A stretch of 64,000 nucleotides of DNA, taken from positions 1 through 64,000 of the forward strand of contig CACPNW010000002.1 in the NCBI GenBank assembly GCA_902635455.1, given 5' to 3'. The position numbers were made by a program, and so were the translations under genes. Positions 1-64,000 of the stretch are shown piece by piece. Within the stretch, counting starts at the first letter, position 1, and each line of letters begins with the position of its first letter. A model generated the notes under the pieces. That model was not told the origin of the DNA and did not search any database. It saw only the letters and a list, made by a program, of their open reading frames with translations. Source of the DNA: an uncultured Alphaproteobacteria bacterium. GTDB lineage: Bacteria > Pseudomonadota > Alphaproteobacteria > HIMB59 > GCA-002718135.

Positions 1-591
1 AATTGGAACAAAGACACCCATCACATTGGCAATGTTGTTAGCTCCTAAACTATAGGCACCAAATGCTCCTGCTAACAATAAAGATGTTCTTGTATAGGCA
101 TCGAGACGAAGAATATGTAACTTTCTGTTCTGAATAATTTTTTTTGTGCCTATAAATAAACCCATTGATATTAAACCTGCTATAATAGGACACAACACCC
201 AAGTACTAAGAATAGTTATCAAAACTTTAATATTTGTTGGAGAACCCGAATAAAGATTCCAACCTACAATTGCACCAACTATAGCTTGAGTAGTTGAAAC
301 TGGAAGTCCTACTTTTGTCATTAGGTAAACAGATAATCCAGCTGCTATGCACGCTGCAAATGCACCAGGTAAAGCATTAATAGCACCTAACTTGCCAATT
401 GTTTCAGTGGTTCCTGCTCCACTAATTACAGCTCCTAAGATGATAAATATACTGCAAATAATAGCTGCCGTTTTAAATTGGACCATCCGTGTTCCAACAG
501 CAGTACCAAAAACATTAGCTGCATCATTTGCTCCCAAAGACCAGCCTAGAAACAATCCTCCTAAGAGAAATATAATAATTGTTAATTCCAT
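1..591 (-). CDS. PiT-family inorganic phosphate transporter (partial, truncated by window start)
   Basis: Reverse strand translates MELTIIIFLLGGLFLGWSLGANDAANVFGTAVGTRMVQFKTAAII..., with the PiT signature GANDAANVFGT and a second SLGANNIANVMG. Confidence 0.9.
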   Translation of the reverse strand, partial: MELTIIIFLLGGLFLGWSLGANDAANVFGTAVGTRMVQFKTAAIICSIFIILGAVISGAGTTETIGKLGAINALPGAFAACIAAGLSVYLMTKVGLPVSTTQAIVGAIVGWNLYSGSPTNIKVLITILSTWVLCPIIAGLISMGLFIGTKKIIQNRKLHILRLDAYTRTSLLLAGAFGAYSLGANNIANVMGVFVPI

Positions 592-598
592 ATTTTAA

Positions 599-1261
599 TT
601 AAACTGATCTTTTAATAGCGTATATCTGAATTTCATCTGCAATATCTTCAGCCTGATCACAAATTCTATCTATTTTTTCTACAAAATAACGTAAGTGCAT
701 TTTTTTATCTAAAGGCAAATTTGAATCAAAAATTTTCCTTGCAAGAGAACTAAATTTAATATCTGATTCTTTTTCATAGAATGTAACTTTGTGTGCATTA
801 TTTCTTACCGATTTGATGTCTCTAAAAAACGATCTAACAGTTAAGCATAATGCTTCTACGCAATTTACTACTGTTTCAGTTAATTCAATTAAGTCTGGGT
901 GAAATTCTTTTGGAAAATCAGGTTTTTGAATAGAGAAATGATAACAATTACCCTGATACATCCCAATCACTTCATCGAGATGCTCCAATACTCTTAAAAC
1001 ATCACTTCGTGCATCTGGAATTAAGGTTTCTTCATAAAGAGTATGTTCTACTTCTTTAGTGATTTTATCAGCTTTACTTTCCATTAGTTTTACCTGCTCA
1101 ACCATTTCCTCAAACTTACCATTTGCTGAGTGATTTAAGTATGTAGGAATAATTGATTTAAATACCAAGCCCACTTCAGAGAGTATATCGACAAATTCAT
1201 CAATCTCTCTTTCGAGTTTTTTAGTATCACTAAATAATGAAGTACTTTTTAATCCAAACAT
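599..1261 (-). CDS. DUF47/PhoU-like phosphate transport regulator (TIGR00153-type)
   Basis: 220 aa helical protein directly upstream of and co-oriented with the PiT gene; typical DUF47-pit pairing. Confidence 0.85.
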   Translation of the reverse strand: MFGLKSTSLFSDTKKLEREIDEFVDILSEVGLVFKSIIPTYLNHSANGKFEEMVEQVKLMESKADKITKEVEHTLYEETLIPDARSDVLRVLEHLDEVIGMYQGNCYHFSIQKPDFPKEFHPDLIELTETVVNCVEALCLTVRSFFRDIKSVRNNAHKVTFYEKESDIKFSSLARKIFDSNLPLDKKMHLRYFVEKIDRICDQAEDIADEIQIYAIKRSV

Positions 1262-1299
1262 TTGAGGCTTATAGAACTTTTATAAAAAAAATAAAGCAA

Positions 1300-1317
1300 T
1301 GTTACATTTTTGTTACA
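1300..1317. promoter_or_regulatory. Candidate Pho box: direct repeat TGTTACA-TTTT-TGTTACA
   Basis: Perfect 7-bp direct repeat with 4-bp spacer (11-bp period). On the minus strand it reads TTGTAACAAAAATGTAACA, resembling CTGTCAT-N4-CTGTCAT; 39 bp upstream of the DUF47 start. Confidence 0.5.
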
Positions 1318-1388
1318 AAATCATAGTTTTTGTAAATTTTCTAATATAAAAAAAGTTTAGGGTTATAATAAATAAGTAGGGAGAAAAA

Positions 1389-1619
1389 ATGAGTTATATT
1401 TCACTAAATAAAATTAAATGGATAAGCACATTCTTAGTATTATTCGGCATATTATTGACCAATTTAAACTATTATCCGCTAAACATATTTAGTCATGGTT
1501 TAGGGGCTTTAGGATGGTGTATTGCTGGATATATAAATAATGATAAAGCTCTATTGACAAATTTTGGATTACAAATTCCTCTTTTTTTATTTGGATACTT
1601 TAATTATTTTATAATTTAA
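1389..1619 (+). CDS. Small hydrophobic membrane protein, unknown function
   Basis: 76 aa with about three hydrophobic segments; GGGAG upstream of ATG. Confidence 0.6.
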   Translation: MSYISLNKIKWISTFLVLFGILLTNLNYYPLNIFSHGLGALGWCIAGYINNDKALLTNFGLQIPLFLFGYFNYFII

Positions 1620-1670
1620 GAGTATAATTAAATATCTTGTATGATAAATAAATTTATCTAATAAATCCCT

Positions 1671-2168
1671 ATGCAAAAATCTTGGTATAAAAAAAAATCT
1701 ACTCTTCATGGCTCAGGGCTTTTTGCTTTGAAAGACATTAAAAAGGGTGAAAAAGTTATTCAATACATTGGTGATAAAGTAACTAAAAAAGAAGGTGATA
1801 AAAGAGCCGAAAAGCAAATTAAAAAAGCTGAAAAAAATAAAAAAAATGGAATGGTATATGTTTTTGAATTAAATAAAAAATACGACATAGACGGTGGAGT
1901 CCCATCCAATTATGCTCGATTTATTAACCATTCTTGTGATCCAAATTGTGAGGTTGAAATAACTAATAATGAAATTTGGATATCCTCTATTAAAAAAATT
2001 AAAAAATATAAGGAATTAACTTACAATTATGGTTATCCTTTTGAAAGTGATTATGAAGATCATATCTGTAAATGTGGATCAAGAAAGTGTGTGGGCTATA
2101 TTTTAAGTGATGACGATTGGCCTAAACTTAAAAAACATGAAAAGAAACGTAAAAAAAATATTAAGTAA
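1671..2168 (+). CDS. SET-domain protein-lysine methyltransferase with post-SET Cys motif
   Basis: SGLFALKDIKKGEKVIQYIG, NYARFINHSCDPNCEVE, ELTYNYGYPF and CKCGSRKCVGYI motifs. Confidence 0.85.
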   Translation: MQKSWYKKKSTLHGSGLFALKDIKKGEKVIQYIGDKVTKKEGDKRAEKQIKKAEKNKKNGMVYVFELNKKYDIDGGVPSNYARFINHSCDPNCEVEITNNEIWISSIKKIKKYKELTYNYGYPFESDYEDHICKCGSRKCVGYILSDDDWPKLKKHEKKRKKNIK

Positions 2169-3147
2169 AATATTTATTATTATTTCAGCTTTTGTTTTAT
2201 CAAATTCTGCTTTCTCTAGAGAACATATTTTAATTGTCGGTTCTTCTTCTATATATCCTTTTACAAACTTAGTTGCTGAAAGAATAGGATCTTTAGCTGA
2301 GGCAAAACCTATAACTCAAACTATGAGTACAGCAGAAGGGCACAATTTATTTTGTTTGGGAACTGGAGTTGATTATCCTGATATTGTTAGTTCTGTAAGA
2401 CGTCAAAGCATTGAGGAATTTAATTTTTGCAAAGACAATGGCGTTGAAAATATTATTGAAATTAAAATTGGAAATTATTCTTCAGTTTTTGCTCACAACA
2501 CCAATATTAAATGGAATGATAAAAAAGAAAATTTAGATCAAAACATTAATTTTTCTAAAGAAGATATTTGGCAAGCAATAGCAAAGGATAATAAAAACAA
2601 ACCTAACACATGGAATGAAATTAATAATTCGTTTCCTAATATTCCAATCTCAATAACAACACCTCCTTTATCATCGTCCATAAGGGAAGCTTTTGATTTA
2701 AAAATAATGCAACAAGGTTGTCTTGAAGATCTGTTAGTCGAAGAAGGCGACTGTACACAATATCGAGAAGATGGCCAAGTAATTGAAATTAATGAAAATG
2801 ATGATCAATATTTTGAGCAAATAATTAAAAATAAAGATAGTTTTGGCATACTTAGTTTCGGACTCTTTTCTAAAAACTTGGATAAAATAAGATCAGTTAA
2901 AATTAATGGTCAAGAAGCATCATATGAAAAAATTAAAAATTTGTCCTACCCCATTAGCCACCAATTATATTTGTATATTAAAAAAGATCATATTAATCTT
3001 ATCGATGGTTTAATGGATTATGTTAGAGAATTTGTAAGTGAATCGGCAACAGACGGATATCTTCTTGATGCGGGGCTAACTCAATTAACTCCTTTAGAAA
3101 AAGTTGAAGTTTTTGATAACATTGCTAACCTTAAGAATTATAAATAA
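2137..3147 (+). CDS. PstS-like phosphate/anion ABC substrate-binding protein
   Basis: ORF 2107-3147; likely start M11 (MKRNVKKILSKIFIIISAFVLSNSAFS signal peptide). HILIVGSSSIYPFTNLVAERI is typical of PstS-like proteins. Confidence 0.8.
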   Translation: MKRNVKKILSKIFIIISAFVLSNSAFSREHILIVGSSSIYPFTNLVAERIGSLAEAKPITQTMSTAEGHNLFCLGTGVDYPDIVSSVRRQSIEEFNFCKDNGVENIIEIKIGNYSSVFAHNTNIKWNDKKENLDQNINFSKEDIWQAIAKDNKNKPNTWNEINNSFPNIPISITTPPLSSSIREAFDLKIMQQGCLEDLLVEEGDCTQYREDGQVIEINENDDQYFEQIIKNKDSFGILSFGLFSKNLDKIRSVKINGQEASYEKIKNLSYPISHQLYLYIKKDHINLIDGLMDYVREFVSESATDGYLLDAGLTQLTPLEKVEVFDNIANLKNYK

Positions 3148-3154
3148 AGTTTGA

Positions 3155-4114
3155 CTAAAATCCGTTTGGAATAAAAATGTAGTGAATTGATAAAACAATT
3201 CCAACTGATACAGATAATCCAAAAATCATTTTCAAAAAATCTTTTCCAATTAAAGGAAAGACATATCGAAGCTTATAATCTTTATTCATTGTCGCTATTG
3301 CTAATTCTCTACCGCATAACAAACCAACAAAAACCCAAGTAGTTGACATTGGTATGTCATTGTATTGTTTAAAATAGAGAAGTATTATTGCATATATGAA
3401 ATCAATAATAGTTGCAGACCTGGTGTATCGCGTTCCTGTTTTCGAGTAGACTATTTTTTGAATTCGTCCCCCTCGATCCCAAAAAATATAAAAAAGAAGA
3501 ACACTTAATAAAATAATACATAAAATTAATAAATTTACAGGTAACTGACGTGGGAGAAAAACAGCAATGTTGGCAACGTCATGGCTTAGCCATGTGTACC
3601 AAAGAAATCCAGTTGTACACCATTGTCCGATAACCCAAGCTCTTCGGTGTTTCTCATTTACCTTGTCAAATTTTTCATTAATAAAATAACTAACAGCCAA
3701 CCACACAAGATAAGCAACCATAGCAGCTAAACCATAACCAACAACAGATTTCATTAAAACTTTTTCAAGAACAACCGTTGAGGCAAAAGCAGAGAGGACC
3801 AGAAAAGTTGTGGAGACAGGAATTCCTACTCTTGTAAGTATAACAAGTATTAAAGGGGCAGCAGCATGGTACCACTGAATTGTTTGATAAGGAATTTTGT
3901 TTAAACGACCAAAAGTAATATCACCATCATTAACATTCCATCCATAAATTAGAGTGAAGGCAAGTACGCCAGAAGCAGCTGTTGCCAACCAATACCATTT
4001 AAAGCGTTGGTTGGAAGCCATAAATGTACCAAGTGTTTGTACTGAGTCATTTGCAATAACTGAATAGGCGGCAAGACTAAAACCAACAATTGTATAAAAT
4101 AATGTGAGTTCCAT
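3155..4114 (-). CDS. Divergent PiT/PHO4-like transporter
   Basis: 319 aa polytopic protein with VIANDSVQTLGTF and a second LSHDVANIAVFLPR motif; TRVGIPVSTTFLVLS resembles PiT KVGLPVSTTQA. Confidence 0.75.
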   Translation of the reverse strand: MELTLFYTIVGFSLAAYSVIANDSVQTLGTFMASNQRFKWYWLATAASGVLAFTLIYGWNVNDGDITFGRLNKIPYQTIQWYHAAAPLILVILTRVGIPVSTTFLVLSAFASTVVLEKVLMKSVVGYGLAAMVAYLVWLAVSYFINEKFDKVNEKHRRAWVIGQWCTTGFLWYTWLSHDVANIAVFLPRQLPVNLLILCIILLSVLLFYIFWDRGGRIQKIVYSKTGTRYTRSATIIDFIYAIILLYFKQYNDIPMSTTWVFVGLLCGRELAIATMNKDYKLRYVFPLIGKDFLKMIFGLSVSVGIVLSIHYIFIPNGF

Positions 4115-4254
4115 TTGCTATATTGAGGTTATTTAAATTTCTAAATAAGATTCGGATACGCTTAATTTGTATTTTCTGCAGCCTATAGCTTTGGGCATAA
4201 TTAAGCCCTAAAATACATTTATACAAATCACTCATCACACTATAAAATTAGATT

Positions 4255-5802
4255 ATGCAGGGTTTATTTAGGTCATTTTTTACTGTTAGTTTCTATACTC
4301 TTATAAGTCGCATATTGGGTTTTGTGCGTGACATATTAATTGCACGGTTTCTTGGTTCGACCGTAACATCTGACGCCTTCTTTGTAGCTTTTAGGATTCC
4401 AAATTTTTTTCGACGCGTACTTGCTGAAGGTGCTTATAGTGCAGCTCTAATCCCTGTTTTTTCTGGAATAGTAATTGATTCAAAAGATGATCATGAAGCT
4501 GCAGATTTTGTTGAGAATACAATGTCATTGTTACTTTTTGTTACGGTTGGCTTAACGATTATTTTCTTTTTTGGTATGCCCTATATTATACAATTATTAG
4601 CTCCTGGTTTTTCAGCAAATGAAGAAGCATTTGGTCTTGCTGTACATTTTGGAAAAATTATCTTTCCATATCTAATTTTTATTTCCTTGGTCGCTCATTT
4701 TACATCTATAAATAATGTACACAATAAGTTTGTAGCAGGAGCGCTTGCACCTGCAATATTAAATATTAGTTTTATTCTCTCATTATTTATATTAACCCCT
4801 TACTTGCCTACAGCTGGTCACGCCTTATCTTATGGTGTTTTGTTGGGTGGGGTGTTGCAATTTCTTTATTTATATAAAGCAGTTTTACAATTTTATCGTC
4901 CACGTATTCGTTTTCCAAAATTTAATGAAAAAATTAAAAAGTTTTTTCAGTTATTTTTCCCTGGCGTAATTGGCTCTGGTGTCATTCAATTAAATATAGT
5001 TGTAGGAACAATTATTGCTTCGTTCTTACCTATTGGAGCAATAAGTCATATTTATTATGCCGATCGGTTAAATCAATTACCTCTTGCAATTTTTGGTATT
5101 GCTATGGGCATTGTTTTACTTCCTAGTTTATCAAAAGCAATAAAAAATAATAATACAGAAGAAATTGATATTACTCAAAACAGAGCACTAGAGTTTTGCT
5201 TATTAATTTCTCTACCTTCTGCTGCTGGTTTGTATATCTTATCTGCTCCTATCATTAATATTTTATTTGAAAGAGGCGCTTTCTTATCAGATGATACTTT
5301 TTACACTGCAAAAGTATTATCCTTATTTGCTCTTGGTCTTCCTGCATATATTGTAATTAAAGTTTTAGTTACCTGTTTCTTTGCTAGAGAAGATACCAAA
5401 ACACCTCTTTATATTTCTATTGTTAGCGTAATTACTAACATTGTTCTTTCTCTCTTATTAATAGGTAGTATGCGGGAGATGGGCATTGCTCTTGCAACGG
5501 CAATCAGTGCCTGGGTAAATACTGTTTTACTTTTCATTGTATTACGCAGGAACAAATATTTTATTTTGGATTCAAAACTCATTATTAATACTTTTAAAAT
5601 AACTGTTTCTGTAATCTTAATGGCCTTCGGCTGTTATTTTCTTAATTTAATAATATTTGCCAATATTCAAGATTTGAGTTTATTATTAAAGATAGGAAGT
5701 CTTTTGTTGATATTGTTTTGCTGCAATTTTCTATATTTAGGAATGATATTTATGTTAAAAGTACTCACAATTCAGGATCTAAAAGGGTATATACAAAAGT
5801 AA
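4255..5802 (+). CDS. murJ: Lipid II flippase MurJ
   Basis: [34 protein letters not shown]...[30 protein letters not shown]. Confidence 0.95.
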
Positions 5803-5803
5803 A

Positions 5804-6814
5804 ATGGAAAAGCCTAACAAAAGAATTTTATCCGGTGTGCAACCCTCTGGCGATTTACACCTTGGAAATTATTTAGGTGCAATAAAAAATTTCGTTTCTT
5901 TACAACATGAATACGAATGTTTTTTCTGTGTAGTAGATTTACATGCAATAACAGTTTGGCAAGATCCAGCTATGCTGGCACAAAAAACGCGTGAGGTAAC
6001 AGCCGCATTTATAGCATCAGGTATTGATCCGGATAAAAATACTTTATTTGTTCAATCCCAAGTCCCACAACATTCACAACTAGCATGGATATTTAGTTGT
6101 ATTGCAAGAATGGGATGGCTAAATAGAATGACACAATTCAAAGACAAAGCTGGTAAAAATAGTGAAAATGTTTCTGTTGGATTGTACTCTTATCCAACAT
6201 TAATGGCAGCAGATATTTTAATATACTTAGCAACACACGTACCTGTAGGAGAAGATCAAAAACAACATTTAGAACTAACAAGAGATATTGCGCAAAAGTT
6301 TAATAATGATTTTAAAAATGATTTATTCCCTATTCCTGAGCCATTAATTTTAGGAGAGGCAAAACGTGTTATGAGTTTACGTGATGGAACAAAAAAAATG
6401 AGCAAATCAGATCCATCAGACTATTCACGTATTATGTTATCTGACAGCAAAGAAAATATTATACAAAAAATTAAAAAAGCAAAAACAGATCCACTACCTC
6501 TTCCTGAAAATTTAGAAGATGCAAAAAAACGACCAGAAGCAATGAACCTATTGACAATATTTGCAGCTTTGAGCAATACTGATGCCGAAAAAGTTATTCT
6601 AGATTATGCAGGAAAGGATTTTTCTAAATTTAAAAATGATTTAGGAGATCTTGCTTCCTCAAAACTCTCTCCTATTTCTTCAGAAATGAGCAAACTCATG
6701 AATGATAAAAATTTTCTGGATTCTATTATTAATTCAGGAAAAGAAAAAGCCATTTCAGTTGCCGATCCCGTTTTGAAGAAAGTTAATGAAATTATTGGTT
6801 TTTTATCTAGATAA
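5804..6814 (+). CDS. trpS: Tryptophanyl-tRNA synthetase
   Basis: [21 protein letters not shown] and [14 protein letters not shown] (KMSKS). Confidence 0.97.
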
Positions 6815-6885
6815 TATCCCAAATATTGAATTTTTTTTGATTATTTTTCATACGAAAGACATATTAATCACTATATAAGGGGGGT

Positions 6886-7452
6886 ATGTTTATACAAACT
6901 GAGCAAACACCGAACCCGCAGACCTTGAAATTTTTACCTGCTAGAGTTGTTATGGAGACGGGCACAGCTTTTTTTCAAAAAGTGGAAGAGTCGGGTAATT
7001 CCCCTATGGCAAAAAGACTGTTTAATATTGAAGGTGTAACCGGAGTATTTTTAGGAAGTGATTTTATTACTATAACCAAAAGTGATGATTTGGAGTGGGA
7101 AGTTATAAAACCTGGAATCTTAGGAGCTATAATGGAACATTATAATTCTAACGAAGCTACGATTATTAATGATGATGATTCTAAAGGAGAAAAATCTTTA
7201 AAAATAAACGCTGATGATACAGAGATTGATAAACAAATTAAAGAATTACTAGATACTCGCGTGCGTCCCGCAGTGGCTATGGATGGTGGAGACATTATTT
7301 ATGATAGTTTTAAGGATGGCGTAGTTTATTTGCACATGCAAGGGGCCTGCGCAGGTTGCCCAAGCTCAACAGCAACTCTCAAAATGGGAATTGAAAATAT
7401 GTTAAAACACTATGTCCCAGAAGTCAAAGAAGTGAGACCTATAGATGCATAG
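6886..7452 (+). CDS. nfuA: NifU/NfuA-like Fe-S scaffold protein
   Basis: MFIQTEQTPNPQTLKFLP N-domain and C-terminal GACAGCPSSTATLKMGIE CxxC. Confidence 0.93.
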   Translation: MFIQTEQTPNPQTLKFLPARVVMETGTAFFQKVEESGNSPMAKRLFNIEGVTGVFLGSDFITITKSDDLEWEVIKPGILGAIMEHYNSNEATIINDDDSKGEKSLKINADDTEIDKQIKELLDTRVRPAVAMDGGDIIYDSFKDGVVYLHMQGACAGCPSSTATLKMGIENMLKHYVPEVKEVRPIDA

Positions 7453-8452
7453 GTATTTAAAATTTTTTTCTGTAATTTGTTTTGGGATTGGATCGTACGC
7501 TATTCTAGATGCACTCAATACAAGAACTAATGAAATAGCTTCTCCTGATGTTAATTATTTAAATAGCAACATCAATATTGAGATTAATAACGAAATACTT
7601 GATTCCTCTAAAGTTAATTCTCTTTACTCAGAAAAAAATATAGAAGAAATTTATAATCAAGGCCCACAAGAAAAAAACGACCGATTAGTTGTTAACATTA
7701 AGCCCAAGCCTATTAACCCTTCAATTATTTTACAAAAAACAAAAACTGATAATCAAAGTTTATTAAGTTTTAATTTAGAATCATTTGAATTTGATAACTT
7801 TTCAAATAAAAAAGAAGAATTTATTAAAACTCTTTTACCTTTAATCTCTTATGAGAATCAAAAAATTCTTATTGATAGAGAAAATTTGAAGAATATTAAA
7901 ACAACTTTGTTAGACAATAAAACTTTAAAAAATAAAGATTTGTTATATTTATCAAAAATAGCAAAAAAATATAATATAAGCACTAAGAATAAGTACAAAA
8001 TTGATTTAATTGATCAGTTGTTGACTTCAGTTGATACTATTCCTAATTCTGTAGTTTTGGCGCAGGCAGCAAATGAAAGTGGATGGGGAACTTCAAGGTT
8101 TGCAAAAGAGTATAATGCTATTTTTGGAGAATACACTTATAATTTTTCAGAAGGTGTTATTCCTTTAAAAAGAGAAGAAGGGAAAACTCATTTAGTTAAA
8201 TCATTTACTTCATTTGATAAAAGTGTGGAATCTTATTTCAAGAATATAAACACTCATTATGCTTATGAAGAATTTAGATTAATGCGCAAAATAATGAGAG
8301 ATAAAAACAATTTTACAAATATTAATTTATTAGTAGGAACTTTAGATAATTACGCTGAAGATAATAAATATGTTGATACGATTAATGCAATAATTAAATC
8401 AAATAATCTTACTCAATTTGATATTATTAACTATATACCTTCTAGATCATAA
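7445..8452 (+). CDS. Bax-like glucosaminidase-domain protein
   Basis: VVLAQAANESGWGTSRFAKEYNAIFGEYTY...SVESYFKNINTHYAYEEFRLMR. Confidence 0.8.
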   Translation: MHRYLKFFSVICFGIGSYAILDALNTRTNEIASPDVNYLNSNINIEINNEILDSSKVNSLYSEKNIEEIYNQGPQEKNDRLVVNIKPKPINPSIILQKTKTDNQSLLSFNLESFEFDNFSNKKEEFIKTLLPLISYENQKILIDRENLKNIKTTLLDNKTLKNKDLLYLSKIAKKYNISTKNKYKIDLIDQLLTSVDTIPNSVVLAQAANESGWGTSRFAKEYNAIFGEYTYNFSEGVIPLKREEGKTHLVKSFTSFDKSVESYFKNINTHYAYEEFRLMRKIMRDKNNFTNINLLVGTLDNYAEDNKYVDTINAIIKSNNLTQFDIINYIPSRS

Positions 8453-9478
8453 ATAGAATTGATGGCCAAACCATCGCCAATTTCCATTTTTATCTTTTGC
8501 AGTACAGTTTATCCTTGATCTTCCTTTGCTAAGTTTTCTAGATAAACGTATCTCGATTCTTTCGTTAAATTTAAATAATTCTTTCTCAACTTGACCATTG
8601 CTATCAAAAACAAAGCAGTCCAAAGATACCGCAAGATTCTGATCAAGAAGAGAGAAGCCTATATACGGAGGATTTTCATTTAAAGTTGGATTAGAAGGTA
8701 TAAAATCATAAACACCCAGTCCCTGAGCAGAGGCAGCAAATTTTACTCGATCAATCTCGCTATATTTTTCATTTAAAGAAAATCGTGGCAAATAATAAAG
8801 ATTTGAAGTTTCATTAATTACTCCAGAATGCTGACCAAACGCTACTTTAAATTTATATTGTTTTAAAACATCAATTATTTTGTCGTGCGCTTCACCATAT
8901 GGATAGGCAAACAAACTTGGAATCTCACCCAACTCTCTTAAAAAAATTTTATTTGAAGTTTCAATTTCTTTTATTATTTCTTCAGAACTTAAATTTGGCA
9001 TATGGTCATGCGTATGAGAATGAGCGCCTATAACAACACCCTCTTTTTTTAAATTTCTTATTTCATCCCAATTTAAATAATTTTTATTATTTTCTACTAT
9101 TGTAGAAGTATTTACAAAAAGAGTAACAGGTATATTGTTTTCTTTAAAAATTGGCCAAGCCGAAATCATGAATGATTTATCTGCATCATCAATACTTATA
9201 CCAATAGTATTCTTAGGTAATTGACCATCATTTATTATAGTGTCGACAATAAAATCTAAGGATCTAATGTTATATTTTTCTTTTGTAAATTCATCTATGT
9301 GATCAATAAATTGTTCGATTTTAACACTTGTAGTAGGATATTTAGATATACCAAATTTATGGTACATGAAAACTACAGCAGAATTTTTAATATTATTTGC
9401 ATAAACATTAGTTATATTTAAAGAAATAAAAAGTATAATAATCGCTTTAATAAAATTGTTAATATATAAAAACACCAT
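8447..9478 (-). CDS. Secreted polysaccharide deacetylase family protein
   Basis: VVFMYHKFG, ISIDDADKSF, IGAHSHTHDHMPNLS, FAYPYGEAHDKI (NodB-type motifs). Confidence 0.88.
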   Translation of the reverse strand: MVFLYINNFIKAIIILFISLNITNVYANNIKNSAVVFMYHKFGISKYPTTSVKIEQFIDHIDEFTKEKYNIRSLDFIVDTIINDGQLPKNTIGISIDDADKSFMISAWPIFKENNIPVTLFVNTSTIVENNKNYLNWDEIRNLKKEGVVIGAHSHTHDHMPNLSSEEIIKEIETSNKIFLRELGEIPSLFAYPYGEAHDKIIDVLKQYKFKVAFGQHSGVINETSNLYYLPRFSLNEKYSEIDRVKFAASAQGLGVYDFIPSNPTLNENPPYIGFSLLDQNLAVSLDCFVFDSNGQVEKELFKFNERIEIRLSRKLSKGRSRINCTAKDKNGNWRWFGHQFYL

Positions 9479-10102
9479 ATGAATTTATTGTTAGATGTAA
9501 TGTCTCCAATACCAGAATTTTCAGTTTTTGATGAGAACAAAATTATTATATCTATTAAATTGCCCCAAACCCAAGAAAAAAAATTAAGTGACACTATAAT
9601 TCCAAGCTATATCAAAATTAATAAAGATCTTAATTTGCAAAAAAACCTTCAATCTTTAGTAGTAACAACAGGTCCAGGATCTTTTACTGCCATTAGGGTA
9701 GGTGTTTCATTTATGCTAGGAATACACTATTCAAAGAATATTAAAATTGCCGGAGTATCTTCAGAAGATCTGTTAAACTTTGAATTGCCAAAAAATAAAG
9801 AAAAAAATATTGGTATGTTTATTTCTTCAGCAAATGATCAGCAAATCATATGTTATAAAAAAGTAAATCAAAATTATAATTATATTAAAATAGAAAAAAA
9901 CAATTTGAATGAGCTTAAAAATCTAAATGATTTAAATATTTTGTATTTTAATGACAAACCTCTAAATTTAATTAAAAATAATATAAAACAAAATAACTAT
10001 GTAATTAAAGACAACATAGTTAAAAATTTTTCGAAGTTAAATTTTGATAACACTGATGTATTAAAACCTATATACATTTCAAATAATAAGAATTTAAATT
10101 GA
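9479..10102 (+). CDS. tsaB: tRNA t6A biosynthesis protein TsaB
   Basis: VVTTGPGSFTAIRVGVSFMLGI motif; upstream of rimI and miaB. Confidence 0.85.
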   Translation: MNLLLDVMSPIPEFSVFDENKIIISIKLPQTQEKKLSDTIIPSYIKINKDLNLQKNLQSLVVTTGPGSFTAIRVGVSFMLGIHYSKNIKIAGVSSEDLLNFELPKNKEKNIGMFISSANDQQIICYKKVNQNYNYIKIEKNNLNELKNLNDLNILYFNDKPLNLIKNNIKQNNYVIKDNIVKNFSKLNFDNTDVLKPIYISNNKNLN

Positions 10103-10575
10103 TAAATGTAAAAAAAATAAGCTCTTATGATTTTAAAGACTGCGACGAATTGATATATTCGGATTCTGAAGACAAAAACTACTTTAATGCTCTAGGATGG
10201 TCAAAAAACCAAGTAGCTACGCAGTTAGAAAAAAATATTAACTATTCTTATGGAGCTTTTTATAAAAAAAATTTAATAGCTTTAATTATTGGAGACTTAA
10301 TTTATGTTGAAAAAGTTTCAGAATATGAGATATTACTTATATATGTTAATAAAAAATATCGTAATAGAGGTTTGGCAAGTAGCTTAATAAATAATATTTT
10401 TATCCAGAGCAGTAATTTAAAATTGAAAAAAATCTTTTTAGAAGTCGCAGAAAATAATATCCCAGCAATTAAAATGTATGAAAAGAATAAATTTACATTA
10501 TTTAATAAAAGAAAAAATTATTATAAAATTGGCGATAACAAGATTAATGCCTTATGTTATTTAAAATTGATATAA
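10099..10575 (+). CDS. rimI: Ribosomal-protein-alanine N-acetyltransferase (GNAT)
   Basis: YVNKKYRNRGLASSLINNIF...VAENNIPAIKMYEKNKF; position between tsaB and miaB. Confidence 0.85.
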   Translation: MINVKKISSYDFKDCDELIYSDSEDKNYFNALGWSKNQVATQLEKNINYSYGAFYKKNLIALIIGDLIYVEKVSEYEILLIYVNKKYRNRGLASSLINNIFIQSSNLKLKKIFLEVAENNIPAIKMYEKNKFTLFNKRKNYYKIGDNKINALCYLKLI

Positions 10576-10576
10576 T

Positions 10577-11893
10577 ATGAAAAAAAATAATCTCAAAAAA
10601 ATGTTTGTTAAATCTTATGGATGTCAAATGAATGTTTATGACTCTAACCGAATTAAAGATCTTTTTTTGCAAAAAAATTATGAGACAACAGACGACATAG
10701 ATAGTGCAGATTTAATAGTTTTGAACACATGCCACATTAGGGAAAAAGCTGCTGAAAAATTGTATTCTGATATTGGAAGAATAAATAAAATAAATAAAAA
10801 AAAATCTAAAGAAAACTATAAACTTGTTGTAGCTGGGTGCGTTGCTCAAGCCGAAGGTATTGAGATTCAAAAGAGAGCCCCTAGTGTTGATTTTGTTGTT
10901 GGCCCCCAATCATACCATAAGCTTCCTGAAATGATTGATAAAGAAGAGCAAAAAATTAATGATGATTTTCTGCCAAATGAAAAATTTAATAATCTTGTAT
11001 TTAATACTTCAAATGGGGTTTCAGAATTTGTTTCTATTCAAGAAGGATGTGATAAATTTTGCACATTTTGTGTAGTGCCATATACTAGAGGATCTGAATA
11101 TTCGAGACCAGTTCAAGATATAAAACAAGAAGTGTCAAAATATTTAGATAATGGAGTGAAAGAAATAATATTTCTAGGACAGAATGTTAATGGGTATCAT
11201 GGTACGGGAGATGATGGTAAATCTAAAGATCTTGCCTATCTTATAAACACAATAAGTGAGTTGGATAAAGTAAAAAGAATTAGATACATGACATCACATC
11301 CAATTGATATGAGTGAGAGTTTAATCAAAATTCATGGAGAAGATAATAAATTAATGCCATTTCTACATCTTCCAATACAATCAGCTTCTAACAACATATT
11401 AAAGAAAATGAATAGAAAGCACACAGTAAAAAGTTATTTAAAGATAATTGAAAAATTAAAATTATCCAGACCTGATATAGCCTTGTCATCAGATTTCATA
11501 GTTGGATTTCCTGGCGAAACTGATAAAGATTTTGATGAAACTATGAAGTTTGTTAGTTTGGTTAAATTTGTAATAGCCTATTCATTTATGTTTAGTCCTA
11601 GGCCAGGGACACCTGCATTCAAACTTCCAGATATTTCAAAAGAAGTCAAAAAAGCAAGATTAAGCGCTCTTCAATCTTTATTAAAACAACAGCAATCTGA
11701 TTATAATAAATCTTGTATAGATAAAAAAATGGAAATTCTTTTTGAAAAAAAAGGAAGGCATAAAAACCAATATATTGGTCGAACAATTTATAACCAAAGT
11801 GCTTTTATTGAATCGAAAGATAATCTTATTAATGAATTCAAAAAAGTAAAAATAAGCGATTCAACTGATTTTGCTTTAAAATGCTCTTCATGA
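10577..11893 (+). CDS. miaB: tRNA-2-methylthio-N6-dimethylallyladenosine synthase
   Basis: SYGCQMNVYDSNRI and radical-SAM CDKFCTFCVVPYTRG. Confidence 0.97.
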   Translation: MKKNNLKKMFVKSYGCQMNVYDSNRIKDLFLQKNYETTDDIDSADLIVLNTCHIREKAAEKLYSDIGRINKINKKKSKENYKLVVAGCVAQAEGIEIQKRAPSVDFVVGPQSYHKLPEMIDKEEQKINDDFLPNEKFNNLVFNTSNGVSEFVSIQEGCDKFCTFCVVPYTRGSEYSRPVQDIKQEVSKYLDNGVKEIIFLGQNVNGYHGTGDDGKSKDLAYLINTISELDKVKRIRYMTSHPIDMSESLIKIHGEDNKLMPFLHLPIQSASNNILKKMNRKHTVKSYLKIIEKLKLSRPDIALSSDFIVGFPGETDKDFDETMKFVSLVKFVIAYSFMFSPRPGTPAFKLPDISKEVKKARLSALQSLLKQQQSDYNKSCIDKKMEILFEKKGRHKNQYIGRTIYNQSAFIESKDNLINEFKKVKISDSTDFALKCSS

Positions 11894-12834
11894 AACAAAT
11901 TATTGAAACATTAGATATTGAATTTAGTGATAATAATCTTTTAAGTAGCTTATTTGGTGCTAATGATATTAATATCCAAACTTTGGAAAAAATTAACAAC
12001 GTAAAAATTCATTATAGAGGTAATAAAGTAAAAATTCAAGGATCTAAACAATCAATAAAAATTACAAAAAACGAATTACTTAATTTATTTGAAGAAGTAA
12101 AAAAAGGAATTGAAATTGATGAGGATAAAATTAAAGATACAAAAAGTCTTTTATCATTAGAAAAAAATAGTAATTTTAAAAAAGATTTATTTATTCAGAC
12201 GAAAAAAAGAAAAATCATTCCTCGTTCTAAAAATCAAAAAAAATATTTTGAATTATTAAATGAAAAAAATATTGTTTTTGCTATAGGTCCTGCAGGAACT
12301 GGAAAAACATTTATTGCAGTTGCTAAAGCTATATCCTCTTTACTTGATGGAAAAATAAAAAAAATAATTTTATCGAGACCTGCTGTAGAAGCTGGAGAAA
12401 AACTTGGTTTTTTGCCCGGGGATCTTAAGGAAAAAGTAGATCCTTTTTTAAGACCTATTTATGATGCTCTTTATGATATGTTGCCATTTGATCAGGTAGA
12501 GAAAAAAATAAACAACAATATAATTGAAATTGCCCCCATTGCATTTATGAGGGGAAGAACACTTGAAGATTGTTTTATTATTCTTGATGAGGCTCAGAAT
12601 ACGACAAAAATTCAAATGAAGATGTTTTTGACAAGATTAGGAAGAAATAGTCAAATGGTGGTAGTAGGTGATACAACTCAAATAGATCTTGTATCAAAAA
12701 ATGACTCAGGCTTAGTGGATGCATCAAAAAAACTAATTAAAATAGATGATATTGGATTTATAACTCTTGAGGAAGATGATGTAGTTAGACACGATGTTGT
12801 AAAAAAGATAATACATGCTTACGAAGGTAAATGA
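11881..12834 (+). CDS. phoH: PhoH-family ATPase
   Basis: AIGPAGTGKTFIAVAKA, LSRPAVEAGEKLGFLPGDLKEKVDPFLRPIYDAL; true start may be 11890. Confidence 0.93.
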   Translation: MLFMKQIIETLDIEFSDNNLLSSLFGANDINIQTLEKINNVKIHYRGNKVKIQGSKQSIKITKNELLNLFEEVKKGIEIDEDKIKDTKSLLSLEKNSNFKKDLFIQTKKRKIIPRSKNQKKYFELLNEKNIVFAIGPAGTGKTFIAVAKAISSLLDGKIKKIILSRPAVEAGEKLGFLPGDLKEKVDPFLRPIYDALYDMLPFDQVEKKINNNIIEIAPIAFMRGRTLEDCFIILDEAQNTTKIQMKMFLTRLGRNSQMVVVGDTTQIDLVSKNDSGLVDASKKLIKIDDIGFITLEEDDVVRHDVVKKIIHAYEGK

Positions 12835-13307
12835 TAAAATTAAATTTTTTTTCAAAAACTAATAATTGGTCTAGAAGAATTGCTAAAGTTAAGAAAGTTT
12901 CTAAACTAGCAATGAAAGAGAAATCCCAAATGAGGTTTAAAAAGAATATCATATATTATTTAAATATTATTTTAACAAACGATGCTGAAATAAAAAAACT
13001 AAACCTTAAATATAAAAAAAATAATAAAACAACTGATGTTCTTACATTTATTTCTGAATACAAAAATGATAAAAAACTAACCAAATATTGTGATATTTAT
13101 TTTTCTGCTAATATGATTGAAAATGACTCTAAAAAAAACAAAATAGATTTTTATGATCATTTTGCACATGTTTTAGTTCATAGTTTTTTACATATTAATG
13201 GTTATTTACATGAAAAATTTAAAGATTTTGTTAAAATGCAAAAAACTGAAATTAATATTCTTTCAAAAATGGGAATAGAAAATCCATATTTAAAAAATGA
13301 AAAATAA
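12831..13307 (+). CDS. ybeY: Endoribonuclease YbeY
   Basis: NNKTTDVLTFIS and FAHVLVHSFLHINGYLHE (HxxxHxxGYxH). Confidence 0.88.
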   Translation: MIKLNFFSKTNNWSRRIAKVKKVSKLAMKEKSQMRFKKNIIYYLNIILTNDAEIKKLNLKYKKNNKTTDVLTFISEYKNDKKLTKYCDIYFSANMIENDSKKNKIDFYDHFAHVLVHSFLHINGYLHEKFKDFVKMQKTEINILSKMGIENPYLKNEK

Positions 13308-14142
13308 AGATAAAAAAAATTTTTGGAAAAGCTGGATAATTAATAAAATTCTTTTTAGCAAATCATCAAAAGAAGAAATTTTTAATTATATTACTTCGGA
13401 CACAGTTGATACTAATCAAATAGAAGAAGCAGATGATAATAATGAAAAAAGTTTAATAAAAAATATATTAGCTTTAAGTGAAAAAAGTGTAGAGGATGTT
13501 ATGGTTCCTAGGGGAGAAATAATTTCAGTTGAAAAAAATCAAACTTATAATGAAATTCTTTCTTTAATTAAAAATGAAAGTCATTCCAGAATGCCTGTTT
13601 TTGAAAATAATCTTGATAATGCAATAGGCTTTTTTCATATTAAAGACTTTATTAAATTTAATGAAAATAATTTCAAAATTGAATCAATATTGCGTGATGT
13701 ATTATTTGTTGCTCCAAAATCACCAATTTTAAATTTACTGAGAAGAATGAGACTTTCTAGTATTCATATGGGATTAGTTGTTGATGAATTTGGAGGTGTA
13801 GATGGGTTAGTTACTATTGAGGATTTAGTAGAAGAGATAGTTGGAGAAATAGAGGATGAGCATGATGCTGAGGATCTTGAAGAATTAATAATAACTAAGA
13901 ATAATAATTTTATTATTGTAGATGCTGCTTATCGGGTAGAAGATTTAGAAAAATACTTTCAAATAAAAAGCATCAATGAGTCAGACTCCGAAATAGAAAC
14001 TCTAGGTGGATTAATATTCTCTAAAATTAATAGAATTCCAAAAAATAATGAAGTTTTTGATATAAATGACATGTTAAAAATTAAAATTATTAAAGCCTCT
14101 GAAAGAAAAATACATACAATTGAAGTTAGAAAAGTGAGATAA
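13297..14142 (+). CDS. corC: CBS-domain CorC/HlyC-family protein
   Basis: VEDVMVPRGEIISVE; SSIHMGLVVDEFGGVDGLVTIEDLVEEIVGEIEDEHD. Confidence 0.93.
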   Translation: MKNKDKKNFWKSWIINKILFSKSSKEEIFNYITSDTVDTNQIEEADDNNEKSLIKNILALSEKSVEDVMVPRGEIISVEKNQTYNEILSLIKNESHSRMPVFENNLDNAIGFFHIKDFIKFNENNFKIESILRDVLFVAPKSPILNLLRRMRLSSIHMGLVVDEFGGVDGLVTIEDLVEEIVGEIEDEHDAEDLEELIITKNNNFIIVDAAYRVEDLEKYFQIKSINESDSEIETLGGLIFSKINRIPKNNEVFDINDMLKIKIIKASERKIHTIEVRKVR

Positions 14143-15591
14143 TTGTTTTTATTTAATTTTTTATTTCTAGGTATTTTCACCGCTCTCCTTTTTCCTCCTT
14201 TTTTTATTTTTCCACTTGGATTTGTTATCTTTCCACTTTTTTGGAAAAATTTATTATTTTTAAATAAACAAAATTCAATAAAATTATTTTTTTGCAGTGG
14301 TTTTTTATATGGCTTAGGCCTTTTAACAATTATGTTATTTTGGATTCAAAATCCATTTTTCATTTATGAGGAAACAAGTGCTCTTTTTTTTCTTTCATAT
14401 CTATTAATAATTTTACTTTCATTAATTTTTGGTTTGTTCTTTATCTTGTTCAAATTTGTAAGAAATTTATACTACCAAATTTATTCTATTCCACTGATAC
14501 TAATATTAATAGAAATATTTATTTCAAATTTTTGGCATGGTTTTCCTTGGGTTTCATTTGTATTAACAATTTCAAATAATCCTTTTGGATCAATTTTAGT
14601 TTATTTATTTGGGCCTCATTTAAGTGGTTTTTTGTTAATATTATTTTTTCTTCTACCTCAAATTATTTTTATAAAACATAAATTAAAAAATATAATAATT
14701 GGATTGTACTTCATTATATTAGTAATAATTGTTTTTTTGTATGCTTATCAAAATTTACATAAATCTAATGCCTTTAAAGAAGTTTCTGTTGATATATTTC
14801 AAATGAATTTTTCAAATCCAACTCATGAATATTCATCTAATGAATCGAAATATAATGAAATTATAAACCTAATAAAAAATTCAAATGCAGAACTAATAAT
14901 TTTTGGAGAAAATAATTTTCCTTATTTAGTAAATGATTTGAAAAAAATTGAAATAAACCAATTTATAAATGATAATCAGACAGTAATTATAGGAGGAACA
15001 AGAAAAGAAAATAATAAATTTTATAATTCATTATTTTCTATTCAAAAAAACAGCACAACATATTTTGATAAAAAAGTACTAGTCCCTTTTGGTGAATTTG
15101 TTCCATTTAGAAAGTATATTGGGTTTATGGATTTTATTAGTGGGTCTATTGATTTTAGCAAAGGAACAAATGAAAGAATTATAAACACTAAAAATGAAAT
15201 AAGTTTTATACCTATAATTTGTTATGAAATTATTTTTTTTTGGAAGTTGATAAATAAAGAAAATAATTATTCTAATTTACTAATTAATATTACAAATGAT
15301 TTTTGGTTTGGTGACTATATTGGTCCCTATCAACATTTTTACTTATCAAAATTAAGGGCTGCAGAATTTAATAAAAATTTAATACGAGTTTCTAATAATG
15401 GTATTTCCAGTATTATAGATAACAATGGAAACATATTAGTTTCTTCTGAATTGAATAAAAAAGATAAACTTAGCTATAAGCTATTAATTAATGATGAAAA
15501 AAATTTAATAATACTTCATAAAATTTTAGGTTACATTTTAACTATTTTTTGCTTTATATCACTTTTTGTTTTGAAGCTTAAAGATGAGTAA
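14143..15591 (+). CDS. lnt: Apolipoprotein N-acyltransferase
   Basis: Polytopic N-terminus plus nitrilase domain: IIFGENNFPY, KKVLVPFGEFVPFRKYIGF, FIPIICYEIIFF, NITNDFWFGDYIGPYQHFYLSKLRAAEF; TTG start. Confidence 0.92.
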   Translation: MFLFNFLFLGIFTALLFPPFFIFPLGFVIFPLFWKNLLFLNKQNSIKLFFCSGFLYGLGLLTIMLFWIQNPFFIYEETSALFFLSYLLIILLSLIFGLFFILFKFVRNLYYQIYSIPLILILIEIFISNFWHGFPWVSFVLTISNNPFGSILVYLFGPHLSGFLLILFFLLPQIIFIKHKLKNIIIGLYFIILVIIVFLYAYQNLHKSNAFKEVSVDIFQMNFSNPTHEYSSNESKYNEIINLIKNSNAELIIFGENNFPYLVNDLKKIEINQFINDNQTVIIGGTRKENNKFYNSLFSIQKNSTTYFDKKVLVPFGEFVPFRKYIGFMDFISGSIDFSKGTNERIINTKNEISFIPIICYEIIFFWKLINKENNYSNLLINITNDFWFGDYIGPYQHFYLSKLRAAEFNKNLIRVSNNGISSIIDNNGNILVSSELNKKDKLSYKLLINDEKNLIILHKILGYILTIFCFISLFVLKLKDE

Positions 15592-16252
15592 AAATTTATT
15601 TAAATATAGAATGTATGGTCGCAGACAAGCAAGAAAAAAAAATAATTTTAATACGAACAATAAAGAAAAAAATGTAATTGAGGATATAAATTCAAAAAAA
15701 ATAAAGTTTCTTAAAAAAAATTATAATATACTAGATATCGGTTCAGGTAGTGGAGAAAGCACATTACATTTGAATGACAGATATCCAGATTCTCAAATTA
15801 TTGCATGTGATAATTTTAAAGATGGAAATATAAATTTAAGCAATAAAATTCTATCTAAAAAACTTAATAATATTATTATATTTAATGGTAATGTACTTGA
15901 GTTAATAGATAAAAAAATTAAAGAAGACACTCTAGACTCTGTATGGATATTATTCCCAGATCCTTGGCCAAAAAAAAGACATTCAAAGAGAAGACTAATT
16001 AGCAGCTTTTTCATAAAAAAATTGTCAAACTTAATTAAAAAAAATGGACACATACATATCGCTATCGATACTGATTTTTATCTTCGTCAGATATTAATAA
16101 TAATACATAAATATAGAAAAATTTTTTTATGGGAAAATCAAGGATTTGAAAGCTGGGAATACGATGATTCAACATTGCCCAAAACAAAATATTACAAAAA
16201 AGCTATGAAATTTGACAGAATTCCGTTTTATATTAATTTAAAAAAATTATAA
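15584..16252 (+). CDS. trmB: tRNA (guanine-N7)-methyltransferase
   Basis: YRMYGRRQARK, LDIGSGSGESTLHL, ILFPDPWPKKRHSKRRLI. Confidence 0.94.
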   Translation: MSKNLFKYRMYGRRQARKKNNFNTNNKEKNVIEDINSKKIKFLKKNYNILDIGSGSGESTLHLNDRYPDSQIIACDNFKDGNINLSNKILSKKLNNIIIFNGNVLELIDKKIKEDTLDSVWILFPDPWPKKRHSKRRLISSFFIKKLSNLIKKNGHIHIAIDTDFYLRQILIIIHKYRKIFLWENQGFESWEYDDSTLPKTKYYKKAMKFDRIPFYINLKKL

Positions 16253-16292
16253 GCTTGAGTTTTAATAAGATTTTAAATATAGGGCTTTAAAA

Positions 16293-16307
16293 TTTGATTT
16301 AATCAAA
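16293..16307. promoter_or_regulatory. Perfect palindrome TTTGATT-T-AATCAAA in the nusA leader
   Basis: 7-bp perfect inverted repeat directly abutting the pre-nusA terminator hairpin. Confidence 0.35.
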
Positions 16308-16331
16308 GGTGGGGTTTCCCGCCTTTTTTTT
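16308..16331 (+). terminator. Rho-independent terminator/attenuator-like hairpin just before nusA
   Basis: GGTGGG-GTTT-CCCGCC then T8; 6-bp GC-rich stem in AT-rich DNA; nusA ATG at 16342. Confidence 0.65.
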
Positions 16332-16341
16332 GGTGAATAAA

Positions 16342-17874
16342 ATGGCAAAACAAAAAATTAAAGTTATTAGAGAAGAAATGCTTCAAGTAGCCAATAATGT
16401 GGCTCAAGAAAAAAGTATTGATAAAGATTCAGTTTTTGGTGCAATGGAGCAGGCTTTAGAAAAAGCAGCTAGAGTAAAATATGGAATGGAAAGAGATATA
16501 AGAGTCTCTATAGATAGAGAGACAGGAGATATTAAACTTAACTCTTATCTAGAGGTAGTTGAAGAATTTACTGAAGAAGAACAGGCGAGACAAATATTAC
16601 TAAGTGAAGCTAAAAAACTAAAAACAAAAGTTGTTTTAGGAGATTTTATAATAGATGAACTTCCACCAATAGAATTAGGAAGAGTTGCTGCACAAAATGC
16701 TAAAGGAGTGATAATTCAAAAAGTTAGAGAGGCTGACAAATCTAGGCAATACGAAGAATATAAAGATAAGGTTGGAGAAATAGCAATCGGAATTGTTAAA
16801 AGAGTAGAATTTGGTAATTTAATAATTGATTTAGGAAAAAGTGAAGCAATTATTAAAAGAGAAGAATTAATTCCAAGAGAAACTTTTAAAAATGGAGACA
16901 GGGTTAGAGCATATATTTATGAAGTTAAAGATGACTTCAAGGGTTATCAAGTGTTTTTATCAAGAACCCATCCACAGTTTTTGGCAAAGTTATTTAGTCA
17001 AGAAGTTCCAGAAATATTTGATGGAATTATAATTGTTAAAAGTGTTGCACGTGATCCTGGTTCAAGAGCAAAGATTAGTGTTTACACTGAAGATTCTACA
17101 ATAGATCCTGTGGGAGCTTGCGTTGGAATGAGAGGCTCAAGAGTTCAAGCGGTTGTTAATGAATTACAAGGTGAAAAAATTGATATAGTTACTTGGTCAG
17201 AAAATGCAGCTACTTTTTTAGCTAATGCATTAGCACCAGCTGAAGTTAGTAAAATATTTCTATACGAAGAAAAAAATAAAGTTGAAGTAGTTATACCAGA
17301 TGATCAATTAAGTTTAGCAATAGGTAGAAAAGGTCAGAATGTAAAACTTGCTTCAAATCTTACTAATTTAGAAATTGATATATTAACTGAAGAGGAAGAA
17401 ACTGAAAGAAGACAAGAAGAATTTAAAGAAAAAACTCTTATATTAGCAGAATCACTTGATGTTGAAGATGTTATTGCTCAATTACTAGTAACAGAAGGAT
17501 ATGTATCAATTGAGTCTATAGCTTTAGAAAACGTTGAAAATATTGAAAAAATAGAAGGTTTTGATGATGATTTAGCTAAAGAAATAATTTTAAGAGCGAA
17601 TAATCATCTCAAGGAAAAAGATGAGGAAAACAAGAAAATTATTGATGAAAAGATTAGTGATGTAGATTTAAAAAATCTTGAAGGAATTAATAATAATATG
17701 TTGGCCTTGCTTGCAAAAAATAACATACTTACCTTAAATGATTTTGCTGATCTTGCGACTTTCGAACTAATTGATAAAGAAGAAGGTATATTTAAAAGTT
17801 TGGATCTTGATGAGGATAAAATTAATAAAATGATTATGAAAGCAAGAGAAAACTGGTTCGAAGAAAAAAAATAA
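16342..17874 (+). CDS. nusA: Transcription termination/antitermination factor NusA
   Basis: ORF track starts 16309; internal start MAKQKIKVIREEMLQVANNVAQEKSID fits NusA; S1/KH motifs (DPVGACVGMRGSRVQAV, LAIGRKGQNVKLA). Confidence 0.95.
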   Translation: MAKQKIKVIREEMLQVANNVAQEKSIDKDSVFGAMEQALEKAARVKYGMERDIRVSIDRETGDIKLNSYLEVVEEFTEEEQARQILLSEAKKLKTKVVLGDFIIDELPPIELGRVAAQNAKGVIIQKVREADKSRQYEEYKDKVGEIAIGIVKRVEFGNLIIDLGKSEAIIKREELIPRETFKNGDRVRAYIYEVKDDFKGYQVFLSRTHPQFLAKLFSQEVPEIFDGIIIVKSVARDPGSRAKISVYTEDSTIDPVGACVGMRGSRVQAVVNELQGEKIDIVTWSENAATFLANALAPAEVSKIFLYEEKNKVEVVIPDDQLSLAIGRKGQNVKLASNLTNLEIDILTEEEETERRQEEFKEKTLILAESLDVEDVIAQLLVTEGYVSIESIALENVENIEKIEGFDDDLAKEIILRANNHLKEKDEENKKIIDEKISDVDLKNLEGINNNMLALLAKNNILTLNDFADLATFELIDKEEGIFKSLDLDEDKINKMIMKARENWFEEKK

Positions 17875-17899
17875 ATTTTAAAAAAAGGAATTCATTAAA

Positions 17900-20164
17900 T
17901 TGGAAAAAAATAAAGATAGTAAACCAGATAACAAAAAAGGTAATAAAAAGCCGCTCAAATTATCTTCATCAGGAAGATTGCAAATTAGAAAAAATTTAGG
18001 GCCAACAGGAAATAAGGCAGGAAGACCTGGAAGCAAAAAAACAATTCAAATTGTTTTTCGAAATAAAAATAATCAGCAAAAAAGTTCATCTGCTGCCCAA
18101 TCAAATTTTAGAGGTTCATCTTCTTTTCGCTCACAACCTAACTTTTCGCCTTCTAAGATTAATGCAGGTTTAAATTTTAATAAAACTGGAAAATCACCAG
18201 ATAATAAAAATAAAAAATTTCAAGAACCAAAAAAAACTCAACCCAAAAAATCAACCCTAAAACCTAATGATGATAATTTGGGTAAAATTGATCCTAAAAA
18301 AATATTAGAACAAGAAGAAAGAGAATATGACAAATTTCCAAGTTTGGCTAAATTAAAAAGAGCTAGAGAAAAAGAAAAACTTAAAGCTCAAGAAACTGAT
18401 CCAGATTCTAAAATTTCTAGAGAGGTTTCAATTCCAGAAATTATTACTGTTCAAGAATTAGCAAGTCGAATGTCTGAAAAAACTGCGGACGTTGTAAAAA
18501 CCTTAATGAAAATAGGAGTAATGGCAAATGCAGCTCAATCTATAGAAGCTGATACTGCAGAAATAATTGCAACGGAGCTTGGTCATAAAGTAGTGAGAGT
18601 CAATGATGATGATATATTAAAAGAAATTGAAGATTTCGAAGATGATGAGAATTTGTTAACAACAAGGGCTCCAGTAGTGACTATAATGGGTCACGTGGAT
18701 CATGGAAAAACAAGCATTTTAGATGCTTTTAGAAGCTCTAATGTGGTAGCAGGAGAATCAGGTGGCATTACTCAACATATTGGAGCATATCAAATAGATA
18801 AAAATGGTAAAAAAATAACATTTATTGATACGCCCGGCCACGCAGCATTTTCAAATATGCGGGCTAGAGGAGCAAAAACTACTGATATAATTGTTCTAGT
18901 TGTTGCTGCTGATGATAGTTTAAAACCTCAGACAATTGAATCTATCGCTCATGCAAAAGCAGCAAAAGTTCCAATAATAATAGCTATAAATAAAATTGAT
19001 TTACCTAATGCAGATCCTGAAAAAGTTAGGAATGATTTATTAACTCAAGAAGTTGTTGTTGAAAAATTAAGTGGAGAAGTTCTTGATGTTGAGGTTTCTG
19101 CATTAAAAAAACTAAATTTGGATAAATTAGAAGAAGCAATTTTACTTCAATCAGATTTATTAAATCTAAAAGCCAACGCCAAGAGGCCAGCAAGAGGAGC
19201 TATTATAGAATCAAAACTAGAAAAAGGAAGAGGTTCTGTAGCAACTGTTTTGGTTCAAAAAGGTACTCTAAAAGTTAGTGATATATTTGTATCTGGTTCA
19301 GAGTGGGGCAAGGTTAAAGCTTTGATTAATGATAAAGGAGAAAATATAAAAGAAGCATTACCATCGATGCCTGTAGAAGTTTTAGGATTTGATTCTAATC
19401 CATACGCTGGCGATGATTTTATAGTGGTTGAAAATGAAAGTATAGCTAGAAAAATTGCAGAATATCGTTTTAATAAAATTAAAATTCACAAAAATAAAGT
19501 TGGCTCATCTAATGTTCAAGAAATGTTTAAACAAATATCAGAAGGCAAATCTAAGTCTCTACCAGTTATTATCAAAGCAGATGTTCAAGGCTCATCCGAG
19601 GCTATTGAAAATTCTATAAATAAATTATCAACCGAAGAAGTTAGTGTTGAAGTGATTCATAAAGGAGTAGGAGCAATAACAGAAAGTGATGTTGCACTAG
19701 CAAATTCAAGCAAAGGCCTAATTGTTGGGTTTAATGTTAGGGCAATTCCGCAGGCAAGAGATGCGGCTAAAAGAGATGGTATTAATATAAAATATTATTC
19801 TATAATTTATGAATTAATTGATGATATTAAAAATCTTTTAGGAGGCTTGCTTAGTCCTAGTATTAGTGAAAATATTACCGGCAATGTTGAAATAAGAGAA
19901 GTATTTAATATTTCAAAAGTAGGTAATATAGCGGGATGTATTGTTAAAGATGGTTTGATTTCAAGGAATTCACAAATTCGTATTCTTCGAGATAGTGTGG
20001 TGATTCATACAGGATCTATAAGTAGTTTAAAAAGATTCAAAGATGAGGTTAAGGAAGTCAAAAATGGATATGAGTGCGGTGTCATGATAGAAAATTATTC
20101 AGATATTAAAGTGGGTGACATTATAGAAACTTACGAAGAAAAGAAAACTGCTAGAGAATTATAA
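17900..20164 (+). CDS. infB: Translation initiation factor IF-2
   Basis: [48 protein letters not shown] start. Confidence 0.97.
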
Positions 20165-20170
20165 AAAAAA

Positions 20171-20551
20171 ATGAAAAATTCAATGTCTTCGCAGAGACAG
20201 ATGAGGTATGCTGAATTAATAAGATCATTAATTAGTGACTGTTTACTTAGAGAAGATTTTTATGATCAAGAAATAAAATTTAACTCAATAACAGTTTCAT
20301 TTGTAAGGATGTCAAAAGATTTAAAAATTGCAAATGTATATCTAATGCCCTTAGGGGGGAATCAACAAGAAGGTTTTTTAGAAAAAGTAAATTCAAAAAA
20401 ATACATTTTTCAAAAATTTTTAGCAAAAGCAAAATTAAAATCAAAATTTACACCAAAAATAATTTTTTTTATTGATGATACTTTTGATGAAGCTGAAAAG
20501 ATTAAAAAACTTCTTCTAGATAAAAAAGTTTTAAGAGATATTGATGAATGA
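20171..20551 (+). CDS. rbfA: Ribosome-binding factor A
   Basis: SQRQMRYAELIRSLISDCL...TVSFVRMSKDLKIANVYLMPLG; between infB and truB. Confidence 0.9.
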   Translation: MKNSMSSQRQMRYAELIRSLISDCLLREDFYDQEIKFNSITVSFVRMSKDLKIANVYLMPLGGNQQEGFLEKVNSKKYIFQKFLAKAKLKSKFTPKIIFFIDDTFDEAEKIKKLLLDKKVLRDIDE

Positions 20552-21455
20552 AAATATTCAAGGTTGGATAAATCTTTATAAGCCCAAAAACATCACTTCA
20601 TTTTATGCTATAAAAAAAATTAAATATAAATTCAAAATAAAAAAAATTGGACACGCAGGAACTTTAGATCCTTTGGCAGAAGGAGTGTTGCCAATAGCAA
20701 TTGGAAAAGCTACTAAACTTATACCTTTTATTCATGGTCAGCAAAAAAAATATATTTTTGAAATCAAATGGGGGGAAAAAACTTCAACCGATGATTCAGA
20801 TGGGGTTGTTATTCATACTTCAAAAAAATTACCTGAAGAAGAAGAAATAAATAAACAATTAAAAAATTTTTTAGGTTATATTGATCAAACCCCTCCTAAA
20901 GCTTCAGCAGTTAAGATTAATGGTAAGAGAGCATATCAGCTGTTAAGAGAAAATAAAAATATTGAACTAAAGCCAAAAAAAGTTTTTGTAAGTAAAATAA
21001 AATTATTAAATTCGATTGATAAACATTACTCAACATTTGAAATTGAATGTGGCAAAGGTTTTTATGTCAGGGCTTTCGCCAGAGATTTAGCTGAGTCTTT
21101 AGGTACATTTGGGCATATTGTAGCTTTGAAGCGAGCAAAAGTTGGGCTTTTTGCAATAGAAACTGCGATTTTACTGGACGATTTAATAAAAATAAGACAA
21201 ACGCAGCAAGAATTTAATTTTATTCACTCTTCTGTTTCTATGCTGGACGACATCTTGGCATATGAAGTTGTTGAGGAAGAAGATTTAAAAAATCTTTCTT
21301 TAGGTAAGTCGATTATTCTAAATTTAAATAATTTGATTAAACCTTTGTTAAATTCAGTTGATGAAAAATTGGTTTTTTTATCATTTAAGGGAAATATAAT
21401 TTCTTATGGCAAATTAAACAATGATTTGTTCATACCAAAAAAAATATTATTATAG
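20541..21455 (+). CDS. truB: tRNA pseudouridine-55 synthase
   Basis: GWINLYKPKNITSF, KIGHAGTLDPLAEGVLPIAIGKATKL. Confidence 0.95.
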   Translation: MMNENIQGWINLYKPKNITSFYAIKKIKYKFKIKKIGHAGTLDPLAEGVLPIAIGKATKLIPFIHGQQKKYIFEIKWGEKTSTDDSDGVVIHTSKKLPEEEEINKQLKNFLGYIDQTPPKASAVKINGKRAYQLLRENKNIELKPKKVFVSKIKLLNSIDKHYSTFEIECGKGFYVRAFARDLAESLGTFGHIVALKRAKVGLFAIETAILLDDLIKIRQTQQEFNFIHSSVSMLDDILAYEVVEEEDLKNLSLGKSIILNLNNLIKPLLNSVDEKLVFLSFKGNIISYGKLNNDLFIPKKILL

Positions 21456-21463
21456 GAGATCTG

Positions 21464-21733
21464 ATGTCGATTACAAAAGAAACAAAAAAAGAGTTAATTG
21501 ATAAGTTTGCTACAAATGAAAAAGATACTGGATCAGCACAAGTTCAGATTGCAGTATTAAGTGAAAGAATCAATAATTTAATAGAGCATTTCAAGATTCA
21601 TAAACATGATAAGCACTCACAAAAGGGGTTGGTTGCGCTAGTAAATAAAAGAAAAAAATTATTAAGTTATCTTTCAAGAAATGATCATAATAAATATCAA
21701 GATTTAATTAAAGAATTAAAAATCAGAGGATAA
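21464..21733 (+). CDS. rpsO: 30S ribosomal protein S15
   Basis: DTGSAQVQIAVLSERINNLIEHFKIHKHDKHSQKGLVALVNKRKKLLSYL. Confidence 0.97.
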   Translation: MSITKETKKELIDKFATNEKDTGSAQVQIAVLSERINNLIEHFKIHKHDKHSQKGLVALVNKRKKLLSYLSRNDHNKYQDLIKELKIRG

Positions 21734-21760
21734 GAATATACAAAATAGAAAAGAGTAAAA

Positions 21761-23845
21761 ATGTTTGATGTAAAAAAAGTAGAATTAGAGTGGGCAGGAA
21801 AAAATTTAATAATAGAAACTGGAAAAATAGCAAGACAGGCTGATGCATCAGTTCTGGTAACGTATGGTGGCACAACCGTTATGGCGAATGTGGTCGCTGC
21901 TAAAAAGGCAAAGCCTGATATTGATTTTTTTCCTTTAACGGTCAATTATCAAGAAAAATTTTATTCAGTAGGCAAAATACCTGGTGGATTTTTTAAGAGA
22001 GAGGCAAGACCAACTGAAAAAGAAACGTTAATTTGTAGATTAATTGATAGGCCAGTAAGACCTTTATTTCATAAAGATTTTAAGAATGAGACACAAATTA
22101 CTTGTACTGTTCTATCTCATGATGTTGCAAATGATTCTGATATAGTTGCAATAATTGCAACAAGTGCAGCACTTACTTTGTCTGGCCTGCCTTTTATGGG
22201 CCCTCTAGGAGCTGCAAAAATAGGAAGAATAGATAATGAATTTATAATTAACCCAACAATAGAAGAAATTAAAAAATCAGATTTAGACTTAGTTGTTGCG
22301 GGTACTAGTAAAGGTGTTTTAATGGTTGAATCAGAAGCAAATCAGCTTTCTGAAGAAAAAATGCTTGAAGCAGTGGTTTTGGGACAAGAATCCTACTCAA
22401 AAGTAATTGAGGCTATAATTTCACTTGCAAAACAAGCAGCAAAAAATCCTTGGATATTACCTGAAAAAGATGAAGAAATTAAAAATTTACCTAATATTAT
22501 AGCTAAAGATTATAAAGAAGAGTTTCAAAAAGCATATAAAATTCAAGAAAAACAAAGTAGATCAGAAAAGTTAAATTCATTAAGAGTTGAGATTGAAGAA
22601 AAATTTGTTACCGAAAACTTAACTTCTGTAATTGTAGCTGATGTTGTTAAGTCTATCGAAAAAGATATTGTAAGAGGTGAATTATTAAATACAGGTAATC
22701 GTATTGATGGAAGAGACACTAAAACTATTAGACCAATAGTATGTGAAACAGGTATTCTTGAACGTACCCATGGTTCTGCATTATTTACAAGAGGTGAAAC
22801 TCAAGCGCTAGTAGTTACAACGCTAGGAACAGGTTTAGATGAACAAAGAATTGATGCTATTGAGGGCGAGTATAAAGAAAATTTTATGCTTCATTATAAT
22901 TTTCCTCAATATTCTGTTGGTGAAGTTGGAAGAGCTGGCTCTACTAGTAGAAGAGAAATTGGTCACGGTAAATTAGCATGGAGAGCAATTCATCCAATGT
23001 TACCTACCTCTGAAAAATTTCCATATACTTATAGGGTCGTTTCAGAAATAACAGAATCTAATGGATCAAGTTCTATGGCGACTGTATGTGGAACTTCAAT
23101 GTCCTTAATGGATGCAGGGGTACCATTGGAAAAACCAATTGCGGGTATTGCTATGGGCTTGATTAAAGAAGATGAAAAATATGTTGTTTTATCTGATATT
23201 CTGGGAGATGAAGATCATTTAGGAGATATGGATTTTAAAGTAGCAGGAACAATTGATGGAATTACATCTCTTCAAATGGATATTAAAATTACAAGTATAA
23301 CATCAAAAATTATGAAAGAGGCTTTAGAACAAGCTAAAGAGGGACGACACCACATTTTAAATGAAATGGCAAAAGCTATAGATTCTCCAAAGGAATCTAT
23401 ATCAAGTTATGCACCAACAATTACCACTATAAAAGTTCATAAAGATAAAGTTAGGGAAGTTATTGGTAAAGGTGGATCAGTAATAAGAGAGATTACAGAA
23501 AAAACTGGAGCTAAAATTGAAATTGACGATGAAGGTTTGGTGAGTATTGCTGCTGTTGATTCTAAATCGGGCCAAGCAGCTATTGATTGGATTAATAGTA
23601 TTGTTGAAGAGCCTGAGATTGGTAAAATTTATGAAGGAAAAGTAGTAAAACTAATGGAATTTGGTGCTTTTGTTAATTTTATGGGATCAAGAGATGGATT
23701 AGTACACATAAGTCAACTTAAAAAGGAGAGGGTTGAAAAAGTAAGTGATGTTGTTAAAGAAGGTGATTTGGTAAAAGTAAAAGTTTTAGATATCGACTCA
23801 AGAGGGAAGGTTAAACTTTCTATGAAAGAAGTTGAGTCAGATTAA
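21761..23845 (+). CDS. pnp: Polyribonucleotide nucleotidyltransferase
   Basis: Two RNase PH domains, KH ([22 protein letters not shown]) and S1 domain. Confidence 0.97.
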
Positions 23846-24581
23846 CAATTTAAACATTCCCAAAATCATTGGACATAGAGGAGTAAAAAACCTTGCCCCT
23901 GAAAATACTTTAATTTCAATATTAGAAGCAATCAAAATTGGATTAAAATGGGTTGAGGTCGATGTAAAAATTAGTAGAGATGAAATTCCTTTTTTACTTC
24001 ATGACTCAAGCTTAAATAGAACAACAAATGGTTTTGGGGAAGCTAATTTATATAACTATTCAGAAATTAAAAAATTAGATGCTGGAAAATTTTTTTATAA
24101 AAAAAACACAAATATTTACCCTCCTACTTTAAAAGAAGCTTTAAATTTATGTAATGATCATTCTATTGGCTTAAATATTGAACTAAAACCAAATTTAGGA
24201 TTTGAAAAACAAAACGTTCAAAAAGTTTTAGAAGTTACAAAAGAATTTGAAAAAAAAGTGCCTATTTTTTATTCAAGTTTTGATATTGAATCTTGTATTA
24301 GTGTTAAACAAATTAACCCTAAAGCCCATTGTGGAATATTAATAGACAATTGTGATATTGAAAATTTATTAAGATTAATAAATAAGTACAATTTTTTTAG
24401 TTGTGGTTTTCATATTAAATGTTTTTCTACTAAATTAGTTAAAACATTAAAAAAAAATAATATTTTCGCTACTGTATATTCTCATCAAAATATTACTCAC
24501 GATGAAGCATCAGAATTATGGAAATTGGGAATAGACAGTATATTTAGTGATGACCCTAAAAATTTACTAATATCTAATTAA
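23832..24581 (+). CDS. Glycerophosphodiester phosphodiesterase
   Basis: [59 protein letters not shown] start overlapping pnp. Confidence 0.93.
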
Positions 24582-24583
24582 TT

Positions 24584-25348
24584 TTATGGCATACCCTTGA
24601 TATTGAAACCACAATCAACATAATGAATTTCACCTGTTACTGCATTTGACAAATCACTAACAAAATAAAGTGCTGTATTCCCCAATTCTTCTAAACTAAC
24701 ATTTCTTTTTAGTGCTGAATTTTCTTGCGTGTACTTAAAAACTTCTCTTGAGTTAGCTATTGCTGCTCCTGCTAAGGTTCTCATGGGTCCTGCTGAAATA
24801 GCGTTAACCCTTATATTTTTTTCTCCTAAATCGACACTAAGGTATTTAACGCTTGTTTCAAGAGCAGCTTTAGCAACACCCATGACATTGTAATTTGGCA
24901 TTACTTTGTTAGCTCCATAAAAACTTAGAGTCAATAAACTACCTCCTTCATTCATTATTGGTTCTGCAAGTTTTGCAATTTTAGTAAAAGAATAACAAGA
25001 TATATTTAAGCTTTTTATAAAATTATCTTTAGAGGTATCAATATACCTCCCATTAAGTTCATTTTTTTCTGAATATGCTGCAGCATGAATAACAAAATCA
25101 ATATTTCCCCATTTATTTGAAACTTTATTAATTGTATTTTCAATCGAGTTTTGTTTATTGAAGTCACATTCAACTAATAACTCACATTCTACCTGATCAG
25201 CTAAAGGCTTAACCCTTTTTAATAAAGTTTCATTTTGATAAGTTATTGATAACTTTGCACCATTTTTGTGTAAATTTTTCGCTATACCCCAAGCTATAGA
25301 ATGATCATTTGCAATACCAAATATAATTCCTTTTTTGTTTTTAATCAT
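24584..25348 (-). CDS. fabI: Enoyl-ACP reductase (NADH)
   Basis: ORF track starts 25393 but [31 protein letters not shown] is the natural start; [23 protein letters not shown]-like motif. Confidence 0.93.
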
Positions 25349-26558
25349 GATACTTTGAAAATAATAAAGTTGCGTTTGTGCCACCAAAACCAAAACTATT
25401 AGACATTACATTATCAATGTTTTTATTTTCTAGTGTATCTAATAAAATATTATAATCCTTTGCTTTTTCATCTAAATTATCAATATTAGCAGAACCTGAA
25501 ATAAAATTATTTTTCATCATTAAAATACAATAAATTGCTTCATGAACACCAGTAGCACCTAAAGAATGTCCAGTAAGTGATTTTGTGGAGCTAATAAAAG
25601 GCATATCATTTTGAAAAACATTTTTTATTGCTTCCAATTCCTTAATATCACCAATTGGTGTGCTTGTACCGTGTGAATTAATATAATCAATTTTAGTGTT
25701 TAGGTTTTTTAAAGCCTTTTTCATACTTCTTACAGCCCCTTCTCCAGATGGTTGGACCATATCATAACCATCAGAAGTAGCGCCATAACCTGTTATTTCT
25801 GCATAAATTTTAGCACCTCTTTTCTTAGCATAGTCTAATTCTTCTAAAACTAACACACCCCCACCTCCTGAAATTACAAAACCATCTCTATCAGCATCAT
25901 AAGCCCTTGATGATTTTTCAGGTTCATTATTATATTTTGAAGATAAAGCTCCCATAGCATCAAATAAAATTGACATAGTCCAATGAAGCTCTTCTCCTCC
26001 ACCTGCAAAAACAATATTTTGCTTGCCCATTTGAATTAATTCATAAGCATTTCCAATACAATGAGAACTTGTTGAGCAAGCTGATGATATTGAATAATTT
26101 ACTCCTTTTATATTAAACGGAGTTGCAAGAGTTGCTGAGTTTGTACTTGACATTGAACGAGGCACCATAAATGGCCCTACTTTTTTTGAGCCATGTTCCT
26201 TACCTAAATTAAAAGCATTAAATAAATTTTGAGTTGATGGTCCTCCTGAACCAACTATTATACCAGTCATTTCATTGGAAATTTCGGATTTTTCTAAACC
26301 AGAATCATCAATAGCATCTTTTAATGCTATATAATTAAAAGCAGCGCCATCTCCCATAAACCTCAAATGTCTCCTATCAATTTTCTCTTCTAATTTTATA
26401 TTTGGCTTTCCATGAACCAGGCTTCTGAATGAGAATTCTTCGTATTCTGGAGCAAAAGAAATTCCAGAATTTAAATTTTTTAAGTTTTTAGTTACAGTAT
26501 TTACATCATTACCAATACATGACACAATTCCTAAACCAGTTATAACCACTCTTTTCAT
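25341..26558 (-). CDS. fabB: 3-oxoacyl-ACP synthase I
   Basis: [75 protein letters not shown]. Confidence 0.96.
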
Positions 26559-26563
26559 ATTAT

Positions 26564-27070
26564 TTAATCTTTAGAAGTAAAAAGACCAACTTTCATATCT
26601 TTTGCTTCATAGATAGGTTTTCCATCTGCTTTTAAAATACCGTCTGCTACACCAAGAATTAATTTTCTTAAAATTAATCTTTTTAAAGAAATATGATAAG
26701 TAACCTTTTTTACTGTTTGAAGAACTTGTCCTGTAAACTTAACCTCACCAACCCCTAGTGCCCTACCTTTACCTGGTTGCCCTAACCATCCTAAATAGAA
26801 TCCAACTAGTTGCCACATTGCATCTAGACCTAAACAACCTGGCATCACTGGGTCACCCTTAAAATGACAATCAAAAAACCATAAATTAGATTTAATATCA
26901 AGTTCTGCTACAATCTCACCTTTCGAAAATTCTCCCCCATTTTCATTTATATTTACAATTCTGTCTATCATTAGCATTGGAGGCATTGGTAGCTGAGCAT
27001 TTCCTTTGCCAAATAACACTCCTTTAGCGCAATCTATAAGCTGATCATATGAAAAAGAATTTTGCCTCAT
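26564..27070 (-). CDS. fabA: 3-hydroxydecanoyl-ACP dehydratase/isomerase
   Basis: [34 protein letters not shown]. Confidence 0.97.
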
Positions 27071-27119
27071 ATTAATTTAGAATATATGTTTATTATTTTT
27101 TTAATCAATCGTTTCTTAG

Positions 27120-27860
27120 TTAATTTAAATAGCATTTTTTGTTTCTTTTTATAGTTATATTATTCCAATCTCCCTTTAAGACGTTAAGTAAAGTTAAAAT
27201 ATTACCTTCATACTTTAAATTTGTAAGAAAATTAATTGTTTTTTGTGCTGTAATTAGCCCTGCCATTCCAGCTGCAATTCCCGAAATACCTACTGTATCA
27301 CATCTTGGAAGCTCAACATCCTTTTTGTTAGGAAAAATACAATTAAGACATAAATGATTATTTTTTTTATTTTCAAATAAAATTATTTCAGCATCAAAGC
27401 CAATGACAGAGCTACTAATAAGAGGTATTGAATTTCTTACACAATATTCGTTAACCATTTTCATTGTTTGCCAATTGTCACAAGTATCAATAACTATCGA
27501 AGATCCTTCAAGAAAATTCATATTTTTGTGGTCTAAATTTTGTTCGATGCTCTCTATTTCACAATATGGATTTATTTTTTTTAATTTTTTACTGGCAATA
27601 ATAGTTTTTTTTTTACCAATATCTTTAGAAGAAAATAAAATTTGTCTATTAAGATTACTTTTTTCTATTTTATCTCCATCAATTAATTTAAGATTTTTTA
27701 TTCCAGATGAAATTAAATAATTTGCTAAGGGACATCCTATTCCGCCAACACCAATAATAGTTATTATTGAATTTTCAAGTTTATTAATTTTGTCTTGAGA
27801 AAATTCTTTTAAAATAAATTGTCTACTGAGCATTTCAAATTCATAATCTGAGTAACTCAT
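27120..27860 (-). CDS. HesA/MoeB/ThiF-family adenylyltransferase
   Basis: ITIIGVGGIGCPLANYLISSGI, LIDGDKIEKSNLNRQILF, LCLNCIFP. Confidence 0.9.
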   Translation of the reverse strand: MSYSDYEFEMLSRQFILKEFSQDKINKLENSIITIIGVGGIGCPLANYLISSGIKNLKLIDGDKIEKSNLNRQILFSSKDIGKKKTIIASKKLKKINPYCEIESIEQNLDHKNMNFLEGSSIVIDTCDNWQTMKMVNEYCVRNSIPLISSSVIGFDAEIILFENKKNNHLCLNCIFPNKKDVELPRCDTVGISGIAAGMAGLITAQKTINFLTNLKYEGNILTLLNVLKGDWNNITIKRNKKCYLN

Positions 27861-29035
27861 AATTTGTCATAATAATTTTTTTTGATTATCTCTACTATTT
27901 TTTTTGCACAGTTAGTTTTTGACATTTTTGGGAATGAAACTATTTTATTTTGTGTTATTACTTTTATTTTATTATAATCTAAACCAAATACTTTATTAGA
28001 ATTATTTATTTTATTGTAAATTATTACATCACAATTTTTATCAAGCAATTTTTTCTTTGCACCGATTATATTATTAGTTTCAGCAGCAAAACCAACTAAT
28101 AGTTTAGGTCTATACTTTTTGCTATTTCCTATTTGTTTTAATATATCGATATTTTGATTAAATTTAATTTTATTGAAATCATTTTTTTTTAATTTGTTTT
28201 TATAGACTGAACCGACCTTATAATCACTTACAGCAGCCGAAAATATTCCTAAATCAATTTTTTTAATTTTTTTTATTTCATTATACATTTCTTTTGCAGT
28301 TCTTATTTTTATTAATTTTACATTATGTGGTGGTTGTAATGTAGTGGGACCGCTAATTAAAGTTACAGAACCTCCTAGTAAGGCAATTTGATTTGCAATT
28401 TCATAACCTTGTTTTCCAGAAGAATAATTACTAATATATCTAACAGGATCTATTTTTTCTATGGTTGGTCCTGCTGTAACTAAACATTTCTTTCCTTTAA
28501 AAATTTTTGAATTATTTAGTTTTGATAAAATTGTATTTATTATATTATTTGTATTTTCCATACGTCCTATGCCTATTTCACCACATGATAGGTTGCCAAA
28601 TTTAGGCCCAATAAATTCTACTCCACTATTAATAAGAAAATTAACATTTTTTTTATTAATTTTATTATTCCACATTTGAGTATTCATTGCTGGAACAAAA
28701 ATAATTTGTTTATTAGATGCTAAAAGAGTAGTTGATGCTAAATTATCACCATAGCCATTTGCATATTTTGCTATAGTATTTGCAGTAGCTGGACACACAA
28801 CCACTATATCTGCTTTACGAGTTAGTTTTATGTGCAACATTTTGTTATTTTTCTCAGATTTATCAGTGTACACTTTGCCATTTATGACAGCTTTTAATTT
28901 ATGATGATTTATTATTTTTTTAGTATTTTCTGTAACTACACAATCAATATAAACATTTTTGTTACTGAGTTTTTCAAGTATTTTTTTGCTTTTAATAGCA
29001 GCAATAGAACTTGTAATGATGAACAATAATTTCAT
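27857..29035 (-). CDS. coaBC: Bifunctional phosphopantothenoylcysteine decarboxylase/synthetase
   Basis: VVCPATANTIAKYANGYGDNLASTTLLA, VPAMNTQMW, VTAGPTIEKIDPVRYISNYSSGKQGYEIA. Confidence 0.95.
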   Translation of the reverse strand: MKLLFIITSSIAAIKSKKILEKLSNKNVYIDCVVTENTKKIINHHKLKAVINGKVYTDKSEKNNKMLHIKLTRKADIVVVCPATANTIAKYANGYGDNLASTTLLASNKQIIFVPAMNTQMWNNKINKKNVNFLINSGVEFIGPKFGNLSCGEIGIGRMENTNNIINTILSKLNNSKIFKGKKCLVTAGPTIEKIDPVRYISNYSSGKQGYEIANQIALLGGSVTLISGPTTLQPPHNVKLIKIRTAKEMYNEIKKIKKIDLGIFSAAVSDYKVGSVYKNKLKKNDFNKIKFNQNIDILKQIGNSKKYRPKLLVGFAAETNNIIGAKKKLLDKNCDVIIYNKINNSNKVFGLDYNKIKVITQNKIVSFPKMSKTNCAKKIVEIIKKNYYDKL

Positions 29036-29769
29036 TAAATTTTGTAACCTTTATGAACAGAAACTATCCCATCAAATAAATCTAAGTAAGAAACATTAGT
29101 AAAACCATTTAACTCTAGTAAAAATTTTAGCTTTTCTTGATTTGGAAAGAGATCTATACTTTCACTCAAATATTCATAAGCTTTTTCATTTTTTGCAATT
29201 ATTTTTCCTAAAAAAGGTAATAACCTTGATTTGTAATTATTATATATTGAAGTTGATAAAAAACTATTAGGCGAGCTAAACTCTAAACAGTAGTAACTAC
29301 CCCCAGGTTTTAAAACTCTTAAAGCTTCTTTAATTGATTTTTCTATATTAGTTATATTTCTTAAACAAAAAGCTATTGTATATTTATCAAAATAATTATT
29401 TTTAAACTTTAATTTTTCGGCGTTACCATGATGAAAAAAAACATTATTTCTTTTATTAATTCTATTTTTACCAATATTTAACATTTCTTTGTTTAAATCT
29501 AGTAAATGAAGATTTCCATTAAATTTATTTTTTAGAATATTTATTGCAATATCTCCAGTTCCAGAGCCTATGTCAATTATTGTTTCATTATTTTTTGGAT
29601 TAATTATTTCTGTAAATTTTTTTTTCCAAACTCTGTGAGCTCCAAAACTCATCAAATCATTCATTAAATCATAATTTTTAGCCACATCTGAAAAAACGTT
29701 TTGAACTAATCTTGTTTTTTCTGTAGGTTTTACTTTAGTATAACCAAAAGAAGAATTTAATTTAATCAT
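29035..29769 (-). CDS. ubiE: Ubiquinone/menaquinone biosynthesis methyltransferase
   Basis: VFSDVAKNYDLMNDLMSFGAHRVWKK, IDIGSGTGDIA, LRNITNIEKSIKEALRVLKPGG. Confidence 0.95.
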   Translation of the reverse strand: MIKLNSSFGYTKVKPTEKTRLVQNVFSDVAKNYDLMNDLMSFGAHRVWKKKFTEIINPKNNETIIDIGSGTGDIAINILKNKFNGNLHLLDLNKEMLNIGKNRINKRNNVFFHHGNAEKLKFKNNYFDKYTIAFCLRNITNIEKSIKEALRVLKPGGSYYCLEFSSPNSFLSTSIYNNYKSRLLPFLGKIIAKNEKAYEYLSESIDLFPNQEKLKFLLELNGFTNVSYLDLFDGIVSVHKGYKI

Positions 29770-29775
29770 AAAAAT

Positions 29776-30588
29776 ATGCCAGAACTTCCAGAAGTTGAAA
29801 CTACAATAAGGGGCTTAAACATTTTGATAGGCCTAAAAATTATTAAAGTTAATATACACAAATTTAAATTAAGATATACAATACCAAAATCAATATACAA
29901 AATCCAAAAAAATTCAATTATCACTGATATTAGTAGGGTAGCTAAATATATTTTAATTAAATTTGATAATAAGTACAGTATTGTATTTCATTTGGGAATG
30001 TCAGGGAGATTAAAAATATTAAATAATCTCGGAAAAAGACAAAAGCATGATCATTTTATTATATATTTTGAAAAAAAAAGAGTGCTAATTTTCAATGATC
30101 CAAGAAGGTTCGGTTTTATTGATTGTGACTTAACTGAAAAAATTGCTTATAAAAAATATTTTTCTATACTTGGAATAGATGCTATGAGTAAAAAGCTTAA
30201 TTCAGGTTACTTATTTGAAAAAATTAAGCAATCTAATGTCCCTATTAAGCAAATTTTATTAAATCAAACTATAATTGCAGGTATAGGCAATATCTATGCT
30301 AGTGAAATTTTATTTGAATCAAAGATATCCCCTTTTAGAAAGGGTAAAAATATAAAGAATTCAGATTTATCTGCTTTAATAGCTGCTATTAGAAAAATAC
30401 TAAAAAAAGCTATCAAGTTTGGAGGCTCTAGCATAAGAGATTATGTTTCTTCTGATGGTACCCTTGGTAATTTTCAATCTAAATTTGCTGTTTACAACAG
30501 GGAAGGAAAAACTATATCTAAATTTAAAATAAAAAAAACCATCCAATATGGAAGATCTACATATTATTGTCCAAAATTGCAAAAATAA
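29776..30588 (+). CDS. mutM: Formamidopyrimidine-DNA glycosylase
   Basis: MPELPEVETTIRGL; IAGIGNIYASEILF; C-terminal region retained (YCPKLQK). Confidence 0.95.
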   Translation: MPELPEVETTIRGLNILIGLKIIKVNIHKFKLRYTIPKSIYKIQKNSIITDISRVAKYILIKFDNKYSIVFHLGMSGRLKILNNLGKRQKHDHFIIYFEKKRVLIFNDPRRFGFIDCDLTEKIAYKKYFSILGIDAMSKKLNSGYLFEKIKQSNVPIKQILLNQTIIAGIGNIYASEILFESKISPFRKGKNIKNSDLSALIAAIRKILKKAIKFGGSSIRDYVSSDGTLGNFQSKFAVYNREGKTISKFKIKKTIQYGRSTYYCPKLQK

Positions 30589-30645
30589 AAAAAAATATAT
30601 TAAAGCATTGACTTTACAAATTTTAGAACTAGACACTGGTTTATA

Positions 30646-30906
30646 ATGGCAAATCACAAATCTGCAAAAAAAAGATCCAGACAGTCTTCTTCTAGACATG
30701 TGGTAAATTCTCAGTACTTGACAAAGATTAGAACAAGTCTAAACAGATTTCAAGAAGCTATTAAATCCAAAAATAGTGATGATCTTCAAAAATCATTTAG
30801 TGATGTTAATTCTTGCATGTCTAAGGCTCTAAAAAGGGGAATTATCAACAAAAGAACTTTATCAAGAAAGTTATCCTCTTTATCAAGTCAAATTAAAAAT
30901 AATTAA
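30646..30906 (+). CDS. rpsT: 30S ribosomal protein S20
   Basis: MANHKSAKKRSRQSSSRHVVNSQYLTKIRT; directly upstream of dnaA. Confidence 0.96.
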   Translation: MANHKSAKKRSRQSSSRHVVNSQYLTKIRTSLNRFQEAIKSKNSDDLQKSFSDVNSCMSKALKRGIINKRTLSRKLSSLSSQIKNN

Positions 30907-30976
30907 TTTTTTTTTAATTTTTTCACTTTTCTTCTTGCTAAAAATCCTTAAAGGGTATTGACTATCCTAAAAATAA

Positions 30977-31017
30977 TTGGTGGATGGTTTTTTGGTTTTG
31001 CGGCTTTTGGTTTTTTA
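30977..31017 (+). other. GT-rich, GG-tract tract in the dnaA leader (candidate origin/regulatory element)
   Basis: TTGGTGGATGGTTTTTTGGTTTTGCGGCTTTTGGTTTTTT; strongly G/T versus C-poor compared with flanks. Confidence 0.3.
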
Positions 31018-31059
31018 CGTAAAATTTAATTTAAAAAACTGACGTATATTAGGGGGCTA

Positions 31060-32454
31060 ATGGAAAAAGGTTTCGAAGATTTTGGTGAAAAAAAATGGCC
31101 CTCATTAAAAAAAGATCTTAAAAAAATTGTAGGAGAAACAGCTTATAATAATTGGATCAAACATCTAAACTTTATTTCATTTGAAAATAAGACTTTATCT
31201 TTTTCTGTTCCAACTAAGTTTTTAAGAGATTGGATAGTGAATAACTATGCAGATAAAGTAAAGGTTGAGGCAATTAAATATTTTAAGACTATTGAAACTA
31301 TAAAATTTCTAGTTAAACCAGTAGGCGGAAGAGTAGTACCTGGAACTGCTAGATCAATTAAGGATAATGATAATCATTGGAAATCTTCATTAGATATTAG
31401 AACTACTCAACCTTCCGCTTATCCCAATGAATTCGGAGCCCCTTTAGATCCAAGGTTTACTTTTGATAATTTTGTTGTTGGAAAACCAAATGAATTAGCT
31501 TTTGCTGCAGCTGAAAGAATAGCTGAGGCTGATAAAGTTTCATTCAACCCACTTTTTCTCTATGGGGGAGTAGGTCTAGGTAAAACTCATTTGATGCATG
31601 CAATTGGATGGAAGATAAAAGAACTCAACCCAGAGCGCAAAGTGATATATCTCTCAGCAGAAAAATTTATGTATCAATTCGTAAGAGCTTTAAGATATAA
31701 AGATACTTCAGCATTTAAAGAGCAGTTTAGATCAATAGATGTTTTGATGATTGATGATGTTCAGTTTATTAGTGGAAAAGATAATACCCAAGAAGAGTTT
31801 TTTCATACTTTCAATGCATTAATTGAACAAAATAAGCAAATAGTCATTTCAGCTGATAAGTCTCCATCTGATTTAGATGGCGTGCAAGAAAGATTAAAAT
31901 CAAGGTTAGGGTGTGGTTTAGTAGCCGACATTCATCCTACAACTTATGAATTAAGATTAGGAATACTAATAGAAAAAGCACATAAAAGAGGAGTAGAAAT
32001 ACCTCCTAAAGTTTTAGAATTTTTGTCTCATAGAATAGTTTCTAATGTGCGAGAAATGGAAGGCGCACTTAATAGGCTTGTGGCACACGCTACTTTAGTT
32101 GGAACTTCTATTACTGTTGAAACTGCTCAAGTTGTCCTTCAAGATTTATTAAAATCAAATAATAAAAAAATTACAATCGAAGAAATACAGAAAAAAGTAG
32201 CCGAGCATTTTAATATAAGGTTAACTGATATGCATTCTCCAAGAAGATCTAGGTCAGTAGCAAGACCAAGACAAATAGCTATGTATTTAGCTAAATCAAT
32301 AACATCTAGATCCTTACCTGAAATTGGTAGAAAATTTGGTGGACGTGATCATACAACGGTAATGCATGCTGTTAAAAAAATTGAGGAATTAAAGCATCAA
32401 GATAATAATTTTAATGAAGATATAGAATTATTAAAAAGATTGATAGATTCTTAA
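31060..32454 (+). CDS. dnaA: Chromosomal replication initiator DnaA
   Basis: NPLFLYGGVGLGKTHLMHAIGW, DVLMIDDVQFISGKDNTQEEFFHTFNAL, GGRDHTTVMHAVKKIEEL. Confidence 0.98.
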   Translation: MEKGFEDFGEKKWPSLKKDLKKIVGETAYNNWIKHLNFISFENKTLSFSVPTKFLRDWIVNNYADKVKVEAIKYFKTIETIKFLVKPVGGRVVPGTARSIKDNDNHWKSSLDIRTTQPSAYPNEFGAPLDPRFTFDNFVVGKPNELAFAAAERIAEADKVSFNPLFLYGGVGLGKTHLMHAIGWKIKELNPERKVIYLSAEKFMYQFVRALRYKDTSAFKEQFRSIDVLMIDDVQFISGKDNTQEEFFHTFNALIEQNKQIVISADKSPSDLDGVQERLKSRLGCGLVADIHPTTYELRLGILIEKAHKRGVEIPPKVLEFLSHRIVSNVREMEGALNRLVAHATLVGTSITVETAQVVLQDLLKSNNKKITIEEIQKKVAEHFNIRLTDMHSPRRSRSVARPRQIAMYLAKSITSRSLPEIGRKFGGRDHTTVMHAVKKIEELKHQDNNFNEDIELLKRLIDS

Positions 32455-32480
32455 TCTATTTTTATTTATAATCTTCTTAA

Positions 32481-33596
32481 ATGAAGTTTGTTGTTGAAAA
32501 AAATGCTCTAATTAAAGCTCTATCTCATGTACAAAGCATTGTTGAGAGAAAGAACACATTACCTATACTTTCTAATATTTTAATTGAAGCTAAAGAAAAT
32601 TGTATAATTTTATCTTCGACAGATATGGATATATCTATAACAGAAAAAATTAATCATAATAGTATAGAGGATGGCTCAACAACAGTTAATGCATCCACGC
32701 TTTATGATATAGTGCGAAAATTACCTGATAATAAGGAAATCGAATTTATAGCAAATGATGGTAAAATATTAAGTATTAGATCGGGTAGTTCCAGATTTTC
32801 TCTTGCGTGTTTGCCTAGGGAAGATTTTCCAATAATTGAGACAGAAGATGCTGGAATTAAATTAAAAGTCGATTCTCAAACTTTTTTCAAACTTATCGAA
32901 AAAACTAAATTCGCAATTTCTAATGAAGAAACGCGTTATTTTCTAAATGGCTTGTATTTTAATCTTCGAAAAGATGAGAAAAATAACTACATTACAATAG
33001 TAGGAACCGATGGACATAGGCTTTCAAAGATTGACTATCTATATCAGCCTGAATCTGAAGAGACAATTGGTGTTATCATACCCAAAAAAACAATTAACGA
33101 ACTCTCAAAGCTTTTAAGCGAATTTACAGGAGATATTAATATAGATTTAAACTCTAATAAGATTATTTTTTATATTAATGAATCAATTTTGATCTCTAAG
33201 CTTATTGATGGAAATTTCCCAGATTACAAAAGAGTCATACCAACAGAAAATAAAAATACTCTAGAGGTTAAAAGAGAAAATTTATTTAAAGCAGTTGATA
33301 GAGTTAGTACTATTACTAGTGATAAGCTTCCAATTATTAAATTTAAATTATTAAGTAATATAATGAACATATCTACTTCTAATAACGAAAATGGCACAGC
33401 GACTGAAGATGTTCAAACTATTTATGCTGGAGAGGAAATTGAAATAGGTTTTAATTCTAAATACGTTTTAGATATGCTTAATAATTTAGAAGATGAAGAT
33501 ATTATTTTAAATTTTAAAGATAATTCGTCACCGATTATCGCAACAGAAAAATCTAACCCCGACTTAATCTATGTGCTGATGCCAATGAGGATATAA
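32481..33596 (+). CDS. dnaN: DNA polymerase III beta clamp
   Basis: MKFVVEKNALIKALSHVQSIVERKNTLPILSNILIEA; C-terminal LMPMRI. Confidence 0.97.
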   Translation: MKFVVEKNALIKALSHVQSIVERKNTLPILSNILIEAKENCIILSSTDMDISITEKINHNSIEDGSTTVNASTLYDIVRKLPDNKEIEFIANDGKILSIRSGSSRFSLACLPREDFPIIETEDAGIKLKVDSQTFFKLIEKTKFAISNEETRYFLNGLYFNLRKDEKNNYITIVGTDGHRLSKIDYLYQPESEETIGVIIPKKTINELSKLLSEFTGDINIDLNSNKIIFYINESILISKLIDGNFPDYKRVIPTENKNTLEVKRENLFKAVDRVSTITSDKLPIIKFKLLSNIMNISTSNNENGTATEDVQTIYAGEEIEIGFNSKYVLDMLNNLEDEDIILNFKDNSSPIIATEKSNPDLIYVLMPMRI

Positions 33597-33602
33597 TTTT
33601 AT

Positions 33603-37165
<3,563 letters not shown>

Positions 37166-37186
37166 TTTTCTTAAATACTAATATTT

Positions 37187-38407
37187 ATGAGCAATATACT
37201 ATTAAGCAATTTAATTAAAATTAGATGGATAGCTATTTTTGGACAATTGATAGCTATATTATTTGTTTATTTTATATTAAAAATTAATATTTTTTTAATC
37301 CCATGTATTTTTGCTCTAATTACATCTGTGAGTGTAAACTTCTACTCTTATTTTCTTCAAAAAAAGAAAAATAATATATCGGACAAGCAGGCTTTCTTCT
37401 TTTTATTATATGATACTATTCAACTAAGTGTTTTATTGTATTTAACTGGTGGTATTATTAATCCATTTATAATCTTAATTATTGCACCAATTATAATTTC
37501 AGCAACTTACCTTGTTGCAATTTGGACAATCTTACTATCTTTACTTTCTATAACATTAATATTTACATTAAATTACTTTTATATACCTTTAGAGTGGAAT
37601 GAGGCCATTATAATACCTAGAACCTATCAAATTGGTTTATTACTATCACTTTTGATCGCAATAATATTTATTGCAGTTTACGTTTATTTATTTGCGACTT
37701 CTGCTAGAAAAATTTCTGATGCATTATCTGAAACAAAACTACAACTTTCTAATCAAAAAAAAATAACAGAAGTAGGATCACTAAGTGCAGCAGCTGTTCA
37801 TGAGCTAAGTACGCCCTTAAACACTATTTTTTTGGTTCTTAATGATTTTTTAAAAGACAAAAAACTAATAAAAAATTTAGATGTTTTAGAGGATATTGAA
37901 CTTTTAAAATCAGAGGCGGAAAGATGCAAAAATATATTACTAAAACTATCAAAAAATCCACAAAATTTAAAAGATAATTTTTTGAAAAAAGTCAAGATAA
38001 GTGATATTGTAAAGATTAATTTTGAAAAATTTAATACAAATAAAATACTAAAAATAAATACTAACAATCATGTTGAAAAAGAAATAATTTTTAAGGATGA
38101 AATAATGTATGCTGTAGGTAATTTAATACAAAATGCCATAATTTATTCAGAAAAATTTGTTTTTGTTGATATAAAAATTAACACTAATATTTACAATATT
38201 ATTATTTCTGATGATGGCCCTGGTTTTCCAAAAGATATTATAGAAAAATTAGGTCAGCCTTATGTATCTAAAAATAAAAAAGGTTTAGGTTTAGGTATTT
38301 TTATATCAAAAAATTTAATAGAAGGCCTAAATGGGGAAATTTTTTTTAATAACTCAAAAAATAATAAAGCAGTTGTTGAAATTAATTTAAACATAAATAA
38401 ATTGTAA
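37187..38407 (+). CDS. regB: Redox-sensing histidine kinase RegB/PrrB type
   Basis: Six-TM N-terminus with quinone-site heptapeptide GGIINPF, H-box AAVHELSTPLNT, Cys in SEAERCKNILLKL, GLGLGIFISKNLIEG. Confidence 0.9.
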   Translation: MSNILLSNLIKIRWIAIFGQLIAILFVYFILKINIFLIPCIFALITSVSVNFYSYFLQKKKNNISDKQAFFFLLYDTIQLSVLLYLTGGIINPFIILIIAPIIISATYLVAIWTILLSLLSITLIFTLNYFYIPLEWNEAIIIPRTYQIGLLLSLLIAIIFIAVYVYLFATSARKISDALSETKLQLSNQKKITEVGSLSAAAVHELSTPLNTIFLVLNDFLKDKKLIKNLDVLEDIELLKSEAERCKNILLKLSKNPQNLKDNFLKKVKISDIVKINFEKFNTNKILKINTNNHVEKEIIFKDEIMYAVGNLIQNAIIYSEKFVFVDIKINTNIYNIIISDDGPGFPKDIIEKLGQPYVSKNKKGLGLGIFISKNLIEGLNGEIFFNNSKNNKAVVEINLNINKL

Positions 38408-38937
38408 TGATGAATAAAGAATTGCTTATTGTAGACGATGATTTACCTTTTAGAGAAAGATTATCACAATCAATGGCTAAAAAGGGATTCACTGTTGAAA
38501 CCTTTTCAAGTGCACATCAAGTAAAAGAAAGAATAAATAATAAATTATTTGATTATGCAATTGTAGATATGCGTTTAGAAGATGGTTCTGGCCTTGAATT
38601 AATTCAAGAAATAAAAAAACATAGCCCAAATACCAAATCACTTCTTTTGACTGGATACGGCAATATAGCGACTGCAGTTGCAGCAATTAAATCTGGGGCA
38701 ATAGATTATTTGCCAAAACCTGCTGAGGTGGATCAAATTTATGATGCTTTAACCTCTTCTGAAGATTTGTTACCACTTCCTCCAAAAAATCCAATGACAG
38801 CAAATAGAATTAGATGGGAACACATACAGAGAGTTTTTTTTCAATGTAATAGAAATGTATCTGAAACAGCAAGAAGATTAAGAATGCATAGAAGAACACT
38901 TCAAAGAATTCTTAATAAACACGCACCCAAAGAATAG
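38407..38937 (+). CDS. regA: RegA/PrrA/ActR response regulator
   Basis: LLIVDDDLPFRERLSQSMAKKGF; Fis-type HTH WEHIQRVFFQCNRNVSETARRLRMHRRTLQRILNKHAPKE. Confidence 0.95.
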   Translation: MMNKELLIVDDDLPFRERLSQSMAKKGFTVETFSSAHQVKERINNKLFDYAIVDMRLEDGSGLELIQEIKKHSPNTKSLLLTGYGNIATAVAAIKSGAIDYLPKPAEVDQIYDALTSSEDLLPLPPKNPMTANRIRWEHIQRVFFQCNRNVSETARRLRMHRRTLQRILNKHAPKE

Positions 38938-38942
38938 CATTT

Positions 38943-39965
38943 ATGAATTTATCTATTATAATTCCGGTATTTAATGAAGAGAATTTTCTTGAAAGACTAT
39001 TTTATGATTTAAAAAAACATTTTAATCTCAATGATGCTGAAATTATTTTTGTAAATGATGGTTCCACTGATAATTCAAAGAAATTAATAGAACATTTTAT
39101 TAAAGATAATTCTAAAAATTTTAAAAGTAATTTAATAAATTTTGATTTTAATAAAGGTAAAGGCAAAGCTGTAAGAGAAGGTATAAATTTCTCAAAAGGT
39201 AAATATGTATTATTACAAGATGCTGATTTAGAATTAGATTTAGAAGACTCTAAAGAATTATATGATATAATAAGGAATAATAGCGATATCAAATGTATTT
39301 TTGGAAGCAGATATCTTTCTGGAAAATTAAAGAAAAATAATTATTTCTTTAATCAGCTAGTAGCTAAATTAAATTCTATTATATTTAACTTATTTTTTTC
39401 TCAAAGTTTAAGTGATATTCATTGTGGGCTTAAAATATTGCACAGAGATGTAATTAAGAAATTAAAATTAGATATAAATGATTTTGGCCTTGAGATTGAT
39501 ATAGCCTCACAAATTGTAAGAAATAATTTTTTTATTTATGAGTATGGGGTATCTTATTATTTTAGAACTAAACAACAAGGAAAAAAAATTACCTGGATTG
39601 ATGGTGTAAAATCATACTATTATTTATTTAAAGTTAGATTTATAGATAACGATATAGCCACAAATATATCTATTATTTTCTCTTCTTTTTATATGAGCTA
39701 TGTTGGCTCATTTTTTGGTAAAGGAATGGGAACAACTTTATTCATTATTCTTTTTGCAATTATAGGTTTATTTATTGGATTAAAAAATAAAATTTTATCA
39801 TCTTCGATTATATTGCTTTTTATCTATCTAGGATCATTAATTGGAAAGGGACAAGGGCAAGTAGTAGCAGTTATATTTTTCTTTATTATAAGTTTTTACT
39901 TTATTTATTTTGTAAAAAAACAAATAAACAAAATTAATAATTTTATTTTAAATTATTTATTTTAA
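38943..39965 (+). CDS. Family-2 glycosyltransferase with C-terminal membrane domain
   Basis: LSIIIPVFNEENFLERLF, IIFVNDGSTDNSKKLIE, LLQDADLELD; hydrophobic C-terminus with two GS-x-x-GKG-x-G motifs. Confidence 0.88.
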   Translation: MNLSIIIPVFNEENFLERLFYDLKKHFNLNDAEIIFVNDGSTDNSKKLIEHFIKDNSKNFKSNLINFDFNKGKGKAVREGINFSKGKYVLLQDADLELDLEDSKELYDIIRNNSDIKCIFGSRYLSGKLKKNNYFFNQLVAKLNSIIFNLFFSQSLSDIHCGLKILHRDVIKKLKLDINDFGLEIDIASQIVRNNFFIYEYGVSYYFRTKQQGKKITWIDGVKSYYYLFKVRFIDNDIATNISIIFSSFYMSYVGSFFGKGMGTTLFIILFAIIGLFIGLKNKILSSSIILLFIYLGSLIGKGQGQVVAVIFFFIISFYFIYFVKKQINKINNFILNYLF

Positions 39966-41277
39966 TTTTATGTAGTGAAACTGAAACTGCAATTATAAAA
40001 AAAGTCAAAATTCCATTCCAGTTTTTAATTAAGCTACCTGTAGACATAATTGGCCAAAAAAGAATAATCAAGTTTGTTAATGATATTATTTTTAAAGTAT
40101 GATTTTGATTATTTTTTAAAATAAAAAAAAATAAATATGACAAATACACTATAAAAATCATAAAAACTATTATTCCCCCCTCAGCTAACCACTGAATATA
40201 TAAATTATGAGGATGTGAGGCACAGCTGTAATTCTTCATTTGTTTATTATATTTTTCAAAATTTAAGCATACGTATTTAAAATTATTAATCCCAACTCCA
40301 GTTAGGGGATTATTTTTGAACATATTTATGCCTAAACTATATATTTCTCCATACGCGGATGTTTTGAAATTCCTAAGAATTTCAATAAAACTAGGTTGTA
40401 CATTTATAATTTTTTTACAATTTTTATCCTTATCAGATGAGCATTTAAATTCTTTTTCTATTTTAAGACCTTGATGATATTGTGTAGATTCTATGATTTT
40501 AAAATCATTGTAAAATGGATGGAATTTATAAATAGATAAATTTAATAATATAAATAAAGTAAGAGAAAGCAATATCAAGATTCTTAAATTTTTTAAAAAT
40601 AAAAAAAGTATACCCAAACAAAGCATATACATGGCTAGTGCCATACGTTCTCCAGATACAAAGCTTAATAAACCTATTAGACTTAAATAAAAAATCGCTA
40701 TTAAAAAATTTACTTTATTTTGTTTAGTTATTAGAAAGTAAATAAAACCTAAAAAGCCTAGTTTTACTGAAAATGAGCCGGGTATTAATTCGTTTTTAAA
40801 AGGACCAGTTAACCTTCCATACCAGTTGGATTTGAATCCAAGTAAATCTGGTCCAAAACCTTCTTCAGCACTGTAGTTAAAAAATTGAAAAAGTGAATCT
40901 ATTATGACAAAACAAACCACAAAAAAAATAATTTTAATACAAAATTCTAAATTCTTTTGGTAATTAAAAATAAAAAAATATCCAACTATAGGTATAAAAA
41001 GTAACCTTATAAAAATTATTGAGTCTTGAAAAGATAGATATTTTTCATATGAAAAAAAACTAATAAATATTAAACTAATCCAAAATATTATAGAAAATAA
41101 AAAAATTTTATGATTAATCAATAATTTGTTTTTTTGTATAAAAAAATATAATATTATGAAATACAAACATGATATAGAAATAATTATATCAGGTATGGCT
41201 GGTCCAGTAATTAAAAATAATGGCAGTAAAGAAAACAATAGAATAAATAATTTATTAAACCTATTTATCATTTTCAT
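39943..41277 (-). CDS. O-antigen ligase/polymerase family (Wzy_C) membrane protein
   Basis: Polytopic protein; LSFVSGERMALAMY, NNPLTGVGINNFKYVC, SHPHNLYIQWLAEGGIIVFMIFI. Confidence 0.88.
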   Translation of the reverse strand: MKMINRFNKLFILLFSLLPLFLITGPAIPDIIISISCLYFIILYFFIQKNKLLINHKIFLFSIIFWISLIFISFFSYEKYLSFQDSIIFIRLLFIPIVGYFFIFNYQKNLEFCIKIIFFVVCFVIIDSLFQFFNYSAEEGFGPDLLGFKSNWYGRLTGPFKNELIPGSFSVKLGFLGFIYFLITKQNKVNFLIAIFYLSLIGLLSFVSGERMALAMYMLCLGILFLFLKNLRILILLSLTLFILLNLSIYKFHPFYNDFKIIESTQYHQGLKIEKEFKCSSDKDKNCKKIINVQPSFIEILRNFKTSAYGEIYSLGINMFKNNPLTGVGINNFKYVCLNFEKYNKQMKNYSCASHPHNLYIQWLAEGGIIVFMIFIVYLSYLFFFILKNNQNHTLKIISLTNLIILFWPIMSTGSLIKNWNGILTFFIIAVSVSLHKIKINNLK

Positions 41278-42193
41278 TTATGATTTTCATAAATATGTCT
41301 TCAAGATCGCTTTCATATGTATTTATTTCTTTAAAATTAATTTTATTATTATTTAATATATTAATAATTGATTTTAAGGTTGTTTTTTGTTTATCATAGT
41401 TAATTATAAGGTTATTTTCTTTTAATATAGGATTATATTTATCTAGTTCTTTTGGTATGCTAATTTTTTCTTGAACTGCAAAACTAACAGTTTTATTTGA
41501 AATAATATTTAATAAATTATTTTTAGTATCATCTTTTAAAATCTTTCCCTTATCTATTATGGATATGTAATCACATAGTTCTTCAGCCTCATCTAAATAA
41601 TGAGTTGTTAGGCATATAGTTGTTCCTTTTTTATTTAAATCTCTAATATAATTCCACAAATTTGCTCTTAACTCGACATCAACACCTGCAGTAGGTTCAT
41701 CTAAAATTAGCATTTCAGGATTATGAACAATAGCTTTAGCTACCAATAATCTTCTTCTCATACCTCCAGAAAGTGTTCTTGCATAAGCATCTCTTTGTTC
41801 AAATAATCCAACATTATGTAGTATTTCCTCAGTATTTCTTTGTTTTTTTGGAATGCCGTATAAACCAGCCTGAAGTTCTAATAACTCATAAGGAGTAAAG
41901 AAAGGATCTATATTAAGTTCTTGTGGAACTATACCTATTTTTTTCTTACTAAGTTTTGAATTTGTATCAATATCAATCCCACAAATGGAAATTTTACCTT
42001 CATTTTTATTAACTAATCCTCCTAAAATATTAATAAATGTAGATTTTCCTGCACCATTAGGACCTAATAAGCCATAAATTGATCCTTTTGGTATTTGGAT
42101 ATTAAAATCCACTAAAGCATTTATTCTAGATTTTTTTTTAAAAAAAGTTTTATTAACTTTAATTGCATCAATAGAAAATTTATAGTCTAACAT
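41261..42193 (-). CDS. ABC-2-type exporter ATP-binding protein
   Basis: GLLGPNGAGKSTFINILGG, LSGGMRRRLLVAKAIVHNPEMLILDEPTAGVD, CLTTHYLDEAEEL. Confidence 0.93.
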   Translation of the reverse strand: MLDYKFSIDAIKVNKTFFKKKSRINALVDFNIQIPKGSIYGLLGPNGAGKSTFINILGGLVNKNEGKISICGIDIDTNSKLSKKKIGIVPQELNIDPFFTPYELLELQAGLYGIPKKQRNTEEILHNVGLFEQRDAYARTLSGGMRRRLLVAKAIVHNPEMLILDEPTAGVDVELRANLWNYIRDLNKKGTTICLTTHYLDEAEELCDYISIIDKGKILKDDTKNNLLNIISNKTVSFAVQEKISIPKELDKYNPILKENNLIINYDKQKTTLKSIINILNNNKINFKEINTYESDLEDIFMKIINENDK

Positions 42194-42218
42194 AGGATTT
42201 GTTTTATAAAAATTTTAA

Positions 42219-44963
42219 ATGAATAAAAAAAGTAGATTAATTTTAGTTGATGGTTCAGCATATATTTTTAGAGCATATTACGCTTTACCTCCAATGACAA
42301 GAAAAGATGGAGTACCAATTAACGCAGTATTTGGTTTTACAAATATGCTTGTTAAATTAATTGAAGATTATCAAAATGAAAAAATGATTGTAGTTTTTGA
42401 TGCTGCAAGAGAAAATTTTAGAAATCAAATATATAAAGATTATAAGGCTAACAGAGGAGAAACGCCGGAAGACCTTATTCCTCAGTTTGATTTAATTAGA
42501 AAATGTGTAGAAGCTTTTAAAATCCCTCAATTAGAAATCTCAGGATATGAGGCAGATGATATTATAGCTTCTTATACAAAAATAGCTTCTTCCAAAAATA
42601 TTGACTCATTAATAGTATCCTCAGATAAAGATTTGATGCAATTAGTTAATGATAGAGTCGAAATGCTTGATCCGATGAAAAATAAAATAATTAGATCTAA
42701 GGAAGTTGTTGAAAAATTTGGTGTTGAACCAAATAAAGTAATTTATATTCAGGCTCTTACTGGAGATAAGATAGATAATATTCCTGGAGCACCTGGGATA
42801 GGCCCAAAAACTGCCTTAGAATTAATAAATAATTTTAATGATATTGATGGCTTGTTAAAAAATGTAAACAAAATTAAACAAGAAAATAGAAAAAAAACTA
42901 TAATTAATTCAGAAAAAGATATTAGAGTTAGTTTAGAGTTAGTTAAATTAAAATCTGATATAAAGTTACCTTATAAGTTAGAAGACATCAAAACTTATTC
43001 AGAATTAAAAGAAAAAAATCAAACAATCTTTGATTTTTTAAACAATCAAGGGTTTAAAACTATTTCAGAAAGACTCCAAAAGAATGCATTTGTAATAAAT
43101 AATATTGCTCTGAATAAAAATGATCAAAATAAAGGAAGTGAATACAAATTAATTAATTCAAAAAAAGATTTGGAAAATTTAATTGATAATTTAATCAAGG
43201 CTGGTTTTTGTTCAATTGATACAGAAACAACTTCACTCAATATTGAAAGTGCTAAATTAATAGGCATTTCTATATGTTACTGTGAAGATTTATCATTTTA
43301 TATACCTTTGAATCATTTAGATAAATTAACCTCTAAAAAAGTTTCTAATCAATTAGATGAGGAATATGTATTAAAAAAAATAAAAGAGATTTGTGCAAAT
43401 GAGTCAATATTAAAAATTGGACATAATATTAAATATGATATTAGAATTTTTAATAAATATAAAATTGATGTAAATTCTATAGCCGATACTATGCTAATGT
43501 CATATGCATTAGACAATGGTCTTACAAAACATGGTATGGATGACTTGGCGTTTTATCATTTTCAACATAATTGTATTAAGTATAAAGAATTAGTAGGAAC
43601 AGGAAAAAAAGAAATTACCTTTGATTATGTGCCAATTGATAAAGCTTTAGATTATGCAGCAGAAGATGCATTGATTACTCTTAGACTTTTCAATTTTTTA
43701 TATCCAAGAATAATTAAAGAAAAAAGAAATTTTGTATATTATGATATAGATTTGCCTTTAGTTCATGTATTGGCGTTAATAGAAAAAAATGGAATTAAGA
43801 TTGATAAGGGATATTTAAAAAAGTTAAGTAATGATTTTGAAAAAGAAAGTAAAAAAATTTCTAATAAAATTTTTAAGATTTCAAAAAAAGAATTCAATAT
43901 TGGTTCTCCAAAACAGTTAGGTGAAATTCTTTTTTTAGATTTAAAAATAACTGGAGCTAAAAAAACAAAGTCAGGAACTTTTTCTACTGACTCTTCTACA
44001 CTTCAAGATTTAGAATTAAAAGGATATGAAATAGCAAGGCTAGTTTTAGAGTGGAGAGAGCTAACTAAACTAAAATCAACTTATACAGATGCTCTTAATG
44101 ACCAAACTAACGAAACATCAAGTAGAGTTCATACTTCATTTGGAATTGCAAATACCCTTACTGGAAGATTAAGTTCGAATGATCCAAATCTGCAAAACAT
44201 TCCTATTCGTACTGAAAAAGGAAAAAAAATAAGGGATGCATTTATATCTGAAAATAAAAATAAACTTGTTAGTTTTGATTATTCACAAATTGAATTGAGA
44301 TTGGCAGCAGAAATTTCAAAAGACAAAGCTTTCACAAAAGCCTTCGTAGAGGGAGAAGATATACACTCTTCTACTGCAAAAGAGATTTTTAATTTAAAAG
44401 ACGAGGTTTTAACAGCAGATCATCGCAGAAAAGCAAAGGCAATTAATTTTGGTATTCTTTATGGAATAAGTCCATATGGATTAGCTAAACAATTAAATAT
44501 AACTAACAGTGATGCAAAAAAATATATTGAACAATATTTTGAACGTTATCCAAAAATTAAGAATTACATGGATGATCAAATTAGTTTTGCAAAAACAAAT
44601 CACTATGTAGAAACAATTTTTGGAAGAAGATGTAATATTAGGGGCATTAATGATAAAAACTTTGCTGTTCGGGGATTTGCAGAAAGACAATCTATTAATG
44701 CACCTATTCAAGGTACTGCAGCAGATATTATAAAATTTGCAATGATTGAAATACATAAAAATATATTGTCAAAAAAAATCAATGCCAATATGCTTTTACA
44801 AGTTCATGATGAATTAATATTTGAAATAAATGAAAAGGATGTAAAGCAGTCTTCTATTAGAATTAAAGAAATTATGGAGAAAGCACATTTGCAATTTAAA
44901 GATTTTACCGTACCTTTAACTGTAGATTATGGCATGGGGAGTACTTGGGGAGAATCACATTAA
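42219..44963 (+). CDS. polA: DNA polymerase I with 5'-3' and 3'-5' exonuclease domains
   Basis: LVDGSAYIFRAYYALP, SSDKDLMQLV; FCSIDTETTSLN exo motif; FDYSQIELRLAAEIS, KAINFGILYGISPYGLA, QVHDELIFE. Confidence 0.98.
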   Translation: MNKKSRLILVDGSAYIFRAYYALPPMTRKDGVPINAVFGFTNMLVKLIEDYQNEKMIVVFDAARENFRNQIYKDYKANRGETPEDLIPQFDLIRKCVEAFKIPQLEISGYEADDIIASYTKIASSKNIDSLIVSSDKDLMQLVNDRVEMLDPMKNKIIRSKEVVEKFGVEPNKVIYIQALTGDKIDNIPGAPGIGPKTALELINNFNDIDGLLKNVNKIKQENRKKTIINSEKDIRVSLELVKLKSDIKLPYKLEDIKTYSELKEKNQTIFDFLNNQGFKTISERLQKNAFVINNIALNKNDQNKGSEYKLINSKKDLENLIDNLIKAGFCSIDTETTSLNIESAKLIGISICYCEDLSFYIPLNHLDKLTSKKVSNQLDEEYVLKKIKEICANESILKIGHNIKYDIRIFNKYKIDVNSIADTMLMSYALDNGLTKHGMDDLAFYHFQHNCIKYKELVGTGKKEITFDYVPIDKALDYAAEDALITLRLFNFLYPRIIKEKRNFVYYDIDLPLVHVLALIEKNGIKIDKGYLKKLSNDFEKESKKISNKIFKISKKEFNIGSPKQLGEILFLDLKITGAKKTKSGTFSTDSSTLQDLELKGYEIARLVLEWRELTKLKSTYTDALNDQTNETSSRVHTSFGIANTLTGRLSSNDPNLQNIPIRTEKGKKIRDAFISENKNKLVSFDYSQIELRLAAEISKDKAFTKAFVEGEDIHSSTAKEIFNLKDEVLTADHRRKAKAINFGILYGISPYGLAKQLNITNSDAKKYIEQYFERYPKIKNYMDDQISFAKTNHYVETIFGRRCNIRGINDKNFAVRGFAERQSINAPIQGTAADIIKFAMIEIHKNILSKKINANMLLQVHDELIFEINEKDVKQSSIRIKEIMEKAHLQFKDFTVPLTVDYGMGSTWGESH

Positions 44964-45018
44964 GTGAAAAAAATATTATTATTGATAGGTATTTTTTAAT
45001 TTTTTCAATATTAATTCA

Positions 45019-45141
45019 ATGAATATAAAAAATAAAAAAAAATCCAATCCTATGGCAAAAGATTTACGCAGTCCAAAATATAAACAACGTAAAGTGAAAA
45101 ATAAAAAAATTTACAATCGAAAGAAAAAAAATATTACTTAA
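45019..45141 (+). CDS. Small very basic protein, candidate ArfA-like ribosome rescue factor
   Basis: Not in ORF track. Translates MNIKNKKKSNPMAKDLRSPKYKQRKVKNKKIYNRKKKNIT*; resembles the ArfA core (from memory) [25 protein letters not shown]; alternative start 45052. Confidence 0.5.
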   Translation: MNIKNKKKSNPMAKDLRSPKYKQRKVKNKKIYNRKKKNIT

Positions 45142-45377
45142 AAATCTTCATCGGGTTTATTAAAAGCCAGCCATTTTTCAAGTTCATTATATGTTCCTAT
45201 ATGTTCGTTATTAATTATTATTTGAGGAAATGTTCTTGCATTAGGAAATTTTTGGAAAAATTCCTCCCTTGTGAAATCTTTATCAAGCATGAATATTTGT
45301 GGTTTATATTTTGCAAGGCGCATTTTTGCTTTATCACAAAAAACGCAATGTGTTTTAGAATATATTTCTGCTTTCAT
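45138..45377 (-). CDS. Glutaredoxin-like protein
   Basis: IYSKTHCVFCDKAKMRL CxxC; RTFPQIIINNEHIGTYNELEKW; adjacent to nrdB. Confidence 0.92.
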   Translation of the reverse strand: MKAEIYSKTHCVFCDKAKMRLAKYKPQIFMLDKDFTREEFFQKFPNARTFPQIIINNEHIGTYNELEKWLAFNKPDEDF

Positions 45378-46366
45378 TAAAAAGCTTCATCAAAACTTAA
45401 AGCCCTGTCTGTTGGTCTTTGATATTCAGATACTCTTTTTTCAAAAAAGTTAGTTACATTTTGAACATCTAAAGCGCGCATAAAATCAAAAGGATTTTCA
45501 GTATTAAAAACTCTTTCAAATTCAAAAAGATCAGCAATTCGATCTGCAACTGCTTCAATATATTGGCACATCAGCTCTTTATTCATACCAATTAAATCTA
45601 CAGGCAAAGCATCTTTAACAAATTCTTTTTCAAAAGAAACTGCTTCTCTTACAATTTCTTCAAACTCTGACTGCGGCACATCGTTTGGTATCAAAGAAAC
45701 GTCCACAATGTCTGCATCTGTTAATGTTTTATTATTAAATTTATCTCTTAGTGTTTTAAACATAAGAGCTGAAAAACTAAAATGCATACCTTCATCTCTT
45801 GCAATCCAATCATTTGACAATGATAGACCAGGTAACAATCCTCTTTTTCTAAAATAATATATTGAACAAAACGAACCAGCAAAAAACAAGCCTTCTACTA
45901 ATCCAAAACCTATTAAACGGGTAAGTAAATTTTGATTCCCATTTAACCATTTTGAAACCCATTGAGCTTTGTGATTAATACACGTAACATTAGATATAGC
46001 ATCAAAAAGCATATCTTTTTCTTTAGGATCTTTTACATAAGCTTCAATTTGTAATGCGTACATTTCAGCATGTATAGATTCATTTAGCATTTGCATTGAT
46101 ATAAAACATCTTGCTTCAGGGATTAATATTTCTTTATAAAATCGACTTGCTAAATTTTCATTAATCATAGCTTCTGAATTAGCAAAAAATGCTAATACAT
46201 GTTTTATAAAATGTTTTTCACCTTCATTAAGGGTTTGTAAATCCCTTAAGTCATCGTGTAGAGCAACCTCTTCAGGTGTCCAAAATGCTTGAATATGCAA
46301 TTTGTATCTATCCCAAATCTCTTGATTTTTTATTGGAAATATTGATTTAACACCTTTTGATATCAT
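45377..46366 (-). CDS. nrdB: Class I ribonucleotide reductase small subunit
   Basis: ARCFISMQMLNESIHAEMYALQIEAY; SNDWIARDEGMHFSFSALMF. Confidence 0.96.
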   Translation of the reverse strand: MISKGVKSIFPIKNQEIWDRYKLHIQAFWTPEEVALHDDLRDLQTLNEGEKHFIKHVLAFFANSEAMINENLASRFYKEILIPEARCFISMQMLNESIHAEMYALQIEAYVKDPKEKDMLFDAISNVTCINHKAQWVSKWLNGNQNLLTRLIGFGLVEGLFFAGSFCSIYYFRKRGLLPGLSLSNDWIARDEGMHFSFSALMFKTLRDKFNNKTLTDADIVDVSLIPNDVPQSEFEEIVREAVSFEKEFVKDALPVDLIGMNKELMCQYIEAVADRIADLFEFERVFNTENPFDFMRALDVQNVTNFFEKRVSEYQRPTDRALSFDEAF

Positions 46367-46375
46367 TGTTCTTTA

Positions 46376-49123
46376 TTACGCACTACAAGTCAAACATTCT
46401 TCAGACTCTTGTTCAATAGAAGTATTTTTTATAAATTCTTCTTTAGCTATTTTTTCCGAAGATACAGTAACTTTTACTGCATCAACAGCAGATCTGCTTC
46501 TTAAATAATACATACCTGTTTTTAAACCTTTTTTCCAAGCATACATATGCATAGAATTAACTTTTCCAAAAGTAGGAGTTGATAACCATAAATTCATAGA
46601 TTGAGTTTGGTCTATAAAAGGAGCTCTATCAGCGGCCATATCAATAACAGTTTTTTGAGAAGTTTCCCAAACTGTTTTATAAACATCTTTCAAATCTTCT
46701 GGAAAATCTTGTATATTCTGTACAGATCCATTTTCGACAATAATTTTATCCCTCATATCTTTATTCCATAGATTTCTTTTAGAAAGTGCTTTAACTAAAA
46801 ATCTATTAACAAGCAAAAATTCACCAGATAAAGTTTGTCTTTTATAAATATTAGAAGTTTGAATTTGAAATGTCTCAGTATTTCCTAGGATAATTCCAGT
46901 AGAAGCTGTTGGCATGCAAGCTGTTGTTAAGGAATTTCTAACACCATGTTTTTTTATTTTTTCTCTTAAAGTCTCCCAATCCCACATATTTGATGGCTCA
47001 GTATTCCAAAGATCAAACTGAAAGTTGCCTTCAGAAATCGGCGATCCTTTAAATGTGGAATATACACCTTTTTCTTTCGCCAATTCACAAGAAGCCTCAA
47101 GAGCTCCAAAGTAAATAGTTTCAAAAATAAGCTTGTTAATTTCTTTAGCTTTTTTACTATCATACGGTAAGTTCATTTTAAAATATACATCGGCTAAACC
47201 TTGAATGCCAAGTCCTATAGGTCTATGTTTGTTGTTTGACGTTTCTGTTTTATTAGTTGGATAAAAATTAATGTCGATAACTTGGTCTAAATTTTTAGTA
47301 GCAAGTTTTGCAGTTTCATATAACTTTTGATAATCATATTCTTTTTTATTATTTATTTTCTTAATGAACTGAGGAAGTGCTATTGAAGCTAAATTACAAA
47401 CCGAAGTTTCTTTGCCATCTGAATATTCAACAATTTCTGCACAAAGATTTGATGATTTTATTACACCGATATTTTTTTGATTTGATTTTTTATTAATTGA
47501 GTCTTTATAAAGCATGTAAGGCTGACCAGTTTCTATCTGGGCTTCAATAATTTTTGACATTAAGCTCCTTGCTTTAATTTTTTCTAAATGTGGAAACTCT
47601 TTTTCATATTTTTCATATAATGTTTCAAATTCTTTTCCATATTTATCAGAAAGTCCAGGACACTCATGTTCACTCATCAAAGTCCAGTCTTTATCTTCTT
47701 CAACTCTTTTCATAAACAGGTCTGGTATCCACAGTGCATAAAACAAATCTCTAGCTCTAAATTCTTCTGCCCCAGTATTCTTTCTTAATTCTAAAAACTT
47801 TTCTATATCTGCATGCCATGGTTCAAGATAAACTGCAAAAGATCCCTTCCTCTTTCCACCTCCTTGATCAACAGACTTTGCTGTTTCATTAAATATTTTA
47901 AGGAAAGGTATCAAGCCATTAGATTTTCCATTTGTAGACTTAATTCTACTACCACTACCTCTGATATTATGTGCATGCATACCAATACCACCAGCTGTTT
48001 TTGAAATTAAAGCACAATCCTTTATTGTATTAAATATACCTTCAATAGAATCTTCTTCCATCGCTATTAAAAAACAAGAAGAAAGTTGTTGCATTTTAAG
48101 TCCACTATTAAAAAGTGTAGGCGTTGCATGTGTATATAGGCCATTGGAGAGACTTTCGTATGTTTCTTTTACTTTATTATAATCAAAATTATCACAAGAA
48201 ACAGTTAGCGCCACTCTCATCCATAAATCTTGAGGTCTTTCTATTGTTTTGTTTTCAAATTTAAGCAAATATGCCCTAATTAGTGTTGTAAAAGCAAAAT
48301 AATCAAAGTTATAATCTTTATCATAATCAATAATTGCTTCTATAGATTCAGCATTTGCCATTACTTTGTTATAATAATCATCTTTAAGCAAGCCATCATC
48401 ATATAAATTTTTTGTTGCAATTACAAAACCAGGAGTTTCTTTATGAAGGGAGTTTGCTTTTATTCGAGCAGCAAGATATGAATAATCAGGATGCTCAACT
48501 GTTAATGCAGCAGCAGTTTCTGAAAGATAGTTATCTATTTCTGTACTAGTAATATCAGGATAAAGACCAGGGATTGCTTTTTGAGCAACTACTATTGGAT
48601 CTATATGAAGCCCTGTTGATAGAACAGAAACACGATTTGTTATTTTATCTAAAGAGACCGGTTCTTTAGTTCCATCTCTTTTTAAGACCATTAAGGAAGA
48701 AACTTTTACTCCTACTTGTTCTTTTAACTTGTTTGTATGATATCTTGATGCTGCTCTTTGCTCTCTGTATAAGACATATGCTCTAGCAACTTTATGATGT
48801 TCATCCCTCATAAGCGCTAGCTCAACTTGATCTTGAATATCTTCAATATGAATCATATCTCCATCAGCAATTCTTCTTGTTAATGCTAAAACCACTTTTT
48901 GAGTTAATACTTCTACTGTTTTATGAATACTATCTTGCTGTTCTTTTTCTTTGCTTTTATTGTTTCTTATTTTTGTCTGAGCTAAAAAAGCTTTCTTAAT
49001 TGCATTAGAAATTTTATCAGATTTAAATGGAGTGATTTTCCCATCTCTTCTGACCACACTTAAGCTAAGTAAATTAATCTCAGGCTTATTTACATTTGCT
49101 GATACGAGTGAGTTGTCTGCCAT
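46376..49123 (-). CDS. nrdA: Class I ribonucleotide reductase large subunit
   Basis: N-terminal ATP cone; QLSSCFLIAMEEDSIEGIF, SSNLCAEIVEY, MPTASTGIILGNTE; C-terminal CLTCSA. Confidence 0.97.
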   Translation of the reverse strand: MADNSLVSANVNKPEINLLSLSVVRRDGKITPFKSDKISNAIKKAFLAQTKIRNNKSKEKEQQDSIHKTVEVLTQKVVLALTRRIADGDMIHIEDIQDQVELALMRDEHHKVARAYVLYREQRAASRYHTNKLKEQVGVKVSSLMVLKRDGTKEPVSLDKITNRVSVLSTGLHIDPIVVAQKAIPGLYPDITSTEIDNYLSETAAALTVEHPDYSYLAARIKANSLHKETPGFVIATKNLYDDGLLKDDYYNKVMANAESIEAIIDYDKDYNFDYFAFTTLIRAYLLKFENKTIERPQDLWMRVALTVSCDNFDYNKVKETYESLSNGLYTHATPTLFNSGLKMQQLSSCFLIAMEEDSIEGIFNTIKDCALISKTAGGIGMHAHNIRGSGSRIKSTNGKSNGLIPFLKIFNETAKSVDQGGGKRKGSFAVYLEPWHADIEKFLELRKNTGAEEFRARDLFYALWIPDLFMKRVEEDKDWTLMSEHECPGLSDKYGKEFETLYEKYEKEFPHLEKIKARSLMSKIIEAQIETGQPYMLYKDSINKKSNQKNIGVIKSSNLCAEIVEYSDGKETSVCNLASIALPQFIKKINNKKEYDYQKLYETAKLATKNLDQVIDINFYPTNKTETSNNKHRPIGLGIQGLADVYFKMNLPYDSKKAKEINKLIFETIYFGALEASCELAKEKGVYSTFKGSPISEGNFQFDLWNTEPSNMWDWETLREKIKKHGVRNSLTTACMPTASTGIILGNTETFQIQTSNIYKRQTLSGEFLLVNRFLVKALSKRNLWNKDMRDKIIVENGSVQNIQDFPEDLKDVYKTVWETSQKTVIDMAADRAPFIDQTQSMNLWLSTPTFGKVNSMHMYAWKKGLKTGMYYLRSRSAVDAVKVTVSSEKIAKEEFIKNTSIEQESEECLTCSA

Positions 49124-49162
49124 TTAATCCTTATCTAATTTTTTAAAATTTATTGTCGAATA

Positions 49163-49178
49163 ACACAATATGTAGTGT
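49163..49178. promoter_or_regulatory. NrdR-box-like operator ACACAATATGTAGTGT
   Basis: 16-mer with ACAC/GTGT arms matching the NrdR box consensus (ACACwATATmTwGTGT-like), 40 bp upstream of nrdA start. Confidence 0.7.
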
Positions 49179-49413
49179 CGCCGAAAATTGACAATACAAC
49201 ATTTGCCTAATATCGCAATAAGAACAAAAAGAGAACATATAAAATTTTTTACTTTAAGTCAAAATATTTTTAAACTTTTTAAAATATTTATACCCAAGTT
49301 GTTGATATTTTTAAATTTACTTATTCACCCCATTTTACATACTTTTAGATTAAAATTAAATTTTTATAAATTTTTGAACTTAAATATGCCATAAATAATT
49401 AATAAAAAAATCT

Positions 49414-50136
49414 ATGAAACAAATTGCCCTTGTAGATGATGAAGAATCTATATTAACTTCGGTTTCCATAGCCCTCGAATCTGAGGGGTATGCCGTTGAC
49501 ACATATAAAAATGGAGTAGAAGCACTTGCAGGACTAGAATCGAAGGATTACGATTTAGGTCTTTTTGATATTAAAATGCCAAAAATGGATGGTAACGAAT
49601 TATTAACAAAAGTAAGATCAAATAAAAAAACTTCTTTAAGAGAAATGCCTATCATTTTTTTAACTTCAAAAGATCAAGAGCAAGATGAAATAATTGGATT
49701 AAGAATGGGAGCTGCTGATTATATTAAAAAACCATTCTCACAAAAACTTTTAAACGAAAGAATTAGAACTGTTCTTAGGGCATATTCTTATAGAAAGAAT
49801 GAAGAGCTAAACAACAATGAAGATAATTTAAACTTTAAAAATATAAAAAAAGGAAATCTTGAGTTAAATGAGATGAAGCAATTGTGTTTCTGGAAAGATA
49901 AGGTTATCGAGCTGACAGTTGCTGAGTTTAATTTAATCAAATCTCTGGCTCAATATCCTGGTGTAGTAAAAGATAGAAACCAATTGATGGACGCCATGTA
50001 TGGTGACACCATTTATGTTGATGATCGTACAATTGATAGTCATATTAAAAGATTAAGAAAAAAATTTAAATCATATGATCCTGAATTTGATCAAATACGC
50101 ACTCGCTATGGGTCCGGGTATTCATGGCGTGAGTAA
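49414..50136 (+). CDS. chvI: OmpR-family response regulator, ChvI-like
   Basis: IALVDDEESILTSVSIALESEGYAVDTYKNGVEAL; C-terminal winged helix VDDRTIDSHIKRLRKKFK...IRTRYGSGYSW. Confidence 0.88.
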   Translation: MKQIALVDDEESILTSVSIALESEGYAVDTYKNGVEALAGLESKDYDLGLFDIKMPKMDGNELLTKVRSNKKTSLREMPIIFLTSKDQEQDEIIGLRMGAADYIKKPFSQKLLNERIRTVLRAYSYRKNEELNNNEDNLNFKNIKKGNLELNEMKQLCFWKDKVIELTVAEFNLIKSLAQYPGVVKDRNQLMDAMYGDTIYVDDRTIDSHIKRLRKKFKSYDPEFDQIRTRYGSGYSWRE

Positions 50137-51784
50137 ATTTTATAAATTTAGACTCTCTAATTATTCACTAACTTATCAACTTCTAATTATTAATTTAATT
50201 ACAGCATTTATAGGTTTTATTTCTTTATTGGTTTTTAATTTTTATTTAATTCAGGATGATAGAAATATTTTAATAGAATATGATAGCACTTTATTGAAAG
50301 TAAATAAAATAAGTAATTTTTTAAGCAATAATGCTATTTCAAGAGTACCTTTGTTTAATGAAAATTGTGATAACAATACTGAAGATCAAGACTGTGTTAT
50401 TAACATTTCTGAACCAACTTTAGACCCAACAACTACTCAGCAATATATAATGCAAAATTATCTACAAACCAATTTCGATGTTATTGTTTATAATGACGGA
50501 TGGGTTAAGTTTGCCGATACTGAAGATATGTACATTTCTAACGAAGTTTCAGAAATTGCTATTGATGCTAAAATTGGCACATCTGATAATTTTATTGATA
50601 ATTATCGCCAATTTTATATAGATTTTTTTAACAAATTCAGAAAAAATTTTATAAAAAATAAATATATCAAAGTAGCTCAAAAATTTAGAAGTGAAATTAA
50701 TTTAGTTTCAGAGACTATTAAGAATAAAAAAATAATTATAAATAAATTTTATAATAATGAAAAAGATATCATCCAAATCATCTCATCCCCAGTTTTATAT
50801 AATGATAAAATTTATGGCGTAGTTATAGTTTCATATCCACTTGTTCACAATAATTATAATTTAGGATTGAATTCATATAATTTATTTAATTTTTATATTT
50901 TTTTAGTTTTGATAATACTATTTATATCTTTCTTTTTTTCTAAGAGTTTAGTGAGTCCAATTAAAACACTATCCAAATTAACTTTAATTGAAAGAACAAA
51001 AATCAAGCCTAAAATAACTTTTTCATATCCAGTTAGGGGTGATGAAATAGGAACTTTATCAAATGAAATTCAAAAAATGTCTTTAGATCTAAAGACACAA
51101 ATAAATCAATTGGAAAAATTTGCAGCGGACGTTTCTCATGAATTAAAAAATCCTTTGACTAGCTTACAATCTGCAAATGAACTTATCTTGAATGATAATA
51201 TTGCTGAGAAAGATAAAGATATACTAAATAAAAATATTACAAAAGATATTAAAAGAATGAACAAGTTAATTTCTGATATTTCAAATTTTACTCAAATTAA
51301 GGCAGAAATTGAAACTGAAAGTTTTGAGTATATAAATATAAATGAATTTTTAATTGATGTTGCAAATAGCTATAATGAAAATAAGAAAAATATAAAAATT
51401 GAAATAGAAACTAATGATCAAAAATTATATGTAGCGGCAAATAAAGATAAATTATCTCAAGTTTTTTACAATTTAATTGATAACAGTATTTCGATTTTAT
51501 CTAAAAATCAAAATGTGTTTATCCAGTCAAGGTCGCTAGACCAAAAAAATATTGAAATTAAAGTATATGACCAAGGTAAGGGAATACCCCTAAAAGATGC
51601 AGAAAAGATATTTTATAGATTTTATACAGATAGGGATGCTGATAAGGGGGATCATAGTGGGCTAGGGTTGTCAATTTCTAGGGAAATTGTGAATTCTTTT
51701 GGCGGTGTTATAAAATTAGTAAAATCTGACAGGCGACTGTATCCTGGAGCTTGTTTTATTATTAATTTACCTTTAAAAGTCTGA
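50129..51784 (+). CDS. chvG: Sensor histidine kinase, ChvG-like
   Basis: In-frame GTG at 50129 (ORF track begins 50075); two TMs around a periplasmic domain, HAMP, AADVSHELKNPLTSLQSANELIL, GLGLSISREIVNSFGG. Confidence 0.87.
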   Translation: MSKFYKFRLSNYSLTYQLLIINLITAFIGFISLLVFNFYLIQDDRNILIEYDSTLLKVNKISNFLSNNAISRVPLFNENCDNNTEDQDCVINISEPTLDPTTTQQYIMQNYLQTNFDVIVYNDGWVKFADTEDMYISNEVSEIAIDAKIGTSDNFIDNYRQFYIDFFNKFRKNFIKNKYIKVAQKFRSEINLVSETIKNKKIIINKFYNNEKDIIQIISSPVLYNDKIYGVVIVSYPLVHNNYNLGLNSYNLFNFYIFLVLIILFISFFFSKSLVSPIKTLSKLTLIERTKIKPKITFSYPVRGDEIGTLSNEIQKMSLDLKTQINQLEKFAADVSHELKNPLTSLQSANELILNDNIAEKDKDILNKNITKDIKRMNKLISDISNFTQIKAEIETESFEYININEFLIDVANSYNENKKNIKIEIETNDQKLYVAANKDKLSQVFYNLIDNSISILSKNQNVFIQSRSLDQKNIEIKVYDQGKGIPLKDAEKIFYRFYTDRDADKGDHSGLGLSISREIVNSFGGVIKLVKSDRRLYPGACFIINLPLKV

Positions 51785-51823
51785 AATTATAAAATAACAA
51801 TCTTAATAAAAATAGGGAATAAT

Positions 51824-53113
51824 ATGACTTCTGATTTTAAAGTAAAAGATATTAGTTTAGCAGATTGGGGTAGAAAAGAAATTGCAATAGCAGAAACAGA
51901 GATGCCTGGTCTAATGGCTATTCGTGAAGAAAACAAAGGAAAAAAACCTCTTGAAGGTGCAAGAATTGTTGGTTGTTTACACATGACAATTCAAACAGCA
52001 GTATTAATAGAAACCCTTGTTGAGTTAGGCGCATCAGTAAGATGGAGCTCATGCAATATCTTTTCAACACAAGATCAGGCTGCATCAGCTATTGCTGCAG
52101 AAGGAATACCAGTATTTGCATGGAAAGGCATGAATGATGAGGAGTTTTGGTGGTGTATTGAACAAACTTTAACTGGACCTAATAACTGGAAACCAAACAT
52201 GATTCTTGATGATGGTGGAGATGCAACACAAATTATTCATGAAAAGTATCCTGAATTATTAAATGATATTAAAGGTTTATCAGAAGAAACAACTACAGGG
52301 GTGCATCGATTAAAGGAAATGGAAAAGAAAGGTTTGCTCAAGGTCCCGGCAATTAATGTAAATGACTCTGTAACAAAATCAAAATTTGATAATCTTTATG
52401 GGTGCAAGGAGAGTTTAGTTGATGGCATTAGAAGAGGTACAGATGTTATGATGGCAGGGAAGATAGCTGTTGTTGCAGGTTATGGAGATGTAGGCAAAGG
52501 TTCGGCAGCAAGCTTAAGAGGAGCTGGAGCAAGAGTTTGCGTAACTGAAGTAGATCCAATCAATGCATTACAGGCAGCTATGGAAGGATATGAAGTTGTA
52601 ACCATGGATGATGCATGTGAATATGGTGATATATTTGTTACTGCAACAGGGAATCTTGATGTAATAACATTGGACCATATGAGAAAAATGAGAGATAGAG
52701 CTATAGTTTGCAATATTGGACATTTTGATAATGAAATTCAAACAGAAGCTCTAAGGAATTACAAAACTGATGAAATAAAGCCTCAAGTTGATGAAATTGA
52801 GTTTCCAGATGGTAAAAAATTGTTACTTTTATCACAAGGAAGGCTTGTAAACTTAGGCAATGCTACTGGTCATCCAAGTTTTGTTATGAGCGCATCTTTT
52901 ACAAATCAAGTGATGGCACAATTGGAATTATGGCATAATTACAAAAATTATGAGAATAAAGTATATGTTTTACCAAAACACTTAGATGAAAAAGTTGCTT
53001 TGTTACATCTTAAAAAAGTTGGAGCTAAATTAACCACTTTATCTGATAAACAAGCAGAGTATATTGGAGTTAAAAAAGAAGGGCCATTTAAAGATGACTC
53101 TTATCGTTATTAA
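51824..53113 (+). CDS. ahcY: S-adenosylhomocysteine hydrolase
   Basis: [46 protein letters not shown]-terminal PFKDDSYRY. Confidence 0.98.
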
Positions 53114-53126
53114 TTTAGGAGGATAA

Positions 53127-54293
53127 ATGAAAAGATCTTATTTATTTACAAGTGAATCAGTTTCAGAAGGACATCCTGATAAAGTATGTGACAGAATATC
53201 AGATATGGTTGTTGATAGTTATTTATCTCAGGATCCAAATTCAAGAGTTGCCTGTGAAACTCTAACTACAACAAATAAAGTTGTTCTAGCTGGTGAAGTT
53301 AGAGGACCGTCTATTTCAAAAGATGAGATAATTTCTAACGTAAGAGAATGCATAAAAGATATAGGATATGAACAAGATGGATTCCATTGGCAAAATTGTG
53401 AAGTTGATTATCATTTACATCCACAATCTTCTGACATTGCAATGGGAGTTGATGCTGGAGATAACAAAGATGAAGGTGCAGGTGATCAAGGTATAATGTT
53501 TGGCTATGCTTGTAAGGATACAGATAGTCTAATGCCAGCCCCAATTCACTATTCGCATCAAATATTATACAAAATGGCAAAAGCAAGAAAAGATGGAACT
53601 GCTAATGGACTAGAGCCTGATTCTAAAAGTCAAGTAACTATGCTTTATGAAAATGACAAACCTAGCAAAGTAACATCATTAGTTATTTCTTCACAGCACA
53701 AGGAGGGATTATCCCCTTCTGATGTTAGAGAAATTGTTAAACCTTATGTCTATGAGTGTATACCCAATCATCTATTGGAAGATTTAAAAGATGAAGATTT
53801 TTACGTTAATCCAACTGGAAATTTTGTAATTGGTGGACCAGACGGAGACTCTGGATTAACAGGAAGAAAAATTATAGTTGACACGTATGGTGGGGCCGCA
53901 CCACATGGTGGTGGTGCTTTTTCAGGAAAAGACCCATCAAAAGTTGATAGATCTGCAGCTTATGCAGCAAGGTATTTAGCAAAAAATATTGTTGCTGCTG
54001 ACTTAGCTGATCAATGTGTAATACAACTTTCATATGCTATTGGTGTATCTAAACCACTGTCTATCTATGTTAATACAAATAGCACAAACAAAATTGATGA
54101 AGCAAAGATAGAAAAAATGATTCCTGATTTATTTGATCTCAGTCCCAGAGGGATAATCGAACATTTAAAATTAAGAAACCCAATATATGTTCCAACCGCT
54201 GCTTACGGACACTTTGGACGTAATCCTAGTGATAATGGTCAATTTAGTTGGGAGAAAACTGATTTGGTAGATAAATTAAAAAGTGCAATTTAA
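53127..54293 (+). CDS. metK: S-adenosylmethionine synthetase
   Basis: [55 protein letters not shown]. Confidence 0.98.
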
Positions 54294-54298
54294 ATAAT

Positions 54299-54757
54299 TT
54301 GATCAAAAAAAAACAGAAATATTATGATTTAAAAGATTTAGAAATTTTTGCAAAAAATATTAGTAAAGATTTTACTAAAGGAACTATCATTTTTTTAAAA
54401 GGAGAATTAGGTGCTGGTAAAACAACACTTGCAAGATTTTTAATTAACAGTTTGTATGATTTAAAAAAAATAGATAAACCAAATTCAATTAAAAGTCCTA
54501 CGTTCCCAATATTATTAACATACGACTTGCTAGATTTTGATATATTTCACTATGACTTATATAGAATTTCGAATAATTCTGAATTAAATGAATTAAATAT
54601 TGAAGAAAATATAAAAGAGTCAGTAACTTTAATTGAATGGCCAGAAATATTGTTGAAAAGCAAATTTAGTTATAATTTTTATTTAATTGAATTAGAAATG
54701 GTTAGTGAAAATAAAAGAATCCTTAAAATAAAGTTTAAAAATAATATTAATGTATAA
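54299..54757 (+). CDS. tsaE: tRNA t6A biosynthesis ATPase TsaE
   Basis: IFLKGELGAGKTTLARFLI; KSPTFPILLTYDL; HYDLYRI. Confidence 0.92.
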   Translation: MIKKKQKYYDLKDLEIFAKNISKDFTKGTIIFLKGELGAGKTTLARFLINSLYDLKKIDKPNSIKSPTFPILLTYDLLDFDIFHYDLYRISNNSELNELNIEENIKESVTLIEWPEILLKSKFSYNFYLIELEMVSENKRILKIKFKNNINV

Positions 54758-55673
54758 AAATTTTGAAAATTTAATCTTGCTTAAAGGTGGTGCATCTGAA
54801 AAAAAAATTTATCGATGTAATAAAAAAAATAAAAATTTTATAATTTTAGATTTTTCTCAAAATAAAGCTGAATTTAATAATCATTTAATTATTTATAATA
54901 TTTTAAAAAATATTAATATATCGATACCAAGTATTTATGAAATTGATTTTAAAAATTATACAATTGTAACTGAAGATTTTGGCAATCAAAGATATGACAA
55001 AATAATCGACAAGTATCAAATTAATTTTCTTTTAGAGTGCGCAATAGAATCATTAATTATAATAAATAATTCATCAATAAATCAATATGGGTTTGAATCT
55101 CTACCAAAATACAATTATCAAATTTTTAAAAATGAAATAAGTGAATTGGTTGATTATTTTTGTCCTTATAAAAAAATTAATAGCTCAATAAATAAATCTT
55201 TTTTTGAAATTTGGAAAAAGTATTACAAAAAATTAGATTTTGAATTTAATACTTTTGTACATAAAGATTTTGAATTAACTAATTTAATTTACCTTCCTAA
55301 AAAAAATAGTCATTTAAGGTGTGGAATTTTAGATTTTCAAAGTGCATTTATTGGATTTAAGGGATGGGACCTCTTTTCACTTCTTGAAAATTCAAGAATA
55401 TACTTTTCTACTGAAAAAAATGAACATTTTCTTAGAAAATATTATAATCAAACATATCCAAAAATTGATTTTGATTCATTTAAAAAACAGTATTATTTTT
55501 TAAATACTTCAAGACAGACGCGTCTTTTAGGTAGATGGGTAAAATTTGCTAAAGTTGATAAAAATAAATCCTATTTAAAATTTATTGATACTACAATTAA
55601 AAGGCTTAAAAATAGTTTAGAGATTTTAGAAATTAGAGAATTAAATGGCATTTATGAGCGTATTTTGAATTAA
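54750..55673 (+). CDS. amgK: Aminoglycoside phosphotransferase-family sugar kinase (AmgK-like)
   Basis: TFVHKDFELTNLIYL, GILDFQSAFIGFKGWDLFSLL; between tsaE and murU. Confidence 0.82.
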   Translation: MYKNFENLILLKGGASEKKIYRCNKKNKNFIILDFSQNKAEFNNHLIIYNILKNINISIPSIYEIDFKNYTIVTEDFGNQRYDKIIDKYQINFLLECAIESLIIINNSSINQYGFESLPKYNYQIFKNEISELVDYFCPYKKINSSINKSFFEIWKKYYKKLDFEFNTFVHKDFELTNLIYLPKKNSHLRCGILDFQSAFIGFKGWDLFSLLENSRIYFSTEKNEHFLRKYYNQTYPKIDFDSFKKQYYFLNTSRQTRLLGRWVKFAKVDKNKSYLKFIDTTIKRLKNSLEILEIRELNGIYERILN

Positions 55674-55674
55674 A

Positions 55675-56382
55675 ATGATGAAAAACTTTACAACAATGAT
55701 TCTAGCAGCAGGTTTTGGAAGTCGCATGAAAGATTTAACTGAGAAAATACCAAAACCCTTATTAAAAATAAAAAATACAACCCTTCTCAGCAATACTATA
55801 AATTTTTTTGAAAACATTGGGTGTAATAGATTTATTTTGAATACTCACTACTTATACAAAGAATTAAACAATTATATAAATTCAATGCATTCAGATAAAG
55901 ATATTATATTAATACATGAACCTGAAATTTTAGATACTGGTGGGGGGATTAAAAATGCACTCAAATTTTTTAACAATAAGAATTTTTTGGTTACTAATTG
56001 TGATATATTTTGGAGAAAAAATAACATTTTAGATATTAAAGATTTTCTTTTTGATTTACAAAAAGTGAAAAATTGCCAATTGCTATTGGCAAGAAAAAGC
56101 AAAACATATGGTGTAAATAAAAATTCTGGAGATTTTGTTTTAGAGAATAATTCTTTACGAAGATGGAAAAAAAATGATCAAATTAATTTTTATTCAGGCC
56201 TCCAAGTTTTGAATCCTTCAGTTTTTAATAATATATACAAGTCTAAATTTTCGATTAATGAAATTTGGGATAATTTAATAAAAAAAAAAGAATTGTCAGG
56301 TGTTATTATGCAATCAGATCTATTTCATATAGGGGATATCAATACTTATCTTGATATAACTAAAAACTTACCTCTTGACTAA
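55675..56382 (+). CDS. murU: Sugar nucleotidyltransferase (MurU-like)
   Basis: TMILAAGFGSRMKDLTEKIPKPLLKIKNTTLL; ETGGGIKNAL-type DTGGGIKNAL. Confidence 0.85.
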   Translation: MMKNFTTMILAAGFGSRMKDLTEKIPKPLLKIKNTTLLSNTINFFENIGCNRFILNTHYLYKELNNYINSMHSDKDIILIHEPEILDTGGGIKNALKFFNNKNFLVTNCDIFWRKNNILDIKDFLFDLQKVKNCQLLLARKSKTYGVNKNSGDFVLENNSLRRWKKNDQINFYSGLQVLNPSVFNNIYKSKFSINEIWDNLIKKKELSGVIMQSDLFHIGDINTYLDITKNLPLD

Positions 56383-56409
56383 ATAATAAGAATACTTATT
56401 TCTTTATAT

Positions 56410-56730
56410 ATGACAACATATTCCACTACTGATGAAAATTTTGAAAAAGACATATCGGAACCTAATTTTCTAGTTCTGGTTGATTTCTGGGCAGAATGGT
56501 GTGGTCCATGCAAACAAGTTGGACCAATTCTTGAAGAAATAGCAAATGAATACGAAACTAAGATTAAAATTTTAAAAATTAATATAGATGAAAATCCTCA
56601 AACTCCACAAAAATATGGCGTAAGAGGAATACCTACACTTATGCTATTCAAGAATGGTAATTTAGCTGATTCAAAAGTAGGTAGTTTACCCAAGTCTGCG
56701 CTAGAAGCTTGGTTAACAACTAATTTATAA
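56410..56730 (+). CDS. trxA: Thioredoxin
   Basis: VLVDFWAEWCGPCKQVGPILEEIA; YGVRGIPTLMLFKNG. Confidence 0.97.
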   Translation: MTTYSTTDENFEKDISEPNFLVLVDFWAEWCGPCKQVGPILEEIANEYETKIKILKINIDENPQTPQKYGVRGIPTLMLFKNGNLADSKVGSLPKSALEAWLTTNL

Positions 56731-57984
56731 GTATTTTTTTCTTAATTTTCCAACTAAATATAAAGATCCAGTAATTAAAATATACTTTGTTTTTGTTTTT
56801 GAAATAAATTTTTTTGCTTCTATTATACTTGTTTTTTTCTGACAACTAATAAATAGTTTTTTACAATTCTTTTCTATTTCGGATGGAGTGAAAGAATTTT
56901 TTTCATTAGGAATTTTGATTGCAATAATTTTTTCAACACTGTCTTTAATTGTTTTTAAGAAATCAAACATTTTTTTATTATTCAGCATACCAAACAATAC
57001 TATAGGTTTAATTTTTTTTTGCTTCAAAAAAATATTTAGTTTTTCTGATCCACTTATATTATGTGAGCCATCAAAAATTATTATTTTGTTTTTATAGTTT
57101 ATCATTTCTAATCTACCAGGCCATTTAGTTTTATATATACTTGCATTAAATAGATTGCATTTTATTTTAAATCCTAAACTTTTAATTATCATTGCACCAG
57201 CTAATGCAGAAGTTGCGTTTTCTAATTGATGATCACCCAACAACTGTGGTTTTTTAATTAAATAATTTTTATTGTTAAATTTGAATATAAATTTGGATTT
57301 ACTTTTGTTTTTAAAGTTATAATCTTTATCATAGTAATATACGTTTTTTTTATTTTTTAGGTTTAATTTTATTATTGTTTCGACATCACTGCTTTGTTTA
57401 GATATTAATATTTTTTTGCTGTATTTTGTTATCCCAAGTTTTTCTTTTGTAATTTTTTTAATAGTTTTGCCCAAGAATTCTTCATGATCCATACTAATAT
57501 TAGTTATGATGCTTAATAATTTATTTGGTATAATATTTGTTGCATCTAATCTTCCTCCTAATCCTGTTTCAAGAATTAAAAAATCTGCCTTTTTCTTTGC
57601 AAATAAAACAAAAGCTGCTGCAGTTGTAATTTCAAAAAATGTTATTGGATTACCATTGTTAATTTTCTTAACATATTTTAAAGTATCATATAATTTTTTT
57701 GAACTTATTTCACAGTTGTTAATAATAATTCTTTCATTAAATTTATTTAAATGAGGAGAAATATATGCATGGCAAGAATATCCATTTAGAGTTAATATAT
57801 TTCTAAGATAACTTAGTGTTGATCCTTTTCCATTAGTTCCAGCTATATGAACTGTCTTAGGAAGGTTGTAATGAGGATTTTCAAGTTTTTTTAATAGAAC
57901 CTCCAATCTTTTTAATGACAAGTCTATATACTTTGGGTGCAAATTCATTAATTGAATTAACAACCTGTCTATTTTTGAGTTCAC
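56725..57984 (-). CDS. folC: Folylpolyglutamate/dihydrofolate synthase
   Basis: VHIAGTNGKGSTLSYLRNIL, ETGLGGRLDATNII, NISMDHEEFLGKT, IIFDGSHNISGSEKL. Confidence 0.95.
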   Translation of the reverse strand: MNSKIDRLLIQLMNLHPKYIDLSLKRLEVLLKKLENPHYNLPKTVHIAGTNGKGSTLSYLRNILTLNGYSCHAYISPHLNKFNERIIINNCEISSKKLYDTLKYVKKINNGNPITFFEITTAAAFVLFAKKKADFLILETGLGGRLDATNIIPNKLLSIITNISMDHEEFLGKTIKKITKEKLGITKYSKKILISKQSSDVETIIKLNLKNKKNVYYYDKDYNFKNKSKSKFIFKFNNKNYLIKKPQLLGDHQLENATSALAGAMIIKSLGFKIKCNLFNASIYKTKWPGRLEMINYKNKIIIFDGSHNISGSEKLNIFLKQKKIKPIVLFGMLNNKKMFDFLKTIKDSVEKIIAIKIPNEKNSFTPSEIEKNCKKLFISCQKKTSIIEAKKFISKTKTKYILITGSLYLVGKLRKKYL

Positions 57985-57988
57985 TCTA

Positions 57989-58831
57989 TCAATTTATATG
58001 ATTTAAAATATTTACAAGTATATTTTTTAGATCTTTTCTATGACAAACTATATCTACCATACCGTGATCTTTTAGATATTCTGCTTTTTGAAAATCAATT
58101 GGTAATTCTTCTCTTATTGTATCTTGTATCACTCTTTTGCCTGCAAATCCAATTGTTGATCCTTGCTCTGCTATTGTAATATCTCCTAACATAGCAAATG
58201 AAGCAGTTACACCACCAGTTGTTGGCTCTGTTAACACCACAATATAAGGAATTTTATTTTGATTTAATAATTCTACTGCAGCTACTGTTCTTGGCATTTG
58301 CATCAAACTAATTATACCTTCTTGCATTCTGGCACCACCAGAAGAGGTTATGATTATCATAGGTAATTTTTTTTGAACTGCGATCTTAGCTCCTTTTACT
58401 ATTCCAGCTCCAACAGATCTTCCCATTGAGCCTCCCATAAATTCAAAATTCATTATAGCACAGAGCACATTAATCCCTCCAAGATCACCCTCTAGTAATA
58501 ATAAAGCATCCTTACGATTTGTTTTTTTTCTATATTCTTTAAGTCTATCTTTATACTTCTTCTTATCGCTAAAACTTAAGGGATCATCAGATATATTTTC
58601 TAGTTCTACCTCATTTATATTTTTATTTCCAAATAAATTTTTAATTCTATCATCTACAGACATTCTAAAATGATAATTACATGACAAACATACATATATA
58701 TTTTCTTTTAGATCTTTATGATGAATCATATTTGCGCATTTCGGGCAGTTTTGCCAAAGATTATCAGGAACCTCTTTTCTTTTAACTAGAGCAGATAATC
58801 TAGGTTTTACAAAATTAGTAAGCCAATTCAT
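57989..58831 (-). CDS. accD: Acetyl-CoA carboxylase carboxyltransferase beta subunit
   Basis: Zn ribbon CPKCANMIHHKDLKENIYVCLSC; SSGGARMQEGIISLMQM. Confidence 0.97.
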   Translation of the reverse strand: MNWLTNFVKPRLSALVKRKEVPDNLWQNCPKCANMIHHKDLKENIYVCLSCNYHFRMSVDDRIKNLFGNKNINEVELENISDDPLSFSDKKKYKDRLKEYRKKTNRKDALLLLEGDLGGINVLCAIMNFEFMGGSMGRSVGAGIVKGAKIAVQKKLPMIIITSSGGARMQEGIISLMQMPRTVAAVELLNQNKIPYIVVLTEPTTGGVTASFAMLGDITIAEQGSTIGFAGKRVIQDTIREELPIDFQKAEYLKDHGMVDIVCHRKDLKNILVNILNHIN

Positions 58832-59622
58832 TACACAGAACCTTTTTTTAATTCTTTAGTAAAATTAAAAATTTTATTTAACATAATAGATTTATTTTTA
58901 TAATTTTCTTCAATAATTTTTACTATACTTGAACCCACAACAGCTCCATCAGCTATTTGACAAATTTCTTTTACATCATTAGCATCTTTAATTCCAAACC
59001 CAGCTATAACCGGTAAATTAGTGTGATTTTTAATTATTTTTATTGAGTTTTTCAACTCCTCTAAGTTAGCAGAATGTTGTCCAGTAATTCCTGTTATTGT
59101 GACGTAGTATAAAAAACCACTTGCATTATTTAAGATTGTTTTAAGCCTATCCTCATTTGTTGTAGGTGTAATAAGCCGAATAAGATCAATATTATTTTTT
59201 TTTAATAACTCGTTTAATTCAGTATCTTCTTCAGGTTGGAGGTCAACAATAATTAGTCCATCAATTTGATTGTTTTTGCACTTGTTAACAAAACTATTAA
59301 TACCATAACTATGAATTACATTATAATAACCCATTAAAATTATAGGTATGTCTGGTTTTTTGTTTCTTAAATAATTCGCTATATTAAATATATCATCAAG
59401 GGTTATTCCGTTATTTATAGCTCTACTGCTAGATAATTGTATTGTTGGTCCATCAGCCATAGGATCTGAGAAAGGCATACCTATTTCAACTATATCTATA
59501 TTATTATCAGCTATTATTTCTAATATTTTTTTGCTTGTTTCTAGATCTGGATCTCCGCCTGTTGTAAAAGTTACAAGTTTTTTACTTTGTCTTTCAAAAA
59601 TTTTTTTAAAACGTAAAGACAT
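58831..59622 (-). CDS. trpA: Tryptophan synthase alpha subunit
   Basis: FTTGGDPDLETSKKIL, VEIGMPFSDPMADGPTIQLSSSRA. Confidence 0.97.
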   Translation of the reverse strand: MSLRFKKIFERQSKKLVTFTTGGDPDLETSKKILEIIADNNIDIVEIGMPFSDPMADGPTIQLSSSRAINNGITLDDIFNIANYLRNKKPDIPIILMGYYNVIHSYGINSFVNKCKNNQIDGLIIVDLQPEEDTELNELLKKNNIDLIRLITPTTNEDRLKTILNNASGFLYYVTITGITGQHSANLEELKNSIKIIKNHTNLPVIAGFGIKDANDVKEICQIADGAVVGSSIVKIIEENYKNKSIMLNKIFNFTKELKKGSV

Positions 59623-60833
59623 TATAAGTTGATATTTAGTTTTTCAGCTACTGTAAAAATATCTTTATCTCCTCTTCCACACATATTCATTACAATAATA
59701 TTATTTTTATTATAGTTTTTAGCTATTTTTCTTAATACAGCTAAAGCATGTGAAGGCTCAAGAGCTGGGATTATACCTTCTAGTTTGCAACAATATTTAA
59801 AAGCATCTAAAGCTTCATCATCTGTTGCTGACATATACTTAACTCTTTTTTCTTCAAATAAATAAGAATGTTCAGGTCCAATACCAGGATAGTCTAAACC
59901 TGCAGAAATAGAGTGAGCCTCTTCAATTTGACCACTTTTAGATTGTAGTAAATAAGTTTTATTTCCATGAAGAACTCCTGGTTTGCCCCCACTTAAACTT
60001 GCAGCATGTTTATTTGTATCTAAACCTAAACCAGCAGCCTCAACTGCAATCATTTCAACATTTTTATCATCTAGAAACTCATGAAACAAACCTAAAGCAT
60101 TAGATCCTCCTCCTATACAAGCTAATAAGACATCAGGCTCACGATTTTCTATCTTAGATAGTTGATCTCTCACTTCTTTTCCTATTATAGACTGAAAATC
60201 TCTTACCATAGATGGGTAAGGGTGAGGGCCAGCAGCTGTTCCAATTATATAAAAAGTATCTTTTACATTTGTAACCCAATCTCTTAAAGCTTCATTCATA
60301 GCATCCTTTAAAGATTTAGAGCCATTAGAAACGCTACGAATTTCAGCTCCCAACAATTTCATTCTAAAAACATTTGGAGATTGCCTTTTAATATCTTTTT
60401 CTCCCATATAAATAATACAATCCAATCCAAATAATGCACAAACAGTTGCAGTAGCTACACCATGCTGTCCGGCCCCTGTTTCAGCAATAATTCTTTTTTT
60501 ACCCATTTTTTTTGCTAAGAGAATTTGTCCCATGCAATTATTTATTTTATGAGCTCCTGTGTGATTAAGTTCATCTCTTTTAAAATATATTTTAGGGCCA
60601 CCTAGATCATTTGTTATTCTTTTAGCAAAAAATAAAGGACTTGGCCTCCCAACATATGTTTCAAGATAATAATTTAATTCTTTTTTAAAATTATCATCAT
60701 ATTTAATTTTATTATATTCTTTATCCACTTCTAAAATTAAAGGCATTAAAGTTTCAGAAACATATCTACCCCCAAAATCTCCAAAATATCCTTTTTCATC
60801 AGGTAAGTGCTTATAGCTATTTTTATTTTGCAT
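59622..60833 (-). CDS. trpB: Tryptophan synthase beta subunit
   Basis: [46 protein letters not shown]. Confidence 0.98.
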
Positions 60834-61455
60834 TATATTTTTTAAATAAATTGTTAATCATTTCATTATTTTTAATTCCAGGTGCATCTTCTACACCTGA
60901 AGATAAGTCAATTCCATCAGGATTTGTAAAATTTTTAATTTTATTAATATTAGAAGCATTAATTCCCCCAGACAAAAACCATGGTTTTTCAATCTTTTTT
61001 TCAGATAAAAGGGACCAATTAAATTTTTTAGCATTTCCACCAGGCTGATCACCTTCTTCAGGTTTATAATCAAATAAAAACAAATCATTAGATTTGTAAT
61101 TATTTAAAATATTAAAATCCTGATTATTCTTTATTGATATCGCTTTTATTATAGTTACTTTTGTAGTTTTTTTTACTTCATTAATATAATCATTATTTTC
61201 TGAGCCATGAAGCTGAATATACTTTAATTCTAGTTTATCTATAAACGATTTAACCTTATCAATTTTTTCATTAACAAACACGCCCACCGGTTTGATTTTT
61301 TTACTTTTACTAAATTCTATAAGTTTAAATGCTTGGCTTAAATCAATATATCTAGAACTTTTATTATAAAAAATTAATCCAAAATAATCGGCGCCATTAT
61401 TATCACAACATAAAATAGTATTTGTATCTTTCAATCCACAAATTTTAATTAACAC
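60823..61455 (-). CDS. trpF: Phosphoribosylanthranilate isomerase
   Basis: [57 protein letters not shown]. Confidence 0.95.
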
Positions 61456-61456
61456 T

Positions 61457-62143
61457 TTAGATAATAGACTTATTTAATTGTTTAATAGTTTTAAGAGGAT
61501 TCTTAGATTTTGTTATTGGCCTACCAATTACTAAGTAATCTGCTCCTAACCTAATTGCTTCTTTGGCACCTATAGTTCTTTTTTGATCATCATTTTTTTT
61601 AGTATAATTATCCGGCCTAATTCCAGGCACTACAATTATCAGCTTTTTACCCCCAATTTTTCTAGCTGTTTTAATCTCTAAAGGACTACAAACTATTCCA
61701 TCTAATTTATTTTTATAAGCATTTTTTACAAATTTAGTTACTAATTTTTCAATATTAGCCTCATTATAATATTTTTTTGTTTGTAGTGAGTTTAAGCTTG
61801 TTAATATTGAAACCCCAAGTATTTTAAGCTTTCTGTTTTTTTTTGAATGTGTTGATTTTTGCATTTCATCACCTCCAGAAATATGTATTGTTGTAAATTT
61901 AGGAGATAATTTTTCAATTGCTTTAATTCCTTTTTCAACTGTATTAGGGATATCATGCAATTTTAGATCAAGAAAAATATTTGGACAAATCTTTTTAATT
62001 TCAAAATATCCATTAATTCCAAAATTTAAAAAAAATTCATAACCAATTTTAAAAGCATATACTTCACTTCGTAATTCTGAAACTAGGGATTTAATTTTTT
62101 TTAAATTGTTGCTATCTAAAGCAACAATTATTTTATTACTCAT
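61457..62143 (-). CDS. pyrF: Orotidine-5'-phosphate decarboxylase
   Basis: IIVALDSNNL, IFLDLKLHDIPNTVEKGI, VVPGIRPD, GADYLVIGRPIT. Confidence 0.95.
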   Translation of the reverse strand: MSNKIIVALDSNNLKKIKSLVSELRSEVYAFKIGYEFFLNFGINGYFEIKKICPNIFLDLKLHDIPNTVEKGIKAIEKLSPKFTTIHISGGDEMQKSTHSKKNRKLKILGVSILTSLNSLQTKKYYNEANIEKLVTKFVKNAYKNKLDGIVCSPLEIKTARKIGGKKLIIVVPGIRPDNYTKKNDDQKRTIGAKEAIRLGADYLVIGRPITKSKNPLKTIKQLNKSII

Positions 62144-62429
62144 TACTTATCTGGTTATTAATTAGATTGTGTAAAATTTTTCCAATTTTGAAATGAATTT
62201 TAAAAGTTTCCTTTTTTAAAATCTTTTCATTTGTTTTGGGGTTTCTGACTAGCTTAGATTTATTCACCTTTTTTTTAAATGTACCAAAACCTCTAATTTC
62301 TATGTTGTTATCTTCGTTTAAGCTTTTTGTAATTTTTTTAAAAAAAAGGTTAGTAATTAATTCAATATCATTTTGACTAAGGTTTTTGTGTTTTTTTTGA
62401 ATATTTGAAATCAGTTCTGATTTTAACAT
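62136..62429 (-). CDS. ihfB: Integration host factor beta / HU-family DNA-binding protein
   Basis: MLKSELISNIQKKHKNLSQNDIELITNLFFKKI, IEIRGFGTFKKK, RNPKTNE. Confidence 0.92.
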   Translation of the reverse strand: MLKSELISNIQKKHKNLSQNDIELITNLFFKKITKSLNEDNNIEIRGFGTFKKKVNKSKLVRNPKTNEKILKKETFKIHFKIGKILHNLINNQISNE

Positions 62430-64000
62430 CAGTTGTCTTTATTTTTATCTAAAACTGAACCTAAAATATCGCCTAATGAAGCTCCAGAGTCGCTTGAACC
62501 ATATTTATTTAAAGCTTCTTTTTCATCTTTAATCTCTAGATCTTTAATAGATAAATTAATTGATCTTGTTTTTGAATCTATTGAAACAACCATAGAATCT
62601 ATGTTTTCATCAATTGCATATCTATCAATTTTTTGCTCAGTTTTTTCTTTTGAAAGGTTTGATTTTTTTATAAATCCATTTAAATTTTCTTCTAATTTTA
62701 TAGTCAAACCTTTATCATCTATGTTTATAATTTTACCACTTACCTTTGATTTAATTGGATGCTTTTCTAAATATTCTTGAACTGGATCCTTGTTTAATTG
62801 CTTAATTCCAAGACTGATCCTTTCTTTTTCAATGTTAATATCTAAAATTTTAACAGTTAGCTTATCTCCTTTTTTATAATCTTGTAGCATTTTTGTGCAC
62901 TCTGATTCATCCCAGCTTAGATCTGAAATATGAACCATGCCATCAATTTCATCATGAACTTTTACAAAGATTCCGAAATCTACAACATTTACTATCTCTG
63001 TTTCAAATGAGTCATTAATTGCAAAACTATTTGTTAGTTTAGACCAAGGATTGTCTTTCAATTGTTTTAAACTACAAATTAGTTTTCTTTTTTCATCATC
63101 AATTTCCAAAATTTTAACTTCAATCTCATCATTATTATCAATAATTTTTGAAGGATGAGGAGGTTTTTTTAGCCAAGTTAGTTCCCCTAAAGTAATAACA
63201 GCATCAAATTGATTTTCTATTATCAAGTTAACATTTTGATCTCCAACTGATACTACTTTTGCCTTTTGAATTTCATTTATTTTAACAAAATCATTTATTT
63301 TATCCCATGGGTCATCTGTTAATTGTTTTATTCCTAAACTTAATCTTTCTTGCTCTTGGTCAAATTTCAAAATTTTAACTTTAATTTTTTGTCCTAATTC
63401 TAATATTTCATTTGGTGAGCTAATTTTTGTCCAAGATATATCAGTAACATGAACAAGACCATCCAAACCACCTAGGTCTATAAATGCTCCATAATCTGTA
63501 ATGTTTTTTACCTTTCCTTCAATTATTGATCCTTCTTTTATATTACTTAAGAGTTCTTTTTTCTGAACTTCAAATTCTGCATCAGATATAGCTTTTCTTG
63601 AAACAACTATATTACCTCTAAACTTATCCATTTTTAAAATCATTAGCTCTAAAGGTTTATTTAGGAGTTCTTTTGTATCTTTAGTTATTTGTCGGGTATC
63701 AATTTGACTACCAGGCAAAAAGGCCGTAACTCCATTTAAATCTACACTTAATCCACCTTTAACCTTATTAAACGGTATTCCTTTTACAACATTATTTTTG
63801 GAAAAAGCGTCTTGTAAATGATTCCAAGAATTTTGTTTTACAGCTTTTTCTCTTGATAATATTGTTTCACCATTCACACTATCAACATTTTCAACATATA
63901 CTTCTAGTTTGTCCCCAATATTTATTTCTAGTTCTTTACCAGGCCTAGAAAATTCAGAGGTAGGAACCCTGCCTTCACTTTTTAAACCAACATCAATAAT
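62429..64000 (-). CDS. rpsA: 30S ribosomal protein S1 (partial, extends beyond window end)
   Basis: Multiple S1 domains (GAFIDLGGLDGLVHVTDISW); frame stays open to 64000 (IIDVGLKSEGRVPTSEFS...), so the 63877 start in the ORF track is internal. Confidence 0.95.
   Translation of the reverse strand: MIDVGLKSEGRVPTSEFSRPGKELEINIGDKLEVYVENVDSVNGETILSREKAVKQNSWNHLQDAFSKNNVVKGIPFNKVKGGLSVDLNGVTAFLPGSQIDTRQITKDTKELLNKPLELMILKMDKFRGNIVVSRKAISDAEFEVQKKELLSNIKEGSIIEGKVKNITDYGAFIDLGGLDGLVHVTDISWTKISSPNEILELGQKIKVKILKFDQEQERLSLGIKQLTDDPWDKINDFVKINEIQKAKVVSVGDQNVNLIIENQFDAVITLGELTWLKKPPHPSKIIDNNDEIEVKILEIDDEKRKLICSLKQLKDNPWSKLTNSFAINDSFETEIVNVVDFGIFVKVHDEIDGMVHISDLSWDESECTKMLQDYKKGDKLTVKILDINIEKERISLGIKQLNKDPVQEYLEKHPIKSKVSGKIINIDDKGLTIKLEENLNGFIKKSNLSKEKTEQKIDRYAIDENIDSMVVSIDSKTRSINLSIKDLEIKDEKEALNKYGSSDSGASLGDILGSVLDKNKDN

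Follow-up and report, generated by a model that had tools for sequence, protein, structure and literature searches.

The hairpin that stands directly before nusA in this SAR11 genome is, as judged from its sequence, probably (at a likelihood of roughly 0.7) a rimP-leader transcription attenuator that was retained when the Pelagibacterales lost rimP, with NusA as the most likely effector. In most bacteria, rimP stands before nusA. Among predicted bacterial attenuators, the rimP-leader has been called the most widespread; its effector outside Bacillus subtilis is unsettled, and the candidates are RimP and NusA. The rimP-leader as such is a known kind of attenuator. What is new is the arrangement, in which the hairpin lies against nusA after the loss of rimP.

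The nusA leader and its surroundings

The window, meaning the whole 64 kb stretch of DNA that was analysed, carries the features described here on its forward (+) strand. The last gene of the upstream run is trmB (15584..16252), which encodes tRNA (guanine46-N7)-methyltransferase (Pfam Methyltransf_4, 1.5e-32; TIGR00091, 2.2e-27, a value below the curated cut-off of that family). It is separated by a gap of 89 nt from nusA (16342..17874; TIGR01953, 7.5e-122; NusA_N, S1, and KH domains), the first gene after the leader, which is followed by infB, rbfA, truB, rpsO, and pnp (17900..23845), as identified by NCBIfam equivalogs. The usual place of ylxR in alphaproteobacteria is between nusA and infB; the gene is absent from positions 17875-17899, and 31 relatives give one weak sub-threshold match and none above the cut-off. 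The relatives that were found for this locus belong to SAR11 (Pelagibacterales).

The gap contains a terminator hairpin, AAAGGTGGG-gttt-CCCGCCTTT (16305..16326), with the GGG..CCC core of the rimP-leader. Its stem has 9 bp, including five GC pairs and one U-G pair, and it runs into the T8 tract of an intrinsic terminator (16324..16331). A 10-nt spacer, GGTGAATAAA, then leads to the ATG of nusA at 16342-16344. The hairpin lies about 16-37 nt upstream of this start codon, which has almost no Shine-Dalgarno sequence. Upstream of the ATG, the nusA frame stays open across the hairpin as far as GTG 16309, and this codon and TTG 16330 are in-frame alternative starts; in the alignment, the relatives favour the ATG.

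When both strands of the window were scanned strictly for terminators (a stem of 6 bp or more, including five or more GC pairs, and a T-run behind it), the hairpin before nusA was the sole match in a stretch that holds dozens of genes. The same scan returned no match in 40 dinucleotide shuffles. A sequence-only reading made before this analysis had described a palindrome and a terminator with T8 ending 10 nt before the nusA start codon; the sequence bears this out, and the hairpin exceeds what chance would give. Looser settings add a few weaker sites in the window, none of them with T8, and a simple scan of the surrounding 8 kb finds four sites, among which the nusA-leader hairpin has the longest stem. 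At 53898-53920, the + strand has another GC-rich hairpin, GCACCACATGGTGGTGGTGC-TTTTT, whose T-run is short. Besides the nusA-leader hairpin, the window is nearly devoid of canonical GC-stem intrinsic terminators, suggesting that SAR11 ends most transcripts by other means.

The weak AT palindrome TTTGATT-T-AATCAAA (16293..16307) is probably incidental. Its folding energy in the window is -1.3 kcal/mol, the alignment columns 16287-16298 are gapped in about 64-79% of the relatives, and the region folds only in close relatives (-1 to -2 kcal/mol), while many relatives that do have the columns do not fold. The terminator alone is conserved, and the idea of the sequence-only reading that palindrome and terminator form one composite element has to be given up. 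As a candidate antiterminator, the palindrome was rejected for the same lack of conservation. Alignment and folding reveal no conserved second structure and no visible antiterminator in the leader.

Conservation in the Pelagibacterales

The alignment consisted of 73 sequences (72 relatives and the window) and was anchored on the GGTGGG/CCCRCC pattern. This pattern is present in every SAR11 relative that has sequence upstream of nusA; the only relatives without it (L061, L063, and L065) are each cut by a contig end inside nusA. Across the 73 SAR11 loci, the stem and T8 are invariant except for the R position of CCCRCC, and the variable parts are the loop, the flanking bases, and the spacer before the ATG. 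Alignment of the trmB-nusA gaps of relatives had been proposed earlier as a check on attenuation, with a lack of conservation counting against it; the conservation turned out to be extreme.

In a wider search for GGTGGG-N3-6-CCCRCC-T6, 129 of 162 Pelagibacterales genomes had a single copy, as did all 20 genomes of the order that are at least 90% complete. None of the 162 genomes holds more than one copy, which marks the pattern as a locus-specific motif, and the reversed pattern, used as a control, has no match in them. Where the surroundings were inspected, the pattern stands directly 5' of nusA in both SAR11 families.

Loss of rimP from the operon

The RimP_N domain is absent from the genome of the window and from all of 150 Pelagibacterales genomes (0/150), and RimP_C from all of 60 (0/60); the same RimP search finds RimP in 245 of 289 genomes of the class. 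In an outgroup (L075), the gene order is metK-trmB-GGTGGGCCAGCGGCCCACC-A-T8-rimP-nusA, and Bartonella (L077) has metK-trmB-GAGTGGG..CCCGCTC-T-run-rimP-nusA. Of 30 further genomes of the class, 23 have a best terminator before rimP that is also of the TGGG (or GCGGG)..CCC type with a T-run. In the outgroups, the rimP-leader is tens of nucleotides farther from the start codon, and the T-run is still kept.

Since the upstream neighbour, the hairpin, and the operon are the same, minus rimP, the simplest account of these sequences is that the hairpin would be a rimP-leader attenuator, orphaned by the loss of rimP from between the leader and nusA. The sequence-only reading had pointed to the rimP leader that gammaproteobacteria have at the equivalent operon. 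The kinship in kind holds, but the relation appears to go beyond analogy, the element here probably being the rimP-leader itself.

At least three other alphaproteobacteria without RimP (L141, L146, and L147) have hairpin variants of their own directly before nusA (AAATGGGCTTTAAGCCCATTT-T-run and others). Such a hairpin is missing before nusA in the RimP-less L142-L145, L149, L150, and L152, so its retention is not universal. The NusA tree does not resolve the number of independent rimP losses.

A promoter-like element upstream of the hairpin

Most likely, to judge by the aligned sequences, nusA has its own promoter (16254-16283), which overlaps the end of trmB and places the hairpin within the 5' leader of nusA. 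The promoter-like element in question, CTTGAG(T)-17-TATAGG (16254..16283), lies directly 3' of the trmB stop. The arrangement CTTG(A)-N17/18-TATA is found upstream of the hairpin in 72 of the 73 sequences, a few of which have a 15-nt spacer; by alignment column, TATA is conserved at 100% and CTTG at 99%, and TATA is located 18-31 nt upstream of GGTGGG. By itself, CTTGA-N-TATA is not commoner than chance in the window, so the argument for a promoter is one of positional conservation among related sequences. The predicted transcription start is at about 16289-16291. If transcription begins 6-7 nt past the -10 hexamer, as assumed here, the RNA before the stem would be only about 5-18 nt long.

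Many outgroup rimP-leaders have similar elements 9-61 nt upstream (mean best score 7.9, versus 5.3 in shuffles), and the second SAR11 family has a comparable TAGACA-17-TATTTT, read by eye, within the end of trmB. Inspection of the sequence between the hairpin and the ATG found no -10-like hexamer placed to start transcription there. A promoter at or after 16331, which had been named as the finding that would reduce the hairpin to a trmB terminator, is thus not in evidence, and the promoter-like element lies upstream instead. The supposition that nusA-infB would rely on read-through from trmB is not necessary either, since a promoter of its own is most likely.

A possible mechanism of regulation

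The analysis directly shows the sequence of the element, how it is conserved, and that its position is homologous; from these observations, we infer promoter use, termination in vivo, and the part of NusA as effector. RNA polymerase would start at the promoter overlapping the trmB stop region and, in the Pelagibacteraceae, would transcribe the 6-9 bp GC-core hairpin after roughly 5-18 nt, and then U8. At U8, it would either terminate with a very small RNA or read through into nusA-infB-rbfA-truB-rpsO-pnp, and the expression level of nusA-infB would be set by this read-through of the leader terminator. The same hairpin would also stop polymerases coming from trmB. Termination so near the transcription start may be inefficient.

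The decision would most likely be made by a protein that acts on the elongation complex at the invariant hairpin, because the leader has neither room for nor trace of an aptamer, a leader peptide, or an antiterminator. A stem that is conserved as sequence, with no conserved second structure beside it, fits protein-controlled termination. NusA stimulates hairpin pausing and termination, and it would be the best candidate effector, closing a negative feedback loop on its own production. RimP is ruled out as a required regulator in SAR11, because it is absent there. The sequence-only reading had favoured autoregulatory attenuation. The conserved hairpin and the promoter-like element upstream of it lend good support to its first half, attenuation ahead of nusA-infB, while autoregulation by NusA is suggested by the precedent of B. 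subtilis (PMC12288461).

It is tempting, at somewhat less than even odds, to go one step further: SAR11 might possess a stripped-down, RimP-independent NusA thermostat, whose terminator stands some 5-18 nt after the start, which has no other leader element, and whose sole input is the loading of polymerase with NusA. If this were true, the order-wide loss of rimP beside a hairpin of unaltered sequence would amount to a natural experiment, in which the rimP-leader answers to an input other than RimP. A large, abundant order without rimP but with an unchanged hairpin takes RimP off the list of candidates there. What remains in SAR11 is a very small version of the switch, well suited to clean reconstitution. 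Furthermore, a genome that is streamlined and poor in classical terminators seems to have preserved one at the gene for a termination factor.

Alternative explanations

The alternative that deserves most consideration, possible if clearly short of even odds, accepts attenuation and assigns it to an effector other than NusA, such as NusG, a product of the same operon that serves initiation or ribosome assembly (IF-2, RbfA, or S15), or polymerase speed and nucleotide supply. The sequence names no effector, and the genes for IF-2, RbfA, and S15 belong to the same run. However, neither an aptamer-like sequence nor another conserved structure is seen in the leader; among the products of the operon, it is NusA that acts on termination hairpins, and the B. 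subtilis case is one of NusA (PMC12288461). It is unlikely that the hairpin is a plain terminator of the run ending in trmB, with unregulated termination and a nusA promoter that lies upstream of it by chance. Terminators are ordinary at the ends of gene runs, and this one is directly 3' of trmB. Yet the promoter-like element is 5' of the hairpin, so that nusA transcripts would have to cross it; no other comparable terminator exists in 64 kb holding dozens of genes; the outgroup hairpin sits in the rimP leader; and the stem is invariant in sequence, beyond what mere pairing demands.

A role that is mainly post-transcriptional is slightly less probable still. A stable 5' stem could limit ribosome access or shield a short leader from decay, and it would be well placed to do so, inside or beside the ribosome footprint of a start codon with hardly any Shine-Dalgarno sequence, and almost 5'-terminal given the predicted start. 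This would leave the invariant, uninterrupted T8 after the stem without a purpose, since termination needs it and neither stability nor occlusion does; the more distant outgroup rimP-leaders keep the T-run as well. Finally, the inverted repeat might be a DNA operator for a repressor, and GGTGGG..CCCACC is indeed a perfect DNA palindrome in most relatives. This is very improbable: the window and many other sequences have GGTGGG..CCCGCC, which pairs as RNA (through U-G) and breaks the symmetry of the DNA, and T8 is invariant. Class-wide, the same stem position reads U-A, U-G, or C-G, with the RNA helix kept.

Comparison with known systems

The closest relative of the SAR11 element is the rimP-leader of Naville and Gautheret (2010), which bears a protein-type attenuator signature and for which NusA was named as the best candidate effector and RimP as the other (PMC2965389). 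Both have a short hairpin with a G-rich 5' arm, a C-rich 3' arm, a GGG..CCC core, and a T-stretch, both occupy the 5' leader of the (rimP-)nusA-infB operon, and both combine a conserved stem sequence with the lack of an antiterminator (PMC2965389). In the published leaders, 4-130 nt separate the element from the operon's first gene (PMC2965389); in the SAR11 window the distance is 10 nt to nusA, which is first since rimP is absent. The differences are that SAR11 has no rimP, that its hairpin adjoins nusA, and that its predicted leader is extremely short. In addition, the inner c..g pair of the GGGc..gCCC motif is missing in most SAR11 (GGTGGG-N3-5-CCCRCC). Most outgroup rimP-leaders have this pair, as do the RimP-less L141 and L146, and the GGG..CCC core is invariant in SAR11.

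The Rfam family RF01770 (rimP) has the same operon and the same terminator position, but represents a longer, gammaproteobacterial form, and the window scores 15 bits against its cut-off of 47. At gathering level, Rfam gave no match anywhere in the window. The relaxed matches of the leader are weak and driven by the hairpin and T-run; one of them, L20_leader (22.9 bits versus a cut-off of 58.7), was rejected. The Pelagibacter RNA survey of Meyer (2009) makes no mention of nusA.

In E. coli, NusA represses its own nusA-infB operon (Plumbridge 1985; Nakamura 1985, as cited in PMC2965389), as it would in SAR11. The gammaproteobacterial system differs in its gene order, which includes rimP, and, in several Gammaproteobacteria, in a longer leader with tandem hairpins. 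In B. subtilis, NusA is autoregulated via NusA-stimulated termination in its 5' leader (2025 review, PMC12288461). That case has been shown experimentally and has rimP (ylxS) in place, whereas the SAR11 case is inferred and lacks rimP; in both, the leader of the nusA-containing operon has an intrinsic terminator.
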